This document shows, piece after piece, positions 1 to 64,000 of a DNA stretch of 64,000 nt; within the stretch, counting starts at the first letter, position 1, and the number at the start of each line of letters is the position of its first letter. The position numbers were made by a program, and so were the translations under genes. The DNA comes from Thermus sp. CCB_US3_UF1. GTDB taxonomy: Bacteria > Deinococcota > Deinococci > Deinococcales > Thermaceae. The stretch is taken from NCBI RefSeq assembly GCF_000236585.1, contig NC_017278.1:2046001-2110000 (forward strand). Reading direction: 5' to 3'. Below the pieces are notes generated by a model that made no database searches, had not been told where the DNA came from, and worked only from the letters and a program-made list of their open reading frames with translations.

Positions 1-84
1 CACGCCCACCCTACCCTCTCCGAGGGGCTCATGGAGGCGGCGGAGGCCCTGCACAAGCAGGCGGTCCACATCCTGAACCGCTAG
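1..84 (+). CDS. lpdA: dihydrolipoyl dehydrogenase, C-terminal end (partial)
   Basis: Only the last 27 codons are in the window; the 5' part lies upstream. The visible peptide begins HAHPTLSEG and continues as an amphipathic helix ending in HILNR. The HxHPTxSE motif is the hallmark of the dimerisation domain of pyridine nucleotide-disulfide oxidoreductases; its His and Glu form the catalytic dyad at the partner subunit's disulfide. This best fits the E3 subunit of 2-oxoacid dehydrogenase complexes. Lipoate biosynthesis genes follow on the opposite strand, which supports that role. Its TAG stop overlaps the TAG of the convergent gene inside one CTAG. Mercuric or glutathione reductase is a less likely alternative. 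Confidence 0.75.
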
Positions 85-950
85 CGGATCTCCCGTCCGC
101 CCCAGCGCTCCAAAAGCTTCAGGGCCTCCACGTGGTCGGCCTCGGGACCCAGTTCCCGCTTGGCCGCCTCGTAAAGTTCCCGGGTCAGGCGGAGGAGGGG
201 GCTCGGGTCCTTGGCCCCCTCCAGCACCCCCATGGCGATGCCCAGGTCCTTGACCAGAAGGCCCAGGGCGAAGGTCTTGGGGAAGGCCCGGGTCAGGACC
301 CGCTCGGGGATGAGGTTTTCCGTGGCGTTGGAGCGGCCCGAGGAGGCGTTGATGACCTCGAGGGCCTTCTCGGCGGAAACCCCCTGGCCCACCAGGGCCA
401 AAAGCCCCTCCCCCGCGGCCCAGAGGTTCACCGCCAGGAGGGCGTTGTTGATGGCCTTGACCGCATGCCCCGCCCCCACGGGCCCCACGTGGACCACCTT
501 GCCGGCGTAGGCCAGGTAAGGCCTCACCCGCTCCACCGCCTCCTCGGGACCCCCTAGCATCACCGTAAGGGTGCCCCGGGCCGCCCCCAGGGTCCCGCCG
601 GAAACGGGGGCGTCCAGGTAGGTAACCCCCTGGGCCCCAAGGCGCTCCGCCAGCCTGCGGCTGGCCTCGGGCTCGCCGCTGGTGGCGTCCACCCAGTAGG
701 TTCCGGGCCGCAGGTGGGGCAGGAGGGCCTCGGCCACCTCCACCACCTCCTTGGTGGTGGGCAGGCAGGTGAAGATCACCCCCGCCTCGGCCACCCGCTC
801 CAAGGGCACGGCCTGGGAGCCGAACTCCTCCTGGTGCCTGAGGGCCTTGGCGAAGGTCCGGTTCCAGACCAGGGTGGGGAAACGCCGCGCCAGGTGCCCG
901 GCCATGGGGTAGCCCATGGCCCCCAGTCCGAGGAAGGCCACCTTTTCCAT
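81..950 (-). CDS. 3-hydroxyisobutyrate dehydrogenase-family oxidoreductase
   Basis: A 289-residue NAD(P)-dependent beta-hydroxyacid dehydrogenase. The N-terminal Rossmann domain opens with [10 protein letters not shown] (residues 4-13). The substrate-binding signature DAPVSGG is at about 113-119, and the catalytic lysine is K165 in the KAINNALL segment. The family oxidises 3-hydroxyisobutyrate, tartronate semialdehyde, succinic semialdehyde (GHB dehydrogenase type) or similar acids; the substrate cannot be told from sequence alone. The length is typical. It is the last gene of a minus-strand run after lipB, lipA and a DUF3054 gene, with 9 nt between genes. Its stop codon overlaps that of the convergent lpdA. 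Confidence 0.85.
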
Positions 951-959
951 GCCCCCTTT

Positions 960-1327
960 TTACCAGAGGCGCAGGAGCTTGGCGAGGCCCCTCAAGCCCA
1001 GGAGGAAAAGAAGGCTAAAGCCCATGGCCACCCCCAGGAAGACGAAGAACCCGGGGCCAAAACTGCCCCCAAGGACCATCTGCCGCAGCCAAAGCCCCGC
1101 GGGCAGGGCAAGGAGCCAGGAGAGGAGGAGGTTGGCCCAGGTGGGCCTGCGGTAGGTGCCGAGGAAGGGGGCCAGGAGGAGCCAGACGAAGAGCACGGGG
1201 AGGACGTTGCGGGCAAGCCCCGCCAGGGTGAGGGCCTGGCCGTGGGAGGCGAGGCCCGTCCCGGCGAAGAGGAGGAGGGCCAGGAGGTCCAGGAGGAAGA
1301 GGGATGGGAAGGACCTGCGCTCCCTGG

Positions 1328-1331
<4 letters not shown>
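960..1331 (-). CDS. DUF3054 family membrane protein
   Basis: A 123-residue, strongly hydrophobic protein with about four predicted transmembrane segments: roughly residues 10-28, 42-58, 66-84 and 90-112. Between segments two and three is a [11 protein letters not shown] stretch typical of the small DUF3054 integral membrane family. Function is unknown. It starts within the stop codon of lipA (4-nt overlap) and so is translationally coupled to the lipoate genes, though no role in lipoylation is established. Confidence 0.7.
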
Positions 1332-5402
<4,071 letters not shown>

Positions 5403-5407
5403 AGGCT

Positions 5408-5432
5408 GGGGCGGGGCCCAAGGCCCCGCCCC
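5408..5432. terminator. bidirectional terminator
   Basis: A perfect 11-bp GC stem (GGGGCGGGGCC, loop CAA) lies between the convergent oxidase and rplI genes and can serve both. No long T-run follows on either side. Confidence 0.65.
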
Positions 5433-5452
5433 TTGCGGCCTGCCGGGCATCC

Positions 5453-5896
5453 TTACTGGGCCACCACGCTCACCTTAAGCCGGATGGGCACCTCGGGGTG
5501 GGGCTTGTAGGTGAGGACGTACTCCCCCAGCTCCTTGATGGGCCGCTCCAGCCCCAGGCGCTTGGGATCGATGGTGATGCCGTGCTGGCGGGAAAGGGCC
5601 TCGGCCACGTCCTTGGCGGTCACGGAGCCGTAGATCTTGTTCTCCCCCGCCCGCACCGGGATGGTGAGGGTAAGGCTCTCCAGGATTTCCTTGAGGCGCT
5701 CGGCCTCGGCCTTGCGCTCCGCCAGGCGCTTGGCCTGGGCGCGGATCTTGGCCTCCAGGGCCTTGAGGTTGCTCTCGGTGGCCAAAACGGCCAAGCCCCG
5801 GGGCAGGAGGTAGTTCTTGGCGTAGCCGGGCTTGACCCGCACCACCTGGCCCACGTCGCCCAGGTTCTCCAGGGGTTCCAGCAGGATGACCTTCAC
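5453..5896 (-). CDS. rplI: 50S ribosomal protein L9
   Basis: A 147-residue protein beginning MKVILLEPLENLGDVGQ, the conserved N-terminal rRNA-binding domain. A long charged central helix follows (about 40-75), then the C-terminal domain with GENKIYGSVTAKDVAEAL. It is the last gene of the rpsF-ssb-rpsR-rplI operon, an order widely conserved in bacteria. The intergenic distance to rpsR is only 10 nt. Confidence 0.97.
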   Translation of the reverse strand: MKVILLEPLENLGDVGQVVRVKPGYAKNYLLPRGLAVLATESNLKALEAKIRAQAKRLAERKAEAERLKEILESLTLTIPVRAGENKIYGSVTAKDVAEALSRQHGITIDPKRLGLERPIKELGEYVLTYKPHPEVPIRLKVSVVAQ

Positions 5897-5906
5897 GCTT
5901 CACCCC

Positions 5907-6173
5907 CTACTTGCGCACCAGCTTCTCCGTGAAGGGCAAGAGCCCCAGGATCCGCGCCCGCTTGATGGTGCGGGCCAGGATCCGCTGCTCCTTGGCGGTC
6001 AGCCCCGTGCGGCGACGGGGGAGGATCTTCCCCGTCTCCGAGAGGAACCGCTTCAGCACCTCCACGTTGCGGTAGTCCTTGAGGTCAAACTCCCCCAGGC
6101 TGGCCTTCACCTTGGCCTTCCGGGAGGGGCGCCTTTGCGCCTCCTTCTTGGGTTTCGCGTTCTTCGTGCTCAA
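5907..6173 (-). CDS. rpsR: 30S ribosomal protein S18
   Basis: An 88-residue protein with a long basic N-terminus (about residues 1-28) typical of Thermus S18, followed by the conserved core: [22 protein letters not shown] and [23 protein letters not shown]18 binds the 30S platform next to S6, which is encoded two genes upstream. Its start overlaps the ssb stop by 4 nt. Confidence 0.97.
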
Positions 6174-6985
6174 AACGGCAAATCCTCCTCCGGCGGGAAG
6201 TCTTCCAGTCCATCGTCAATATCCACCCCACCCGTCTGGGCGGGACGCGCCTTGGGCGCATCCTGGGACCCGCTTCCGCCGGCCTGGGCAGGTCCACGGG
6301 TGGGTTGCTCCAAGCGGAGGGCTTCCACACGGGTCTGGAAGCGGCGCTCTCCGTTGGAGCCAGTCCAGGAGTCATTCACCAAACGGCCGATCACCAAAAG
6401 CCCATCGCCCCGCCTCAGCTCCCCGGCCCACTCGGCCAGTTCGCGCCAGGCCTGAACCTCAATGAAGTGGGTCCTCTCCTCCTCGCCGCCTTGCCCCCGG
6501 CGGCGCTCGTTCACCGCTAAGCCCAGCCGGGCCACCGCCGTGCCCTGGGGGGTGTAGCGGAGGTCGGGGTCGCGGGTCAGGTTGCCCATGAGGAGGACCT
6601 GGTTGAGGGCGTGGCGGAGCCTGGGCTGGCTCCTGGCATCCTCCTGGGTCTCGCGGCCTCGAGGCTCCAGGGGGTCCACAAACTCCCCCCGCACCTGGAG
6701 CTCGCTCCGCTTCTCCCCCTCCCGCTCCCACTGGCGGTACTCCAGCCGCCCCTCCACAAAGAGGAGCTGTCCCTTCTTCAGGGTATCCCCCCACATCTCC
6801 GCCTGACGGCCCAAAAGGCGCACCCGGTGGTACCAGGGAACCTCCCGCCCTTGGCCCCCGCTTTCCAGGTAGTCCTGGCCGGCCAAGGTGAGGTCCAAGA
6901 CGGCCAACCCCCCCGGGGTGTAGCGCATGTCCGGCGGGGCGGCGAGGGCGCCGATGAGAAAGACACGGTTCAGGCCTCTGGCCAT
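6170..6985 (-). CDS. ssb: single-stranded DNA-binding protein, two OB folds
   Basis: A 271-residue SSB with two OB-fold domains in one chain, at about 1-110 ([21 protein letters not shown]) and 125-225 ([19 protein letters not shown]). The two share the same NxVxLxGxLxxxPDxRYTPxG start, so the duplication is visible directly. This arrangement is characteristic of Thermus and Deinococcus, where dimers replace the usual tetramer. A Pro/Gly/Gln-rich linker follows and the protein ends in the acidic tip EDLPF used to bind replication partners. It lies between rpsF and rpsR. Confidence 0.97.
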
Positions 6986-6994
6986 GGGATCAGT

Positions 6995-7300
6995 TTACGC
7001 CTTGGCGAGGAAGGGCTCCTGCACCTTGACCACCATCACCCGGCGCACGTTGTCGCGCAGGCGAAGCTCCCGGGCCAGGTCATTGGCCCGGTTCTCGGGC
7101 ATCTCCACCAGGTAGAAGAGGAAGTAGCCCTGGGTGTCCTTGGCGATGGGGTAGGCCAGGCGGCGCAGCCCCCACTCCTCCACCTTTTCCACCTTGGCCC
7201 CGAAGCCCTCGAGGGCCTTGGCGATGATCTCCTTCTCCAGGGTGAGCTGGGACTGGTCCAGGTTGGGGCTCAGGATGATGTTGACCTCGTACTTGCGCAT
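6995..7300 (-). CDS. rpsF: 30S ribosomal protein S6
   Basis: A 101-residue protein beginning MRKYEVNIILSPNLDQSQL, the length of Thermus S6. An upstream in-frame ATG exists at 7333, but homology and a strong GGAGG at about 7306-7310 select the ATG at 7300. First gene of the rpsF-ssb-rpsR-rplI operon. Confidence 0.96.
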   Translation of the reverse strand: MRKYEVNIILSPNLDQSQLTLEKEIIAKALEGFGAKVEKVEEWGLRRLAYPIAKDTQGYFLFYLVEMPENRANDLARELRLRDNVRRVMVVKVQEPFLAKA

Positions 7301-7341
7301 CTCCACCTCCTCTCCGGGCCCGGCAGGCCGCACGAGGAAAG

Positions 7342-7347
7342 ATTATA
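7342..7347 (-). promoter_or_regulatory. -10 box of the rpsF operon
   Basis: A perfect TATAAT on the minus strand, about 42 nt before the rpsF ATG. The -35 region is T-rich (around 7364-7370) and overlaps the T-run of the tRNA-Asn terminator, so it matches consensus only weakly. Confidence 0.65.
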
Positions 7348-7363
7348 CCCCCTTGGCCCAAAA

Positions 7364-7396
7364 GATAAAAGACCCGGGGGGGCCCTAAGGCCCCCC
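7364..7396 (-). terminator. rho-independent terminator of tRNA-Asn
   Basis: Minus-strand stem GGGGGGCC / GGCCCCCC (7377-7384 with 7389-7396) with loop TTAG, followed by GGGTCTTTTATCTTTT. It lies just downstream of the tRNA and just upstream of rpsF. Confidence 0.75.
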
Positions 7397-7399
7397 TTC

Positions 7400-7475
7400 T
7401 GGCTCCGCGGGCAGGATTCGAACCTGCGACCAACCGGTTAACAGCCGGCCGCTCTACCAGCTGAGCTACCGCGGA
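7400..7475 (-). tRNA. tRNA-Asn (anticodon GTT)
   Basis: A 76-nt cloverleaf. The acceptor TCCGCGG pairs with CCGCGGA, the discriminator is G and CCA is encoded. The D arm is AGCTCAGCTGGTAGAGC. The anticodon loop CTGTTAA gives anticodon GTT. The T arm contains GGTTCGAATCC. Confidence 0.96.
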
Positions 7476-7521
7476 CCGACCGCACTTGGCACTATACCAG
7501 TCCCCCCCGGCTAGCGTCAAG

Positions 7522-7550
7522 AAGCGGCCCCGGGCAAGCCGGGGCCGCTT
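7522..7550 (-). terminator. terminator after pntB
   Basis: A 12-bp perfect stem AAGCGGCCCCGG / CCGGGGCCGCTT around a 5-nt loop, immediately downstream of pntB on the minus strand and followed by CTTGAC rather than a long T-run. Confidence 0.65.
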
Positions 7551-7561
7551 GCAAAGGCAAG

Positions 7562-8914
7562 CTAGAGCTTTTTCAGGGCCTGGGTGAGCTGGGTGAGGAC
7601 GCCCTGGGCGTCCCCATAGAGCATGCGGGTGTTGTCGGCGTAGAAGAGCTCGTTTTCCACCCCGGCAAAGCCCTTGCCTTGGCCGCGCTTGATGACGATG
7701 ACGTTCTTGGCCTTGTCCACGTCCAGGATGGGCATGCCGTAGAGGGGGCTTCCGGGGCGGCGGGCGGCGGGGTTCACCACGTCGTTGGCCCCGATTACCA
7801 CGGCCACGTCCACGGTGGGGAACTCGGGGTTGATCTCCTCGAGGTCCTTCAGCTTGTCGTAATCCACCCCAGCCTCGGCCAGGAGGACGTTCATGTGCCC
7901 CGGCATCCGCCCGGCCACGGGGTGGATGGCGAACTTCACCTCCACCCCCCGGCTCTCCAGCAGGTCAGCCAGCTCCTTCACCTTGTGCTGGGCCTGGGAG
8001 AGGGCCATGCCGTAACCGGGGACGAAGACCACCTTGCCGGCGTAGGCCAGCATCACCGCCGCGTCCTCCACGTCAATGGGCTTGAGGCTCCCCTTGACCT
8101 CCCCCGCCTCCTGCTCCACGCCAAAGCCGCCCACCAAGACGCTCCAGACCGAGCGGTTCATGGCCTTGGCCATGAGCACGGTGAGCAGGGTACCCGCCGC
8201 CCCCACCAGGGTGCCCGCCACCATGAGGGCGGGGTTGCCCACGGCGAAGCCCTCAAAGCCCACGGCCATGCCGGTGAAGGCGTTGTAGAAGGAGATGGCC
8301 ACGGGCATGTCCCCGCCGCCGATGGGCAGGGTCATGAGGATGCCGAAGAGGAGGGCCAGAAGGAAGAAAAGGGTGATGCTGAGGGTGGGGTCATTCCAGA
8401 GAAGGGAGAAGCCCAGGAGGACCGTTAGGGCCAGGACCAGGGCGTTCACCACCTTCTGCCCAGGGAAAAGGATGGGGCGGCTATTCATGATCCCCTGGAG
8501 CTTGGCGAAGGCGATGAGGCTCCCGGTGAAGGCCACGCTGCCGATGAGGCCGCCCAGGATGGCCAGGGCCATGAGCCCGGGGTTGTCAAAGGCCCCCTTG
8601 AAGAGCTCCACCGCGGCGATGGTGGCGGCGGCGCCGCCGCCCATGCCGTTGTAGATGGCCACCATCTGGGGCATGTCCGTCATGGCCACCTTGACCGCCG
8701 CCCACCAGGCCACCACCGAGCCCACCCCAAGGGCCAGGAGCATGAGGCCCAGGTTGTGCAGCTCCGGCCAGAAGAAGGTGGCCAGCACGGCCAACACCAT
8801 GCCCCACCCTGCCCAGACGATGCCGCTTTTGGCGGTGGTGGGGTGGGCCATGCGCTTAAGCCCCACGATGAAGAGGATGGCCACCACGAAGTAGGCCGCC
8901 TGGATGAGGTCCAT
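7562..8914 (-). CDS. pntB: NAD(P) transhydrogenase subunit beta
   Basis: A 450-residue protein: about nine membrane helices (residues 1-255) forming half of the proton channel, then the NADP(H)-binding dIII domain. That domain carries GYGMALSQAQHKVKELADLL, the HPVAGRMPGHMNVLLAEA loop and VIGANDVVNPAARRPGSPLYGMP. The enzyme couples proton flow to hydride transfer from NADH to NADP+. It is the last gene of the pntAA-pntAB-pntB operon and its start overlaps the pntAB stop by one base. Confidence 0.97.
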   Translation of the reverse strand: MDLIQAAYFVVAILFIVGLKRMAHPTTAKSGIVWAGWGMVLAVLATFFWPELHNLGLMLLALGVGSVVAWWAAVKVAMTDMPQMVAIYNGMGGGAAATIAAVELFKGAFDNPGLMALAILGGLIGSVAFTGSLIAFAKLQGIMNSRPILFPGQKVVNALVLALTVLLGFSLLWNDPTLSITLFFLLALLFGILMTLPIGGGDMPVAISFYNAFTGMAVGFEGFAVGNPALMVAGTLVGAAGTLLTVLMAKAMNRSVWSVLVGGFGVEQEAGEVKGSLKPIDVEDAAVMLAYAGKVVFVPGYGMALSQAQHKVKELADLLESRGVEVKFAIHPVAGRMPGHMNVLLAEAGVDYDKLKDLEEINPEFPTVDVAVVIGANDVVNPAARRPGSPLYGMPILDVDKAKNVIVIKRGQGKGFAGVENELFYADNTRMLYGDAQGVLTQLTQALKKL

Positions 8915-9216
8915 TAGGGACCACCCCCCTTGCCGGGCTTGCGCTCAAACATCTCCAGCATGCGCACCGTGACCGCGTACCCCCCGGCGGCGTTGGCCGC
9001 CCCCAGGATGACCCCCAGGAAGCCGATGGCCTTTTCCAGGCCGGTTTCCGCGTGGCCCAGAACCACCATGGCCCCCACCACCACCACCCCGTGGATGAAG
9101 TTGGACCCCGACATCAAGGGGGTGTGGAGGATCACGGGAACCCGGGTGATGAGCTCATAGCCCAAGAAGGCCGTGAGCACGAAGATGTAGAGCGCCGACC
9201 AGAAGCCAAACTCCAT
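8914..9216 (-). CDS. pntAB: NAD(P) transhydrogenase subunit alpha, membrane part
   Basis: A 100-residue membrane subunit beginning MEFGFWSALYIFVLTAFLGYELI. Three helices include the HTPLMSGSNFIHGVVVVGA motif of dII in split-alpha transhydrogenases. I chose the ATG at 9216 because it overlaps the pntAA stop in a TGATG arrangement; upstream in-frame starts would lie inside pntAA. Confidence 0.95.
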   Translation of the reverse strand: MEFGFWSALYIFVLTAFLGYELITRVPVILHTPLMSGSNFIHGVVVVGAMVVLGHAETGLEKAIGFLGVILGAANAAGGYAVTVRMLEMFERKPGKGGGP

Positions 9217-10343
9217 CACGCACCTCCCACGAGGGCCTTGGTGGGCCCGTGCAGGATCTCCCCGTCTTTCATCAGGAGCGCCCCCTTGACGATCTCGTCC
9301 TCCCACTTGGGGGCGAACTCGCCCTTTTCCACCAGCAAGGCCGAGAGGTTGAGGAGGTTTTTGGCGTACATCTCCGAGGCGTGCACGGAGAGTTCGCTGG
9401 GAAGGTTCAGGGGGCCGTAGATGCGCACCCCCCGGACCTCCACCACCTCCCCGGGCCGGGTGAGGACGCAGTTGCCCCCGCTCTCGGCGGCCAGGTCCAC
9501 CACCACGGTCCCAGGCTTGAGCCGTTCCATCATGTCCTCGGTGAGGAGGATGGGGGCGCGGCGGCCCGGCACCTGGGCGGTGGTGATGAGCACGTCCATC
9601 CCCGCCACGTGCTCGCGCAGGGCCTCGTGCTGGATGCGCTTCTCCTCCTCGGTGAGCTCGCGGGCGTAACCCCCTTCTCCCTCGGCGCTGATGGGGAGCT
9701 CAATGGGCTTGGCCCCCAGGGACACCGCCTGCTCCACCGCCGCCTTGCGCACGTCGTAGGCGAAGACCTGGGCCCCCAGGCGCTTGGCGGTGGCGATGGC
9801 CATGAGCCCCGCCACGCCCACCCCCATCACCATCACCTTGGCGGGGCGGATGGTGCCCGCGGCGGTGGTGAGCATGGGGAAGAAACGGGGGGAAAGCCGG
9901 GCCGCATGGACCGCCGCCAGGTACCCCGCCACCGTGGCCTGGCTGGAAAGGGCGTCCATGCTCTGGGCCCGGGTGATGCGGGGGATGAGCTCCATGGCGA
10001 TCACCGTGGCCCTCTTGGCGGCCAAGGCCCTCACCAGCTCGGGGTTTTTGTGGGCCTGGACGAAGCCCACCACGATGGCCCCGGGCTCCAAGGCCCCGAT
10101 CAGGTCCTCGGGGGGAGGTTGGACGGTAAAGAGGAGGTTGGCCCCCTTTAGAAGCTCCCCTCGCTCCACCACCTCCGCCCCGGCCTCCGCGTAGGCCGCA
10201 TCCGGGTGGTAGGCGCCTTCCCCGGCGCCCCGCTCCACCCGGACCCTGGCCCCCCCTTTGACCAGCCGGGCCACCACCTCGGGCACCAGGGCCACCCGTC
10301 TTTCCCCAGGGGCCCTTTCCTTAGGAACCGCGATGGTCACCAT
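9216..10343 (-). CDS. pntAA: NAD(P) transhydrogenase subunit alpha, NAD-binding part
   Basis: A 375-residue soluble dI subunit, related to alanine dehydrogenase. It begins MVTIAVPKERAPGERRVALVP. The NAD-binding domain contains MVMGVGVAGLMAIATAKRLGAQVFAYDVR at about 165-195, and the C-terminal part has VVVDLAAESGGNC. AGGAGG lies 4 nt before the ATG at 10343. With pntAB and pntB it forms the three-gene form of proton-translocating transhydrogenase. Confidence 0.96.
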   Translation of the reverse strand: MVTIAVPKERAPGERRVALVPEVVARLVKGGARVRVERGAGEGAYHPDAAYAEAGAEVVERGELLKGANLLFTVQPPPEDLIGALEPGAIVVGFVQAHKNPELVRALAAKRATVIAMELIPRITRAQSMDALSSQATVAGYLAAVHAARLSPRFFPMLTTAAGTIRPAKVMVMGVGVAGLMAIATAKRLGAQVFAYDVRKAAVEQAVSLGAKPIELPISAEGEGGYARELTEEEKRIQHEALREHVAGMDVLITTAQVPGRRAPILLTEDMMERLKPGTVVVDLAAESGGNCVLTRPGEVVEVRGVRIYGPLNLPSELSVHASEMYAKNLLNLSALLVEKGEFAPKWEDEIVKGALLMKDGEILHGPTKALVGGA

Positions 10344-10361
10344 AGGACCTCCTTCCGCAGC

Positions 10362-10367
10362 AGTATA
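10362..10367 (-). promoter_or_regulatory. extended -10 promoter of the pnt operon
   Basis: TATACT on the minus strand is preceded by TGG, forming an extended -10, 18 nt before the pntAA ATG; no clear -35 is seen. Confidence 0.6.
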
Positions 10368-10406
10368 CCAGCCTGGGTATGGGCATTTGCCCCACCCTGG
10401 GGCCGC

Positions 10407-10420
10407 TGACCCACTGGTCA
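10407..10420. promoter_or_regulatory. inverted repeat upstream of the EamA gene
   Basis: TGACC-CACT-GGTCA, a 5-4-5 perfect dyad, lies 30 bp before the EamA start in the divergent pnt/EamA region. It has the look of an operator, but no regulator is encoded nearby. Confidence 0.4.
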
Positions 10421-10449
10421 GGAAGGGAAGGTTGTGGAAGAATGCCGCC

Positions 10450-11337
10450 ATGCGGCCCTCTGGCCTGAAGATCGCCGGTGTCCTCCTCCTGGGCGTCCTG
10501 GCCATCAGCCTGGGCAGCATCCTGGTGCGCCTGAGCCTCGAGGCCGCCTCGGACCGGAGCCTGGCCTTCAGCCTGGTGATGAGCGCCGGGCGCATGGCCC
10601 TGGCCGCCCTCCTCCTGGCCCCGGGATGGCGGGCCCCCCTTAGGGCGCGGGCTGGGCTACCCTGGGCGGTGGCCGCGGGGGTGTTTCTGGCCCTCCACTT
10701 CGCCTTCTGGATCACTTCCCTCTCCTACACCTCGGTGGCGGCCAGCACCGCCTTGGTCACCACCAACCCCGTCTGGATCACCCTTTTCGGTTGGCTTTTC
10801 TTCGGGGAACGCCCTTCCGGGCTCACCCTCCTGGGGGTAGGGGTGGCCCTCCTAGGGGGGCTTACCATCGGCCTGGGGGATGCCCAAGGGGGTTCGGGCC
10901 CCAACCCCCTCCTGGGAGACCTCTTGGCCCTTCTAGGGGCCTTGGCCGCCTCCCTTTACTTCCTCCTGGGGCGGGAAGCGCAAAGGCGGGGGCTTTCCAT
11001 CCTGGAATACGTCCGGGTGGCCTACACCGCCGCCGCCCTGGTCCTTCTCCCCCTCCCCTACCTCTTTGGGGGCGGGTACGGGGGGTACCCGTGGGCGGTC
11101 TACGGCTACCTCCTCCTCATGGCCCTCCTGCCCCAGCTGGTGGGGCATACCAGCTTCAACTGGGCCACCCGGCACATCCCCCCAGTCCTGGTGAGCCTGG
11201 CCATCCTCTTTGAGCCGGTGGGGGCCAGCCTCCTCGCCTTCCTCCTCTTCGGGGAGTTCCCCGGGGTCCGGGTCCTCCTGGGGGCCTTGGTCCTCCTCCT
11301 GGGGGTGGCCTTGGCGGTGGTGGGAGGGCGACGGTGA
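10450..11337 (+). CDS. EamA/DMT family transporter
   Basis: A 295-residue membrane protein with about ten transmembrane helices in two EamA repeats (about 10-140 and 155-290). Typical motifs include FWITSLSYTSVAASTALVTTNPVWI in the first repeat and LVSLAILFEPVGASLLAFLLFGE in the second. Family members export small metabolites or amino acids; the substrate is unknown. I chose the ATG at 10450 because the hydrophobic protein begins there. The next EamA gene starts with a GTG inside this gene's TGA, so the two are coupled and may act as a pair. Confidence 0.85.
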   Translation: MRPSGLKIAGVLLLGVLAISLGSILVRLSLEAASDRSLAFSLVMSAGRMALAALLLAPGWRAPLRARAGLPWAVAAGVFLALHFAFWITSLSYTSVAASTALVTTNPVWITLFGWLFFGERPSGLTLLGVGVALLGGLTIGLGDAQGGSGPNPLLGDLLALLGALAASLYFLLGREAQRRGLSILEYVRVAYTAAALVLLPLPYLFGGGYGGYPWAVYGYLLLMALLPQLVGHTSFNWATRHIPPVLVSLAILFEPVGASLLAFLLFGEFPGVRVLLGALVLLLGVALAVVGGRR

Positions 11338-12143
11338 GCTACGTGGCCTTGGCTGCGTTGCTCTGGGGCCTGGGGGGGGCCCTGGCAGGGCGCTTCATGG
11401 AGGCCATCCCCCCGGGGGTCCTGATCCCCTTGCGCTTCCTCCTGAGCTTCCTCCTCCTCCTTCCCCTCCTCCTCCGCTTTCCCCCCAAGGGGGAAGGGCC
11501 CCGCCTCCTGGGGGTGGGCCTGGCCCTTTCCGGGGCCCAGGCCTTTTACTACCTGGCCATCCACGCCACCAGCGTGGCCACCGGCATCTTCCTCCAGTAC
11601 CTGGCCCCCGCCCTCCTCACCCTCTACGCCCTTCTTCGCGGGGAGCGGCTTCCCGGGCGGGCCCTGGGGGGGGTGGCCCTGGCCCTCCTGGGGGCCTACG
11701 TGCTGGTGGTGGGGCCAGGGGGGCTTTCCGCTAGCCTCCTCGGGGTGGCCTACGGCCTCCTCTCTGCCCTTTCCTTTGCCCTTTACGCCCTCTTCTCCCA
11801 CGGGCTCAAGACCCCGCCCCTGGTGAGCCTGGGGGTGGCCACGGGGGTGGGGAGCCTCCTCTCCCTTCCCGTCCTCCTGGCCCACCTGCCCCAGGTCCTG
11901 GCCCTCAGCCCCGGGGCCTGGGCGGCGGTGGCCTACGTGGTCACACTGGGCACGGTGGTGCCCTTTGGGCTTTTCCTCCTGGGGGTGCGCACGGTGCCGG
12001 CGCGGCAGGCCACCTTGGTGGCCATGCTGGAGCCGGTGGCGGGAGCCCTTTTTGCCTGGCCCCTGGCGGGGCAGGCCTTGCGCCTCGAGGCCCTGTTGGG
12101 CGGCGCCCTCATCCTCTTGGGCGTGGCCCTGAACCGGAGGTGA
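11334..12143 (+). CDS. EamA/DMT family transporter
   Basis: A 269-residue protein with ten predicted helices and the duplicated EamA fold. Motifs include FYYLAIHATSVATGIFLQYLAPALL and the C-terminal LEPVAGALFAWPLAGQ. Translation starts at GTG 11334, overlapping the previous stop by 4 nt (GTGA). It differs in sequence from the upstream EamA protein, so this is not a recent duplication. Confidence 0.85.
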   Translation: MSYVALAALLWGLGGALAGRFMEAIPPGVLIPLRFLLSFLLLLPLLLRFPPKGEGPRLLGVGLALSGAQAFYYLAIHATSVATGIFLQYLAPALLTLYALLRGERLPGRALGGVALALLGAYVLVVGPGGLSASLLGVAYGLLSALSFALYALFSHGLKTPPLVSLGVATGVGSLLSLPVLLAHLPQVLALSPGAWAAVAYVVTLGTVVPFGLFLLGVRTVPARQATLVAMLEPVAGALFAWPLAGQALRLEALLGGALILLGVALNRR

Positions 12144-12144
12144 T

Positions 12145-13275
12145 ATGGCGGCACGGGTCTTTTTCCTCTTCACCCTAGGGTACTTCCTCTCCTACTTCTA
12201 CCGCTCGGCCAACGCGGTGCTTTCCAAGGACCTTTCCCAGGAGCTGGGCCTGGGCCCGGCGGAGCTCGGCTTCATGACCAGCCTCTTCTACCTGGCCTTC
12301 GCCGCGGTGCAGCTCCCCCTGGGAGGGTTTTTGGACCGGGTGGGGCCGCGGGTCGTCACCCCTAGCCTCCTCCTGGTGGCCGCCTTGGGCAGCCTGGTCT
12401 TCGCCCTGGCCCCAAGCTTCCCCGTCTTGGCCCTGGGCCGGGCCCTGATCGGGGTGGGGATGGCCGCGGCCCTCATGGGCTCCCTGAAGGCCTTCAGCCT
12501 CTGGTTCCCCCAGGGCTACGCCACGGTTTCCACCCTCCTGGTGGGCTTAGGGGCCACGGGAGGGCTTCTCGCGGCCACCCCCTTGGCCCTCCTGAAGGAA
12601 GCCCTGGGCTGGCGCGGGGTCTTCCTCCTGGGAGCGGGGGTGGTGGTCCTGGTGGCCCTCCTCATCCACCTGGGGGTGCGCAACGCCCCGCCTGGGGTCC
12701 CGTGGCCCAGGGGCGGGGGTGGCGGGGGGCTGAGGGAGGTCCTGGGCAACCGCCGCCTCCTGCGGGTGGCCTTTTTGGGCCTGGCCTTTGGCGGAAGCTT
12801 TCTGGCCCTGCAGACCCTTTGGGTGGGGGCCTACGCCTACGCCCTGGGCCTGGGGGCGGTGGCGGTGGGCAACCTCCTCTTCCTCTACTCGGGGGGGGCG
12901 GTGTTGGGCTTTTTGGTCTCGGGCTACTTGGCGGACCGCTTCGGCACCCCCAGGGTGCTGGTCCTCTCCGCCCTCCTCTTCGCCTTGGGCCTTGGCCTCC
13001 TCCTCCTTAGGGCCCTCGTACCCGCCTACGCCCTCCTGGGCTTTTTTGGCGCCTTCAACATCCTCACCCTCACCCAAGCCCGAGAGCTGGTCCCCCCCCA
13101 CCTGGTGGGCCGGGGCACCACCCTGGTCAACCTCTTCGCCATTGGGGGCACTTTCCTCTTGCAATGGGGGGTGGGGGTGGTGGTGGGCGCCCTGGGGTAC
13201 GGGTGGGCCTTTGGGGGGCTCCTGGGACTCCTGGTATTGGCCCTGGCCCTTTACTGGCCGCTCTTTCGCAGGTAA
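12145..13275 (+). CDS. major facilitator superfamily transporter
   Basis: A 376-residue MFS carrier with about twelve helices. It begins MAARVFFLFTLGYFLSYFYR and has loop-2 motif A as GGFLDRVGPRVVTPSLL, with a related GYLADRFGTPRVLVLSAL after helix 8. Only one base separates it from the preceding EamA gene, so the three carriers form one transcription unit. The substrate is unknown. Confidence 0.85.
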   Translation: MAARVFFLFTLGYFLSYFYRSANAVLSKDLSQELGLGPAELGFMTSLFYLAFAAVQLPLGGFLDRVGPRVVTPSLLLVAALGSLVFALAPSFPVLALGRALIGVGMAAALMGSLKAFSLWFPQGYATVSTLLVGLGATGGLLAATPLALLKEALGWRGVFLLGAGVVVLVALLIHLGVRNAPPGVPWPRGGGGGGLREVLGNRRLLRVAFLGLAFGGSFLALQTLWVGAYAYALGLGAVAVGNLLFLYSGGAVLGFLVSGYLADRFGTPRVLVLSALLFALGLGLLLLRALVPAYALLGFFGAFNILTLTQARELVPPHLVGRGTTLVNLFAIGGTFLLQWGVGVVVGALGYGWAFGGLLGLLVLALALYWPLFRR

Positions 13276-13291
13276 GCGCGCGGCACCGTGG

Positions 13292-13297
13292 TAAAAT
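13292..13297 (+). promoter_or_regulatory. leaderless -10 box of the ComM-like gene
   Basis: TAAAAT followed by 6 nt and the ATG at 13304; no Shine-Dalgarno is present. Confidence 0.55.
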
Positions 13298-13303
13298 CTT
13301 TCC

Positions 13304-14791
13304 ATGCTAGCCCAGGTGCAAAGCTACGCCCTCTTCGGCCTGGACGCGGTTCCTGTCACCGTAGAGGTGGATGTCAGCCCTGGGCTTCCCAGCTACGCCC
13401 TGGTGGGCCTGCCGGACAAGGCGGTGGAGGAGAGCCGGGAGCGGGTGCGGGCGGCCCTGAAAAACGCCGGCTTCCCCTACCCCCAGGCCCGGGTGGTGGT
13501 GAACCTGGCCCCGGCGGAGCTCAAGAAGGAGGGGAGCCACTTTGACCTGGCCATCGCCCTGGGCCTCCTGGCGGCCCAAGGGGTGGTGCCCCTCGAGGCC
13601 CTTTCGGGGCTGGCGGTGGCCGGGGAGCTGGGCCTGGATGGCAGCCTCCGCCCGGTGCCCGGGGCGGTGAACCTGGCCCTGGGGGCCCTGGCCGAGGGGA
13701 GGAGGCTCCTCCTCCCCCTCCCGAGCGCCAAGGAGGCCGCCCTGGTGGAGGGGGTGGAGGCCCTGGGGGCGGAAAACCTGGCCCAGGCCGTGGCCCACCT
13801 GCGGGGGGAGGAGGCCCTAAGCCCCGCCCTGCCCGAGGCGGCCCTCGAGGCCCTGGAGGTCCTGGACCTCCGGGACGTGAAGGGCCAGGCCAAGGCCAAG
13901 CGGGCCCTGGAGATCGCCGCCGCCGGCTACCACCACCTCCTCCTGGTGGGCAGCCCCGGCTCGGGCAAGACCATGCTGGCCCGGCGGCTTCCCTTTCTCC
14001 TTCCGCCCCTCTCCCAGGAGGCGGCCCTGGAGGTGAGCCGCATCCACTCCGCTGCCGGGCGGGCCCTCAAGGGCCTTCCCCGCACCCCGCCCTTCCGCGC
14101 CCCCCACCACACGGTGAGCTACGCCGGCCTCATCGGGGGAGGGGCCATCCCCAAGCCAGGGGAGGTTTCCTTGGCCCACCGGGGGGTCCTCTTCCTGGAC
14201 GAGTTCCCCGAGTTCAGCCGCGACGCCCTGGAGGCGCTGCGCCAGCCCCTGGAGGACGGGGTGGTCACCGTGGCCCGGGCCCGGGCCAGCCTCACCTTCC
14301 CCGCCCGCTTCCTCCTGGCGGCGGCCATGAACCCCTGCCCCTGCGGCTGGTACGGGGACCCGGAAAGGCCCTGCGCCTGCACCCCTTCCCTTCGCCAGCG
14401 CTACGCTGGCCGCATCTCCGGCCCCCTCCTGGACCGCTTCGACCTGGTGGTGGAGGTGCCCCGCCTGACCCCGGAAGAACTGGCCCGCGCCCCCGAAGGG
14501 GAGGGTACGGAACGGGTACGGGAAAGAGTTCTAAGGGCCCGGGAACGGATGCTGTTGCGCCAGGGCAAGCCCAACGGGGAGCTTACGGGAAAAGCCCTAC
14601 GGGAGGCAGCCCGCCTCACCCCGGGGGCCGAGGCCCTCCTCCTTTCCGCCGCCAGGAAACTCCTCCTCTCCGCCCGGGCCCACGACCGCCTCCTCCGGGT
14701 GGCCCGCACGGTGGCCGACCTGGCCGGGGCCGAACGGGTGGAGGAGGCCCACGTGGCCGAGGCGCTGACGTACCGGCGGAGCCTCTATTAG
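13304..14791 (+). CDS. comM: YifB/ComM-family Mg-chelatase-like AAA+ ATPase
   Basis: A 495-residue protein. The N-terminal ChlI-like domain (about 1-170) begins [18 protein letters not shown] and contains [19 protein letters not shown]. The AAA+ core has Walker [10 protein letters not shown], Walker [11 protein letters not shown] and the [17 protein letters not shown] cysteine-rich insert of the family. ComM homologues are helicases that promote branch migration during natural transformation, which fits the highly transformable genus Thermus. Seven nucleotides separate it from the convergent MFS gene. Confidence 0.92.
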
Positions 14792-14796
14792 GGGGA

Positions 14797-15801
14797 CTAC
14801 GCCCCCTCCCGCCGCAGAGCCCCAAGCCGCTTCGGGTGCAAGGGGCCAACGGCGAAGAGGTAAAAGGCCAGGAAGCCCAGGAGGCCGAGCCGCAGGAGCC
14901 AGGTAGGGTCCAGCCGCCCCAACGCCCCCGCCAGCCTTCCCCCCGCTGCCCCCGCCCCGTAGAGAAGGACCCGGACCGCCGCCAGGCCCTGGGCCAGGCC
15001 CTCCCGCTCCAGCAGCCAGCCCCGCAGGGCCCGCAGGTGGGCGCCCATGGCCCCCACAGCAAGCCCGTAGGCCGCCCCGCCCAGGAAGAGGAAGGGGAAG
15101 GGCAGCAGGATGGCGAGAAGCCCCAAAGCCGCAAGGGCCGGCCCGCCGAGGAGGGCCAGGGCCAGGGGCACCCGCCCCGCCCCGTAGCTCCCCAGGGTGT
15201 AGCCCAGGTCCGCCAGGGCGGAGAAGAGGCCGAAGAGGGCCTCCGGGGTGCCTGCCCGGAGGACCAAGAGGCCCAGGAGGGCGGTGGCCAGGGCGTGGGC
15301 CAGGGTGAAGAGGAGGGAGAGGAGGAGGCCCGCGGCCAGGAGGTAGGGAAGGGCGGGGTGGACCAGGAGGAGGGGGGGCCCGAGGAGGCTTCCGAGGAGC
15401 CCCCCCAGGTTCCAGGCGGCGTAGAGCCGGCCGGTGCGCTCCAGAAGCTCCCTCCCTCCCGCCCGGGCCAGGAGGGCGTCCCAGGCCACGGCGGAGAGGT
15501 CGGTGGCCACCATGAGGGGGTAGGCCAGGAGGACCAGGGGGGCTGCCTCCCGGGGCAGAAAGGGGTAGGGAAGCCAGAGGAGCCCCCGGAGGAGGCGGAG
15601 GTAGGGCAGGGCCCGCCCCGGGCCCCACCGGTCCAGGAAGGGGGCGAGGAGGAGAAGGGGCCCCAAGCTGAAGTAGCCTAGGGCGGCGAAGAGGCCTACC
15701 CAGAAGGCCTCCCCCGTCCTCGCCACCTCCAGGGCCAGGGCGCTGAAGCCCAGGCTTGCCCCTAGATCCCCCAGGAGCTCGGCCGGGAGGCTCCCCCTCA
15801 C
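14797..15801 (-). CDS. MFS transporter
   Basis: A 334-residue membrane protein with about ten to twelve short helices. It starts at a GTG that overlaps the stop of the upstream MFS fragment (GTGA), then reads MRGSLPAELLGDLGASLGF. Loop motif A is seen as FLDRWGPGRALPYLRLLRG at about 53-71. It is short for an MFS protein but shows both halves, with GWLLEREGLAQGLAAVRVLLYG resembling helix-10 segments. Function is unknown. Translation was probably coupled to the upstream gene before that gene was truncated. Confidence 0.7.
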   Translation of the reverse strand: MRGSLPAELLGDLGASLGFSALALEVARTGEAFWVGLFAALGYFSLGPLLLLAPFLDRWGPGRALPYLRLLRGLLWLPYPFLPREAAPLVLLAYPLMVATDLSAVAWDALLARAGGRELLERTGRLYAAWNLGGLLGSLLGPPLLLVHPALPYLLAAGLLLSLLFTLAHALATALLGLLVLRAGTPEALFGLFSALADLGYTLGSYGAGRVPLALALLGGPALAALGLLAILLPFPFLFLGGAAYGLAVGAMGAHLRALRGWLLEREGLAQGLAAVRVLLYGAGAAGGRLAGALGRLDPTWLLRLGLLGFLAFYLFAVGPLHPKRLGALRREGA

Positions 15802-16208
15802 CGCCACCCCCTTCCCGCCAAGGGGCTCAGGGCCAGGAGGGCCCCACCGGCCAGGAGGAAGGGCAGGGACAGGGAAACCCCAGCCAGCCCCCCGCCCAAA
15901 AGGGGCCCCAGAGGGGCCAGGAGGCCCGTAAGGAAGAGGAACCCCCCAGCCACCCGGCCCCTGAGCTCGGGCGGGGCCTGGCTCAGGCGCACCGCCCCCG
16001 CCAGGGCGCCAAAAGCCGCGCTCCCTACCCCCAGGAGGAAGCAGCACCCCAGGAGGAGGGGCCAGGGGGGCAGGAGGGCCGCCCCCAGGAGGCCCAGGGC
16101 CGCGAGGAGGAGGGAGAGGCTTAGGGTCCTCCCCTCCCCCAGCCGGGCCAGGGCCACCCCCAGGAGGAGGCCCAGGTGGCCGAGGCACTCGCCCACCAGC
16201 AGAGCCTG
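15798..16208 (-). pseudogene. C-terminal fragment of an MFS transporter (truncated)
   Basis: About 136 codons are open from ALLVGECLGHLG to SPLAGRGWR and look like helices 8-12 of an MFS exporter. The conserved segment SQAPPELRGRVAGGFLF normally lies near helix 10. There is no N-terminal half: GC-rich sequence stops at about 16206 and AT-rich sequence begins there. An in-frame ATG at 16301 would add a non-hydrophobic peptide from the AT-rich side that is antisense-free but unrelated to MFS proteins, so I treat it as chance. Confidence 0.7.
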
Positions 16209-16209
16209 T

Positions 16210-16737
16210 TCAATCCAGATTAGGGTAAGACAAGCGAGTTGTCTCTTGTTTTTGGAACACAAGCTTGTAGTAGCTTGTTTCTCGGTCAAAGTATAAAACA
16301 TACGTACACTTGTACCCTAAGGCTGGTTGTCCGCCGTACCGAAAGTAGACTTCCAACAAGTATCGGCCCTGTAGTAAGCTCTCGGGTTTGGGGAGCGTGG
16401 AAAGATTTGGCACCTCAAGAGGTACCTCACTAACCTGACCGGGCATAACAACCAGGGGAAAATGTGATGGCCTTAGAAATCTCCTCCCTGCGCTTTCGCT
16501 ACCAGGTTCGTTGACCTCTACAACCTCAATTCCATACTTAGCCAAGTTGGCAAACTGTATTCTCCACGGAGGATAGACAGTCCGAATAGACAAGGCTGGA
16601 TTAGTTTCCGCATCAGTCAGTTTCTCCTGCAGTTCCTTCATGGCTCTGGTTGTCCTAGCCTGTTGCCATGCGGCAACTGAAAGAACGAGGGTAAATAAGA
16701 GCATTAGAAGGTCCCGTATGGCTTCAAAGACTCCCAT
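16210..16737 (-). CDS. membrane-anchored protein of unknown function in an AT-rich island
   Basis: A 175-residue protein from the ATG at 16737 (an in-frame TTG at 16806 would add 23 residues). One N-terminal membrane helix (about 8-27, LLMLLFTLVLSVAAW) is followed by a charged stretch (ARTTRAMKELQEKLTDAE) that may be a short coiled coil. A predominantly beta domain with many Tyr, Val and Pro ends in KLVFQKQETTRLSYPNLD. I do not recognise the family. Base composition drops to roughly 45-50% GC and codons such as AGA, TTA, ATA and CAA appear, unlike every neighbour. This points to recent transfer. The stop codon lies at the junction with the truncated MFS gene. Confidence 0.6.
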   Translation of the reverse strand: MGVFEAIRDLLMLLFTLVLSVAAWQQARTTRAMKELQEKLTDAETNPALSIRTVYPPWRIQFANLAKYGIEVVEVNEPGSESAGRRFLRPSHFPLVVMPGQVSEVPLEVPNLSTLPKPESLLQGRYLLEVYFRYGGQPALGYKCTYVLYFDRETSYYKLVFQKQETTRLSYPNLD

Positions 16738-16861
16738 GGGCTCATTTTGGGGGTCCGCACATCCATATAGCAAGAATCTCAAACGCTCGCACAAAAAAGC
16801 GAGCAAAGAGCCCTTCGGCGTAGAAGCAGTACCAAAAACAAGCTAATCCTAGGGCATCCTT

Positions 16862-17350
16862 TTACTCCCCCAGGACCAAGGCGTGGTAGAGGTCAAAGAC
16901 CAGGAGAAACCCTCCCTGAAGCCCCACCGCCCAGCCCGCCCCCTGGAGCCGGGGGTCGGGGCGGGTGGCAAGCCAAATCCCCCCGGCGATATAGAGAAGG
17001 TCCAAAGCGGCATTTAGGTAGAGGATGTCCCGGAGCTCTGCCCGGCTGGGCTCGGGGGAAAGGAGGCCCACCAGGGCGACGGCGGAGTTGACGGAGGTCC
17101 AGAGGGCATTGGTGAGCCAGAAGCTCCGCCCCTTAGGGTCCTCGCTCAGGATCCCCCCTAGGGCCCCGGCCAAGCTCCAGGGGACGCTCCAGAGGAGAAG
17201 CCTCGCGGAAAGGGAAAACCCCGAGTACCCTTCCGGTAGGGGTCCAAGGAGGAGGCGCTCCAGAGGGGGCCTCTCCCCGACCCCAGGCCCCTGGGCCAGG
17301 GCCGCCCCCCCAAGGGCCAGGGCCAGCAGGAGTCCCAGGACCCGTACCAT
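16862..17350 (-). CDS. exported/membrane protein of unknown function
   Basis: A 162-residue protein starting MVRVLGLLLALALGGAALAQG, a clear signal peptide with likely cleavage after ALA. Two to three hydrophobic segments follow: about 48-66 (LLLWSVPWSLAGALGGIL), 80-95 and 138-158. The FWLTNALWTSVNSAVALVGLL stretch resembles small uncharacterised bacterial membrane proteins. The start at 17350 was chosen because of the signal peptide; an upstream GTG would add an arginine/proline-rich leader. Codon use is again typical of Thermus, so the AT-rich island ends before it. Confidence 0.65.
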   Translation of the reverse strand: MVRVLGLLLALALGGAALAQGPGVGERPPLERLLLGPLPEGYSGFSLSARLLLWSVPWSLAGALGGILSEDPKGRSFWLTNALWTSVNSAVALVGLLSPEPSRAELRDILYLNAALDLLYIAGGIWLATRPDPRLQGAGWAVGLQGGFLLVFDLYHALVLGE

Positions 17351-17399
17351 GCCCCAAGCATCCCACCTGGGCCCGGCGGGAAAGCTTCCCGGGGGCACA

Positions 17400-17780
17400 C
17401 TACCCCCCGGATTGGGCCCTAAGCCAGGGGACCAGGGCCTCCGCCGCCACCAGGTTGGTGGCCAAGGGCACCCCGTGGACGTTGCACACGCGCATCAGGG
17501 CCTGGACGTCGGGCTCGTGGGGCTTGGGGGTGAGGGGGTCTTGGAAGAAGAGGACGCAGAGGACCAGGCCCTCCGCCACCCGGGCCCCGATCTGCTGGTC
17601 CCCTCCCAAGGGGCCGGAGAGGACCCGCTCCACCTCCAGCCCCGTGGCCTCGGCGATGCGCTTCCCCGTGGTGCCCGTGGCCAGGAGGGGAAAGCGGGCC
17701 AGGAGGTCCCGGTGGCGGCGGCAGAAGGCCACCATCTCCTCCTTCTTGGCGTCGTGGGCGATGAGGGCCAGGAACCTCAT
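17400..17780 (-). CDS. mgsA: methylglyoxal synthase
   Basis: A 126-residue enzyme converting dihydroxyacetone phosphate to methylglyoxal and phosphate, a glycolytic bypass. It begins [13 protein letters not shown] and carries GTTGKR (phosphate binding), [12 protein letters not shown] with the catalytic aspartate, and [22 protein letters not shown]. Translation from ATG 17780 is probably leaderless: TACAAT at 17787-17792 ends 6 nt upstream. The divergent M42 gene starts only 22 bp away, so the two -10 boxes overlap. Confidence 0.96.
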
Positions 17781-17786
17781 GGGAGC

Positions 17787-17796
17787 ATTGTAAGCT
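17787..17796. promoter_or_regulatory. overlapping divergent leaderless -10 boxes
   Basis: On the minus strand TACAAT (17792 to 17787) serves mgsA. On the plus strand TAAGCT (17791-17796) serves the M42 gene. Each is exactly 6 nt from its ATG, and the boxes share two bases. Confidence 0.55.
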
Positions 17797-17802
17797 TGGG
17801 GC

Positions 17803-18834
17803 ATGGACTACGCGCCCCACCTGCCTTTCCTGGAAAGGCTCCTCATGGCCGCGGGCCCCTCGGGGTTTGAGGGGGAGGCCACCCGGGTCTTCCTGGAGGA
17901 GGCCAAGACCTTCGCCCTTACCGAAGAGGACCGGCACGGCAACGCCTACGCCCGGCTGAACCCCGGAGGCAGGCCCAAGGTCCTCCTCCTGGGGCACGCG
18001 GACGAGATCGGGGTCATCGTGAGCCACGTGGAGGAAGGAGGCTTCCTGCGCCTCAAGCCCCTGGGGGGCTGGGACCCGCAGGTCCTGGTGGGGCAGCGCC
18101 TCCGCTTCCTGGGCAAGGGGGGGCCGGTTTACGGGGTGGTGGGCCGGAAGGCGGTCCACGTGCTCAAGGAGGAGGAGCGCAAACGGGCCGTGGCCCTGGA
18201 GGACCTCTTCGCCGACATCGGGGCCAGGGACCGCGAGGAGGCCCTGGCCCACCTCGAGGTGGGCTCGGTGGGCGTCCTGGACCAGCCGCCCCGCTGGCTC
18301 CTGGGGAGGAGGCTCGCCTCCAAGGCCCTGGACAACCGCCTGGGGGCCTTCGTGGTCCTGGAGGCCCTCCGCCTCCTCCAGGGGCGCACGGGGGCTGAGG
18401 TGGTGGCGGTGGCCACGGTGCAGGAGGAGATCGGAGCCTACGGGGCCAGGACCGCGGCCTTCCGCGAGGCCCCGGACCTGGCCCTGGTGGTGGACGTCCA
18501 CCACGACGGCACCACCCCCGGGATGGAGAAGGCCCGGGTGGGGGAGGCGGCCCTGGGCCAAGGGGTGGTGCTGGACGTGGGGCCCTTCGCCGACCGGGAG
18601 GTCCTGAAGGGCCTTAGGGCCGTGGCCGAGGAGGCGGGCATCCCCTATGTCCTCCACGCCCACGGGCCCTCTTCCGGCACCGACGCCGACGAGGTGGCCA
18701 AGGTGCGGGAGGGGATCCCCACGGGCATCCTCTCCCTCCCCTTGCGCTACATGCACTCCCCGGTGGAGGTGGTGGACCTGGCCGACGTGGAGCGGGCCGT
18801 CCGCCTTCTGGCCCTCTACGTGGCCCGCCTCTAG
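17803..18834 (+). CDS. M42-family metallopeptidase (glutamyl aminopeptidase/TET type)
   Basis: A 343-residue co-catalytic metallopeptidase. Metal ligands and catalytic residues are visible in [12 protein letters not shown] (first His-Ala-Asp), [14 protein letters not shown] (bridging Asp), [14 protein letters not shown] (catalytic Glu pair), [10 protein letters not shown] (Asp) and the C-terminal [11 protein letters not shown] (His). Related enzymes form dodecameric TET particles that trim peptides in the cytosol. The gene is followed after 9 nt by mazG. Confidence 0.92.
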
Positions 18835-18843
18835 GGGGAAGCC

Positions 18844-19167
18844 ATGGGCGAGCTCACCTTCAAGCAGGCCCAAAGGGAGGTGGACGCCTGGATCTCCGGG
18901 TTCCAGGAGGGCTACTTCCCTCCCCTCCTGATGCTGGCCCGCCTGGCGGAGGAGCTCGGGGAGGTGGCCCGGGTCCTGGCCCACCGCCACGGCAAGCGGC
19001 CCAAGCCGGGGGAGGAGGAAGGGGATCTGGCCGAGGAACTGGCCGACCTCCTCTTTGTCCTCATCTCCCTGGCCAACCGGGAAGGGATTGACCTAGAGGA
19101 GGCCTTCCGCAAGGCCATGGCCAAGTACCGGGCCCGGGACGAAAAGCGGTGGACGAAAAAGGAATGA
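18844..19167 (+). CDS. mazG: MazG-like nucleotide pyrophosphohydrolase
   Basis: A 107-residue all-helical MazG domain. The metal-binding glutamates are in LAEELGEVARVLAH and EEEGDLAEELADLLFVLISLAN, the EExxE...ExxD pattern of the family. Single-domain MazG enzymes hydrolyse noncanonical or excess NTPs to NMP and PPi. It is 9 nt downstream of the M42 gene and probably cotranscribed. The decayed metallo-beta-lactamase remnant begins immediately after its stop. Confidence 0.9.
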   Translation: MGELTFKQAQREVDAWISGFQEGYFPPLLMLARLAEELGEVARVLAHRHGKRPKPGEEEGDLAEELADLLFVLISLANREGIDLEEAFRKAMAKYRARDEKRWTKKE

Positions 19168-19518
19168 AGCCCGTTCTCCACACCATTACCCCATGGACCC
19201 CGCGGGCTTGGCCGGGGAGCTGAATGGCCCTTCTGGTCTGAGGCCACGTCCAGGACCGCTACCGGGAAATCCAACCCGAGGGCAACCGCCCTCTCTCCTT
19301 CACGGAGAGCCGAGCCTTCTTGCTTTGCCGGGGAAATCCTCCCCACCCCAGGGCATACCGACCCTACTCCTGGACGACGGCCGTGCCTTCGCCGGGGACC
19401 TGCCCCCGGAAGGGGGGGCTGGGACAGCCCTGGTGTCTTGGAAAGCTGGGCCCTCCTGCGGGCCAAGGGAGGTCGGCTCGTCCATCCGGGGCACGGACCG
19501 GTGTCCCCCCTAGAATAG
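19168..19518 (+). pseudogene. decayed metallo-beta-lactamase-fold hydrolase
   Basis: There is no intact gene here, but pieces of one in the expected order and in shifting frames. The remnant of the HxHxDH metal motif is read as HT, a shift, then YPMDPAGLAGELN (19179-19225), with two metal histidines now proline. Next come QDRYREIQPEGNRPLSFTES (19251-19310), FAGEILPTPGHT (19324-19359), PTLLLDDGRAFAGDLPPEGG (19357-19416) and LLRAKGGRLVHPGHGPVSPL (about 19453-19512), ending at TAG 19516. The reading path needs about five frame changes. The TPGHT, AGD and HPGHGP blocks are the ordered metal-site landmarks of this superfamily. The amino-terminal strands before HxHxDH are missing. No other feature is seen here apart from two small adjacent hairpins (19278-19293 and 19293-19309). 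Confidence 0.7.
19511..19516 (+). promoter_or_regulatory. leaderless -10 box of the ABC-2 exporter operon
   Basis: TAGAAT followed by 6 nt (AGGACC) and the ATG at 19523; it sits at the very end of the pseudogene. Confidence 0.5.
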
Positions 19519-19522
19519 GACC

Positions 19523-20428
19523 ATGGACAGCCCCCTGTTGCAGGCCCAGGGCCTACGCAAGCGCTTCGGTGCCCTCGAGGCCGTCCGGGGCGTAAGCCTT
19601 GAACTGCGCCCCGGGGAGGTGCTGGCCTTCCTGGGCAAAAACGGGGCGGGCAAGACCACCACGGTGAAGATGCTGGCGGGGCTCCTCCTCCCCGATGGGG
19701 GTAGGGTGCACCTCCTGGGAAAGGACCCCTTCCAGGACCCCTGGGCCCTGAGGCACCTGGGAGCGGTGCTGGAGGGCAACCGCAACGTCTACTGGCGCCT
19801 GAGCCCCCTGGAGAACCTGGTCTACTTCGGCGTGGCCCGGGGGCTCCGGCTTGGGGCGGCGAGGAAGCGGGCCCTGGCCCTTTTGCAGGAGTACGACCTC
19901 CTGGAAAAGGCCCACACCGAGGTGCGCCACCTCTCCCGGGGGATGCAACAGAAGCTGGCCTTCCTCCAGGCCCTGGTCCACGACCCCGAGGTCCTCCTTC
20001 TGGACGAGCCCACCCTGGGCCTAGACGTGGAAACCGCCCTCCTCGTTCAGGGCAAAATCCGCAAGCTGGCCCAAGGGGGCAAGGCCATCCTCCTCACCAC
20101 CCACCAGCTGGAGGTGGCCGAGGCCCTGGCCGACCGGGTGGCCATCATCCACCGGGGAGAGGTGATCCTGGAGGAGGAGAAGGAAAGGCTCCTCGCCCGT
20201 TTTGCCGGGGACCACTACGTGCTGGAGCTGGAGGGCCCCGCGCCCCGGGAGGTCCTGGCCCGCCTCCGGGCCTTGGGGGTGGAGGGGGAGGGGCCCTTCC
20301 TTTTCCGGGGAAACGGGGAGGCCCTTTGGCGGGTCCTGGAGGCCCTAAAGCCCCTGCCCCTCAGGCGGGTGGCCAAGGCCGAAGTGGATCTCCTGGAGGT
20401 CTTCTTGAAGGTGGTGGGCCATGCTTGA
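19523..20428 (+). CDS. ABC transporter ATP-binding protein (ABC-2 type)
   Basis: A 301-residue ATPase. It has Walker A GKNGAGKTTTVK at about 38-49, signature LSRGMQQKLAF, Walker B VLLLDEPTLGLD and the switch histidine in LLTTHQL. A C-terminal extension of about 80 residues (from about 220) is typical of DrrA/NatA-like exporters. It overlaps the following permease gene by 8 nt, forming an exporter of unknown substrate. Confidence 0.93.
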   Translation: MDSPLLQAQGLRKRFGALEAVRGVSLELRPGEVLAFLGKNGAGKTTTVKMLAGLLLPDGGRVHLLGKDPFQDPWALRHLGAVLEGNRNVYWRLSPLENLVYFGVARGLRLGAARKRALALLQEYDLLEKAHTEVRHLSRGMQQKLAFLQALVHDPEVLLLDEPTLGLDVETALLVQGKIRKLAQGGKAILLTTHQLEVAEALADRVAIIHRGEVILEEEKERLLARFAGDHYVLELEGPAPREVLARLRALGVEGEGPFLFRGNGEALWRVLEALKPLPLRRVAKAEVDLLEVFLKVVGHA

Positions 20429-21173
20429 CCTCTTCCTGGTGGAGTTCTGGCGGAGCCTGCTCTACCTGCGCCGCTACCCCCTGGAGCTTCTGGGGGCGGT
20501 GGTCACCCTGAGCCTCCTCTTCTACCTCCTCTTCCTGGGGGCCCGCTTCCTGGCGGGGCCGGGGGCGGAGTTCGGTGGGCGGCTGGAGGCTGTCCTGGTG
20601 GGGTATTTGCTTTGGACCTTCACCCTTTCCGCCTACAACGGCCTCTCCTTCGGCCTCATGGAGGAGGCCCAGACGGGCACCCTGGAACAGGTCTTCCTCA
20701 CGCCCCATGGCCCCATCCCCCTCTTCCTGGTGCGCAACCTGGCGGGCCTCCTCAGCCAGGGGCTCCTGGTCTTCCTCATCGCCTTGGTGCTCATGGCCCT
20801 CACCGGGGCCAGGCTCTCCTTCGCCCCCGGGGTGCTCCTCCCCTTCCTGGCGGTCCTCCTGGGGGGGTACGGCCTGGGCTTCGCCATGGGAAGCCTGGCC
20901 CTCCTTTACAAGCGGATCGGCCAGCTCCTGGGGCTTTCCCAGTTTCTCCTCCTCTTCCTCCTTCAGGCCCCGGGGAAAGGGGCCTTCCTCCTCCTGCCCC
21001 TGGCTCCAGGGGCGGCCCTGGCCCGGGAGATGCTGGCCCAGGGAAGCCCCTTGGACCCCATGGCCCTGGGCCTAGCCTTTCTGAACGGCTTCCTTTACCT
21101 GGGGCTCGGGCTTTTCCTCTTCGGGCGGGCGGTGAGGCGGGCCAAGGCCCGGGGGCTCCTCCATGGCTACTAG
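20421..21173 (+). CDS. ABC-2 type permease
   Basis: A 250-residue protein with six predicted membrane helices. It begins MLDLFLVEFWRSLLYLRRYP and carries MEEAQTGTLEQVFLTPHG, the conserved coupling segment of ABC-2 permeases (EExxGTLExL). It partners with the overlapping upstream ATPase. Its last 11 nt overlap the following MFS gene, so all three are probably cotranscribed. Confidence 0.9.
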   Translation: MLDLFLVEFWRSLLYLRRYPLELLGAVVTLSLLFYLLFLGARFLAGPGAEFGGRLEAVLVGYLLWTFTLSAYNGLSFGLMEEAQTGTLEQVFLTPHGPIPLFLVRNLAGLLSQGLLVFLIALVLMALTGARLSFAPGVLLPFLAVLLGGYGLGFAMGSLALLYKRIGQLLGLSQFLLLFLLQAPGKGAFLLLPLAPGAALAREMLAQGSPLDPMALGLAFLNGFLYLGLGLFLFGRAVRRAKARGLLHGY

Positions 21174-22236
21174 GGCCCTCCTCCTGGCCCTGGGGCCGGC
21201 CAGCGCCCTGGGCCTGGGCCGCTTCGCCTACGCCCTGGTCCTCCCCCTGATGCAGGGGGCCTGGGGGCTTTCCTACGCCCAGGGCGGCCTTTTGGGAAGC
21301 GCCAACACCCTGGGCTACCTCCTGGGGGCCCTCCTGAGCCACCACCTCCTGGGGCGGATGGGGTACCGGAGGGGGTTTTTCCTGGCCCTCCTCCTGCAAG
21401 GGCCCTTGCTGGCCCTCACCGGGGTCAACGGGTACGGCCTGGCCTTTGCCCTCAGGCTCCTGCAGGGGCTTCTTGGGGCCCTGGTCTTCGTGGGCGGGGC
21501 GGCCCTCCTCATGGCCCTGGGGGGTTCGGGCCGGGCCCTGGGGGCCTACTACGGGGGGGTGGGCCTGGGCCTCCTCCTCGCCCCTTGGGTCCTGGTGGGG
21601 GCCGAGGGCCCGGAAGCGGCCTGGGGACGGCTTGGCCTCCTGGCCTTCCTCCTGGGCCTCTTCGTCCTCCCCGCCCGCCCTGGGCTCCGGGAACCCCCGC
21701 CCCCCGCCCAGGGGGAAGGGGGCCTGGGCCCCATCCTGCCCCTCCTCCTGGCCTATGGCCTCTACGGGGCAGGGTACATCGGCTACATGACCTTCGTGAC
21801 CAGCGCGGTGGGGAACTGGCCCCTCCTCTTCACCCTCCTGGGCCTGGGGGCCCTCCTCACCGGGGTCCTCTGGGGGCCATGGGTGGAACGGGTGGGGGGA
21901 AGGCGGGGGCTTTTCCACGTGCTCCTGGTGCTCTTCCTGGGGAGCCTACCCCCCCTGGCCCAGGGCCTGCCCCCCGCAAGCGCCTTCCTCTTTGGCCTTT
22001 CCTTTCTGGGGGTGATCACCGCCCTCACCCAGGCCTTCCGCGCCCTTCTGCCCCCCTCGGCCTGGCCTCGAGCCATGGGGCTTTCCACCGCCGCCTTCGC
22101 CCTGGGCCAGGCGGTGGGGCCCACCCTGGCCGGCCTGGCCGCCGAGGCGGTGGGCCGGGGGGAGGGGGCGCTCTGGGCAGCCTCCAGCCTCCTGGCCCTG
22201 GCCCTCCTCCCCCTAGGGCCCCGTCACAGGGCGTAA
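21163..22236 (+). CDS. YbfB/YjiJ-family MFS transporter
   Basis: A 357-residue carrier with about eleven to twelve helices. The N-terminal sequence [16 protein letters not shown] and [22 protein letters not shown] is the signature of the YbfB/YjiJ branch, with the short loop GRMGYRRGF after helix 2. The substrate is unknown. Its final 13 nt overlap the 3' end of the convergent carboxypeptidase gene. Confidence 0.88.
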
Positions 22237-23759
22237 AGGGCCCGGTACTTCCCCTCCAGGTAGGCCAGGAAGGGCCCGGCGCTGGGGGGGGCTCCGGTCA
22301 CCCGTTCCACCAGGGCCTTGGGGCGGAAGCGGCTCCCCTCGGCGTGGATCTTCCTCCGGGTCCAGTCCAAAAAGGGGCGGAACTCCCCAAGGCGGAAGAG
22401 GCCCTCCAGGTCCCCAAGCTCCTCCTCCGCCTTGGCGAAGAACTGGGCGGCGTAGAGGTTCCCCAGGGTGTAGGTGGGGAAGTAGCCGAAAAGCCCCCCC
22501 GACCAGTGCACGTCCTGCATCACCCCGTCCTTGTAGTCCCTGGGGGCCACCCCCAGGTAGGCCCGGTACTTCTCCGCCCAGGCCCCGGGCAGGTCCTCCA
22601 GGGAAAGCTCTCCCCGGAAGAGGGCAAGCTCCAGCTCCAGGCGCACCAGGATGTGCAGGTTGTAGGTGACCTCGTCCGCCTCCACCCGGATCAGGGAGGG
22701 GGCCACGGCGTTCACGGCGAAGTGGAAGTCCTCGAGGCCCACCCCCTCCAGGCTTGGGAAATGGGCCTGGGCCCGGGGGAAGAAGCGCTCCCAAAAGCCC
22801 AAGGAGCGGCCCACCAGGTTCTCCCAGGTACGGCTTTGCGACTCGTGCACCCCCAGGGAGACCGCCTCCCCCCGGGGGGTCCCCCAGTGCTCCGGGGGCA
22901 GGCCCTGCTCGTAGAGGGCGTGGCCCATCTCGTGCAGGGTGCCGAAGATGCCGGCGTTGAAGAAGTCCTGGAAGTAGCGGGTGGTGATGCGCACGTCCCC
23001 AGGGCCGATGGAGATCTCAAAGGGGTGGGCGGTGGGGTCCAGGCGGCCCGCCTCGAGGTCGTAGCCACAGGCCTGCAAAAGTTCCAGGGCGAAGGCCCGC
23101 TGGGCCTCCTTGGGGTAGGAACGGTGGAGGAGGGTGGTATCGGGCCGCTTGGGGCTCCCTAGGATGCGGTCCAAAAGCCCGGCAAGACCCTGGCGCAGCT
23201 GGGCAAAAAGGAGCAGGAGCTCCGCCGCCCGCATCCCCGGCTCGTACCCCTCCAGAAGGGCGTCGTAGGGCTCCCCATACGGGGGGTCCCCCTGGGGCAC
23301 CGGGAGGGCGTAGAGGATCTCCGCCTTCTCCCGGGTGAGGGAGAAGACCCGCTTCAGGTAGGGCAGGAAGCCCTGCCAGTCGTCCTTGGGCCGGGCTTCC
23401 TCCCAGTAGCTCTCGCTTTCGCTCTCCGCCTCCGCCAGCTCCACCGCTAGGCGCTCGGGGATGGCCCGGGCCCGCTCGTAGGCCTGCCGCCACTCCCGCA
23501 CGTTGACCGCGGCATCGGAAAAGGGGTCTTGCACCAGGTGCGAACCCTCCACCCGCTCCAGCCACTCCCCGATCCGGGGATCGGTCATGCGCCCGTGCAG
23601 GAGCTTGGCCAGGGCAGCCATCTGCTTGGCCCGGTGGGCGTGCCCTTTTTTGGGGATCATGGTGCGCTGGTCCCAGGCGGCCAAGGCTCCCAGGGAGGCC
23701 AGGTAGGCGGTTTCCCGTTGGAACTCCAGGAGGTTTTGGTAAGCGGCTTCCGGCGTCAC
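22224..23759 (-). CDS. carboxypeptidase Taq (M32 metallocarboxypeptidase)
   Basis: A 511-residue thermostable zinc carboxypeptidase, the same length as the enzyme first described from T. aquaticus. The HEMGH zinc motif lies at about 276-280 in [17 protein letters not shown]. Downstream are the M32 motifs [10 protein letters not shown] (Glu ligand) and [21 protein letters not shown]. Translation starts at GTG 23759 (protein begins with [15 protein letters not shown] after Met). TATGAT at 23766-23771 ends 6 nt before it, so the mRNA is probably leaderless; longer in-frame starts are not supported. Confidence 0.96.
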
Positions 23760-23765
23760 GGGGGC

Positions 23766-23792
23766 ATCATACCCCTTTCCGCCGGGTATGCT
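23766..23792. promoter_or_regulatory. divergent leaderless promoters of M32 peptidase and YvlD-like gene
   Basis: Minus strand: TTAGCA, 17 nt, TATGAT (23771 to 23766), then 6 nt and GTG. Plus strand: TATGCT (23787-23792), then 7 nt and ATG 23800. Confidence 0.55.
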
Positions 23793-23799
23793 AAGGGCC

Positions 23800-24147
23800 A
23801 TGCGCGGCCTATTGGTAAGGCTTCTTCTAAACACCTTGGCCCTTTGGCTGGTGAGCCTCCTCTACCCCGGGGTCCGCTTCGCCCCGGGGGCGGGGCTTTT
23901 GGACTACCTGGTGGCTGGGGCCATCTGGGGCCTGGCCAACGCCCTTCTCAGGCCCCTGCTCCTCCTCCTGACCCTGCCCCTAAACCTCCTCACCCTGGGG
24001 CTTTTCACCCTGGCGGTCAACGGGGCCGTGCTCTACCTGGTGGCCGAGGCCACAGCCCTCGAGGTCCAGGGCTTCCTAGGGGCCTTGGTGGGGGCCCTGA
24101 TCCTCTCCCTGGTGAGCCTTTTCCTCAACTGGCTCTTCCGCGACTAG
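23800..24147 (+). CDS. phage holin family/YvlD-like membrane protein
   Basis: A 115-residue protein with four predicted helices. Segments [45 protein letters not shown] and [12 protein letters not shown] are diagnostic of the small PF04020-type membrane family (Bacillus YvlD, linked there to envelope stress). The role in Thermus is unknown. An ATG at 23788 is in frame, but it overlaps the -10 box, so 23800 was chosen. It overlaps the convergent CBS gene by 4 nt. Confidence 0.8.
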
Positions 24148-24575
24148 CGGTTTTCGGTCACGTAGCGGGAAAGCTCGCCGATCAGGACCTCCTGCTCGCC
24201 GATGATGGCTTTGACCACATCCCCGATGGAGATCACCCCCACCACCCGCCCCCCCTCCACCACGGGCAGGTGGCGCACCCGGTGCTCGGTCATGAGGCGC
24301 ATGGCCTGGGCGAGGTCGGCCTCGGGGGGGAGGGTGAGGGGGTCGGGCGTCATCACCTCCGCCACCCGGGTGTCCTTGGAGAAGCGGCCCAGAAGGACCA
24401 GCTTGCGGGCATAATCCCGCTCGGAGAAGATGCCGAGAAGCCTCTCCCCCTCCATGACCAAAAGGGCGCCGATATCGTGCTGGGCCAGCGCCTTCAGGGC
24501 CTCCAGCACCGTGGCCTCCGGGGAGATGGCGTAGACCTCGCCCCCCTTACGCAACAGGACCTGGCGGACCGTCAT
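24144..24575 (-). CDS. tandem CBS-domain protein
   Basis: A 143-residue protein consisting of two CBS motifs: about 10-60 (SPEATVLEALKALAQHDIGALLVM...GIFSERDYARKL) and 75-128 (VMTPDPLTLPPEADLAQAMRLMTEHRVRHLPVV, then VVGVISIGDVVKAI). Such stand-alone pairs bind adenine nucleotides and act as energy or stress sensors. The ATG at 24575 fits the family; two upstream in-frame ATGs lie in the operator-like repeats. It lies downstream of the uspA gene on the same strand, with its own TATAAT. Confidence 0.9.
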   Translation of the reverse strand: MTVRQVLLRKGGEVYAISPEATVLEALKALAQHDIGALLVMEGERLLGIFSERDYARKLVLLGRFSKDTRVAEVMTPDPLTLPPEADLAQAMRLMTEHRVRHLPVVEGGRVVGVISIGDVVKAIIGEQEVLIGELSRYVTENR

Positions 24576-24587
24576 AGGACCCCCTTT

Positions 24588-24637
24588 CCCTCTTGAGGGT
24601 TTCATTATAGCAGAGGGACCCTTTGAGGGTTTCATTA
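24588..24637 (-). promoter_or_regulatory. promoter with two direct-repeat/palindromic operator-like sites
   Basis: TTGAGGGTTTCATTA (plus strand) occurs twice, at 24593-24607 and 24623-24637, exactly 30 bp apart. Each copy also sits inside a small palindrome: CCCTC-TT-GAGGG at 24588-24599 and ACCCT-TTG-AGGGT at 24618-24630. A perfect minus-strand TATAAT (24609 to 24604) overlaps the first copy, and the second falls in the -30/-45 region. This suggests a repressor binding two sites three helical turns apart. Confidence 0.6.
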
Positions 24638-24640
24638 CCC

Positions 24641-25447
24641 TCAGCGCACGGTCAGCACCGGGCCCACCGCGTGGCGCACCACGTGCTCGGCGGTGCTGCC
24701 CAGGACCAGGCGGCGCACGGGTGCCCCCAGGGCCAGGAGGTCCGAGGGGCCTTGCAGGGCGAGGAGGTGCTCCGCGGGGTCCCCGGAGAAGGCCAGGGCC
24801 TCCACGCGAAGCCCCTGGTCCCGGAGGTAGGCCTCGGCCTCGAGGGCCCAGGCCCCAGCCTGGGCCGGGTCGTCGTGCACGCTCACCACCCGTACCCCAA
24901 GCCCCAGGGGCTTGGCCAGGGAGGCCAGGGTGTGCAGGGCCCGCACCGCGCTCTCGGAGGCGTTGTAGCCCAGGATGGCCCCCTCCAGCTCCACGTAGTC
25001 CGTGGGGGCCACCAGGACCGGGGTGGGCGAGGCCCGCAGCACCCGGTCCACCGTACTCCCCAGGCCGGCAAAGCTCCCCCCATGGGCCTCCCCGCTCCGC
25101 CCCAGGACCAGGAGGTCGGCGGCGCGGGCATGGCGGAGGATCACCTCGTGGGGCAGGCCGGTTTCCATAAGGGTTTCCACGGGGATGCCCGCTTCCCTGG
25201 CGCTTTGGGCCAGCCGGCCCAAAAGGGCCTCTCCCTTGGCGGTCAGGGCCTTCTCCAGCTCCTCCCGGTAGGCGGGCAGGGGGATGGTGAGGGCCCCGAA
25301 ATCCAAAAGCTCGGGCACCCGCACCAGGCGCACATCCCGCACAAAAAGGGCCACCAGCTTGGCCGAAAGCTTGTAGCACAGCCACTCGGCCAGCACCTCC
25401 GCCCCCCGGGCCTGGGGGGAGCCGTCCGTGGCCAGGAGGATCCTCAT
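24641..25447 (-). CDS. tandem universal stress protein
   Basis: A 268-residue UspA protein with two Usp domains (about 1-140 and 145-268). Domain one begins MRILLATDGSPQARGAE and has the ATP-loop pattern VLGRSGEAHGGSFAGLGSTVDRVL. Domain two ends with LGAPVRRLVLGSTAEHVVRHAVGPVLTVR, the GxxGSxxxxVxxxxxxPV signature. A TAAGAT at 25454-25459 lies 6 nt before the ATG, suggesting leaderless expression. It may be cotranscribed with the downstream CBS gene, another nucleotide-sensing stress protein. Confidence 0.93.
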   Translation of the reverse strand: MRILLATDGSPQARGAEVLAEWLCYKLSAKLVALFVRDVRLVRVPELLDFGALTIPLPAYREELEKALTAKGEALLGRLAQSAREAGIPVETLMETGLPHEVILRHARAADLLVLGRSGEAHGGSFAGLGSTVDRVLRASPTPVLVAPTDYVELEGAILGYNASESAVRALHTLASLAKPLGLGVRVVSVHDDPAQAGAWALEAEAYLRDQGLRVEALAFSGDPAEHLLALQGPSDLLALGAPVRRLVLGSTAEHVVRHAVGPVLTVR

Positions 25448-25456
25448 GCCCCCATC

Positions 25457-26590
25457 TTACGCCCCCCGGGCCCAAGGCTCCCGCACCGCCCGGGCCAGGG
25501 CCCAGGCCGGCAGGATCAAAACCCCCAGGGCCAGGAGAACGGGCATGACCCCCAAGGCCTCGATGAGGTGCCCGATGGGGGCGTAAAAGAGGCCGGCGAA
25601 GCCCCAGGTAAAGCCCATGAGGAGGCCGGAAACCGTGGCGGTCTGGGTGGGCTCCAGCTCCTGGGCCATGGCCACGGCCACGGGGATGCCCGCGTTCATC
25701 AGGGCCCCGGTGACCGCCAGGAGGAGGAGGTACAAGGGGTTTTCTGGGGGAAAGAGGAGCAAGGCCAGGTAAAGGGGAAGCCCAAAGGCCAAGGTACCCA
25801 CCAGCACCCTCTGGCGGCCAAAGCGGTCCGAGAGGGTACCCCCCAGGAAGGCCCCCAGGGTGGCGGAAAAGCTGTAGACGGAGAGGCTGAAGGCGGTATA
25901 GGCATCGGAAAGCCCCTTTTGGGCGTACCAGTAGGGCAAGGTGGTGGAAAAGCTCATGAAGACCAGGCTCCTCAAGGTGGCCATGCCCCAGAGCCGGGCC
26001 ACATCCCCGCGGAAGACCCGGAGGAAGTCGCGGAAGCCGGCAGGCCGCCCTTGGCGGCGCACCGGGGGCAGGCGCAGCAAGGCCAAGGCGGGCAGGAGGG
26101 CCAAGGGGGTAAGCCAGATGAGGCCCTCCAGCCCCCAGGCCCCCACGGCGAAGAGGGCCACGATGGGCCCCAGGGAGAGGCCCAGATACCCCGCGGAGCC
26201 GAAAAAGGAAAGCCAGAAGCCCCGGCGGTCCCCAGGGGCGAACTCCCCCACCAGGCTGGCCCCGGAGGCGTGGAAAAGGGCCGAGCCCATGCCCGCAAGC
26301 AGGAGGACCCCAAGCAGGACCTCAAAGCGGGGCCAAAGGCCCAAGGAGCCCATGCCCAAGGCCACCAACACCGGCCCCAGGGCGGCAAGGAGCCTGCGGT
26401 CGCTGCGGTCGGCGATCAGGCCCGCCAGGGGCTGGAGGAGGCTTCCCGTGAGGGAGTAGGCGGAAACCAGAAGCCCCGCCGTGCCCAGACCCACGCCAAA
26501 GTGGGCCATGAGCTTGGGCAGAAGGGGGGTGAGGAAGTTGGAGAAGAGGTCGTTGACCGCGTGGAGCCAGGCCAAGAGAAGGGGCAGCAC
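25457..26590 (-). CDS. MFS transporter (fosmidomycin-resistance-like)
   Basis: A 377-residue protein with twelve predicted helices. The N-terminus LLLAWLHAVNDLFSNFLTPLLPKLMAHFGV resembles the Fsr branch of drug exporters (H-x-x-N/V-D-L). Loop motifs are AGLIADRSDRRLLAALG and GGTLSDRFGRQRVLVG. It starts at GTG 26590 with TAGGAT at 26597-26602, 6 nt upstream, which fits a leaderless message. The substrate is not determinable. Confidence 0.85.
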   Translation of the reverse strand: MLPLLLAWLHAVNDLFSNFLTPLLPKLMAHFGVGLGTAGLLVSAYSLTGSLLQPLAGLIADRSDRRLLAALGPVLVALGMGSLGLWPRFEVLLGVLLLAGMGSALFHASGASLVGEFAPGDRRGFWLSFFGSAGYLGLSLGPIVALFAVGAWGLEGLIWLTPLALLPALALLRLPPVRRQGRPAGFRDFLRVFRGDVARLWGMATLRSLVFMSFSTTLPYWYAQKGLSDAYTAFSLSVYSFSATLGAFLGGTLSDRFGRQRVLVGTLAFGLPLYLALLLFPPENPLYLLLLAVTGALMNAGIPVAVAMAQELEPTQTATVSGLLMGFTWGFAGLFYAPIGHLIEALGVMPVLLALGVLILPAWALARAVREPWARGA

Positions 26591-26673
26591 CTCCCCATCC
26601 TAAACCCAACCCTCACGGAGCGTGTGCTAAAATCCCTTCGTGCTGAAGGCCTTCCGGGGTGGAAAAAGAAAAA

Positions 26674-26750
<77 letters not shown>

Positions 26751-26794
26751 ACTCAGCGGGAGCTATCGTAGCACGCATAGGAGGAGGCGGTCAA

Positions 26795-28603
26795 GTGTTT
26801 GGGATCAACAAGCGGCTCATCACCATACTCTTCGGTCTTCTGGCCTTGGCCTTCGCCGTGGGGGCCATCCTGCTTTTCACCCCCCAGGCGGGGCAGCAGG
26901 CGCGGGGCAAGCCCGTGCTCTGGGTGAACGGGAAGGCGGTTTACGAGCTGGATCTCCTCAGGCTCCAGGGGAACGACCCCCTGTACGCCGCCAACCCCCA
27001 GGGGCTTTTGAAGACCCTGGTGGACACCCACTTCCTGGAGCAAGTGATCCTTACCGAGGCCCTGAAGCAGGACGCGGCCCGGGTCCGGGTGGGGAGCGCC
27101 GAGGTGCGCAAGGAGGTGGACCGGATCCGGGAGCAGTTTGGCCTCAAGGACAAGAAGGCCTACGAGCAGTTCCTGAACCAGGTGGGGTACACCGACGCCC
27201 AGCTGCGGGGGGAGGTCAAGACCCAGCTCCAGATCCAAAAGCGCCTGGAGCAGATCCGCTCCGGCGCCAAGCCCACCCCGGAAGAGGTGCGGCTCTACTT
27301 TGAGACCCACCGGGATACATACAAAGGGGAGGACCGGGTCAAGGCCCGCCAGATCGTGGTGGACGACAAGAAGCTGGCGGAGGAACTCCTGGCCAAGGCC
27401 AAGGCCGGGGAGGACTTCGCCGCCTTGGCCAAGGCCCACTCCAAGGTGGGGGCGGAGCAGGGCGGGGCCCTGGGGGCGGCCCCGGGGGAAAGCACCCCCA
27501 AGCCCGTGACCAAGGTGGTCTTCCCCGAGAAGGTGGCCGAGGCGGTCTTCGCCCTCAAGGGTCCGGGCCTGGTGGGCCCCCTCGAGGCCGGGGGCCGGTA
27601 CTACCTGGTGCGGGTGGAGGAGTACCTCCCCGCCAAGACCCCCTCCTTTGAGGAGGTCAAGGACCGGGTGGAGAAGGACGCCCAGGAGGCTAAGGGGAAC
27701 GGGGCCCTCGAGGCCTATCTGGAGGAACTTCGGAAAAATGCCCAGGTCCGCTTCGCCGAGGGCATCGCCTACACCTACAAAAACCCCCCGGTGGCCAGCG
27801 TGAACGGGAAGGAGATCCTCCTCGCCCAGGTCCTCCAGCCCGTCTTCTCCAACCAGCAGACCGCCGCCCTCATCCAGCAGGGTCTGGGGGAGCTGGCGGT
27901 GCAGTTCTTCCTGCCCCAGACCCTGGAAAGCCTCATAGACCGCGAGCTCCTGGCCGAGGCAGCCAAGAAGAGCGGCCAGCCCTTCATCGGCTCCAAGGAC
28001 GATGTGGCCCAGGCCTACCTCTTCTACCAAACCCGGGAGCTGAGCGCCACCGAGGAGGAGGCGCGCAAGTTCTATGCGGAAAACCCCGCCCTCTTCACCG
28101 TACCGGCCAGCGCCGAGGTGGTGGGGGCCACCTTCGCAGCGGAGGCCAAGGCCAAGGCCTTCCGCGAAGCCGCCCTTAGGGGCGGGGACCTCCAGGCCCT
28201 GGCCAAGGCCCAAGGGGGCTCGGTGACCGAGTACGGCACCGTCAACCCCAACCAGCTTCCCGCGGTGCTGGACCGGCTGGTCTTCAAGGTGAAGGAAACC
28301 TTCCCCCAGGGCCCCTTGGGGGAGGTGAGCGAGGTGGTGAAGCTGGAGGACGGCACCTTCGCCGTGCTCCTCATCAAGAACCGCAAGCCGGAAACCCTCA
28401 AGCCCTACGCCCAGGTGATGGAGGAGGCCAAGGCAGGGGTGATAGGCCGCAAGCGGCAGCAGGCGGCCCAGGCCCTCATCCAGAAGCTCCGCCAGGAGGC
28501 CAAGGTGGAAAACCGCCTAAGCCAGGTGCTGGCCGAGCTCACCCCCAAGACGGAGGAGAAGCCCAAGGAAGAAGCGCCCAAAGAGGCGCCCGCCAAGCCT
28601 TAG
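26795..28603 (+). CDS. SurA/PpiD-like peptidylprolyl isomerase with membrane anchor
   Basis: A 602-residue protein starting at GTG 26795 after AGGAGGAGG. One N-terminal membrane helix (about 8-28, LITILFGLLALAFAVGAIL) anchors it. A SurA-N-like chaperone region (about 45-165) follows. A PpiC rotamase domain is at about 183-300 (ARQIVVDDKKLAEELLAKAK, AKAHSKVGAEQGGALG). A second chaperone stretch opens with VASVNGKEILLAQVL, mirroring VLWVNGKAVYELDLL near the N-terminus. A second, degenerate rotamase-like domain is at about 430-550. The tail is Lys/Glu/Pro-rich. It probably assists folding of exported proteins. Open frame upstream of the GTG is antisense to other genes and not coding. Confidence 0.85.
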   Translation: MFGINKRLITILFGLLALAFAVGAILLFTPQAGQQARGKPVLWVNGKAVYELDLLRLQGNDPLYAANPQGLLKTLVDTHFLEQVILTEALKQDAARVRVGSAEVRKEVDRIREQFGLKDKKAYEQFLNQVGYTDAQLRGEVKTQLQIQKRLEQIRSGAKPTPEEVRLYFETHRDTYKGEDRVKARQIVVDDKKLAEELLAKAKAGEDFAALAKAHSKVGAEQGGALGAAPGESTPKPVTKVVFPEKVAEAVFALKGPGLVGPLEAGGRYYLVRVEEYLPAKTPSFEEVKDRVEKDAQEAKGNGALEAYLEELRKNAQVRFAEGIAYTYKNPPVASVNGKEILLAQVLQPVFSNQQTAALIQQGLGELAVQFFLPQTLESLIDRELLAEAAKKSGQPFIGSKDDVAQAYLFYQTRELSATEEEARKFYAENPALFTVPASAEVVGATFAAEAKAKAFREAALRGGDLQALAKAQGGSVTEYGTVNPNQLPAVLDRLVFKVKETFPQGPLGEVSEVVKLEDGTFAVLLIKNRKPETLKPYAQVMEEAKAGVIGRKRQQAAQALIQKLRQEAKVENRLSQVLAELTPKTEEKPKEEAPKEAPAKP

Positions 28604-28620
28604 GCCCAGGGGACCTGTCC

Positions 28621-28650
28621 GCAGGGGGGCCCAAAGGCCCCCCGCTTTTT
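28621..28650 (+). terminator. rho-independent terminator of the PpiD-like gene
   Basis: Stem GGGGGGCC / GGCCCCCC with loop CAAA, followed by GCTTTTT. The last T of the run is also the first base of the TAAGAT -10 box of the next gene. Confidence 0.85.
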
Positions 28651-28655
28651 AAGAT
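28650..28655 (+). promoter_or_regulatory. leaderless -10 box of pgm
   Basis: TAAGAT directly abutting the terminator T-run, followed by 6 nt and the ATG at 28662. Confidence 0.55.
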
Positions 28656-28661
28656 GGGGGC

Positions 28662-30236
28662 ATGGACCTCCCCAAGCTCCTCACCCTGTACTACGAGGAA
28701 CGCCCCGACCCAGAAGACCCCTTGCTGCGGGTGGCCTTCGGCACCAGCGGCCACCGGGGCACCAGCCTCAAGGGCACCTTCACCGAGGCCCACGTCCTGG
28801 CCATCGCCCAGGCCATCGCCGACCTGAGGGCCTCCTTTGGGGCCACAGGGCCCCTTTTCCTGGCCAAGGACACCCACGCCCTTTCCCAGCCTGCCTGGGC
28901 CACGGCCCTAAGCGTATTCGCCGCCAACGGGATCGAGGTCCTGGTGGAGCCTGAGGAGGGGTATACGCCCACCCCTCTGGTCTCCCTGGCCATCCTGGAG
29001 CACAACGCCCATCACTCGGCCAAGGCGGATGGGGTCCTCCTCACCCCGAGCCACAATCCCCCCGAGGATGGGGGCTTCAAGTACAACCCCCCCACGGGGG
29101 GTCCGGCGGACACCCGGGTCACCAAGGCCATTGAGGCCCGGGCCAACGCCCTCCTCAAGGAGGGCCTGAAGGGGGTGAAGCGGCTTCCCCTCAAGGAGGC
29201 CAAGGGGCGGGCCAAGGCCTTTGACTACGCCGGTCTCTACGTGGCCCGGATCAAGGAAGCGGTGGACCTCGAGGCCATCCGGGCCTCCGGGCTGCGGATC
29301 GGCGTGGACCCCTTGGGGGGGGCAAGCCTCCGGGTCTGGGAGCGCCTGGCGGAGGCCTACCGCCTGAACCTGGAGGTGGTAAACCCCATCCTGGACCCCA
29401 CCTTCCGCTTCATGCCCCCCGACCACGACGGCAAGATCCGCATGGACTGCTCCAGCCCCTACGCCATGGCAGGCCTCCTGGCCCTCAAGGACCGGTACGA
29501 TCTGGCTATCGGCAACGACCCCGACGCCGACCGCCACGGCATCGTGACCCCCAGGGGCCTCATGAACCCCAACCACTACCTGGCCGCCGCCCTCCACCAC
29601 CTCTTCACCACCCGGGCCTGGCCTGGGGCCAAGGTGGGCAAAACCGCCGTCACCTCAGCCCTCCTGGACCGGGTGGCCGCCGCCTTGGGCCGGGAGGTCT
29701 ACGAGACCCCGGTGGGCTTCAAGTACTTCGTGGCCGGGCTGTTGGAGGGCTGGCTGGGCTTTGGGGGTGAGGAGAGCGCCGGGGCAAGCTTCCTCCGCTT
29801 GGATGGCCGCCCCTTCTCTACCGACAAGGACGGGATCCTCCTGGGCCTTTTGGCCGCAGAGATGGCCGCCAAGGAGGGCAAGGCCCCGGACGAGGTCTAC
29901 GAGGCCCTGGCCCAAGGCCTGGGCCGCCCCTACTACGCCCGCAAGGACCTGCCCATCTCCCCCGAGGCCAAGGCCAAACTGGCCCGCCTCTCCCCCGAGG
30001 ACGTGGGGGAGAAGGAGCTGGCCGGGGAGCCCATCCGGGCCGTCCTCACCCGGGCCCCGGGGAACGGGGAGCCCTTGGGGGGCCTCAAGGTGGTGACCGA
30101 AAACGCCTGGTTCGCCGCCCGGCCCAGCGGCACCGAGGACGTGGCCAAGGTCTATGCGGAAAGCTTCCGGGGGGAAGAGCACCTGGAGGCCGTGCTCCAG
30201 GCCGCTTTGGCCCTGGTGGCCAAGGTGCTGGCCTAG
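28662..30236 (+). CDS. pgm: phosphoglucomutase (alpha-D-glucose-1,6-bisphosphate-dependent)
   Basis: A 524-residue alpha-D-phosphohexomutase interconverting glucose 1-phosphate and glucose 6-phosphate. It has the FGTSGHRG N-terminal motif, the active serine loop [20 protein letters not shown] (about 127-146), metal loop [10 protein letters not shown] (about 285-294), sugar-binding loop [10 protein letters not shown] (about 368-377) and phosphate loop RPSGTED near the C-terminus. All landmarks are intact. It overlaps the 3' end of the convergent sugar ABC permease by 4 nt, consistent with a local role in sugar catabolism or glycogen metabolism. Confidence 0.96.
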
Positions 30237-31075
30237 CCCTTCACCGCCCCCGCGGTAAGCCCGGCCACGATGCGCTGCTGGAAGATGAGGACCAGGACCA
30301 CCAGGGGCACCGTGACCACCACGCTGGCGGCCATGATGGAACCCCAGGGGATCTCAAAGGGGGTGGCCCCGCCGAAGCTGGCGATGGCGGGGGGTACGGT
30401 TTTTACCGCATCCCCTACGGTGAAGGTAAGGGCAAAGAGGTACTCGTTCCAGGCGGCGATGAAGGCCAGAAGCCCCGTGGTCACCAACCCGGGCCCCGTG
30501 AGGGGGAGCATGATGCGGAGCAGGGTCTGCAAGGGCGTGGCCCCGTCCACGTAGGCCGCTTCCTCCAGCTCCCGCGGCAGCCCGCGGAAGTAGCCCACCA
30601 ACACCCAGACGGTAAAGGGCAGGGTGAAGAGGAGATAGCTGAGGATCAGGCCCAAGTGGGTGTTGAAGAGGCCCGCCTGCCGCAAGAGCATGAAAAGCCC
30701 TCCCAACACGGAGATCTGGGGGAACATGGTCATGGCCAGCACCAAGTAGAGCACCGCGTTCCTAGGCGGGAAAGGAAGCCGCCCCAAAGCGTAGGCGGCC
30801 AGCACCCCCAGAACCAGGGAAAGCAGGGTGGCTCCCCCGGCCACGATGAGGGAGTTGAGCAGGTTGCGGCCGAAGTTGGCCTGCAGGAAGACGTTGCGGT
30901 AGTGGTCCAGGGTAAAGGGGGTAGGCAGGAAGCTAGGGTTGGCGGCGAAAAGGGCATCGGAAGGCTTGAAGCTGGAGATCACCGCCCAGTAGAAGGGGAA
31001 AACGCTGTACACCACCACGAAGACCACCAGGAGGTAAAAGAGGGTACGGTTGAGTCCGCGCAGCAGGCGCTTCAT
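30233..31075 (-). CDS. sugar ABC transporter permease (MalG type)
   Basis: A 280-residue permease with six predicted helices. The cytoplasmic EAA loop reads [26 protein letters not shown]. It ends with the MalG-like tail [16 protein letters not shown]. It overlaps the upstream MalF-type gene by 4 nt. Together with the solute-binding protein it forms an importer of an oligosaccharide, probably trehalose or maltose. No ATPase is encoded here, so a shared MsiK/MalK-type ATPase elsewhere must energise it. Confidence 0.92.
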
Positions 31076-31947
31076 TTCAGGGCCTCCCTGCCAAGGGTGC
31101 GCATGTAAAGGACCACAAAGAGGAAGATGAGCACCAGGATGGCCACGCTGATGGCCGAACCGTAGCCCAAGTCCTGAAAGTCGATGAGGGTCTGGCGGTT
31201 GTAGACCGCCAGGGTCCTGGTGGCGGGGTTGACCCCGCTCATGACGAAGATGACGTCAAAGACCCTGAGGGCGTCCAGGGTGCGGAAGATGAGGGCCACC
31301 ACCAAAGCCGGGGTGAGGAGGGGCAGGGTGATGGTCCAAAACTGCTGCCACCGGGTGGCCCCGTCGATGCTGGCCGCCTCGTAGAGTTCCTCGGGAATGA
31401 GCTGGAGCCCCGCCAGGAGCAAGAGGGCCATGAAGGGGGTGGTTTTCCAAACGTCCACGGCGATGATGGCGGGAAGGACCAGCTCGGGCCGGGCCAGGAA
31501 GGCCACCTTTTGCGAGAGGAGGCCCAGCTTGACCCCGAGGACGTTGATGACCCCGTAGACATCGTGGAGCATCCACTGCCACATCTTGGCCGAGACCACG
31601 GTGGGAATGGCCCAGGGGATGAGGATGGCGGTGCGCACCAGGCCGCGGCCACGGAAGTTGGAGTGGATGATGAGGGCAATGGCCAGACCCAGGACGGTTT
31701 CCAAGCTCACGGAGATGAGGGTGAACTTCACCGTGTTCCAGAGGGCCTGGCGGAAGTCAGGGTCTTGAAGGAGGAAAAGATAGTTCTCCAAGCCCACGAA
31801 CTCCGGGGGCTCCACAAAGGCGATGTCGGCCTTGAAGAAGGACCAGTAAAAAACCTGCGCCAAGGGATAGCCGGCCACCAGGGCCACCACCACCAAGGTG
31901 GGAAGGACCAGGAACCAGGCCAGTCGGACCTGCCGCTGCGTCAGCAT
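31072..31947 (-). CDS. sugar ABC transporter permease (MalF type)
   Basis: A 291-residue permease with six helices. The EAA loop is ELYEAASIDGATRWQQFWTITLPLLTPA and the N-terminus is MLTQRQVRLAWFLVLPTLVVV. Short MalF proteins without the large periplasmic insert are usual outside enterobacteria. It is encoded between the binding protein and the MalG-type permease. Confidence 0.92.
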   Translation of the reverse strand: MLTQRQVRLAWFLVLPTLVVVALVAGYPLAQVFYWSFFKADIAFVEPPEFVGLENYLFLLQDPDFRQALWNTVKFTLISVSLETVLGLAIALIIHSNFRGRGLVRTAILIPWAIPTVVSAKMWQWMLHDVYGVINVLGVKLGLLSQKVAFLARPELVLPAIIAVDVWKTTPFMALLLLAGLQLIPEELYEAASIDGATRWQQFWTITLPLLTPALVVALIFRTLDALRVFDVIFVMSGVNPATRTLAVYNRQTLIDFQDLGYGSAISVAILVLIFLFVVLYMRTLGREALK

Positions 31948-31966
31948 GATGCCTAAGGATAATCCG

Positions 31967-31989
31967 CCGGGGGGCCTGGGGCCCCCCGG
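31967..31989 (-). terminator. intercistronic attenuator hairpin between binding protein and permease genes
   Basis: A perfect 10-bp stem CCGGGGGGCC / GGCCCCCCGG with a 3-nt loop. No T-run follows, so partial termination or 3'-end protection of the binding-protein message is more likely than full termination. Confidence 0.6.
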
Positions 31990-32001
31990 GAGGGGATTGG
32001 G

Positions 32002-33291
32002 CTAGCGCAGGATGCGGCGGATACGGCCCTCGAGGTCCCGCACCGCCGCCTCCCCGGTCTTCCGACCGGTGAGGGCGCTGTGGACCTCGGTCCAGATGGC
32101 CTCGGAAACCTGGTTGTACCGGGCCCCGGCCACGTCAGAGGGACGGGAAACGGCGTTCTGGAAGACAGGAAGGAGGTCGCGGAACCAGGCGTTCCTGGCC
32201 AGCACGTCCCGGTCGGTGTAAAGGGCTGGCCGGGTAGGCAGGCGGGAAAGCCTTACGGCGTTATCCTTTTGTACCTCGTAGGAGGCCAGGTACTTGACCA
32301 GGTCGGCGGCCTCCTTGGGGTAGCGGCTGTAGGCGGAAACCATAAGCTGCCACCCTCCCAGGGTGGCGGCATTGGGGGCATCGGCCCCGCCCTTGGGCAG
32401 CACGGTAACGGCGAACTTGCCCCGGATGGGGCTCCCTTCCGCCTGGCCCAAGGCGTAAGCGTAGGGCCAGTTGCGCATGAAGAGGGCGTTCCCTTGCTGC
32501 CAGACGTTCCTGGCCTCTTCCTCGGCGTAGCTGGTGACCCCGGAAGGGGCAATGGTGCCCACAAAGCGGCGCACGGTGTTCAAGGCCAGGGCGGCCCGGC
32601 CGTTGTTCACGCTGATGGTCCCGTCGGGCTCCACGATGCGCCCGCCCTTATGGGAGTAAATCCATTCCAGGGCGTCGCAGGTGAGGCCCTCATAGGCCTT
32701 GCCCTGGAAGACGAAGCCCCAGAAGTCGCGGTTGCCCGCCTTGCGCTCCCCCTCCATCACCTTCTGGGCCATCTGCTCCAGCTCGGCCCAGGTGCGGGGC
32801 GGGTTCTTGTAGCCGTACTTCTCCAGCAGGTCCTTGCGGTAGTAGAGGATACCGGCATCGGTGAAGAAGGGAATGGAGGTGAGCTTGCCCCGAATGGTGT
32901 TGTTCTGGACGATCCGGGGGAAGAACTCCCTGAGCTCGGCCTCGGAGAAGTAGGCCTTCAGGTCGGCGGCGTGGGGGGCCACGATACCCGGCCAGATCAC
33001 GTCGATCATGTAGACGTCCACATCTGGGCTCTTGGCCGCCCAGTACTGCTGGTAGAGGGCCAGACGATCGTTGGTGTCCGCCGGGGCATCGATGTACTCC
33101 ACCCGGGTGCCCGTCTTCTTACCCCAGGCCTCTACCATCTCCTTCATCCAGCGGCCGCCCTCCCCCACGGCGGTGGAGTCCCCCGCCACCCGGATGATGG
33201 GGCCCGCTTGCGCCCGCACCGCCGCTGGACCCAGGACCAGACTGGCCGCCAGACCCACCCCTGCCTTCTTGAGAAACTCCCTACGCCTCAT
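32002..33291 (-). CDS. sugar ABC transporter substrate-binding protein (trehalose/maltose type)
   Basis: A 429-residue extracellular solute-binding protein, cluster B. It starts [17 protein letters not shown], a twin-arginine signal, with cleavage after AVRAQA. The segment [24 protein letters not shown] closely resembles trehalose/maltose-binding proteins of Thermococcus and Thermus. NWPYAYAL and LGGWQL are typical ligand-site segments. I chose the ATG at 33291, six bases after GGAGG, over an in-frame TTG at 33297. Ligand identity is inferred from resemblance only. Confidence 0.88.
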
Positions 33292-33305
33292 ACGCAACCT
33301 CCTAC

Positions 33306-33353
33306 TGGAAGCTTTTCCAAAGGGATTTTACCCCCACCTCCTCCTGGCGTCAA
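33306..33353 (-). promoter_or_regulatory. promoter and operator of the sugar ABC operon
   Basis: Consensus promoter on the minus strand: TTGACG (33353 to 33348), 17-nt spacer, TAAAAT (33330 to 33325). A perfect inverted repeat TGGAA-GCTT-TTCCA (33306-33319) covers the expected transcription start, a typical repressor position. Confidence 0.7.
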
Positions 33354-33383
33354 CGGTCCTAAGGGGCGCTTGGGGTCTGGACG

Positions 33384-34364
33384 TCAGACCCAGGCCAGCT
33401 CCAGGCGGGCCTCGAGGTGCCCCACGGGGAGGCCGCGGTGGTTGCGCACCTCGGGCCGGTCCCAAGGGGTGGGGCCGGGGTCCAGGCCCAGGGCGCGCAA
33501 CAGGGCCACCACCATCACCTCCCGGGCCTGGGCCGAGCCATCCTCCACCTTGAGGGCCACGCCCAAGGGCCCCCTGGGGGTTTCCGGAAGGGCTAGCCCG
33601 TAGTAGCCGTCGGCCCCCCGCTTGGCCAGGAGGGGAAGGCGTTCCATCAGGAGGGTGTCAATGCTCCCTGGGCCCGCCACCAGCTCCGGATGGCGGCGCA
33701 TGGCCTCCCCCACCCGCCTTAGGGGCTCCCGGTAGGCCGCAGGGGCCTTTTTCGGGTCCGCCAGGAAGTAAAAGGCCCGGGCCGCCCGGGCCAAGGGCAG
33801 GGCAAAGGTGGGCACGCTGCACCCGTCCGTGGCCCAGAGGGGCTCTCCCCCCGCCAGCTCGGCCAGGGTCCGGCGGTTCAGGAGCTGGACGGGGTGGTCG
33901 GGGCGCTCGTACCCCTCCGGGGGTACCCCCAGGGCCAAGGCGGCGGCCAGCATGCCCGCGTGCTTCCCCGAGCAGTTGTGGTGGAGGGGGGTGGGCTTTT
34001 GTCCCGCTTCCTCCAGGGCCTTCCGGGCCTCCTTGGAAAAGGGGGGGTGGACCCCGCAGGCCAGGCGCTCCGGCCCTAGGGCCAGCTTTTCCAGAAAACG
34101 GGCGGCCACGGCCACGTGCCTGGGGGTGCCGTCGTGGCTGGCGGTGGCCAGGGCCACCTCCTCTTCCGTGAGGCCAAAGCGCTCCGCCGCCCCGGTGAGG
34201 AAAAGGGCCAGGGCCTGGAAGGGCTTGGCCGAGGAGCGGAGGTAGCTAAGGCGGGTGGGGTCCCCGGCATAGGCCAAAAGCCCTTCCTGGCCGTAGATGG
34301 CCAGGGAAACCCGGTGGCGGTTTTCCACCAGCTCCCCGCGGTAGGCGTAGACCCAAGCGTTCAC
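33384..34364 (-). CDS. asparaginase II-type (Rhizobium-like) L-asparaginase
   Basis: A 326-residue protein of the PF06089 asparaginase family, unrelated to E. coli AnsA/AnsB. Conserved blocks are YLRSSAKPFQALAL, ATASHDGTPRHV, HHNCSGKHAGMLAAAL (Cys/Ser/Lys active-site region) and WATDGCSVPTFALPL. It likely hydrolyses asparagine to aspartate and ammonia. The GTG start at 34364 overlaps the TGA of the DUF309 gene, so it is translationally coupled. The length matches the family. Confidence 0.88.
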   Translation of the reverse strand: MNAWVYAYRGELVENRHRVSLAIYGQEGLLAYAGDPTRLSYLRSSAKPFQALALFLTGAAERFGLTEEEVALATASHDGTPRHVAVAARFLEKLALGPERLACGVHPPFSKEARKALEEAGQKPTPLHHNCSGKHAGMLAAALALGVPPEGYERPDHPVQLLNRRTLAELAGGEPLWATDGCSVPTFALPLARAARAFYFLADPKKAPAAYREPLRRVGEAMRRHPELVAGPGSIDTLLMERLPLLAKRGADGYYGLALPETPRGPLGVALKVEDGSAQAREVMVVALLRALGLDPGPTPWDRPEVRNHRGLPVGHLEARLELAWV

Positions 34365-34642
34365 CCTCCAAGTCTACGCCGGGCCTCGCGCCAAAGGGGG
34401 TGCCAGTCCAGGCCCAAATAGGGGGAAGGAAAGGGGGCCAGCTTGGCCTCCGCCTTGCGCAGGTTCCTCAAGCCCCCCTGGCCCAGGCTGGCCTGGTGCA
34501 GGGCAGCGGCCAGGAGGAGGAGCCCCTGCAGAAAGGGGCGCTCCTCCCCCCTCGCCTCCCGCCAGGCCTCCTCCAGGACCTCGTGGGCCTCAAAGTACCT
34601 TTCCTGGGCAAAAAGCCGCTGGGCTTCCTCGAGGGCCTGCAT
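34361..34642 (-). CDS. DUF309 family protein
   Basis: A 93-residue helical protein with the family signature AQERYFEAHEVLEEAWRE and FLQGLLLLAAALHQASLG. Function is unknown; the conserved His and Glu residues of the first motif could be a small active or metal site. It starts on the base after the MoaD-like gene's stop codon. Confidence 0.85.
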   Translation of the reverse strand: MQALEEAQRLFAQERYFEAHEVLEEAWREARGEERPFLQGLLLLAAALHQASLGQGGLRNLRKAEAKLAPFPSPYLGLDWHPLWREARRRLGG

Positions 34643-34921
34643 CTACGCCCTCCACCCCCCGCCCGCCACGGGAGGGAAGAGGTCCAAGGTGGCCTCCGGG
34701 GATAAAGGGGTGGCCAGGCCCTGGAGGTAGCGCACGTCCCGGCCCTCCAGGAAGACCGAAACCCGCTCGGCCAGCTCCCCCCCCTCAAAGAGCTCCTCCC
34801 TCAGGGCGGGGTAAAGGCGGATGAGGTGCTCCAGCACCTCCCCCACGGTGCTTCCCTCTATCTCCAGGTAGCTTTTCCCGGTGAGGTCGCGGAAAGTCGC
34901 GTAAAGGTTGACCTTGGGCAT
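34643..34921 (-). CDS. MoaD/ThiS-like ubiquitin-fold sulfur carrier
   Basis: A 92-residue beta-grasp protein. It begins MPKVNLYATFRDLTGKSY and contains STVGEVLEHLIRLYPALREELF, matching MoaD in order and spacing. The usual C-terminal Gly-Gly is present as VAGGGWRA, meaning four residues (Gly-Trp-Arg-Ala) follow it. Either the tail is trimmed before thiocarboxylation or the protein is not a conventional carrier. It lies directly downstream of a tungsten aldehyde oxidoreductase gene, which needs pyranopterin cofactor, so cofactor sulfuration is the likely role. TAGACT at 34928-34933 lies 6 nt before the ATG. Confidence 0.82.
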   Translation of the reverse strand: MPKVNLYATFRDLTGKSYLEIEGSTVGEVLEHLIRLYPALREELFEGGELAERVSVFLEGRDVRYLQGLATPLSPEATLDLFPPVAGGGWRA

Positions 34922-34927
34922 ACCCCG

Positions 34928-34933
34928 AGTCTA
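34928..34933 (-). promoter_or_regulatory. leaderless -10 box of the moaD-DUF309-asparaginase operon
   Basis: Minus-strand TAGACT, 6 nt before the ATG at 34921, overlapping the T-run of the preceding terminator. Confidence 0.5.
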
Positions 34934-34959
34934 AAGGAAACCCCGGCCCAAGGCCGGGG
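34931..34959 (-). terminator. terminator after the aldehyde oxidoreductase gene
   Basis: An 8-bp perfect stem CCCCGGCC / GGCCGGGG with a 3-nt loop, followed by TTTCCTTTAG on the minus strand. Confidence 0.75.
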
Positions 34960-34977
34960 CCCTGAATCCCAGGGGGA

Positions 34978-36801
34978 TCAGTCCGCCGCCTGGGAGAGGA
35001 TGCCCAGCTCCCGCAGCTTGGCCGGGGGTACCACGCCCCTCTCCCAGCCCCGCTCCTGGTAGTACTCCTGGAGCATAAGGTCCAGCTCGGCCACCTGGCC
35101 CTTGGAGCCGGCGCTATCCGAAGGCTCCTTCAGGAAGCGCTCGGGCAGGTAGTCCGAGCCCTCGGCCCAGCCCGCCAGGTTGTTGTAGTAGCGCTCCAGG
35201 TTGTAGATGCGCTCGCCGATGCGGAGCACGTCCTCGGCGCTCACGGGACGGCCCCAGTAGGCGGAAAGCTGCTTGGCGTAGGTCTCGGGGTCCTCGGCAA
35301 ACTGGCTGAACTTGCAGAGGTCCAAGGAGTCGGTAAAGGCGGAGAGGTCCTGGAAAAGCTTGGTGAGCTTGCCCTTCCCCTCCCAGGCCAGGGGGTCGGT
35401 CTTGTAGGGCACCCCCAGGATCTCCGAGGCCGGGGTGTAGGCCCGCAGGTGGCAGGCCCCCCGGTTGGAGGTGGCGTAGGCGATGCCCATGCCCTTGAGG
35501 CCCCGGGGGTCGTAGGCGGGGATGGACTGGCCCTTGACCTCCAAGGCGATCTCGGGGTGGCCGATGGCCTTGGCGAAGCGGGCCGGGCCCTCGGCCAGCA
35601 TATCCCCTACCCCCTTGCGGTAGGCGATGGCCTCGAGGATCCGGATCTCCCCCTCCTTGTCGCCGAAGCGGATCCCATCAGACCCCTGGTAGTACCCCTT
35701 CTCCGTGGCCTCCATGAGGACGGCCACCGCGTTGCCGGCCTCAATGGTGTCCATCCCGTAGGCGTTGCAGAGGTAGATGGCGTACCCGGTCCAGTCGGTG
35801 TCCGTGTGGCCGGCTTGGGCCCCCAGGGCCCAGGCGGACTCGTACTCGTAGGACTCAAAGCGGATGGTCTTGCCGTCCACGTGGACCTCCACCATCTTCT
35901 TGCAGGCCACGGGACAGGCGTGGCAGGTGTTGTCCTGGATGAGGCGGTGCTCGCGGATGTACTCCCCGGAGATCTTCTCCGCCCCCTCAATGGAGGTGTG
36001 CTGGGCGTTGAAGGTGGGCAGGGCCCCCATGACGTTGGTGATGTTCATGAGGACGTTGGTGCCATAGAGGGAAAGCCCGCCCTTCTTGGGGGCGGTGACG
36101 TTCTTGGGGTCGTTGATGGCCGCCGAGGCCAGCCGGTCCGCCTCCCGCCAAAGCTCCTTGTCCTGGGGCTGGGGCATCTGGTCCTGCTTACCCACCACCA
36201 CAATGGCCTTGAGCTTCTTGCTCCCCGCCACCGCCCCCGTCCCCCCGCGGCCTGCAGCCCGCTCGTCGTTGTTGACCCAGTTGGCGAAGCGCACCAGGTT
36301 TTCCCCCGCGGGGCCGATGGCCATCACGTCGGCCTCCTCCCCGTGGCGCTCGCGGAGGAGGCGGTGGACCTCGTGGGTGGTCTTGCCCCAGAGGTCGGAG
36401 GCGTCGTGGATGGAAACCTCCCCGTCCTTGACCAGGAGGTAGACGGGCTTGTCCGAAGCCCCCTTGATGAGGAGGCCGTCAAACCCCGCCCACTTGAGCT
36501 TGGCCGCGGTCCACCCCCCCATGTGGCTGTCCGTCACGGTGCCCGTGAGGGGGCTTTTGGTGACCACCGCCAGGCGCCCGGACATCTTGGCCCGGGTGCC
36601 GGAGAGGGGGCCATTCATGATGGCGAGAAGGTTCTCCGGGCCCAAGGGGTCCACCTGGGGGCCGTTGTCAAAGACGTACTTGACCCCCAGGCCCCGCCCC
36701 CCCACGTACATCTCCAGGTCCTTGGGGTCGGGGGCGAAGTACTCCACCTGTCCGGTGCTCAGGTCGATACGGGCCAGCTTATGGGCATATCCGCCGAGCA
36801 T
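34978..36801 (-). CDS. aor: tungsten-containing aldehyde ferredoxin oxidoreductase
   Basis: A 607-residue enzyme oxidising aldehydes to acids with ferredoxin as acceptor. The N-terminal tungstopterin region has GGRGLGVKYVF, GPLSGTRAKMSGR and ERAAGRGGTGAVAGSKKLKAI. The 4Fe-4S ligands are CHACPVAC (CX2CX3C, about 291-298) with the fourth cysteine in DSLDLCKF (about 493). YDPRGLKGMG is a second pterin motif. It begins at ATG 36801 after AAAGGAGG. Family members include formaldehyde and glyceraldehyde-3-phosphate oxidoreductases; the substrate is not assigned. Confidence 0.94.
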   Translation of the reverse strand: MLGGYAHKLARIDLSTGQVEYFAPDPKDLEMYVGGRGLGVKYVFDNGPQVDPLGPENLLAIMNGPLSGTRAKMSGRLAVVTKSPLTGTVTDSHMGGWTAAKLKWAGFDGLLIKGASDKPVYLLVKDGEVSIHDASDLWGKTTHEVHRLLRERHGEEADVMAIGPAGENLVRFANWVNNDERAAGRGGTGAVAGSKKLKAIVVVGKQDQMPQPQDKELWREADRLASAAINDPKNVTAPKKGGLSLYGTNVLMNITNVMGALPTFNAQHTSIEGAEKISGEYIREHRLIQDNTCHACPVACKKMVEVHVDGKTIRFESYEYESAWALGAQAGHTDTDWTGYAIYLCNAYGMDTIEAGNAVAVLMEATEKGYYQGSDGIRFGDKEGEIRILEAIAYRKGVGDMLAEGPARFAKAIGHPEIALEVKGQSIPAYDPRGLKGMGIAYATSNRGACHLRAYTPASEILGVPYKTDPLAWEGKGKLTKLFQDLSAFTDSLDLCKFSQFAEDPETYAKQLSAYWGRPVSAEDVLRIGERIYNLERYYNNLAGWAEGSDYLPERFLKEPSDSAGSKGQVAELDLMLQEYYQERGWERGVVPPAKLRELGILSQAAD

Positions 36802-36878
36802 CCCTTACCTCCTTTTAGGGCCAGGAAGGCCGCGCCCATGGCTTGGAAAGGTGCGCATGGCTGCCCAGGTTCGGCTGG

Positions 36879-36884
36879 ATTATA
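36879..36884 (-). promoter_or_regulatory. extended -10 promoter of the aldehyde oxidoreductase gene
   Basis: A perfect TATAAT preceded by TGG on the minus strand, about 78 nt before the start codon, leaving a roughly 70-nt leader with a strong Shine-Dalgarno. Confidence 0.65.
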
Positions 36885-36931
36885 CCACCTGCCCGGGGGG
36901 AAAATGTAAAGGCGACCAGGATAATGGGAGC

Positions 36932-37840
36932 ATGCTGGCCCTAGCCGGTGAGGTCCTCCTGGACCTCCTGTGGGAAGAGGCGACCCCTTGGCGCTTCCAG
37001 GGCGTCCTGGGGGGCTCGGTCCTCAACACGGCCACGGCCCTACGCCGCCTGGGCTTTCCCGTGCGCCTCCTCTCGGAGCTGGGTTCGGACTGGCTTTCCC
37101 GCCGCTGCGAGGCGGAGATGGAGGCGCGGGGGCTGGAGCTTCGCCTCCTCCGCCACCCCGAGGCCATGCCCCTGGCCCTGGTCCAACCCAATCCCCAAGG
37201 GGAGGCGGCCTATAGCTTCCACCTTCCCTTCCGGGCCCCCTACAGCCCCGAGCCGGGAAGCCTTAGGGGGGCCAAGGTCTTCCACTTCGCCTCCCTCTTC
37301 GCCCTGGACCCCAGGACGGAAGGGGGCCTGGCGGCCCTGCTGGAAGAGGCGCGGGGGGAAGGGGCCCTCCTCGCCTTTGACCCTAACCTGCGCCGCCCTC
37401 CCACCCCGGAGGAAAGGCGGCGCCTTTGGGGCTACTTCCACCAGGTGGACCTCCTCAAGCTCTCCCTGGAGGATGCCCGCCTCCTCTTCCCGGAGGACCC
37501 CGTGGGAAGGGTAAGGAGACTTCCCCCCAGGCTCAAGGTCCTCACCCTGGGGGCAGAGGGGGCGGTGGCCTTTTTCCGGGGAGAAGCGGTGCGCCTCCCC
37601 GGGGAAGCGGTGGCGGTGGCGGACACCGTGGGGGCAGGGGATAGCTTCACCGCCGGGTTTCTCGCCCTCCTCCTCCGGCGGGGCTACACCCGGGCCAACC
37701 TGGACCGGCTACGCCCAGAGGACCTGGAGGAGGCCCTCCGGGGGGGCATCGCCCTCGGCGCCTTGGCCTGCACCGTGCGGGGGGCAGGGCTGCCCGAGGC
37801 GGGGCTTGCCGCCTGGAAGAAGGCCTACCTAGGGGATTAG
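36932..37840 (+). CDS. PfkB-family sugar kinase (fructokinase-like)
   Basis: A 302-residue ribokinase-fold enzyme. It begins MLALAGEVLLDLLWEE and carries the first PfkB signature GGSVLNTATALRRLGFPVRLLSELGSD at about 27-53. The second signature, DTVGAGDSFTAGF (about 231-243), contains the catalytic aspartate and anion hole. Fructose or 2-keto-3-deoxygluconate is a plausible substrate. GATAAT at 36920-36925 ends 6 nt before the ATG, indicating a leaderless message; the longer in-frame extension is antisense to the oxidoreductase gene. Confidence 0.9.
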   Translation: MLALAGEVLLDLLWEEATPWRFQGVLGGSVLNTATALRRLGFPVRLLSELGSDWLSRRCEAEMEARGLELRLLRHPEAMPLALVQPNPQGEAAYSFHLPFRAPYSPEPGSLRGAKVFHFASLFALDPRTEGGLAALLEEARGEGALLAFDPNLRRPPTPEERRRLWGYFHQVDLLKLSLEDARLLFPEDPVGRVRRLPPRLKVLTLGAEGAVAFFRGEAVRLPGEAVAVADTVGAGDSFTAGFLALLLRRGYTRANLDRLRPEDLEEALRGGIALGALACTVRGAGLPEAGLAAWKKAYLGD

Positions 37841-38788
37841 GAGGACCTTGCCCGTGGTCTTCCGCCCCTCCAGGGCCTGGTGGGCTTCCTGGGCCCTTTC
37901 CAGGGAGAACTCAGCCCCGATCCGCACCCTAAGCCAGCCCTCCCGCAGGGCCTGGAAAACCTCCCCCGCGCGGAAGAGGAGCTCCTTGCGGCTCGCCGTG
38001 TGGTGGTGCAGGGTGGGCCGGGTGAGGAAGAGGCTTCCCTTACGGTTCAGCTCCTGGGGGTCCAGGGGGGGGACCGGCCCCGAGGACTGGCCGAAGAGGA
38101 CCAGGTAGCCCCGGGGCCTGAGGGCCTCGAGGCTCCCCTGGAAGGTGGCCTGCCCCACCCCGTCGTAGACCACGTCCACCCCACCCCCGGAAAGGGCCTT
38201 CACCGCCTGGGCAAAGCCCTCGTAGGGCAGGGCGTAGTCTGCCCCCAGGGCCCGGGCCAGGGCCCGCTTCTCCTCGGTGCTGGCGGTGGCGTAAACCGTG
38301 GCCCCCAGGCGCTTGGCCCACTGGATGAGGAGGGTGCCCACCCCCCCGGCCCCGGCGTGCACCAGGACCTGGTCCCCCGGGGCCACGGGGTAGGTGCTCT
38401 TGAGGAGGTAGTGCACGGTCATGCCCTGGAGAAGGCTGGCGGCGGCCAGCTTGGGGTCCAGCCCCTCGGGCAGGGGCACGAGCCTTTCCGCGGGCACCAC
38501 CTGGTACTCCGCATAGGCTCCCTGGACGTTGGCGAAGGCCACCCGGTCCCCCGGGCGCACCCCCTCCACCCCCTCCCCCACCCGCTCCACCACGCCCGCC
38601 CCCTCCTCCCCCAGGGTGAAGGGGAGGGGCATGGGGTAGAGGCCCCTGCGCTTGTAGGTGTCGATGTAGTTGACCCCGATGGCCAGAAGCCGCACCAGGA
38701 CCTCCCCCGGGCCTGGCTCGGGCAGGGGAAGCTCCTCCAGCCGCATGACCTCCGGCCCGCCCACCTGGTGTACCCGTATGGCCCTCAT
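37829..38788 (-). CDS. qor: NADPH:quinone oxidoreductase (zeta-crystallin type)
   Basis: A 319-residue medium-chain reductase without the zinc-ligand cysteines of alcohol dehydrogenases. It begins MRAIRVHQVGGPEVMRLEE and has NYIDTYKRRGLYP, the HAGAGGVGTLLIQWAKRLGA NADPH-binding motif (about 143-162) and the VVYDGVGQATFQGSLEALRPRG segment of quinone reductases. TAAACT at 38795-38800 lies 6 nt before the ATG. The 3' end overlaps the sugar kinase gene by 12 nt. Confidence 0.93.
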   Translation of the reverse strand: MRAIRVHQVGGPEVMRLEELPLPEPGPGEVLVRLLAIGVNYIDTYKRRGLYPMPLPFTLGEEGAGVVERVGEGVEGVRPGDRVAFANVQGAYAEYQVVPAERLVPLPEGLDPKLAAASLLQGMTVHYLLKSTYPVAPGDQVLVHAGAGGVGTLLIQWAKRLGATVYATASTEEKRALARALGADYALPYEGFAQAVKALSGGGVDVVYDGVGQATFQGSLEALRPRGYLVLFGQSSGPVPPLDPQELNRKGSLFLTRPTLHHHTASRKELLFRAGEVFQALREGWLRVRIGAEFSLERAQEAHQALEGRKTTGKVLLIP

Positions 38789-38825
38789 GCAAGGAGTTTA
38801 TCCGAAGAGGGGCCGGGGGACCCCC

Positions 38826-38853
38826 TTGACGGATTTAACTTTGTGTCGCAAAG
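38826..38853 (+). promoter_or_regulatory. candidate -35 box and operator dyad of the three-gene regulator operon
   Basis: TTGACG at 38826-38831 is followed by a perfect CTTTG-TGTCG-CAAAG inverted repeat at 38839-38853, where spacer and -10 would lie. No good -10 is present at 17 nt. TAGGAGG at 38861-38867 is the ribosome binding site. Confidence 0.5.
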
Positions 38854-38873
38854 CTATTTGTAGGAGGTAAAGC

Positions 38874-39290
38874 ATGCGGCGCCTAGCGGCAGGCCTACTC
38901 CTCCTCCTGGCTCCGGCCTGGGCGGGAGGCCTGAGGTACGGCTTCCTGGGCTACCAGGGCGGATTCCAGGGGGGTGGGGGCGGTTTGGGCACGGTGCGGC
39001 TGGAGGGCCTCCCTTGGGCCTTCGGGGGGGAGGGGTATGGGGGAGCGGGCCAGCGGGGAGGGATTTTCTACACCGGGCCCCTCCTGCGGCTGGAAGGGGT
39101 CTACCTCCTTCCCCTCCTCGGCTTGGGCGGGGAGGAGCGGAACGGGGCCGGGGGGTTCCTGGTGGAGGTGGGGGTACGGGCCTTCTACTTCCCCCAGGGA
39201 ACCGGCCCCCTCCTGGGCCTGGGGCTGGGGTACGGCCTGGGTAGGGGCGGCCCCTACCTGCGCCTCCTCTTCGGGGGTGGAGCGCCATGA
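38874..39290 (+). CDS. small exported protein, possibly a beta-barrel outer-envelope protein
   Basis: A 138-residue protein. The signal peptide MRRLAAGLLLLLAPAWAGG is probably cleaved after AWA. The mature part is rich in Gly, Leu and Tyr with alternating hydrophobic residues and repeated Gly turns (GLRYGFLGYQGGF, LLGLGLGYGLGRGGPYLRLLF). These look like transmembrane beta hairpins, so a small barrel is possible; I do not recognise a named family. It is the first gene of an operon with a membrane protein (4-nt overlap) and a winged-helix regulator. Confidence 0.65.
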   Translation: MRRLAAGLLLLLAPAWAGGLRYGFLGYQGGFQGGGGGLGTVRLEGLPWAFGGEGYGGAGQRGGIFYTGPLLRLEGVYLLPLLGLGGEERNGAGGFLVEVGVRAFYFPQGTGPLLGLGLGYGLGRGGPYLRLLFGGGAP

Positions 39291-39844
39291 GGGAGGTGAG
39301 GGAGGAAGCCAAGCGCCTCCTCCGGGCGGCCCAGGAAGCCGAGGCCCAGGGCCAGCTCCGCCTGGCCCTGCTGGACGGGTGGTTGCCCCTGGTCTGGGGC
39401 GGGGTTTTCGCCCTAGGGCACGCCCTAAGCGCGGCCAACCCCCTGTGGGCCAAGGGGTTCTGGTCCTTGGCTGCTCCCCTGGCCACCCTGCTCACCTTCT
39501 ACCTGGGTTTCCGGCAGGGGACCTGGGTGGCCAGCGAGCGAGGCCTCCAGACCTTTGCCCTTTGGGGGCTTCTCACCCTCTTCGCCCTCTTGCACTGGCT
39601 TCCCCTCCTGCCCCCCAAGGGGGTGGCCGGCCAGAGCTTCCTGGTGAGCCTGGCGGCCTTCGGCTTGGCCTTCACCGGGGTCCTCTGGCGGGCCTGGGGG
39701 GTGGTGGGGGCGGGGCTTGGGCTTTTCCTCCTGGACCTCCTCCTCTTCCGCCTCCTTCCCCAGGCCTTCCATCCAGGGATGGCCCTGGCCGGCCTCCTGG
39801 CCCTGGTCTACGGAGCGGCATGGCGCCGGCGCTGGACCCCCTGA
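39287..39844 (+). CDS. membrane protein of unknown function
   Basis: A 185-residue protein. The N-terminal helix, MREVREEAKRLLRAAQEAEAQG, is soluble and charged. About five to six transmembrane segments follow (about 30-50, 58-76, 88-104, 117-132, 135-152, 158-178). The N-terminus resembles short regions found before membrane domains partnered with PadR- or winged-helix regulators. It overlaps genes on both sides, so it is tightly coupled. Confidence 0.7.
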   Translation: MREVREEAKRLLRAAQEAEAQGQLRLALLDGWLPLVWGGVFALGHALSAANPLWAKGFWSLAAPLATLLTFYLGFRQGTWVASERGLQTFALWGLLTLFALLHWLPLLPPKGVAGQSFLVSLAAFGLAFTGVLWRAWGVVGAGLGLFLLDLLLFRLLPQAFHPGMALAGLLALVYGAAWRRRWTP

Positions 39845-40125
39845 TCCACCAGGAAACCCGGCTCCGCCTGATGGCCCTCCTGGCCGGCCTGGGGGAGGGG
39901 GTGCGGGTGGAGTTCGGCTGGCTGAAGGAGGCCCTGGGCCTCACGGAGGGCAACCTTTCCAGCCACCTGCAGAGGCTGGAGGAGGGGGGGTATGTGGGGG
40001 TGGAGAAGGGCTACCAGGGCCGCCGGCCCAGGACCTGGGTGTGGCTCACCCCGAGGGGCCTCGAGGCCTACCGCGCCTACCGGGCCCTCCTCCTGGAGAT
40101 CCTGAAGGACGGGGGGGCAGGGTAG
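39820..40125 (+). CDS. winged-helix transcriptional regulator
   Basis: A 101-residue protein beginning MAPALDPLIHQETRLRLMALL. A winged helix-turn-helix is clear: LKEALGLTEGNLSSHLQRLEEGGYVGVEKGYQGRRPRTWVWLTPRGLEAY is the PF13601-type recognition helix and wing, at about 35-86. It is encoded 25 nt inside the end of the membrane-protein gene. The likely target is the operon's own promoter, where a perfect dyad lies at 38839-38853. This regulator class usually responds to conditions sensed elsewhere and lacks a ligand domain. Confidence 0.85.
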   Translation: MAPALDPLIHQETRLRLMALLAGLGEGVRVEFGWLKEALGLTEGNLSSHLQRLEEGGYVGVEKGYQGRRPRTWVWLTPRGLEAYRAYRALLLEILKDGGAG

Positions 40126-40130
40126 GGGCT

Positions 40131-40136
40131 TAAAAT
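40131..40136 (+). promoter_or_regulatory. leaderless -10 box of pilD
   Basis: TAAAAT followed by 6 nt (CTCCCC) and the ATG at 40143. Confidence 0.55.
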
Positions 40137-40142
40137 CTCCCC

Positions 40143-41213
40143 ATGTGGCCCCTTTTCGCCCTGGTCCTAGGCCTCCTGGTGGGCTCCTTCCTCAACGTGG
40201 TGATCGGGCGGTTGCCTAAGGGAAAGTCCATCCTCTTTCCCCCTTCCCACTGCCCCCAGTGCGGCCACCGCCTGGGCCCTTCCGACCTCATCCCCCTCCT
40301 CTCCTACCTCTTCTTGCGGGGGCGGTGCCGCTACTGCGGGAAGCCCATCCCCCTCCGCTACCCCCTGGTGGAGGGGCTTACCGGGGGGCTTTTCCTCCTC
40401 GCCGCCCTCTTCTACCCCCCCTCCCTCGAGGCCTTCCTGGTCTTCGCCTTCCTGGCCTTCCTGGTGGCCCTCGCCTTCATTGACCTAGACACCTACGAGC
40501 TACCGGATGGGCTCACCTATGGCCTCCTGGGGCTTGGCCTCCTCTTTGCCTATGCCCTCGCCTTTCCCCTTCCCTTCCCCGAGGCCCTGGACGGGGCCCT
40601 GATGGCCGCCGGGGGGCTAGGCCTGGTCGCCGGGTACGGGGGGCTTTTCCTCAGGCGCTTCCGGGAAGGGAAGGCCGAGGTGCCCGTGGGCCCCCACCAG
40701 GTGCACATGGCCGCCCTCTTGGGCCTCCTCCTGGGGCCGGGGGTGGGGATGGCCCTAGCCTTCCTAAGCTGGGCCCTTTCCGCCCGCACAGGGAGGCCCG
40801 TGGTCCTCCCCGACCGCCTCACCCTCCCCCTCCTCCCCCTGGCCCTTCTCCTCACCCCCCTTCTCGGCCTTTCCCCCCTCGAGGCCTTAAGGGGAAGCCT
40901 CCTGGCCGCCGGGGGGCTCGCCCTGGCCGGGGGGCTTTACTGGGCCTTCCGCACCCTCCCCGAAGGGGAAGAGGAGGAGGAGCCCGTGGCCATGGGCTAT
41001 GGGGACGTGAAGCTCTTGGGGGCCCTAGGGGCCTGGCTTGGGGCCTACAGCTTCCTGGCCCTTTTCCTCGGGGTCTTCGCCGGGGCCTTCCTGGGCCTAC
41101 TCCTTCGGCAACGGAAGCTTCCCTTTGGCCCCTACCTGGCCCTTGGGGGGGTGGTGGCCTTCTTCTTTGGCGAGGGCCTTTGGCGGGCCTACCTGGCCTG
41201 GCTCGGGCTATAG
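40143..41213 (+). CDS. pilD: prepilin peptidase
   Basis: A 356-residue A24 leader peptidase and N-methyltransferase for type IV pilins, membrane-embedded with about eight helices. It has the two zinc-like cysteine pairs CPQCGH and CRYCGK (about 39-64). The two catalytic aspartates are in IDLDTYELPD (about 116) and GYGDVKLLG (about 285). It is longer than many PilD proteins because of an extended middle region with extra helices. In Thermus, PilD is required for pili, twitching and DNA uptake; the ComM-like gene in this window fits the same competence theme. Confidence 0.95.
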   Translation: MWPLFALVLGLLVGSFLNVVIGRLPKGKSILFPPSHCPQCGHRLGPSDLIPLLSYLFLRGRCRYCGKPIPLRYPLVEGLTGGLFLLAALFYPPSLEAFLVFAFLAFLVALAFIDLDTYELPDGLTYGLLGLGLLFAYALAFPLPFPEALDGALMAAGGLGLVAGYGGLFLRRFREGKAEVPVGPHQVHMAALLGLLLGPGVGMALAFLSWALSARTGRPVVLPDRLTLPLLPLALLLTPLLGLSPLEALRGSLLAAGGLALAGGLYWAFRTLPEGEEEEEPVAMGYGDVKLLGALGAWLGAYSFLALFLGVFAGAFLGLLLRQRKLPFGPYLALGGVVAFFFGEGLWRAYLAWLGL

Positions 41214-41221
41214 TGGGGGGC

Positions 41222-42163
41222 GTGGAAGGGAAGTCCCTAGGCGAAGCCCTGGGGGAGGTCCTGGCCCGTCGCCGCAGCGTCCGCCGCTTCAAGCCCCTCC
41301 CCATTCCCCAAGAAGACCTGGAAAGGCTCCTTTTCGCCCTGCAGCGGGCCCCCACGGACGCCAGCGCCCAGCTGTACACCGCCATCCGGGTCCGGGACCC
41401 GGGGCTGCGGGAGAGGGTGGCGCGGCTTTCTGGGGACCAGGAGCACATCCGGCAGGCGGCGGAGTTCTTCGTCTTCCTGGCCGACGTGCACCGCCTGGAA
41501 AGGCTTCTCGCCCACCGGGGGGAGAGGATGGCCCGCTGGCCCAGGACCGCCCTCCATTTCGCCATCCTGGACGCGGGCCTGGCCGCCGCCTACCTGGCCC
41601 TCACCGCCGAGGCCCTGGGGTATGGGGTCTGCTTCATCGGCGGGGTGCTGAACGGGGTGGGGGAGCTGGTGGACCTCCTCGGCCTGCCCCCGAGGGTCCT
41701 GCCCGTGGTGGGCCTGGCCGTGGGGATACCGGACGAGGAGGGCCCACCACGGCCCAGGCTGCCCCGGGGGCTGGTGGTCCACGAGGACCGTTACCGCCCC
41801 TACACCCCGGAGGACCTCGAGGCCGCCTACGGGGCCATGGCCCCCTACAGCCGGGTGGGGGACTGGGGCCGGGTCTTAAGGCGCTACTTCGCCCAGGGGG
41901 GGACCATGGAGGAGCGGGAAGGGCCTTACGGCCGCACCCTGGCCCGCCAGGGCCTAGACCCCGACCTGCCGACGGGAGCGGCCTTTTACTCCCTAGGGGC
42001 CCTTTTGGAGGAAGCCCTGGCCGAGGCCCAGGGCGTCCTCTTCCGCCCAGGCGAAGCCTGGCTGGAGCGGGAAACCGAGGCCTTCCGCGGGGAAGGGAAG
42101 CCGGCAGAAGCCCTGCTCACCGCCTTGCGCAAGGCCCGGGGAGAGGTTTCGGACTGGCCCTAA
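41222..42163 (+). CDS. NfsA-like nitroreductase-family protein
   Basis: A 313-residue FMN-dependent oxidoreductase. The N-terminal part has RRRSVRRFKPLPIPQEDLERLLFALQRAPTDAS (FMN phosphate binding, about 14-46). The middle has AYLALTAEALGYGVCFIGG and LPVVGLAVGIPDE. A C-terminal stretch of about 90 residues extends beyond the core. I chose the GTG at 41222 because TATAGT (41209-41214) sits 7 nt before it. A GTG at 41213 inside the pilD stop is the alternative. It likely reduces quinones or nitro compounds with NAD(P)H. Confidence 0.82.
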   Translation: MEGKSLGEALGEVLARRRSVRRFKPLPIPQEDLERLLFALQRAPTDASAQLYTAIRVRDPGLRERVARLSGDQEHIRQAAEFFVFLADVHRLERLLAHRGERMARWPRTALHFAILDAGLAAAYLALTAEALGYGVCFIGGVLNGVGELVDLLGLPPRVLPVVGLAVGIPDEEGPPRPRLPRGLVVHEDRYRPYTPEDLEAAYGAMAPYSRVGDWGRVLRRYFAQGGTMEEREGPYGRTLARQGLDPDLPTGAAFYSLGALLEEALAEAQGVLFRPGEAWLERETEAFRGEGKPAEALLTALRKARGEVSDWP

Positions 42164-42164
42164 G

Positions 42165-42965
42165 CTATTTCCGGGCCTCCTGCGGGGGCCTTCTTGCCCC
42201 CCGGTAGGCCTTCTGGTAGTGGGGGGCGAGGAGGCTCTCGATGACCACCCGGCTCCCGTAGCTGCTGGCGTGGGCGAACACCCCCCGGCCCAGGTAGAGG
42301 CCCACGTGGTCCACCTCCTTGCCGCCGAAGCTGAAGAAGACCAGATCCCCGGGCCTTAGGTCCTCCACGGGAAGGAGGGCCCCGTACTGTTCCCGGGTGG
42401 TGCGGGGCAGGGCCACCCCCAGCTCGGCGTAGACCTGGGCCACAAAGGCCGAGCAGTCCAAGGCGGTGGGGGAGGCCGCCCCGTACTTGTAGGGCACCCC
42501 CAGGTAGCGGAGCACGATCCGCAAAAGGGGGTTCTCCGGGTCGTAATCCTCCTTGTCCCCTGGGGCCTCCTGCGTCCGCCCCTCCCTGTACAAGCCCCCT
42601 TCCTGGGGGGAGGAGGCCCTTGGCGGAAGGCGCAGGACCTGCCCCACCTTAAGCTCCGGGGAAGGGAGGCCGTTGAGGCGCATCAGCTCCTCCACCGTGG
42701 TCCCGTAGCGCCGGGCCAAGGAGAAGAGGGTGTCCCCAGGGGCCACCACGTGGGTGGCCTCGAGGGCGCGCACGCGCAGGACCTGCCCGGGCTGGATGAG
42801 GAAGTTCTCCAGCCCATTGAGGCGCATGAGGGCCTCCACCGTGGTCCCGTAGCGCCGGGCGATGGCAAAAAGGGTGTCCCCGGGGGCCACGGTATGGGTC
42901 TCCTCCTGGGCGGGTTGGGCCAAGGCCAGGAAGAGGAGGAAGGCCAGGGCGGAAAGCCGGGGCAT
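42165..42965 (-). CDS. LysM-NlpC/P60 cell-wall hydrolase
   Basis: A 266-residue exported protein. The signal peptide [20 protein letters not shown] is followed by two LysM repeats at about 24-66 and 70-113 ([29 protein letters not shown] and its near copy). After a linker, an NlpC/P60 domain occupies about 145-255. Its catalytic cysteine is in [15 protein letters not shown] and its histidine in [11 protein letters not shown]. It probably cleaves peptidoglycan stem peptides. TAGAAT at 42972-42977 is 6 nt before the ATG. Confidence 0.93.
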
Positions 42966-43015
42966 AGGGCCATTCTACCCGGGCCACCCCCTTGGCCTAG
43001 GGCCCGGGGGTGTGC

Positions 43016-43021
43016 TAGAAT
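43016..43021 (+). promoter_or_regulatory. -10 box of tRNA-Trp
   Basis: TAGAAT, with TTGGCC at 42992-42997 as a possible -35 (18-nt spacer); the tRNA begins 11 nt downstream. Confidence 0.55.
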
Positions 43022-43032
43022 CCCCAAGGCGG

Positions 43033-43108
43033 GGGCCGTTAGCTCAACTGGCAGAGCACCGGTCTCCAAAACCGGGGGTTGGAGGTTCGAGTCCTTCACG
43101 GCCCGCCA
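43033..43108 (+). tRNA. tRNA-Trp (anticodon CCA)
   Basis: A 76-nt cloverleaf. The acceptor GGGCCGT pairs with ACGGCCC, the discriminator is G and CCA is encoded. The anticodon stem CCGGT/ACCGG holds loop CTCCAAA, giving anticodon CCA. The T arm is GGAGGTTCGAGTCCTTC. Confidence 0.96.
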
Positions 43109-43111
43109 GAT

Positions 43112-43132
43112 GGCCCTTCGGGGCCTTTTTTT
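43112..43132 (+). terminator. terminator of tRNA-Trp
   Basis: Stem GGCCC/GGGCC with a UUCG tetraloop and a seven-T run that ends directly at the next gene's ATG. Confidence 0.85.
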
Positions 43133-43831
43133 ATGGGAGCGTACCAGGTCTTGATCGTGGGTGCCGGCTTCGCCGGCAGCGAGGCCGCCTACCGGCTGGC
43201 GCAAAGGGGGGTGCGGGTGGGCCTCCTCACCCAGAGCCTGGACTCGGTGATGATGCCCTTCCTGCCCCCTACCCCCCCCTTCCCCCCAGGAAGCCTCTTG
43301 GAGGGGGCCTATGACCCCCAGGACCCCAGGGTCTGGGCCTTCCACGCCCGGGCCAAGTACTTCCTGGAGGGGGAGCCCCGCCTTCACCTCTTCCAGGCCA
43401 CGGCCACGGGCCTCCTCCTAGAGGGGGAAAGGGCGGTAGGGGTGACCACCTGGGAAGGGCCTTCCGTGCGGGCCGAGCGGGTGGTCCTGGCGGTGGGAAG
43501 TTTCCTGGGGAGCACCCTGCGGATGGGGGCGGTGGAGGAGGAGGCGGGCCGGCTCTCCGAGGCCAGCTACCCCGACCTCTTCGCCCACCTCCAGGAGCTG
43601 GGGTTCCGCTTCCAGGTACGGGAGGGGGAGGTGCCGGAAACCCCCTCCACCCCGGGGTACCGGGTGCGCTACCACGCCTTCCTCCCCGAGGAGTGGGAGG
43701 AGGCCACCTTCCGCCTACGGCGCCTTGGGGGGCTTTACGCCGTGGGGCTTTGCGTCCGGGAGGGCCCCTACGCCCTCATGAGCCAGGAAGGCCTGCGCCT
43801 GGCGGAGCACCTTCTCCATGAGCTTGGGTAA
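43133..43831 (+). CDS. GidA-related FAD-binding protein
   Basis: A 232-residue flavoprotein with an N-terminal FAD motif VLIVGAGFAGSEAAYRLAQRG (about 6-26). The second part reads VVLAVGSFLGSTLRMGAV, and the protein ends with LYAVGLCVREGPYALMSQEG, resembling the FAD domain of MnmG/TrmFO without the tRNA-binding C-terminal domains. Length and sequence fit the GidA-related protein of T. thermophilus HB8 whose structure is known. Its function is unproven; tRNA modification is possible. The ATG follows the T-run of the tRNA-Trp terminator directly. Confidence 0.85.
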   Translation: MGAYQVLIVGAGFAGSEAAYRLAQRGVRVGLLTQSLDSVMMPFLPPTPPFPPGSLLEGAYDPQDPRVWAFHARAKYFLEGEPRLHLFQATATGLLLEGERAVGVTTWEGPSVRAERVVLAVGSFLGSTLRMGAVEEEAGRLSEASYPDLFAHLQELGFRFQVREGEVPETPSTPGYRVRYHAFLPEEWEEATFRLRRLGGLYAVGLCVREGPYALMSQEGLRLAEHLLHELG

Positions 43832-44719
43832 GGGCTTTTGCCCTGGCTCCTCCCCTTCCCCGTCCCAAAGGGCCCCGTAGACGGCCACCCTAAGCCGCCG
43901 GTGGGTGAGGGCGTGGACCACCTGGCCCAAGGGGCGGGGCTCCACCCCCAGGGCCTTGGCCCTTGCCTCCAGCTCCCCTTCCGGGAAGAGGGGGACCCCA
44001 TAAAGCCCGGGGAAACGCCCCTCCAGGCGCTCCAGGTAAACCCCCTTGCGCCCCCGGAGGACCAGGGCGGCCAGGCGCTCCTCGAGGACCCGGCGCCTTC
44101 GCGGCCTGGGGTAACGGGCCGCTTCCCCCTGGCCCTGGCAGAAAGGCGCCAGGGGACAGGAGGGGCAAAGGGGGGCCTTGGGCAAGCAGACCGTGGCCCC
44201 CAGCTCCATGAGGGCCTGGTTCCACTCCCCTGGGTCCACCCCCTGGGGCAAGAGGCCCTGGGCCAGGAGGCGGAGCTCCTTGGGGGAAGGGTCCTCCTGG
44301 GCGAAGAGCCGGGCCAGGACCCGACGCACGTTCCCGTCCACCGCCGCCACCCGCTCCCCAAAGGCCATGGAGGCCACGGCCGCCGCGGTATAAGGGCCCA
44401 GGCCGGGAAGCCTCACCAGCGCGGCGTAGGTGCGGGGCAGGTCCCCCTGCTGGCAGGCCAGGCGGTGGAGGTAGAGGGCCCGGCGGTAGTACCCCGCCCC
44501 CTGCCACACCCGGAGCACCTCCTCCAGGGGGGCCTCGCCCAGGGCCTTCAGGGTGGGGAAACGCTCCAGGAAGCGGTGGTAGTAGGGGATGGCCTGGGCG
44601 GTGCGGGTCTGCTGCAGGAGCACCTCGGAGACCAGGATGCGGTAGGGGTCCTTCTCCCCCCGCCAGGGCAGGAGGCGGGCGTGGGCCCGGTACCAAAGGA
44701 GGAGGGCTTCGGCCAGCAC
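43715..44719 (-). CDS. mutY: A/G-specific adenine DNA glycosylase
   Basis: A 334-residue base-excision repair enzyme removing A opposite 8-oxoG. It has the catalytic glutamate in LVSEVLLQQTRTAQ, the helix-hairpin-helix LPGLGPYTAAAV with catalytic Asp in VDGNVRRVLAR, and the 4Fe-4S ligands CLPKAPLCPSCPLAPFC (CX6CX2CX5C). The C-terminal domain has the 8-oxoG recognition segment VVHALTHRRLRVAVYG. It starts at GTG 44719, just after the CoA-binding gene. The last 117 nt overlap the convergent flavoprotein gene; the conserved part ends near PKLMEKVL, inside that overlap. Confidence 0.93.
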   Translation of the reverse strand: MLAEALLLWYRAHARLLPWRGEKDPYRILVSEVLLQQTRTAQAIPYYHRFLERFPTLKALGEAPLEEVLRVWQGAGYYRRALYLHRLACQQGDLPRTYAALVRLPGLGPYTAAAVASMAFGERVAAVDGNVRRVLARLFAQEDPSPKELRLLAQGLLPQGVDPGEWNQALMELGATVCLPKAPLCPSCPLAPFCQGQGEAARYPRPRRRRVLEERLAALVLRGRKGVYLERLEGRFPGLYGVPLFPEGELEARAKALGVEPRPLGQVVHALTHRRLRVAVYGALWDGEGEEPGQKPLPKLMEKVLRQAQAFLAHEGVGALPDAKPHGVKPPKAP

Positions 44720-44723
44720 AGGG

Positions 44724-45131
44724 TTAGGGAAAAAGGCGCCGGTGCTCCACCATGAGGCAGCGGTCGGCCACCAGGGGGATGCCCGCCTCGCGCAAGGCCG
44801 CCTCAAAGCCCGGGTGGCGGATCCCCGACTGGAGCCACACCAGGCCCGGGCGCAGGGCCAGGACCTCCTCCAGGTGGTCCATGAGGGCCTCCGGGGGGCG
44901 GAAGACGTCCAGGAGGTCCACGGGTTCCCCAAGCTCCCGCAGGCTCGCCACCACCCGCTCGCCAAAGAGCTCCTCCCCGGCGAAACGGGGGTTCACGGGC
45001 AGGATGCGGTAGCCCCGCTCCCAAAGGTATTTGGGCACGTAGTGGGCAGGGCGGCTAGGGTCCCTGTGGGCGCCCAATACGGCGATGGTCCGAGCCTTCT
45101 CCAGATATGCCCTGAGTTCACTGGCGTTCAT
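44724..45131 (-). CDS. CoA-binding protein (YccU type)
   Basis: A 135-residue Rossmann-fold CoA-binding protein. It begins MNASELRAYLEKARTIAVLGAH and has RPAHYVPKYLWERGYRILPVNP, DLLDVFRPPEAL and LVWLQSGIRHPGFE, the pattern of the CoA_binding_2 family and of the T. thermophilus protein of this type. The role in metabolism is unclear. It overlaps the nadE stop by 4 nt (ATGA), so it is part of the nitrilase-nadE operon. Confidence 0.88.
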   Translation of the reverse strand: MNASELRAYLEKARTIAVLGAHRDPSRPAHYVPKYLWERGYRILPVNPRFAGEELFGERVVASLRELGEPVDLLDVFRPPEALMDHLEEVLALRPGLVWLQSGIRHPGFEAALREAGIPLVADRCLMVEHRRLFP

Positions 45132-45973
45132 GGCCGGTAATCCAAGGGGCGCAGGTAAAACTCCCCGATGGCCGTGGAGGAGAGGAGGGCCACGGTGGGC
45201 AAGGCCCGCTTCCAATGGCTACGGTTCACCCGCTCCTTTACCCGCAGGACCTCCTCCTCGGTGTAACCCAGGCCCAGGATGTAGGCGTCGGGGTACCCCT
45301 TCAGGTAGTGCTCCAGGATCACGTCGGCCCGCAGGTAGCGCACCCCCAGGTCCCCTTCGTCCGTCTGGCCGGGGATGAGGTCGGCGGTGGGGACCTTCTT
45401 TACCACCACCTCCGGCACCCCCAGGTAGCGGGCCAGGCCCCAGACCTGGGTCTTGTACAGGTCCCCCAAGGGGTTTAGGGGAGGGGAGTCGTCCCCGTGC
45501 CAGGTGTAGTAGCCGAAAAGCCGTTCCGTCTTGTTCCCCGTGCCCAGGGGCAGGGCCCGGTAGGCCTCGGCCTTGTCAAAGAGGACCATCATCCGGGCCC
45601 GGGCCATGAGGTTGCCCTTGCGGTGGGGGGTGAGGCCGGGGGTCTTCTCCGCGTACCCCTCCACCATAGGGGTAATGTCCACCTCCTCCAGCTCCACCCC
45701 AAAGGTCCCCGCCACCAGGTAAGCGTGTTCCCGGGAAAGGGGGCTGGAGTCCCGGTGGGGCAGGAAGAGGGCGTGGACCCTATCGGGGCCCAGGGCCCGC
45801 ACGGCCAGGGCCAGGGTGGTGGCGGAGTCCACGCCCCCCGAGACCGCCACCAGGGCCCTCTCGTACCCCCGCCAGGCCAGCTCCTCCCGCAGGAAGCGGG
45901 TGAGGAAGTCCGCCACCAGGGGCCAGTTGAGTTCCAACACCTCCTGCGCCTTGGGGGCCTCAAGAATCCGCAT
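45128..45973 (-). CDS. nadE: NAD+ synthetase (synthetase domain only)
   Basis: A 281-residue PP-loop ATPase converting deamido-NAD+ to NAD+. The pyrophosphate motif is VAVSGGVDSATTLALAVRAL (about 42-61). Substrate motifs are GNLMARARMMVLFDKAEAYRAL, GTGNKTERLFGYYTWHGDD and PTADLIPGQTDE. It lacks the glutaminase domain found in large NadE proteins; a nitrilase-fold gene overlaps it by 14 nt upstream and probably supplies ammonia. Confidence 0.94.
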   Translation of the reverse strand: MRILEAPKAQEVLELNWPLVADFLTRFLREELAWRGYERALVAVSGGVDSATTLALAVRALGPDRVHALFLPHRDSSPLSREHAYLVAGTFGVELEEVDITPMVEGYAEKTPGLTPHRKGNLMARARMMVLFDKAEAYRALPLGTGNKTERLFGYYTWHGDDSPPLNPLGDLYKTQVWGLARYLGVPEVVVKKVPTADLIPGQTDEGDLGVRYLRADVILEHYLKGYPDAYILGLGYTEEEVLRVKERVNRSHWKRALPTVALLSSTAIGEFYLRPLDYRP

Positions 45974-46841
45974 GCTGCCTCCCGTTCAGCACCCGCTTTA
46001 GGTCGGGAAGGAGGAGGGGAAGGCCTGCCTCGAGGTCCGAAAGGAGCGGGCTGTCGTACCGCACCGGGGGGATCCTCTCCCGGTCCAGGTGGAAGAGGAG
46101 GGCCGCTTCCTCAAAGAGGGGGGCCTCGGCCAGAATCCGCCCCTCGGGGCCCACCACCAGGCTCCCCCCGCTCATGCCCTTGCCCGCCTCAAACCCCACC
46201 AGGCTAGCCAGGATCACGTAAAGCCCGTGCTCCGCCGCCACCGCCCGGGCCAGGGTGCGCCAGCGCTCCACGTTCTCCGGCCGCTCCCCCTGGAAGCCCC
46301 GGGCCGGGCTGGCCGAGGGCACGTAGATCACCTCCGCCCCGTCCAGGGCGGCGATGGCCGCGGTGACGGAGTGCCAGAAATCCTCGCAGATGAGGATGGC
46401 TGCCCGGCCAAAGCGGGTGGGGAAGGCCTCCACCCGCCGCCCCCGGGCCAGGTAGCGCTCCTCGTCAAAGACCCCATAGGTGGGCAGGAAGACCTTGCGG
46501 TGCACGTGGACGATGCGGTGGGGCAGCTCCAGGTAGGCGGCGCTGTTGTAGTAGGCCCCCTCGTCCCGCTCGTAAAAGCCCACCACCAGGTCCAAAAGGC
46601 CCAGGTCCTCCCAGCCCGCCTGTTGGTAGACCCCGGAGAGGAGCTCCAGAAGCTCAAAGCGGGTCAGGGCCAGCTCCCTAACCCCCCCCTGGAGGAAGTA
46701 GCCCGTAAGGGCCGCTTCGGGCAGGACCACCACCTCGGGGGCGTAGGGGCGGAGGGCCTTCAGGTGCTCGGCCAGGCGGGAGAGGTTCTCCCTAAGCCTC
46801 GCCTTCTCCGGCCGGAACTGGAGTAGGGCATGCCGGGCCAC
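45960..46841 (-). CDS. nitrilase-fold amidohydrolase, likely glutaminase partner of NadE
   Basis: A 293-residue carbon-nitrogen hydrolase. The catalytic triad is visible as Glu in VVLPEAALTGY (E42), Lys in HVHRKVFLPTYGVFDE and Cys in AAILICEDFWHSV. The CEDFW context resembles the amidase domain of glutamine-dependent NAD synthetases more than beta-ureidopropionase or cyanide nitrilases. It starts at GTG 46841, with TAGGAT at 46848-46853 6 nt before. Overlap with nadE supports a two-subunit enzyme. Confidence 0.85.
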   Translation of the reverse strand: MARHALLQFRPEKARLRENLSRLAEHLKALRPYAPEVVVLPEAALTGYFLQGGVRELALTRFELLELLSGVYQQAGWEDLGLLDLVVGFYERDEGAYYNSAAYLELPHRIVHVHRKVFLPTYGVFDEERYLARGRRVEAFPTRFGRAAILICEDFWHSVTAAIAALDGAEVIYVPSASPARGFQGERPENVERWRTLARAVAAEHGLYVILASLVGFEAGKGMSGGSLVVGPEGRILAEAPLFEEAALLFHLDRERIPPVRYDSPLLSDLEAGLPLLLPDLKRVLNGRQHADS

Positions 46842-46850
46842 GCCCTTATC

Positions 46851-48428
46851 CTAAACCCCGGCGGGGGCCAAACCGGGCTCCAGGTAAAGCTTGGGGTCGG
46901 CCTGGGGGAAGGGGTTGTCCTGCTCCTCCAAGGCCCTTAGCTCCTCGGGGGAAACCCCCTGGAGGAGGCGGAAGAAGCGCTCGGCGTGGGCGCGGTAGCG
47001 CTCCTCGGCGTAGGCCTTGGCCTGGCCGGTGTCGATCAGGAAGGGCCAGTCGGAGGCCTCGAGGAGGAGGAGTTCCCGCATGGCCTGCTGCAGCACCTTA
47101 GGGGGCAGGCTCCCCTGCCGGACCGCCTCCCGCATGGCCCCCTCCGCCCGGTAGACCAGGCGCCAGTAGTCCAGGGTGGCCGGGTTGAGCCAGACCCGGT
47201 GGTCCCCCCCCCGGCCCCAGGACCCCTCGGGCAGGGCGGTGCGCACCGCCTTACCCTGGACCGCCTCCTTGGCCGTCACCGCCTCCACCCCCGGGGTTCT
47301 GGCCAGGAGGCGGAGGACCTCCTCCAACCAGGCCATCCCCTCGTACCACCAGTGGCCGAAGAGCTCGGCATCGTAGGCGGAAAGGATCACCCCTTCCGGG
47401 TGGGCCCGGGAAAGCCCCTCCACCAAGGCGGCGAAATGGGCCGCGTGCTCCTTGGTCTTGGCAAAGGCCGCCTCGGGGTCGTAAGGGGCCTTTTGGGCAA
47501 GGTCGGCCTGGCGGTGGGTGACCCGCCAATGGTGCAGGCCGGAAAGGGGGTCCTTGCGGTGGAACTCCCGGTAAAGCCCCTCCCCCGGGTAGCCGTGGTC
47601 GGCGCTCCAGACCTGGAGGGCCGTTTCCTGGTTGCGGGCCAGGACCCTGAGGCCACTTTCCAGCTCGTGCACGTAATAGGTGGCCTCGGTGCTTTCCACC
47701 GGCCCCAAGGAGGCCTCCCCGTAAGGGGAAAGGGGCCTTCCGCCCTGGACCAGGTGGGCGTCCACGAAGGTGTAGCGGATCCCCGCCCGCATGAGGACCT
47801 CGTCCACCCCTGCCCGGAACCCTTCCGGCGCCCCCTCCACGGGAGGCTTCCAAGGGCCCCTAGGCCGGTAGGCCATCTCGGGGAGCCAGAAGCCCGTGGG
47901 GTCCTTGGCGAAGTGGCGGCGATAGGTGCTCATCCCCGTCTTCACCTGGGCCCACAGGGCCCCGTCGTGGCCCAGGAGGGGGGAGTAGCCGTGGGTGGCG
48001 TTGCTGGTAAGGAGCTCCACCTGGCCCCGGTCCTGGGCCCGCCGGAAGGCGGCGAGGAGGTCCCCCCCCAAGGCGTGGAAGTGGTCCAGGGTAAGCTCCC
48101 AAAAGGCCACCTGGTGGCGGGCGCTTTTCTCCAACTCCGTGCCGCCATAGCGCAGGTAGTCGCTTTGGGCCCGCTCCAGGCGGTCCTTGGCGTAGGCCAG
48201 GAAGCCGGCCTTCACCCTCGCATCCGCCAGCTGCTCGGCCAGGATGGGGGTGATGCCCAGGGTGAGGCGGGCCTCCACCCCCTCCTGCCAAAGCCTTTCC
48301 AGGGCCCGGAGGAGGGGGAGGTAGGTTTCGGCCATGGCCTCGTACAGGGTCTCCTCCCCAAAGGGCCACATCCCGTGGGCCCGCACGTAGGGGAGGTGGG
48401 CGTGGAGGACCAGGGCGAGGCGCGCCAT
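46851..48428 (-). CDS. GH57 1,4-alpha-glucan branching enzyme
   Basis: A 525-residue GH57 enzyme. It begins [19 protein letters not shown] (motif 1). The nucleophile glutamate is in [13 protein letters not shown] (about residue 183), and the acid/base aspartate is in [16 protein letters not shown] (about 354). Length and motifs match the T. thermophilus branching enzyme, which creates alpha-1,6 branches in glycogen. I chose the ATG at 48428 because the family begins there. TACGCT lies 6 nt before it. It is 4 nt from the end of lysZ but is functionally separate. Confidence 0.93.
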
Positions 48429-48432
48429 GGGC

Positions 48433-49242
48433 CTAGCGTACCACGGTGCCCTCCCCCGCCAGGGCCCGCTGGATGGGGGCCTCCACCCGGCCATCGGCGA
48501 AGACCACCCGCCTCACCCCTCCCCTCACGGCCTCCACCGCCCCCATGACCTTGCGCTTCATCCGCCCTTGGGCCAGGGCCAGGTAGGCGGGCTCCTCCAC
48601 CCTCTCCACCGGGATCTCCCGCACCAGGCTTCCCTCATCGGGGTAGTGGGCCAGGAGCCCGGGCACGTTGGAGAGGTAGACCAGGGCCTCGGCCCCGTAA
48701 GCGGTGGCCAGGAGGGCCGCCACCTGGTCCCCGTCGGTGTTGATGGCCTCGCCCTCGTAGCTGATGGCCGGGGGGGTGATCACCGGCAGGTAGCCGGCCT
48801 CGAGGAGGAGGTCCAAAAGGGCCCGGTTCACCCGCTCCACCGTGCCGGTGTAGTCCCCGCGGTGGATCTTCACCTTGCCGTCCTCCACGTACTTCACCGC
48901 GGTTTTGCGCCGCCCCTCCAGAAGCCTGCCGTCCAGGCCGGAAAGGCCTATGGCGTTCACCCCCTCCTTCTGCAGGAGCTCCACCAGGCGCTTGTTCCTC
49001 AGGCCGCAGTAGACCATGAGGAAGATGTCCAGGGTCTTGGGGTCGGTCAGGCGGCTCACCTGCCCCCCGGGATGGGTGAGGAACCGGGGCGGGTGGCCCA
49101 GGGCCTCGGCCACCCTGTTGGTCTCGGCGCTTCCCCCGTGGACCAGGAGGAGGCGCACCCCCTCCTTCCAGAGGGCGGCGGCGTCCTGGGCCACGGCCTG
49201 GTAGTCAATCCCCTCCGCACCCCCCACCTTCACCACGATCAT
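48433..49242 (-). CDS. lysZ: [LysW]-aminoadipate kinase
   Basis: A 269-residue amino-acid kinase. It begins [20 protein letters not shown], with the ATP-binding KVGG and the HGG motif in [23 protein letters not shown] and [32 protein letters not shown] are typical of the ArgB/LysZ family. It phosphorylates the delta-carboxyl of aminoadipate bound to LysW. The ATG at 49242 follows AGGAGG; a GTG at 49248 is two codons upstream. It is the last lysine gene here. Confidence 0.94.
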
Positions 49243-49251
49243 GGGCACCTC

Positions 49252-51124
<1,873 letters not shown>

Positions 51125-51146
51125 GGCGCTTTCCCCCTTTAGGGCT

Positions 51147-51172
51147 CCCCGACCGGGTTTTCCCGGTCGGGG
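51147..51172 (-). terminator. intercistronic hairpin between lysW and lysX
   Basis: A perfect 11-bp stem CCCCGACCGGG / CCCGGTCGGGG with an AAAA loop (minus strand), in the 72-nt gap between lysW and lysX. No T-run follows, so it probably causes partial termination or shields the 3' end of the lysW message. Confidence 0.65.
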
Positions 51173-51196
51173 TCCCTGAGGGAGGCTAGGCGGGGC

Positions 51197-51361
51197 TCAC
51201 TCCCCCCAGTCCTCCGCCTCCTCGGGGGCGGCCTCGAGGCGCAAGGGGTCCAGCCCCACCACCTCCAGCTCCGCCCCGCAGTCCTCGCAGACCAGAAGTT
51301 CTCCCAGCTCCGGGTTTTCCAGGGTCAACTCCGCTCCGCACTCCGGGCAAGTGGCTACCAT
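51197..51361 (-). CDS. lysW: lysine biosynthesis carrier protein LysW
   Basis: A 54-residue acidic zinc-ribbon carrier. The cysteines are CPEC (5-8) and CEDC (24-27), giving one zinc site. The C-terminus EAEDWGE ends with the glutamate that is conjugated to aminoadipate and protects its amino group. The middle LEVVGLDPLRLE is the conserved globular core. It is too short for most ORF cutoffs but is essential to the pathway. Its start overlaps the end of the upstream double-ribbon paralogue by 7 nt. Confidence 0.96.
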   Translation of the reverse strand: MVATCPECGAELTLENPELGELLVCEDCGAELEVVGLDPLRLEAAPEEAEDWGE

Positions 51362-51672
51362 TCCTCGTCCTCCCCTTCTACCTCGCTCCAGTCAGGGACA
51401 AAGCTGAAGCCGCACTCCGGGCACTGCACCTCCTGGCCCTCGTCCTCCTCGGACACCTCAAAGGTGTACCCGCAACGGGGGCAGTCCACGAAGAAGCCCT
51501 CCAGGCCCTCCTCCGTCACCTCCACCTCCAGGGGGTCCAAGGAGGTCACCTCCAGAAAGGCCCCGCAGGCCTCGCACTCCAGCACGTCCCCCACCTCGAG
51601 GGTTTCCAGGTCCTCCGCCAGCACCACGCTGGCCTCGCCGCACACCGGACAGGTGATCTCCAGGTCCTCCAT
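51355..51672 (-). CDS. LysW paralogue with a second zinc ribbon
   Basis: A 105-residue acidic protein. Residues 1-55 align with LysW along their whole length: CPVC/CEAC match CPEC/CEDC, and LEVTSLDPLEVE matches LEVVGLDPLRLE. Residues 60-97 hold a second ribbon (CPRC, CPEC) of MJ0042-like type. The protein ends VEGEDEEW instead of the carrier's DWGE, so it lacks the terminal glutamate that bears the substrate. It sits between lysU and lysW and overlaps lysW. A carrier role is unlikely; it may be a chaperone, scaffold or regulator of the pathway. A hypothetical gene occupies the same place in other Thermus lysine clusters. Confidence 0.85.
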   Translation of the reverse strand: MEDLEITCPVCGEASVVLAEDLETLEVGDVLECEACGAFLEVTSLDPLEVEVTEEGLEGFFVDCPRCGYTFEVSEEDEGQEVQCPECGFSFVPDWSEVEGEDEEW

Positions 51673-51681
51673 GGGTCCAGT

Positions 51682-52173
51682 CTACTCCCCCGGGAAGCGC
51701 CCGTGCTTCTTGTAGTAGTCCAGGAGGGAGCCCTCCTTGAGCGCCTCCAGGAGGAAGGGGGGTGGGGGGCGGAGGGCGAAACGCTCCCCGCCCCGCACCA
51801 GCACCCCCCGCTCCAGGTCCAGCTCCACCAGGTCGCCGTCCTCTAGCGCATCCACCACCTCCTCCGAAACGAAGGGCACGATGCCCAGGTTCACCAGGTT
51901 GCGGAAGAAGATGCGGGCGTAGCTCTTGGCGATCACCGCCCGCACGCCCAGGCGCTTCAGGGCCTCGGGGGCGTACTCCCGGCTGGAGCCCAGCCCCGCG
52001 TTGCGGCCAAAGACCAGGATGTCCCCGGGGCGCACCTCCTGGGCGAACCCGGGGCGCAGGTGGGCAAAGGCAAACTGGTGGAAGCGGTCCTCCCCCACCA
52101 TGAAGGGGGCGTACTTCCCCGGCAGGATGTCGTCCGTGTTGATCTGGTCGCCGAACTTCCAAACCCTAGGCAT
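51682..52173 (-). CDS. lysU: homoaconitase small subunit
   Basis: A 163-residue swivel domain of the aconitase family. It begins MPRVWKFGDQINTDDILPGKY and contains FGRNAGLGSSREYAPEAL, the substrate-binding serine/arginine loop. It forms a heteromer with LysT and converts homocitrate to homoisocitrate via homoaconitate. It overlaps lysT by 8 nt. Confidence 0.95.
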   Translation of the reverse strand: MPRVWKFGDQINTDDILPGKYAPFMVGEDRFHQFAFAHLRPGFAQEVRPGDILVFGRNAGLGSSREYAPEALKRLGVRAVIAKSYARIFFRNLVNLGIVPFVSEEVVDALEDGDLVELDLERGVLVRGGERFALRPPPPFLLEALKEGSLLDYYKKHGRFPGE

Positions 52174-53416
52174 GGACCTCCTCCAGATCCTCCGGGGTGG
52201 TCAGGTAGCCGGCCACGGCGCTGGCCGCCGCCACCCGGGGGCTTGCCAGGTAGATCTCCGCATCGGGGGCCCCCATCCGCCCGCGGAAGTTGCGGTTGGA
52301 GGTGGAGACGCACACCTCCCCCGGGGCCAGGACCCCCATGTGCCGCCCCATGCAGGGGCCGCACCCCGGGGTGCCGAGGGTAGCCCCCGCCTCCAGGAGG
52401 GTGAGGAGGGTACCGTCCTTGGCCGCCTCCTCCAGCACCTGGCTGGAGGCGGGCACCACCAGCAGCCGCACCCAGGGGGCCACCCGCCTTCCCTTAAGCA
52501 CCTCCGCCGCCGCGCGCAGGTCCTCAATCCGCCCGTTGGTGCAGGTGCCGATGAAGACCTGGTCCACCCGCTTGCCCTTCACCGCGGCCACCTCGTGGAC
52601 GTTGTCCACGTAAAAGGGCACGGAAACCCTGGGGGTGAGGGCAAAAAGGTCAATCTCCACCTCCCGGACGTAGTGGGCATCGGGATCGGGGTAGAGCCAG
52701 TCCGGCACCCGGTAGGTCTCCAGGATCTCCCCCGAGGGGACCACGAGCCCCGCCTTGGCCCCCGCCTCCACGGTGAGGTTGGCCAGGGTCATGCGCTCCC
52801 CGCGGGTTAGGGCCTCCGCCCCGTCTAGGAGGTGGATCTCCACCGCCATGTAGGTGGCCCCCTCGGCGGTGAGGAGGCGGACCATCTCCAAGGCGGCATC
52901 CTTGGCCGTAACCCCCTGGGGAAGCCGGCCCCGGAAGACCACCTTTACGCTTTCCGGCACCCTTAGCCAGGTGCGGCCGCTGGCCGCGGCCAGGGCGATG
53001 TCCGTGGCCCCCATCCCCGTGCCGAAGGCCCCCACCGCCCCGTAGGTGGTGGAGTGGGAGTCCGAGCCCACCACGATCCAGCCGGGCTGGGCCAGGCCCT
53101 CCTCCACCAGGACCTGGTGGCACACCCCCCGGCCCACGTCAAAGACCCGGATCCCGTGCCGCCTCCCCCACTCCCGGATCTCCTTCTGGGCCTTGGCCAC
53201 CTCCAGGTTGGCCGCGGGGGCCACGTGGTCGATGACGACGGAAACCCGCTCCGGGTACCGGGGGGTGGCCTCCAGGTACTCCAGCCGCTTGAAGAAGCTC
53301 CCGGCGATGGAGTCCACCACCATCACCTGGTCCACCTCCACCACCACCAGCTCCCCCGCCCGAACCTCCCTTCCCGCCTTATGGGAAAGGATCTTTTCCG
53401 CCAAGGTCAGGCCCAT
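52166..53416 (-). CDS. lysT: homoaconitase large subunit
   Basis: A 416-residue 4Fe-4S dehydratase. Cluster cysteines are in FIGTCTNGR and LGTPGCGPCMGRH (CX2C). It has VVGSDSHSTTYGAVGAFGTGMG and TSNRNFRGRMG, typical of LeuC/LysT proteins. A longer in-frame start at 53443 exists, but MGLTLAEKILSHKAG at 53416 with AAGGAGG just upstream is preferred. It lies 11 nt after lysS. Confidence 0.95.
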   Translation of the reverse strand: MGLTLAEKILSHKAGREVRAGELVVVEVDQVMVVDSIAGSFFKRLEYLEATPRYPERVSVVIDHVAPAANLEVAKAQKEIREWGRRHGIRVFDVGRGVCHQVLVEEGLAQPGWIVVGSDSHSTTYGAVGAFGTGMGATDIALAAASGRTWLRVPESVKVVFRGRLPQGVTAKDAALEMVRLLTAEGATYMAVEIHLLDGAEALTRGERMTLANLTVEAGAKAGLVVPSGEILETYRVPDWLYPDPDAHYVREVEIDLFALTPRVSVPFYVDNVHEVAAVKGKRVDQVFIGTCTNGRIEDLRAAAEVLKGRRVAPWVRLLVVPASSQVLEEAAKDGTLLTLLEAGATLGTPGCGPCMGRHMGVLAPGEVCVSTSNRNFRGRMGAPDAEIYLASPRVAAASAVAGYLTTPEDLEEVHA

Positions 53417-53427
53417 CCCCACCTCCT

Positions 53428-54666
<1,239 letters not shown>

Positions 54667-54678
54667 CTTGCCTGTAAG

Positions 54679-54706
54679 GGTATACGAAGACCCCGTATTT
54701 TGTCAA
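54679..54706 (-). promoter_or_regulatory. promoter of the lysine operon
   Basis: A perfect TTGACA (54706 to 54701), 16-nt spacer, TATACC (54684 to 54679). The TGA of the upstream uppS gene lies inside the -35 box. Confidence 0.75.
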
Positions 54707-55494
54707 CGGCCAAACCGCCGCTCCCGGGCCTGGTAGCTCCTCAGGGCCCTGAGGAAGTCGATCTTCCGGAACTCGGGCCAGAGGACATCGGCGAAGTAGA
54801 ACTCCGAGTAGGCGGACTGCCAGAGGAGGAAGCCGGAAAGCCGGATCTCCCCCGAGGTGCGGATGATGAAGTCAGGGTCAGGCAGGCCGGCGGTGTAGAG
54901 GCGCTGGGCGATGGCCTCGGGGGTCAGGGCCTCGGCCACCTGGCCGGGGGTGAGGCCCTGGGCCTCGGCCTCGAGGAGGAGCCGCTTCACCGCGTCCACG
55001 ATCTCCTCCCGTCCCCCGTAGCCCATGGCGATGTTGAGGACCATGCCCCGGTGGTGGCGGGTCCCCTCCTCCAGGCGCTCCAAGGCCTTAAGCACCTCCG
55101 GGGAAAACCCCTCCCGCCGGCCAATGACCCGCACCTGCACCTGGTGCTCCAGGATGCGGTGGTCCTCGGCCATCCGCTCCGCCTCCCGCACGAAGAGGCG
55201 CATGAGCTCCTCCACCTCTTCCGGGGAGCGGTTGAAGTTGTCGGTGGAGAAGACCCAGACCGTCACCGTGGTGATGCCGAGCTCCAGACACCACTCCAGG
55301 ACCTCGTAGGCCTTGTGCACGCCAAACTCGTGCCCCTTGGTGGGGGAAAGGCCCAGGGCCCGGGCGAAGCGGCGGTTCCCGTCCAGGATAAGGCCCAGGT
55401 GCCGGGGCATGGGCCCCCCCTTCACCTCCTCCTGGAGGCGCCGCTCATAGAGCCAGTAAAGGGGGCGGGAAAGGGAGAGGAGGCGGCGGAGCAT
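54703..55494 (-). CDS. uppS: isoprenyl transferase (undecaprenyl diphosphate synthase family)
   Basis: A 263-residue cis-prenyltransferase making the lipid carrier for cell-wall synthesis. It has LGLILDGNRRFARALGL (catalytic Asp-Gly-Asn-Arg, about 33-49), GHEFGVHKAYEVLEWCLELGI, TVWVFSTDNFNRSPEEV, LNIAMGYGGREEIVDAV and the C-terminal PDFIIRTSGEIRLSGFLLWQSAYSEFYF. About 28 extra residues precede the usual PRHLG start; an internal ATG could be used instead. Confidence 0.94.
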   Translation of the reverse strand: MLRRLLSLSRPLYWLYERRLQEEVKGGPMPRHLGLILDGNRRFARALGLSPTKGHEFGVHKAYEVLEWCLELGITTVTVWVFSTDNFNRSPEEVEELMRLFVREAERMAEDHRILEHQVQVRVIGRREGFSPEVLKALERLEEGTRHHRGMVLNIAMGYGGREEIVDAVKRLLLEAEAQGLTPGQVAEALTPEAIAQRLYTAGLPDPDFIIRTSGEIRLSGFLLWQSAYSEFYFADVLWPEFRKIDFLRALRSYQARERRFGR

Positions 55495-55539
55495 ACCCTA
55501 TCCACCCTAAGGCGGTTGGGTGAGAAAGGGAAGGACCCC

Positions 55540-56658
55540 CTAGCGGTAAAGCTCCCGGGCGATGATGTGCCGCTGGATCTCCGAGGTCCCCTCGTAGATC
55601 TCCGTCACCTTGGCGTCCCGGTAGTACCGCTCCACCCGGTAGTCCCGGTGGTAGCCGTACCCCCCCAGGACCTGGACCGCCTCCCGGGTCACCTCCACCG
55701 CCACCTGGCTGGCGAAGAGCTTGGCGGCGCTGGCCTCGAGGGTGAACCGCTCCCCCAGGTCCTTCTTCCGCGCGGCCTCCAGGACCAGGGCCCGGGCGGC
55801 GGCGATCTTCACGTGCATGTCGGCCAGCTTGAAGGCGATGGCCTGGTGCTCGCGGAGCTTCTTGCCAAACTGCTCCCGCTGGTCGGCGTAGGCCTTGGCG
55901 ATCTCGTAGGCCCCGCGGGCGATCCCCACCGCCTGGGCCGCCACCCCGATGCGGCCCGAGTCCAGCCCCGCCAGGGCGTAGGCCAGGCCCCTCCCCTCCT
56001 CCCCCAGGAGGTTCTCCTGGGGGACGAAGACCCCCTCGAGGCGGACCTCAGCGGTGTGGGCCGCGTGCAGGCCCATCTTCTCCTCAGGAAGGCCGAAGGA
56101 AAGCCCCTTAGCCCCCTTCTCCACCAAGAAGGCGCCGATGCCCCGCTCCGTGCGGGCCATGACCACGTAGAGGTGGGCCTGCCCCGCGGAAGTGATCCAG
56201 CTCTTCACCCCGTGAAGCTCGTACCCCCCCGGCACCCGGCGGGCCTCGGTGCGGAGGCTCGCGGCGTCGGAACCCGCGTGGGGCTCGGTGAGGCAGAAGG
56301 CCCCGATCCACTCCCCCCGGGCCAGGGGGAGGAGGTACCTCCGCTTTTGCGCCTCGGTGCCGAAGCGGAGGAGCATGTACTGGGGCAGGCCGCTGGTGAC
56401 GGAAAGGATCACCGCCACGCTGGGGTCGGCGGCGGCGATCTCCTCCAGGGCCAGGGCCCAGGTGACGGAGTCCAGGCCCACACCGCCCCACTCCTCCGGG
56501 GTGGTCATGCCCAAAAAGCCCAGCTCCGCCAGGGCCCTAAGCTGGGGCCACGGGTACTTGCCCTCCCGGTCGTACTCCGGGGCCAGGGGGTAGAGGACCT
56601 CCCTGGCCACCTTGCGCACCGTGTCCAGAACCAGCCGCTGCTCCTGGGTCAGGGTCAT
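55540..56658 (-). CDS. acyl-CoA dehydrogenase
   Basis: A 372-residue FAD-dependent enzyme. It begins [21 protein letters not shown], with FAD-binding [17 protein letters not shown] and [17 protein letters not shown]. The catalytic glutamate is in [22 protein letters not shown] at the C-terminus (E356 region), as in short- and medium-chain enzymes. [19 protein letters not shown] is a further family landmark. TACGAT at 56666-56671 lies 7 nt before the ATG, supporting this start over two upstream in-frame ATGs. No beta-oxidation partners are adjacent. Confidence 0.93.
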
Positions 56659-56695
56659 CGGAACCATCGTATCACCGCAAGGCGGCAAAAAAGCG

Positions 56696-57280
56696 TCATT
56701 CCTCGCCGGGCAGGGCCTCCTCCCCCCAGCGGGGGGCCCGGCGGACCGGAAGGCCCAGGTGGTCCAGGATGCGCTGGGTGATGAAGCCCAAAAGATCCCC
56801 GATTTCCTTGGGGCGATGGTAGAACCCTGGGCTGGCCGGCAGGACCACCGCCCCGGCCTCCGCCGCCTGGACCATGGCCTTGAGGGTGGGAAGGGGCAGG
56901 GGGGTTTCCCGGGGGACCAGGACCAGGGGGCGGCGCTCCTTGAGGTGGACGTAGGCCGCCCGGGTGAGGAGGGTGTCCGCCAGGCCGTAGGCGATCTTGC
57001 CCAGGGTGGTGGCGGAGCAGGGCACCACCACCATCCCCCGGGTGGGGAAGGAGCCGGAGGCGATGGGAGCCCCCAGGTCCGTGTCCCGGTAGACCCGCTG
57101 GGCCAGGGCCTCGAGGTCCTTGGGGTGTAGGCCCATCTCCTCCCACAGGACCCTTTTGGCCCCTTGGGACACCACCAGGTGCACCTCGGCCTGCCCCTCT
57201 AGGGTCCTGAGGAGGTCCAGGGCGTAGGGCATGCCGCTCGCCCCGGAAAGGCCCACCACGATGCGGGGAGGTAGCGCCAT
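56696..57280 (-). CDS. ubiX: flavin prenyltransferase UbiX
   Basis: A 194-residue flavoprotein that adds a dimethylallyl group to FMN to make the cofactor of UbiD decarboxylases. It has [22 protein letters not shown], the [36 protein letters not shown] core and the [19 protein letters not shown] loop. The downstream [29 protein letters not shown] is diagnostic. TAGGAT at 57288-57293 is 7 nt before the ATG at 57280. No ubiD gene is in the window. Confidence 0.94.
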
Positions 57281-57353
57281 CCTTCCCATCCTACCCGCCC
57301 CCCCTCGAGGCGCCCGTGGCCCAGCCCCCGAACCCGGCCCGTTTCCCCAAGGG

Positions 57354-57380
57354 AAAACCCCGGACCCCTTGGGCCCGGGG
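57354..57380 (-). terminator. terminator of rplJ-rplL
   Basis: A 10-bp stem CCCCGGGCCC / GGGTCCGGGG with one G-U wobble and a 3-nt loop, followed by TTTT on the minus strand. Confidence 0.75.
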
Positions 57381-57401
57381 GGCACCCCGTGGGGCGGGGG
57401 C

Positions 57402-57779
57402 TTACTTCAGCTCCACCACCGCGCCCACGGCCTCCAGCTTCTTCTTGATCTCCTCGGCCTCGGCCTTGGGGATCCCCTCCTTGATGGGGCCGCCCTTCTC
57501 GGCCAGGTCCTTGGCCTCCTTGAGGCCCAGGCCGGTGATGGCGCGGAGCTCCTTGATCACCTCCAGCTTCTTGGCCCCCGCATCCTTGAGGATCACGTCA
57601 AACTCGGTCTTCTCCTCCACGGGGGCCGCGGCAGCCGCAGCCGCAGGGGCCGCGGCCACGGCCACGGGGGCCGCGGCGGTCACACCCCAGGTCTCCTTAA
57701 GCACGTCGATGAGCTGCTTGAGTTCCAGAACCGTCGCCTGAGAAAGCTCTTCCTTGATGCGTTCAATGTCCAAAGCCAT
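57402..57779 (-). CDS. rplL: 50S ribosomal protein L7/L12
   Basis: A 125-residue stalk protein. The N-terminal dimerisation helices are [27 protein letters not shown]. An alanine-rich hinge (about 34-53) is followed by the C-terminal domain with [40 protein letters not shown]. It follows rplJ after 10 nt and binds the L10 C-terminal helix. Confidence 0.97.
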
Positions 57780-57789
57780 CTTCTACCTC

Positions 57790-58311
57790 CTACGCCGCCT
57801 TCTTTTCCGCGTACGCTTCCAAGATGCCTACCAGTTCGCGGGCCACGCCGCCCAGGACCCCCACAAGCTCTGCCATGGGCGCCTGCAGGACCCCAAGAAG
57901 CTCCGCCCGGAGCTCGTCCATGGTGGGAAGCTCCGCCAGGGCCACCAGGTCCTTGGCCGTGAGCACCTGGCCCTGCAGGAGTCCACCCTTGGCCTCGGGG
58001 ATGCCCTTGGGGTTCTTCTTGGAGAAGTCCACCAGGGCCTTGGCCGCGGCCACCGGGTCCTGGTAGAAGACCACGGCGCTGGGCCCCTGCAGGCCATCCA
58101 GCTCGGGTAGGCCAAGTTCCTTGAGGGCGATGCGGATCAGGGTGTTCTTGGCTACAAAGAGCCGGGCCCCCTTCTCCTTAAGGGCCTGGCGCAGGGCGTG
58201 GGTTTCCTTGGCGGAAAGCCCCTGGTAGTTCACCAGGAAGAAGGAGCCACGGGCCTGCTCAAGGTTCTCCTTGAGGGCGGCAAGAAGCTCAACGTTGCGC
58301 TTGTTTGGCAC
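57790..58311 (-). CDS. rplJ: 50S ribosomal protein L10
   Basis: A 173-residue protein beginning [24 protein letters not shown] after a GTG start at 58311 preceded by GGGAGGAAGG. The body has [24 protein letters not shown] and [11 protein letters not shown]. The C-terminal helix (about 135-170) binds L7/L12 dimers, three in Thermus. Probably controlled through the leader RNA just upstream. Confidence 0.96.
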
Positions 58312-58463
58312 GCCTTCCTCCCTTTTCGGGGCAGGGGAACCCCGGCCGACTTTTTAGGGCTTTTGCGAAACGCTCCCCCTCAAGCGCCTCGGCGGGATGT
58401 TTAAGGCCTTTGCCCCCCGCTGTCTTGGGCCTGGGCGCCATCGCGCCCGGGGTGCCATATAGG
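58312..58463 (-). ncRNA. L10 leader RNA (autoregulatory rplJ leader)
   Basis: About 150 nt of untranslated, highly structured RNA sit between the rplJ promoter and its GTG. The strand contains AAACATCCCGCCGAGGCG, resembling the kink-turn-bearing core of bacterial L10 leaders, flanked by arms able to pair. There is no ORF. In other bacteria the L10-L12 complex binds this region and represses translation. The assignment rests on position and this motif only. Confidence 0.65.
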
Positions 58464-58503
58464 AGTCTAAAAGGCCCGGGGCCTGGCGTCAAGGCCAGGC
58501 CCC
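58464..58503 (-). promoter_or_regulatory. overlapping rplA terminator and rplJ promoter
   Basis: A perfect terminator stem GGGGCCTGGC / GCCAGGCCCC (58478-58487 with 58494-58503) ends in CCTTTT. The same DNA carries TTGACG (58492 to 58487) in the hairpin loop and stem, a 17-nt spacer and TAGACT (58469 to 58464). So a terminator for rplK-rplA and a consensus promoter for rplJ-rplL occupy the same 40 bp. Confidence 0.8.
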
Positions 58504-58516
58504 AGGGCGCGCTTCC

Positions 58517-59206
58517 TTAGGAATGGGGGTTGATGCGCAGGCTCGGCCCCATGGTGGTGGTCACGTAGACCGAGCGCAGGAAAGTACCCTTGGCCGCCTC
58601 GGGCTTGCTGGCCTCGAGGGCCTTCAGGAAAGCGCGGATGTTCTCGGCGATCTTCTCCGGGGGGAAGCTGGCCTTGCCCACGGGGGCGTGGATGGCCCCG
58701 GTCTTGTCGTTGCGGAACTCAATCCGCCCGGCCTTGATCTCCCGGATGATCTCCCCGATGTTGAAGCCCACCGTGCCCGCCTTGGGGTTGGGCAGGAGGC
58801 CCCTGGGACCCAGGATCCGGCCCAGCTTGGAGCCCACCGCCCCCATCACGTCGGGGGTGGCCACCACGGCGTCAAAGTCCATCCAGCCATCCAGGATCTT
58901 CTGGATGATCTCCTCCCCGCCCACGTAGTCGGCCCCCGCCTCCTCGGCCTCCTTGATCTTCTCCCCCTTGGCGATGGCCAGCACGCGCACCTGGCGGCCT
59001 AGGCCGTGGGGAAGGGAAACGGTGCCCCGCACGTTCTGGTCGGACTTCCTGGGGTCAATGCCCAGCTTGGCATGGACCTCCACGGTCTCGTCAAACTTGG
59101 CCGTGGCCAGCTCCTTGAGAAGCCTGGCCGCCTCGTCAATGGAGTAGACCTTGTTGGGGTCCACCTTCTCCAGGAGGGCCCGGTAACGCTTGCCCGGCTT
59201 AGGCAT
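58517..59206 (-). CDS. rplA: 50S ribosomal protein L1
   Basis: A 229-residue protein. It begins [22 protein letters not shown] and has [32 protein letters not shown]. Further motifs are [36 protein letters not shown] and [11 protein letters not shown] at the end. It is the primary binder of the L1 stalk of 23S rRNA and overlaps rplK by 8 nt. Confidence 0.97.
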
Positions 59207-59642
59207 CCTTCACCTCCGGCGCGCCCACCACCTCCACCCCCATGGACCGGGCCGAGCCGGCGATCATGCGGGCCGCGGCCTCGAGGTCGGTGGTGTTCAT
59301 GTCGGGGAGCTTCTGCTTGGCGATCTCCACCACCTGCTGCCAGGTGATCCGCCCCACCTTCTCCCGGCCCGGCTTGTGGGCCCCCTTCTCCAGCCCCGCG
59401 GCCTTGCGGATCAGGTAGCTGGCAGGCGGGGTCTTGGTGACGAAGGTGAAGGAGCGGTCGGCGTAAATGGTGATCTCCACCGGGACGATGGCGTCCCCCA
59501 TGTTGGCGGTGGCCGCGTTGAAGGCCTTGACGAACTCCATGATGTTGGCCCCGTGCTGGCCCAAGGCCGGGCCCACCGGGGGCGCAGGCGTGGCCTTGCC
59601 CGCGGGCAGCTGCAGCTTGACTACGGCAACAACTTTCTTCAT
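59199..59642 (-). CDS. rplK: 50S ribosomal protein L11
   Basis: A 147-residue protein. The N-terminal domain has [30 protein letters not shown] with the proline-rich linker, and the C-terminal domain [10 protein letters not shown] binds the GTPase-associated region of 23S rRNA. GGAGGG precedes the ATG at 59642. A short GC dyad (59659-59674) separates it from nusG. Confidence 0.97.
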
Positions 59643-59685
59643 TTTTCCCTCCTAGGCTCCCCCCAAGTTGGGGGTGCAGACGCCT

Positions 59686-60240
59686 TTAGGCCTTGACCAC
59701 CTGGGAAAAGTCCAGCTCCACAGGGGTCTCGCGCCCGAAGATGGTGACCATGACCTTGACCTTGCCCTTTTCCGGGCTGATCTCGGTCACGGTGCCGGTG
59801 AAGTCCGCAAAGGGTCCGGAAACCACCCGCACCTGGTCCCCCTCCCGGAAGGCCACCTGGGCCTTGGGGGCCTCCTTCTTGCCCAAGAGGCCGGAGACCT
59901 CCAGGATGTGGCGCACCTCGTCCGGGGAAAGGGGTACCGGCCGGTTGCCCGCCCCCACGAAGCCGGTGATGCCCGGGGTTCCCCGGACCACCTCCCAGGC
60001 CTCGTTGGGTTCCTCCTCGTCCCCCAGGTCCATCTGGACGAAGAGGTACCCGGGGAAGAGCTTCCGCTTGACGACCTCCTTCTTCCCCCCCTCGCGGAGT
60101 TCCACCACCTCCTCCGTGGGGATAAGGACCTGGAAGACCTTGTCCCCTAGGCCGAAGGCCCTAACCCGCTTTTCCAGGTTAGCCTTGGCCTTCTCCTCCT
60201 GCCCCACGTAGGTGTGGACCGCGTACCATTCAATGCTCAT
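59686..60240 (-). CDS. nusG: transcription termination/antitermination factor NusG
   Basis: A 184-residue protein. The NGN domain is [25 protein letters not shown] with [10 protein letters not shown]. The C-terminal KOW domain contains [35 protein letters not shown]. It couples RNA polymerase to Rho or the ribosome. It overlaps secE by 4 nt in the usual secE-nusG-rplK order. Confidence 0.97.
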
Positions 60241-60419
60241 CGCAAGAGCCCTATGAGGAAGCGGAAGACCAGGTCGTAAAGCCCCAGGACCACCATGGCC
60301 ACCAGGGTGAAGACCAGGATGGCCTGGGTACCCTCCACCACCTGCTCCCGCGTGGGCCAGGTAACCCGGGCGAGCTCGGCCCGGGCCTCCTGGAAGTAAC
60401 GGACAATCCGGGCGAACAT
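60237..60419 (-). CDS. secE: protein translocase subunit SecE
   Basis: A 60-residue protein with one membrane helix (about 32-55, [22 protein letters not shown]) after an amphipathic helix [22 protein letters not shown], the conserved SecE surface helix. It starts inside the stop of rpmG (TGATG). Confidence 0.96.
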
Positions 60420-60583
60420 CAGACCTTCACTTCCCGGTGGGCGGTGTGCTTATCGCACCAGGGGCAGTACTTCTTCAGCTCCAGCTTGGAGGTGGTGTTG
60501 CGCTTGTTCTTCTCGGTGGCGTAGTTGCGGCGTTTGCACTCCGTGCACTCCAAGAGGATTTTGATGCGGACCTCGCTGGCCAT
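60419..60583 (-). CDS. rpmG: 50S ribosomal protein L33
   Basis: A 54-residue zinc-type L33, [20 protein letters not shown] at the start and HREVKV at the end. CTEC (13-16) and CPWC (40-43) form the zinc site. Too short for the usual ORF cutoff. It lies between tuf and secE, as in many bacteria. Confidence 0.96.
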
Positions 60584-60598
60584 GCCTCACCTCACAAA

Positions 60599-60620
60599 GG
60601 GGGGAGGAAGCCCTCCCCCC
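60599..60620 (-). terminator. attenuator hairpin between tuf and rpmG
   Basis: A 9-bp stem GGGGGGAGG / CCTCCCCCC with a 4-nt loop, then TTTGTG. Probably limits read-through from the highly expressed tuf into the secE/nusG genes. Confidence 0.7.
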
Positions 60621-60625
60621 AGGGC

Positions 60626-61846
<1,221 letters not shown>

Positions 61847-61877
61847 GGTTCCTCCTTCTTGCTTGCACGCAAAGGCC

Positions 61878-61902
61878 GCCCTGGGAGCCTGAGGCCCAGG
61901 GC
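61878..61902 (-). other. hairpin between tRNA-Thr and tuf
   Basis: GCCCTGGG and CCCAGGGC form an 8-bp stem around a 9-nt loop. It is followed by the AAGGAGGAA ribosome binding site of tuf and has no T-run. It may stabilise the 5' end of the processed tuf message after tRNA excision. Confidence 0.5.
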
Positions 61903-61913
61903 AGACAAAAAGA

Positions 61914-61989
61914 TGGAGCTCGCGGCCGGGCTCGAACCGGCGACCTCACCCTTACCAAGGGTGTGCTCTACCTGCTGAGCTACGCGAGC
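61914..61989 (-). tRNA. tRNA-Thr (anticodon GGT)
   Basis: A 76-nt cloverleaf with encoded CCA. The acceptor GCTCGCG pairs with CGCGAGC. The anticodon stem CACCC/GGGTG holds loop TTGGTAA, giving anticodon GGT. The T arm contains GGTTCGAGCCC. Confidence 0.95.
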
Positions 61990-61992
61990 TCG

Positions 61993-62068
61993 TGGAGCGG
62001 GAGACGGGACTCGAACCCGCGACCCTCGGCTTGGGAAGCCGATGCTCTACCAACTGAGCTACTCCCGC
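61993..62068 (-). tRNA. tRNA-Gly (anticodon CCC)
   Basis: A 76-nt cloverleaf with encoded CCA. The acceptor GCGGGAG pairs with CTCCCGC. The anticodon stem TCGGC/GCCGA holds loop TTCCCAA, giving anticodon CCC. It occupies the place of E. coli glyT, whose anticodon is TCC. Confidence 0.95.
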
Positions 62069-62090
62069 ATGGGGGTGTGCTGGGCACACC

Positions 62091-62176
62091 TGGTGGGCAG
62101 GGCTGGATTCGAACCAGCGTAGGCATACGCCAACGGTTTTACAGACCGTCCCCTTTGGCCGCTCGGGCACCTGCCC
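62091..62176 (-). tRNA. tRNA-Tyr (anticodon GTA)
   Basis: An 86-nt type II cloverleaf with a long variable arm and encoded CCA. The acceptor GGGCAGG pairs with CCTGCCC. The anticodon stem ACGGT/ACCGT holds loop CTGTAAA, giving anticodon GTA. Confidence 0.95.
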
Positions 62177-62192
62177 ACGCACCACCTCTTGC

Positions 62193-62268
62193 TGGAGCCA
62201 CCCAGGGGAGTTGAACCCCCAACCCCCCGATTACAAGTCGGGTGCTCTGCCAGTTGAGCTAGGGTGGC
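62193..62268 (-). tRNA. tRNA-Thr (anticodon TGT)
   Basis: A 76-nt cloverleaf with encoded CCA. The acceptor GCCACCC pairs with GGGTGGC. The anticodon stem CCCGA/TCGGG holds loop CTTGTAA, giving anticodon TGT. It is the first gene of the tRNA-tuf operon. Confidence 0.95.
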
Positions 62269-62300
62269 AGGACGGGGGATAGGACCCTGTCCGAGGGATT

Positions 62301-62329
62301 AGGCTAACACACCAAGGGGAAAGTGTCAA
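62301..62329 (-). promoter_or_regulatory. promoter of the tRNA-tuf operon
   Basis: A perfect TTGACA (62329 to 62324), 17-nt spacer, TAGCCT (62306 to 62301). The sequence after the -10 is GC-rich, as in stringently controlled stable-RNA promoters. Confidence 0.75.
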
Positions 62330-62338
62330 GATAAAGGC

Positions 62339-63634
62339 ATGCGCATCGTACCTTTTGGCGCCGCCCGGGAGGTGACGGGCAGCTGCCACCTCCTCCTGGC
62401 CGAGGGGCGGCAGGTCCTCTTGGACTGCGGCATGTTCCAAGGACGGGAGGAGGGGAAGAACCAGGAGCCCTTTGGCTTCCAGCCTTCCCGCTTGGCCGCG
62501 GTGGTCCTGAGCCACGCCCACCTGGACCACGTGGGCCGCCTGCCCAAGCTCTTCCGCGAAGGGTACCGGGGACCGGTCTACGCCACCCGGGCCACGGCCC
62601 TCCTCATGCGCATCGTGCTGGAGGATGCCCTCAAGGTGATGGAGGAGCCTTTTTTTGACGAGGAGGACCTGGAAACCCTCTTTCGGCACCTAAAGCCCCT
62701 GGAGTACGGAGAGTGGCTGCGCCTGGGCGACCTCACCCTCTCCTTGGGCCAGGCAGGCCACCTGCCGGGAAGCGCCTTCGTGGTGGTCCATGGGGAGGGG
62801 AAGACCCTGGTCTACAGCGGGGACCTGGGGAACCGGCAAAAGCAGGTCCTTCCTGACCCTTCCCTTCCCCCCAAGGCGGACCTGGTCCTCTCGGAAGGCA
62901 CGTACGGGGACCGGCCCCACCGGCCTTTCCCGGAAACGGTGGCCGAGTTCCTAGGGATCCTGGGGCACACCTTGGCCCAGGGGGGGAAGGCCTTCATCCC
63001 CACCTTTGCCGTGGAAAGGGCCCAGGAAATCCTGTACGTGCTCTACCAGCATGGCCACCGCCTGCCCCGGGCCCCCATCTACCTGGACTCCCCCATGGCC
63101 GAGCGGGTCCTGGAGCTCTACCCCCACCTGGTGCGTTACTTCAGCGAGGAGGTACAGCTTTACTTCCTCCAGGGGAAAAACCCCTTCCGCCCCCCGGGCC
63201 TTCAGGTGGTGGAGAGCGCGGAGGTTTCCCGGGCCCTGACCCGGGAGGAGGGGCCCATGGTGGTCCTGGCCGGCAGCGGCATGCTCACCGGGGGACGGAT
63301 CCTGCACCACCTCAAGCACGGCCTGGCCGACCCCAAAAACGCCTTGATCTTCGTGGGCTACCAGCCTCGAGGGGGGCTGGGGGCGGAGATCATCGCCAGG
63401 CCGGAAAGGGTGCGTCTCCTGGGCCAGGAGGTGCCCTTGAGGGCCAGCGTCCACACCCTGGGCGGTTTCTCGGGGCATGCCGGCCAGGACGAGCTTTTGG
63501 CCTGGCTGGAAGGCCAGCCCCGGGTGGTCCTGGTCCACGGGGAGGAGGAGAAGCTCCAGGGGCTGGGCGCCCTTCTGGCCTCGCGGGGCCAGGAGGCCAG
63601 CCTGGCCACCTTTGGGGAAGGGGTGGAGGTGTAG
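62339..63634 (+). CDS. metallo-beta-lactamase/beta-CASP ribonuclease
   Basis: A 431-residue RNase of the CPSF/beta-CASP type, the length and motif set of T. thermophilus TTHA0252. The metal site is SHAHLDHVGRLP (about 59-70) with GQAGHLPGSAFVV downstream. The beta-CASP motifs follow: FIPTFAVERAQEIL, LAGSGMLTGGRILHHL and VHTLGGFSGHAGQDELLAWL. Single-strand-specific RNA processing is the known activity of the homologue. It is divergent from the tRNA-tuf operon. Confidence 0.92.
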   Translation: MRIVPFGAAREVTGSCHLLLAEGRQVLLDCGMFQGREEGKNQEPFGFQPSRLAAVVLSHAHLDHVGRLPKLFREGYRGPVYATRATALLMRIVLEDALKVMEEPFFDEEDLETLFRHLKPLEYGEWLRLGDLTLSLGQAGHLPGSAFVVVHGEGKTLVYSGDLGNRQKQVLPDPSLPPKADLVLSEGTYGDRPHRPFPETVAEFLGILGHTLAQGGKAFIPTFAVERAQEILYVLYQHGHRLPRAPIYLDSPMAERVLELYPHLVRYFSEEVQLYFLQGKNPFRPPGLQVVESAEVSRALTREEGPMVVLAGSGMLTGGRILHHLKHGLADPKNALIFVGYQPRGGLGAEIIARPERVRLLGQEVPLRASVHTLGGFSGHAGQDELLAWLEGQPRVVLVHGEEEKLQGLGALLASRGQEASLATFGEGVEV

Positions 63635-63636
63635 GC

Positions 63637-64000
63637 CTAGGGGGCGGCGCGGAAGCCCAGGCGCTCCAAGACCATGCGGGTGGCAGGGCTTTTGTTGAGG
63701 GTGTAGAAATGCACCCCCTCCACCCCCGCTTGCAAGAGCTCGGCCACCTGGCGGGCGGCGTGTTCCACGCCGATCTCCAGGATGACCTGGGGGTCGTTCT
63801 GGTGGCGCTCCAGCTGGGAGAGGAGGGGCCCGGGGATGCTGGCCCCGCAGACCTCGGTGAAGCGGCGGAGCTGGGGGTAACTGGTGATGGGCATGATGCC
63901 GGGGAGGATGGGAATGCCGATCCCTACCCGCCGGGCCCGCTCTAGAAAGCCAAAGTAGTGGGCGTTGTTGAAGAAGAGCTGGGTGATGGCGAAGTCCAGC
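63637..64000 (-). CDS. metF: methylenetetrahydrofolate reductase, C-terminal part (partial)
   Basis: The last 120 codons; the gene continues past the window end. Visible motifs are FAITQLFFNNAHYFGFLERARRVG (the FxTQ...FD/N motif of MTHFR), PILPGIMPITSYPQLRRF and HFYTLNKSPATRMVLERLG near the end, matching the C-terminal half of the TIM barrel. It makes 5-methyl-tetrahydrofolate for methionine synthesis. It is convergent with the RNase gene, 2 bp apart. Confidence 0.95.
   Translation of the reverse strand, partial: LDFAITQLFFNNAHYFGFLERARRVGIGIPILPGIMPITSYPQLRRFTEVCGASIPGPLLSQLERHQNDPQVILEIGVEHAARQVAELLQAGVEGVHFYTLNKSPATRMVLERLGFRAAP

Follow-up and report, generated by a model that had tools for sequence, protein, structure and literature searches.

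Repeat and gene order at the USP-CBS locus

The 64-kb stretch of the Thermus sp. CCB_US3_UF1 genome analyzed here (the window) contains a 15-nucleotide sequence, TTGAGGGTTTCATTA, that occurs twice in front of the gene of a two-CBS-domain protein. The question raised by this locus is what the repeat does there. The first-pass annotation had described two direct copies exactly 30 bp apart, each within its own small dyad and the first overlapped by a perfect TATAAT, and had read them as paired sites for cooperative repressor binding at the promoter of the CBS gene, with a duplicated translation start as the rival reading. Both copies are indeed present on the plus strand at this distance, and the TATAAT is found on the minus strand, which is that of the CBS gene, at 24609-24604. 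The dyads are present as well, but the two small ones differ in sequence, and the suggestion that both copies lie on the same face of the helix is only approximate, 30 bp being 2.86 turns at 10.5 bp per turn. The genes, repeat copies and dyads are as follows.

24644 to 25447, minus strand: universal stress protein (USP) gene, 268 codons, stop TGA at 24643-24641, Pfam Usp E 1.4e-26
24144 to 24575, minus strand: two-CBS-domain protein gene (CBS gene), 143 codons, start ATG at 24575-24573, Pfam CBS E 2.9e-30 in two stretches
24593 to 24607, plus strand: repeat copy 1, TTGAGGGTTTCATTA, which shares bases with the -10 and the beginning of the leader
24623 to 24637, plus strand: repeat copy 2, TTGAGGGTTTCATTA, the extra copy, lying after the USP stop and before the promoter, in this genome only among 27 Thermus genomes
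24588 to 24599, no strand: small dyad CCCTC-TT-GAGGG, occupying the position of the relatives' inner CCTAAAGG
24618 to 24630, no strand: small dyad ACCCT-TTG-AGGGT, read from the sequence
24624 to 24643, no strand: 7-bp dyad TGAGGGT-N6-ACCCTCA, a predicted stem spanning repeat copy 2 and the USP stop codon

The USP gene, which with its stop codon covers 25447-24641, lies directly upstream of the CBS gene on the minus strand, and the predicted start of the CBS protein, MTVRQ, lines up with the starts of its relatives. Between the two genes are found, in order, the extra repeat copy, an extended -10 sequence TGCTATAAT (24612-24604), the main copy, and then AAAGGGGGTCCT-ATG, which includes a Shine-Dalgarno sequence. 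No terminator-like site was found on the minus strand between USP and CBS; the single terminator-like match in the dyad is on the plus strand, whose nearest gene among those considered ends at 24147. A search of a plasmid collection gave no match, and none of the papers listed for USP-CBS or for start sites in Thermus concerned this locus.

In the window, TTGAGGGTTTCATTA is the sole 15-mer containing all four bases that is repeated without overlap at a distance of 100 bp or less. Since at least one such close pair was also present in 6 of 100 dinucleotide shuffles of the window, the length of the repeat is by itself only mildly unlikely. The same scan gave, as the next longest close repeat, a 14-base direct repeat at 51336-51423 with copies 74 bp apart. 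The whole-genome search for the 15-mer, proposed as a check in the first-pass annotation, gave two exact copies, both at the USP-CBS locus. Inexact matches in the genome numbered eight, all with 3 mismatches, and a reversed control pattern also gave 8. With at most one mismatch, TTGAGGGTTTCATTA was absent from the 26 other Thermus genomes of the 27 examined.

Comparison set

A CBS ortholog was found in 23 of the 27 Thermus genomes (77-100% identity in the best piece), and 22 distinct sequences upstream of the CBS gene, referred to here as leaders, were compared, that of the window strain included. L012 and L042/L043/L069 are identical; L042 (G041) was accordingly not counted as a separate leader. 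The upstream sequences of L069 (T. brockianus), L070 (T. arciformis) and L078 (Thermus sp. JCM 17653) exactly match three of the 22 leaders. A USP gene was found upstream of CBS at all 22 loci used to build a USP tree, some nodes of which are weakly supported. For ten further CBS loci, nine from outside Thermus and one a Thermus paralogue, there was no USP match in the fetched flank, and no comparable element was seen by eye.

A conserved extended -10 promoter

The copy at 24593-24607 is best explained as part of a conserved promoter and leader of the CBS gene, whose core element is the following.

24604 to 24612, minus strand: extended -10 TGCTATAAT of the CBS gene, TGN-TATAAT kept in the aligned leaders, no -35 seen

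TATAAT is exact in 20 of the 22 aligned leaders and TGN-TATAAT in 19; the exceptions are L025 (CATAAT), L026 (which lacks the TG) and L029 (GATACT). This genus-wide conservation supports the earlier assignment of a CBS-gene promoter at the repeat. The spacer upstream of the -10 has low information from -17 to -4 (0.02-0.98 bits per position over the 22 leaders), and no sigma-70 -35/-10 pair was found in 24100-25600. Extended -10 promoters of the sigma-A type carry TGN-TATAAT and do without a recognizable -35. The CBS promoter resembles them in both respects; unlike the usual extended -10 promoter, however, it has a C-rich stretch between the -10 and the start that would double as a stem arm. 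A typical leader reads TGGTATAATG-AACCCC-TAAAGGAAA-GGGGGTT-CT-ATG. The block made up of the promoter and CCCCTAAAGG has an exact match in 18 of the 27 genomes, one in each and at the USP-CBS locus, and all matches to it outside this locus have 3 mismatches.

The extra copy and the translation start

In the window strain, 31 bases separate the USP stop from the -10 hexamer. The corresponding spacer is 11-21 bases long in the 21 relatives, measuring 16-17 in 19 of these, 21 in L018 and 11 in L029. The window strain thus has an excess of about 14-15 bases in front of the -10. Since this is approximately one repeat unit, the simplest account of the copy at 24623-24637 is a partial duplication within the lineage of this strain. 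None of the other 21 leaders has the upstream copy, and AAACCCTCAA, which both copies share, is likewise missing from all 21 of those upstream sequences. This distribution does not favor cooperative paired repressor sites. The dyads could still bind a dimeric repressor as its operators, with the -10 and the start site lying under the bound protein and a second, cooperative site gained by this strain; they do overlap the promoter, the 15-mer is repeated exactly at 30 bp, and a GAGGG/CCCT dyad occurs in both copies. However, we consider such operators improbable. The pair is present in only one of 27 Thermus genomes, exact copies of the 15-mer are confined to the USP-CBS locus so that no regulon is seen in the genome, and 30 bp is not a whole number of helical turns. 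Furthermore, the half-sites of the promoter-side dyad vary between species both in sequence and in their distance from each other (9 to 12 bases).

The same DNA can be read as encoding MKPS twice in frame with the CBS protein, and translation from one of these codons was the other explanation offered in the first-pass annotation. Both MKPS readings exist and continue without a stop to the CBS start in the window strain, and the ATG of TATAATG is open to that start in L018 as well. These are, however, the only two of the 22 leaders in which it is open: translation from this ATG would meet a stop after three codons in 18 leaders, and the ATG itself is missing in two (L026 and L029). Therefore, the CBS start is most likely the ATG behind the Shine-Dalgarno sequence (MTVRQ). 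With a strong Shine-Dalgarno sequence preceding that ATG, use of a duplicated upstream start is hardly to be expected. The three-codon frame M-x-P-stop at the -10 of the 18 leaders, all from relatives (e.g. L016 and L023), is probably a by-product of the sequence TATAATG...CCCCTAA.

Predicted pairing between the bases after the -10 and the Shine-Dalgarno sequence

In the relatives, GAACCCC, which directly follows the -10, is able to pair with the Shine-Dalgarno sequence of the CBS gene, GGGGGTTC. The two arms of this stem lie at the following positions.

24597 to 24603, minus strand: position of the left stem arm, GAACCCC being commonest in relatives; GAAACCC, poorly matched, in the window strain
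24577 to 24587, minus strand: Shine-Dalgarno sequence and right stem arm AAAGGGGGTCC, from the sequence and the aligned leaders

Folded alone at 37 C, the leaders of the 21 relatives give -8.6 to -16.1 kcal/mol and that of the window strain -7.6, with at most 8 pairs. Paired changes in the two arms are seen as GGACCCC/GGGGGTCC in L011 and L012, GGGCCCC/GGGGGGCTC in L015, GACCCCC/GGGGGGTC in L017 and CTTCCCC/GGGGGAGG in L026. All three outer pairs are present in one fixed register in 11 of the 22 leaders and are incomplete in L009, L014, L016, L017, L018, L019, L020, L025, L027, L029 and L060; in L017 and L025 the third outer cell falls inside the -10 itself. Because the pairing register shifts with the length of the G run, covariation of the arms was examined by arm swaps and by a count in a defined register.

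When the arms were permuted among 20 leaders, one of each pair identical after the -10 being left out (L012 and L028), native stems averaged -10.93 kcal/mol and permuted ones -9.66, and 9 of 20,000 permutations were as good as the native set. This number was 7 without L009, 11 without L009 and L018, and 31 when one leader was taken for each distinct left arm (12 leaders), again out of 20,000. In the outer stem, 51 of 66 cells hold standard pairs, compared with 41.7 +/- 2.9 in permutations (77 of 20,000 as high) and 40.4 +/- 5.6 in simulations along the USP tree (48 of 2,000 as high, p about 0.02). Of the 2,000 simulations, 29 were as high without L018 and 9 without L018 and L009. Both arms differ in 191 pairs of leaders, and these pairs are not independent of one another; swapping the arms within them hurt the stem in 147 cases and helped it in 23. 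For nine hand-chosen, tree-independent sister pairs, the swap hurt in four (in one by 0.1), helped in three and was neutral in two. The permutation and tree-aware comparisons give moderate support to a concerted change of the two arms, the sister pairs being divided. Among the leaders the arms lie 9 to 12 bases apart, a variation that would suit an RNA structure better than a protein dimer on DNA.

It should be noted that G-rich ribosome-binding sequences fold readily in this DNA. Among 166 matches in the window to a Shine-Dalgarno sequence plus start, some of which overlap and many of which are not real genes, 55 fold at -10 kcal/mol or below, compared with 16 of the 22 CBS leaders. Shuffled upstream sequence pairs nearly as well (see below), so that pairing itself is cheap at 69% G+C. 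Selection on the stem is argued for, moderately, only by the in-step changes of its arms.

Predicted access to the Shine-Dalgarno sequence

Access to the Shine-Dalgarno sequence was predicted for a read-through RNA from USP and for an RNA from the CBS gene's own promoter, the start of the latter being set at the 8th base after the -10. Predicted access is lower in the read-through RNA in all 22 leaders. The means for read-through and own-promoter RNA are 0.37 and 0.61 at 37 C and 0.39 and 0.76 at 70 C; the value averages three loop A residues with the G run, which places a floor near 0.37 under most of the read-through values. Shuffled upstream sequence also buries the G-rich Shine-Dalgarno sequence, with means of 0.45 (37 C) and 0.51 (70 C), and from 2 to 52 of 60 shuffles per species were as low as the native sequence at 37 C (1 to 44 at 70 C). 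When the fold took in less of the coding region, the order at 37 C was reversed in L018 (0.45 in read-through and 0.17-0.20 in own-promoter RNA) and there was no difference in L024.

The window strain has the weakest local stem of the set (-6.4 in the arm-swap comparison). In its read-through RNA the G run is predicted to pair mostly with bases preceding the -10 (0.80 at 37 C and 0.64 at 70 C) rather than with the old left arm, and the minimum-energy fold places the partner as follows.

24612 to 24621, minus strand: GGGTCCCTCT, predicted partner of the Shine-Dalgarno sequence in read-through RNA, just downstream of the extra copy

This segment is not new to the window strain, since its core, GGGTCCCT, is also present in L012. 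In the own-promoter RNA, the Shine-Dalgarno G run is predicted to pair with the coding region, so that the predicted gain in access is small in CCB_US3_UF1: the Shine-Dalgarno sequence is unpaired at 0.20 in own-promoter and 0.04 in read-through RNA at 37 C, and at 0.28-0.29 and 0.19, respectively, at 70 C.

A possible insulation from read-through transcripts

These features can be combined into a genus-wide element in which an extended -10 lies just after the USP stop and a short inverted repeat comes directly behind it, the CBS Shine-Dalgarno sequence forming the right half of that repeat. An RNA reading through from USP would hold both halves and could fold the CBS ribosome site into a stem. 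An RNA from the CBS promoter would be expected to start within the left half or past it, some 7-9 bases downstream of the -10, and would form an incomplete stem; since the left arm follows the -10 without a gap, most of it should be missing from such an RNA. Translation of CBS would then depend on the promoter used, and transcripts entering from the stress gene upstream would not switch CBS on.

Comparable arrangements are known. In IS10 fold-back inhibition and in the early RNA of phage T4 lysozyme, external transcripts hide the ribosome site and an internal promoter gives RNA without the inhibitory arm. Those cases belong to a mobile element and a phage, whereas CBS is a chromosomal gene beside a stress gene. 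A closer likeness is offered by sigG of Bacillus subtilis as described in PMC5942855: translation of read-through RNA from spoIIGA-sigE is proposed there to be blocked by a large hairpin, which is not formed by the RNA that starts at the sigG promoter. sigG and CBS are alike in lying behind another operon, in having a promoter of their own and in a proposed hairpin that would block translation of read-through RNA. They differ in that the sigG hairpin has at least 20 pairs, whereas the CBS stem has at most 8 and its left arm follows directly after the -10. The likeness would be one of mechanism, not of descent, and its CBS side is a prediction.

Insulation from read-through is the best mechanism on offer for this locus, although we hold it to be slightly short of probable and only somewhat ahead of a plain promoter. 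As an ordinary internal promoter, the element would consist of a conserved extended -10, a C-rich stretch and a G-rich Shine-Dalgarno sequence; the stem would be a by-product of composition and the second copy a neutral duplication. This is a quite possible reading. Shuffled sequences, and Shine-Dalgarno matches elsewhere in the window, come close to the leaders in folding, as it would predict, and the sister pairs are divided, with four for the stem, three against and two neutral. However, the outer bases of the stem pair above expectation both in the permutations and in the tree-aware null, and a by-product of composition would not lead one to expect this. Alternatively, the stem might belong to the main CBS transcript, as a heat-opened RNA thermometer or a protein-bound leader. 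The predicted stem hides the Shine-Dalgarno sequence, and it weakens from 37 to 65 C; nevertheless, this is very unlikely, given that a start at the place expected from the -10 would leave most of the left arm untranscribed and that an Rfam covariance-model search of 24000-25600 gave no match at E up to 1.

In its widest form, the insulation reading would make the element a device of the genus Thermus in which the -10 abuts the left arm of a stem hiding the ribosome site of the very gene that it drives, so that promoter choice, and not only the amount of RNA, would decide translation; in CCB_US3_UF1 the local stem would have decayed and GGGTCCCTCT taken over its pairing. We regard this wider form as rather doubtful. 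If true, insulation would be a compact, terminator-free way of uncoupling a downstream gene from a stress gene in a thermophile, and the 22 natural variants would make it easy to test. If not, the locus would hold a plain conserved promoter and a strain-specific duplication.

Distribution of the CBS gene in Thermus

A full-length CBS ortholog was not found in four of the 27 Thermus genomes (G002, G011, G015 and G019), and for this reason the gene looks dispensable in Thermus. In G011 (L030) and G015 (L032) the CBS locus is interrupted near contig ends, in G019 (L031) the CBS gene is not located behind USP, and in G002 (L033/L062) the match is a CBS remnant of 49 codons. In G016 (L061) and G042 (L060) the CBS match is split into two pieces that overlap and differ in frame, suggesting either a frameshift or an error in sequencing.
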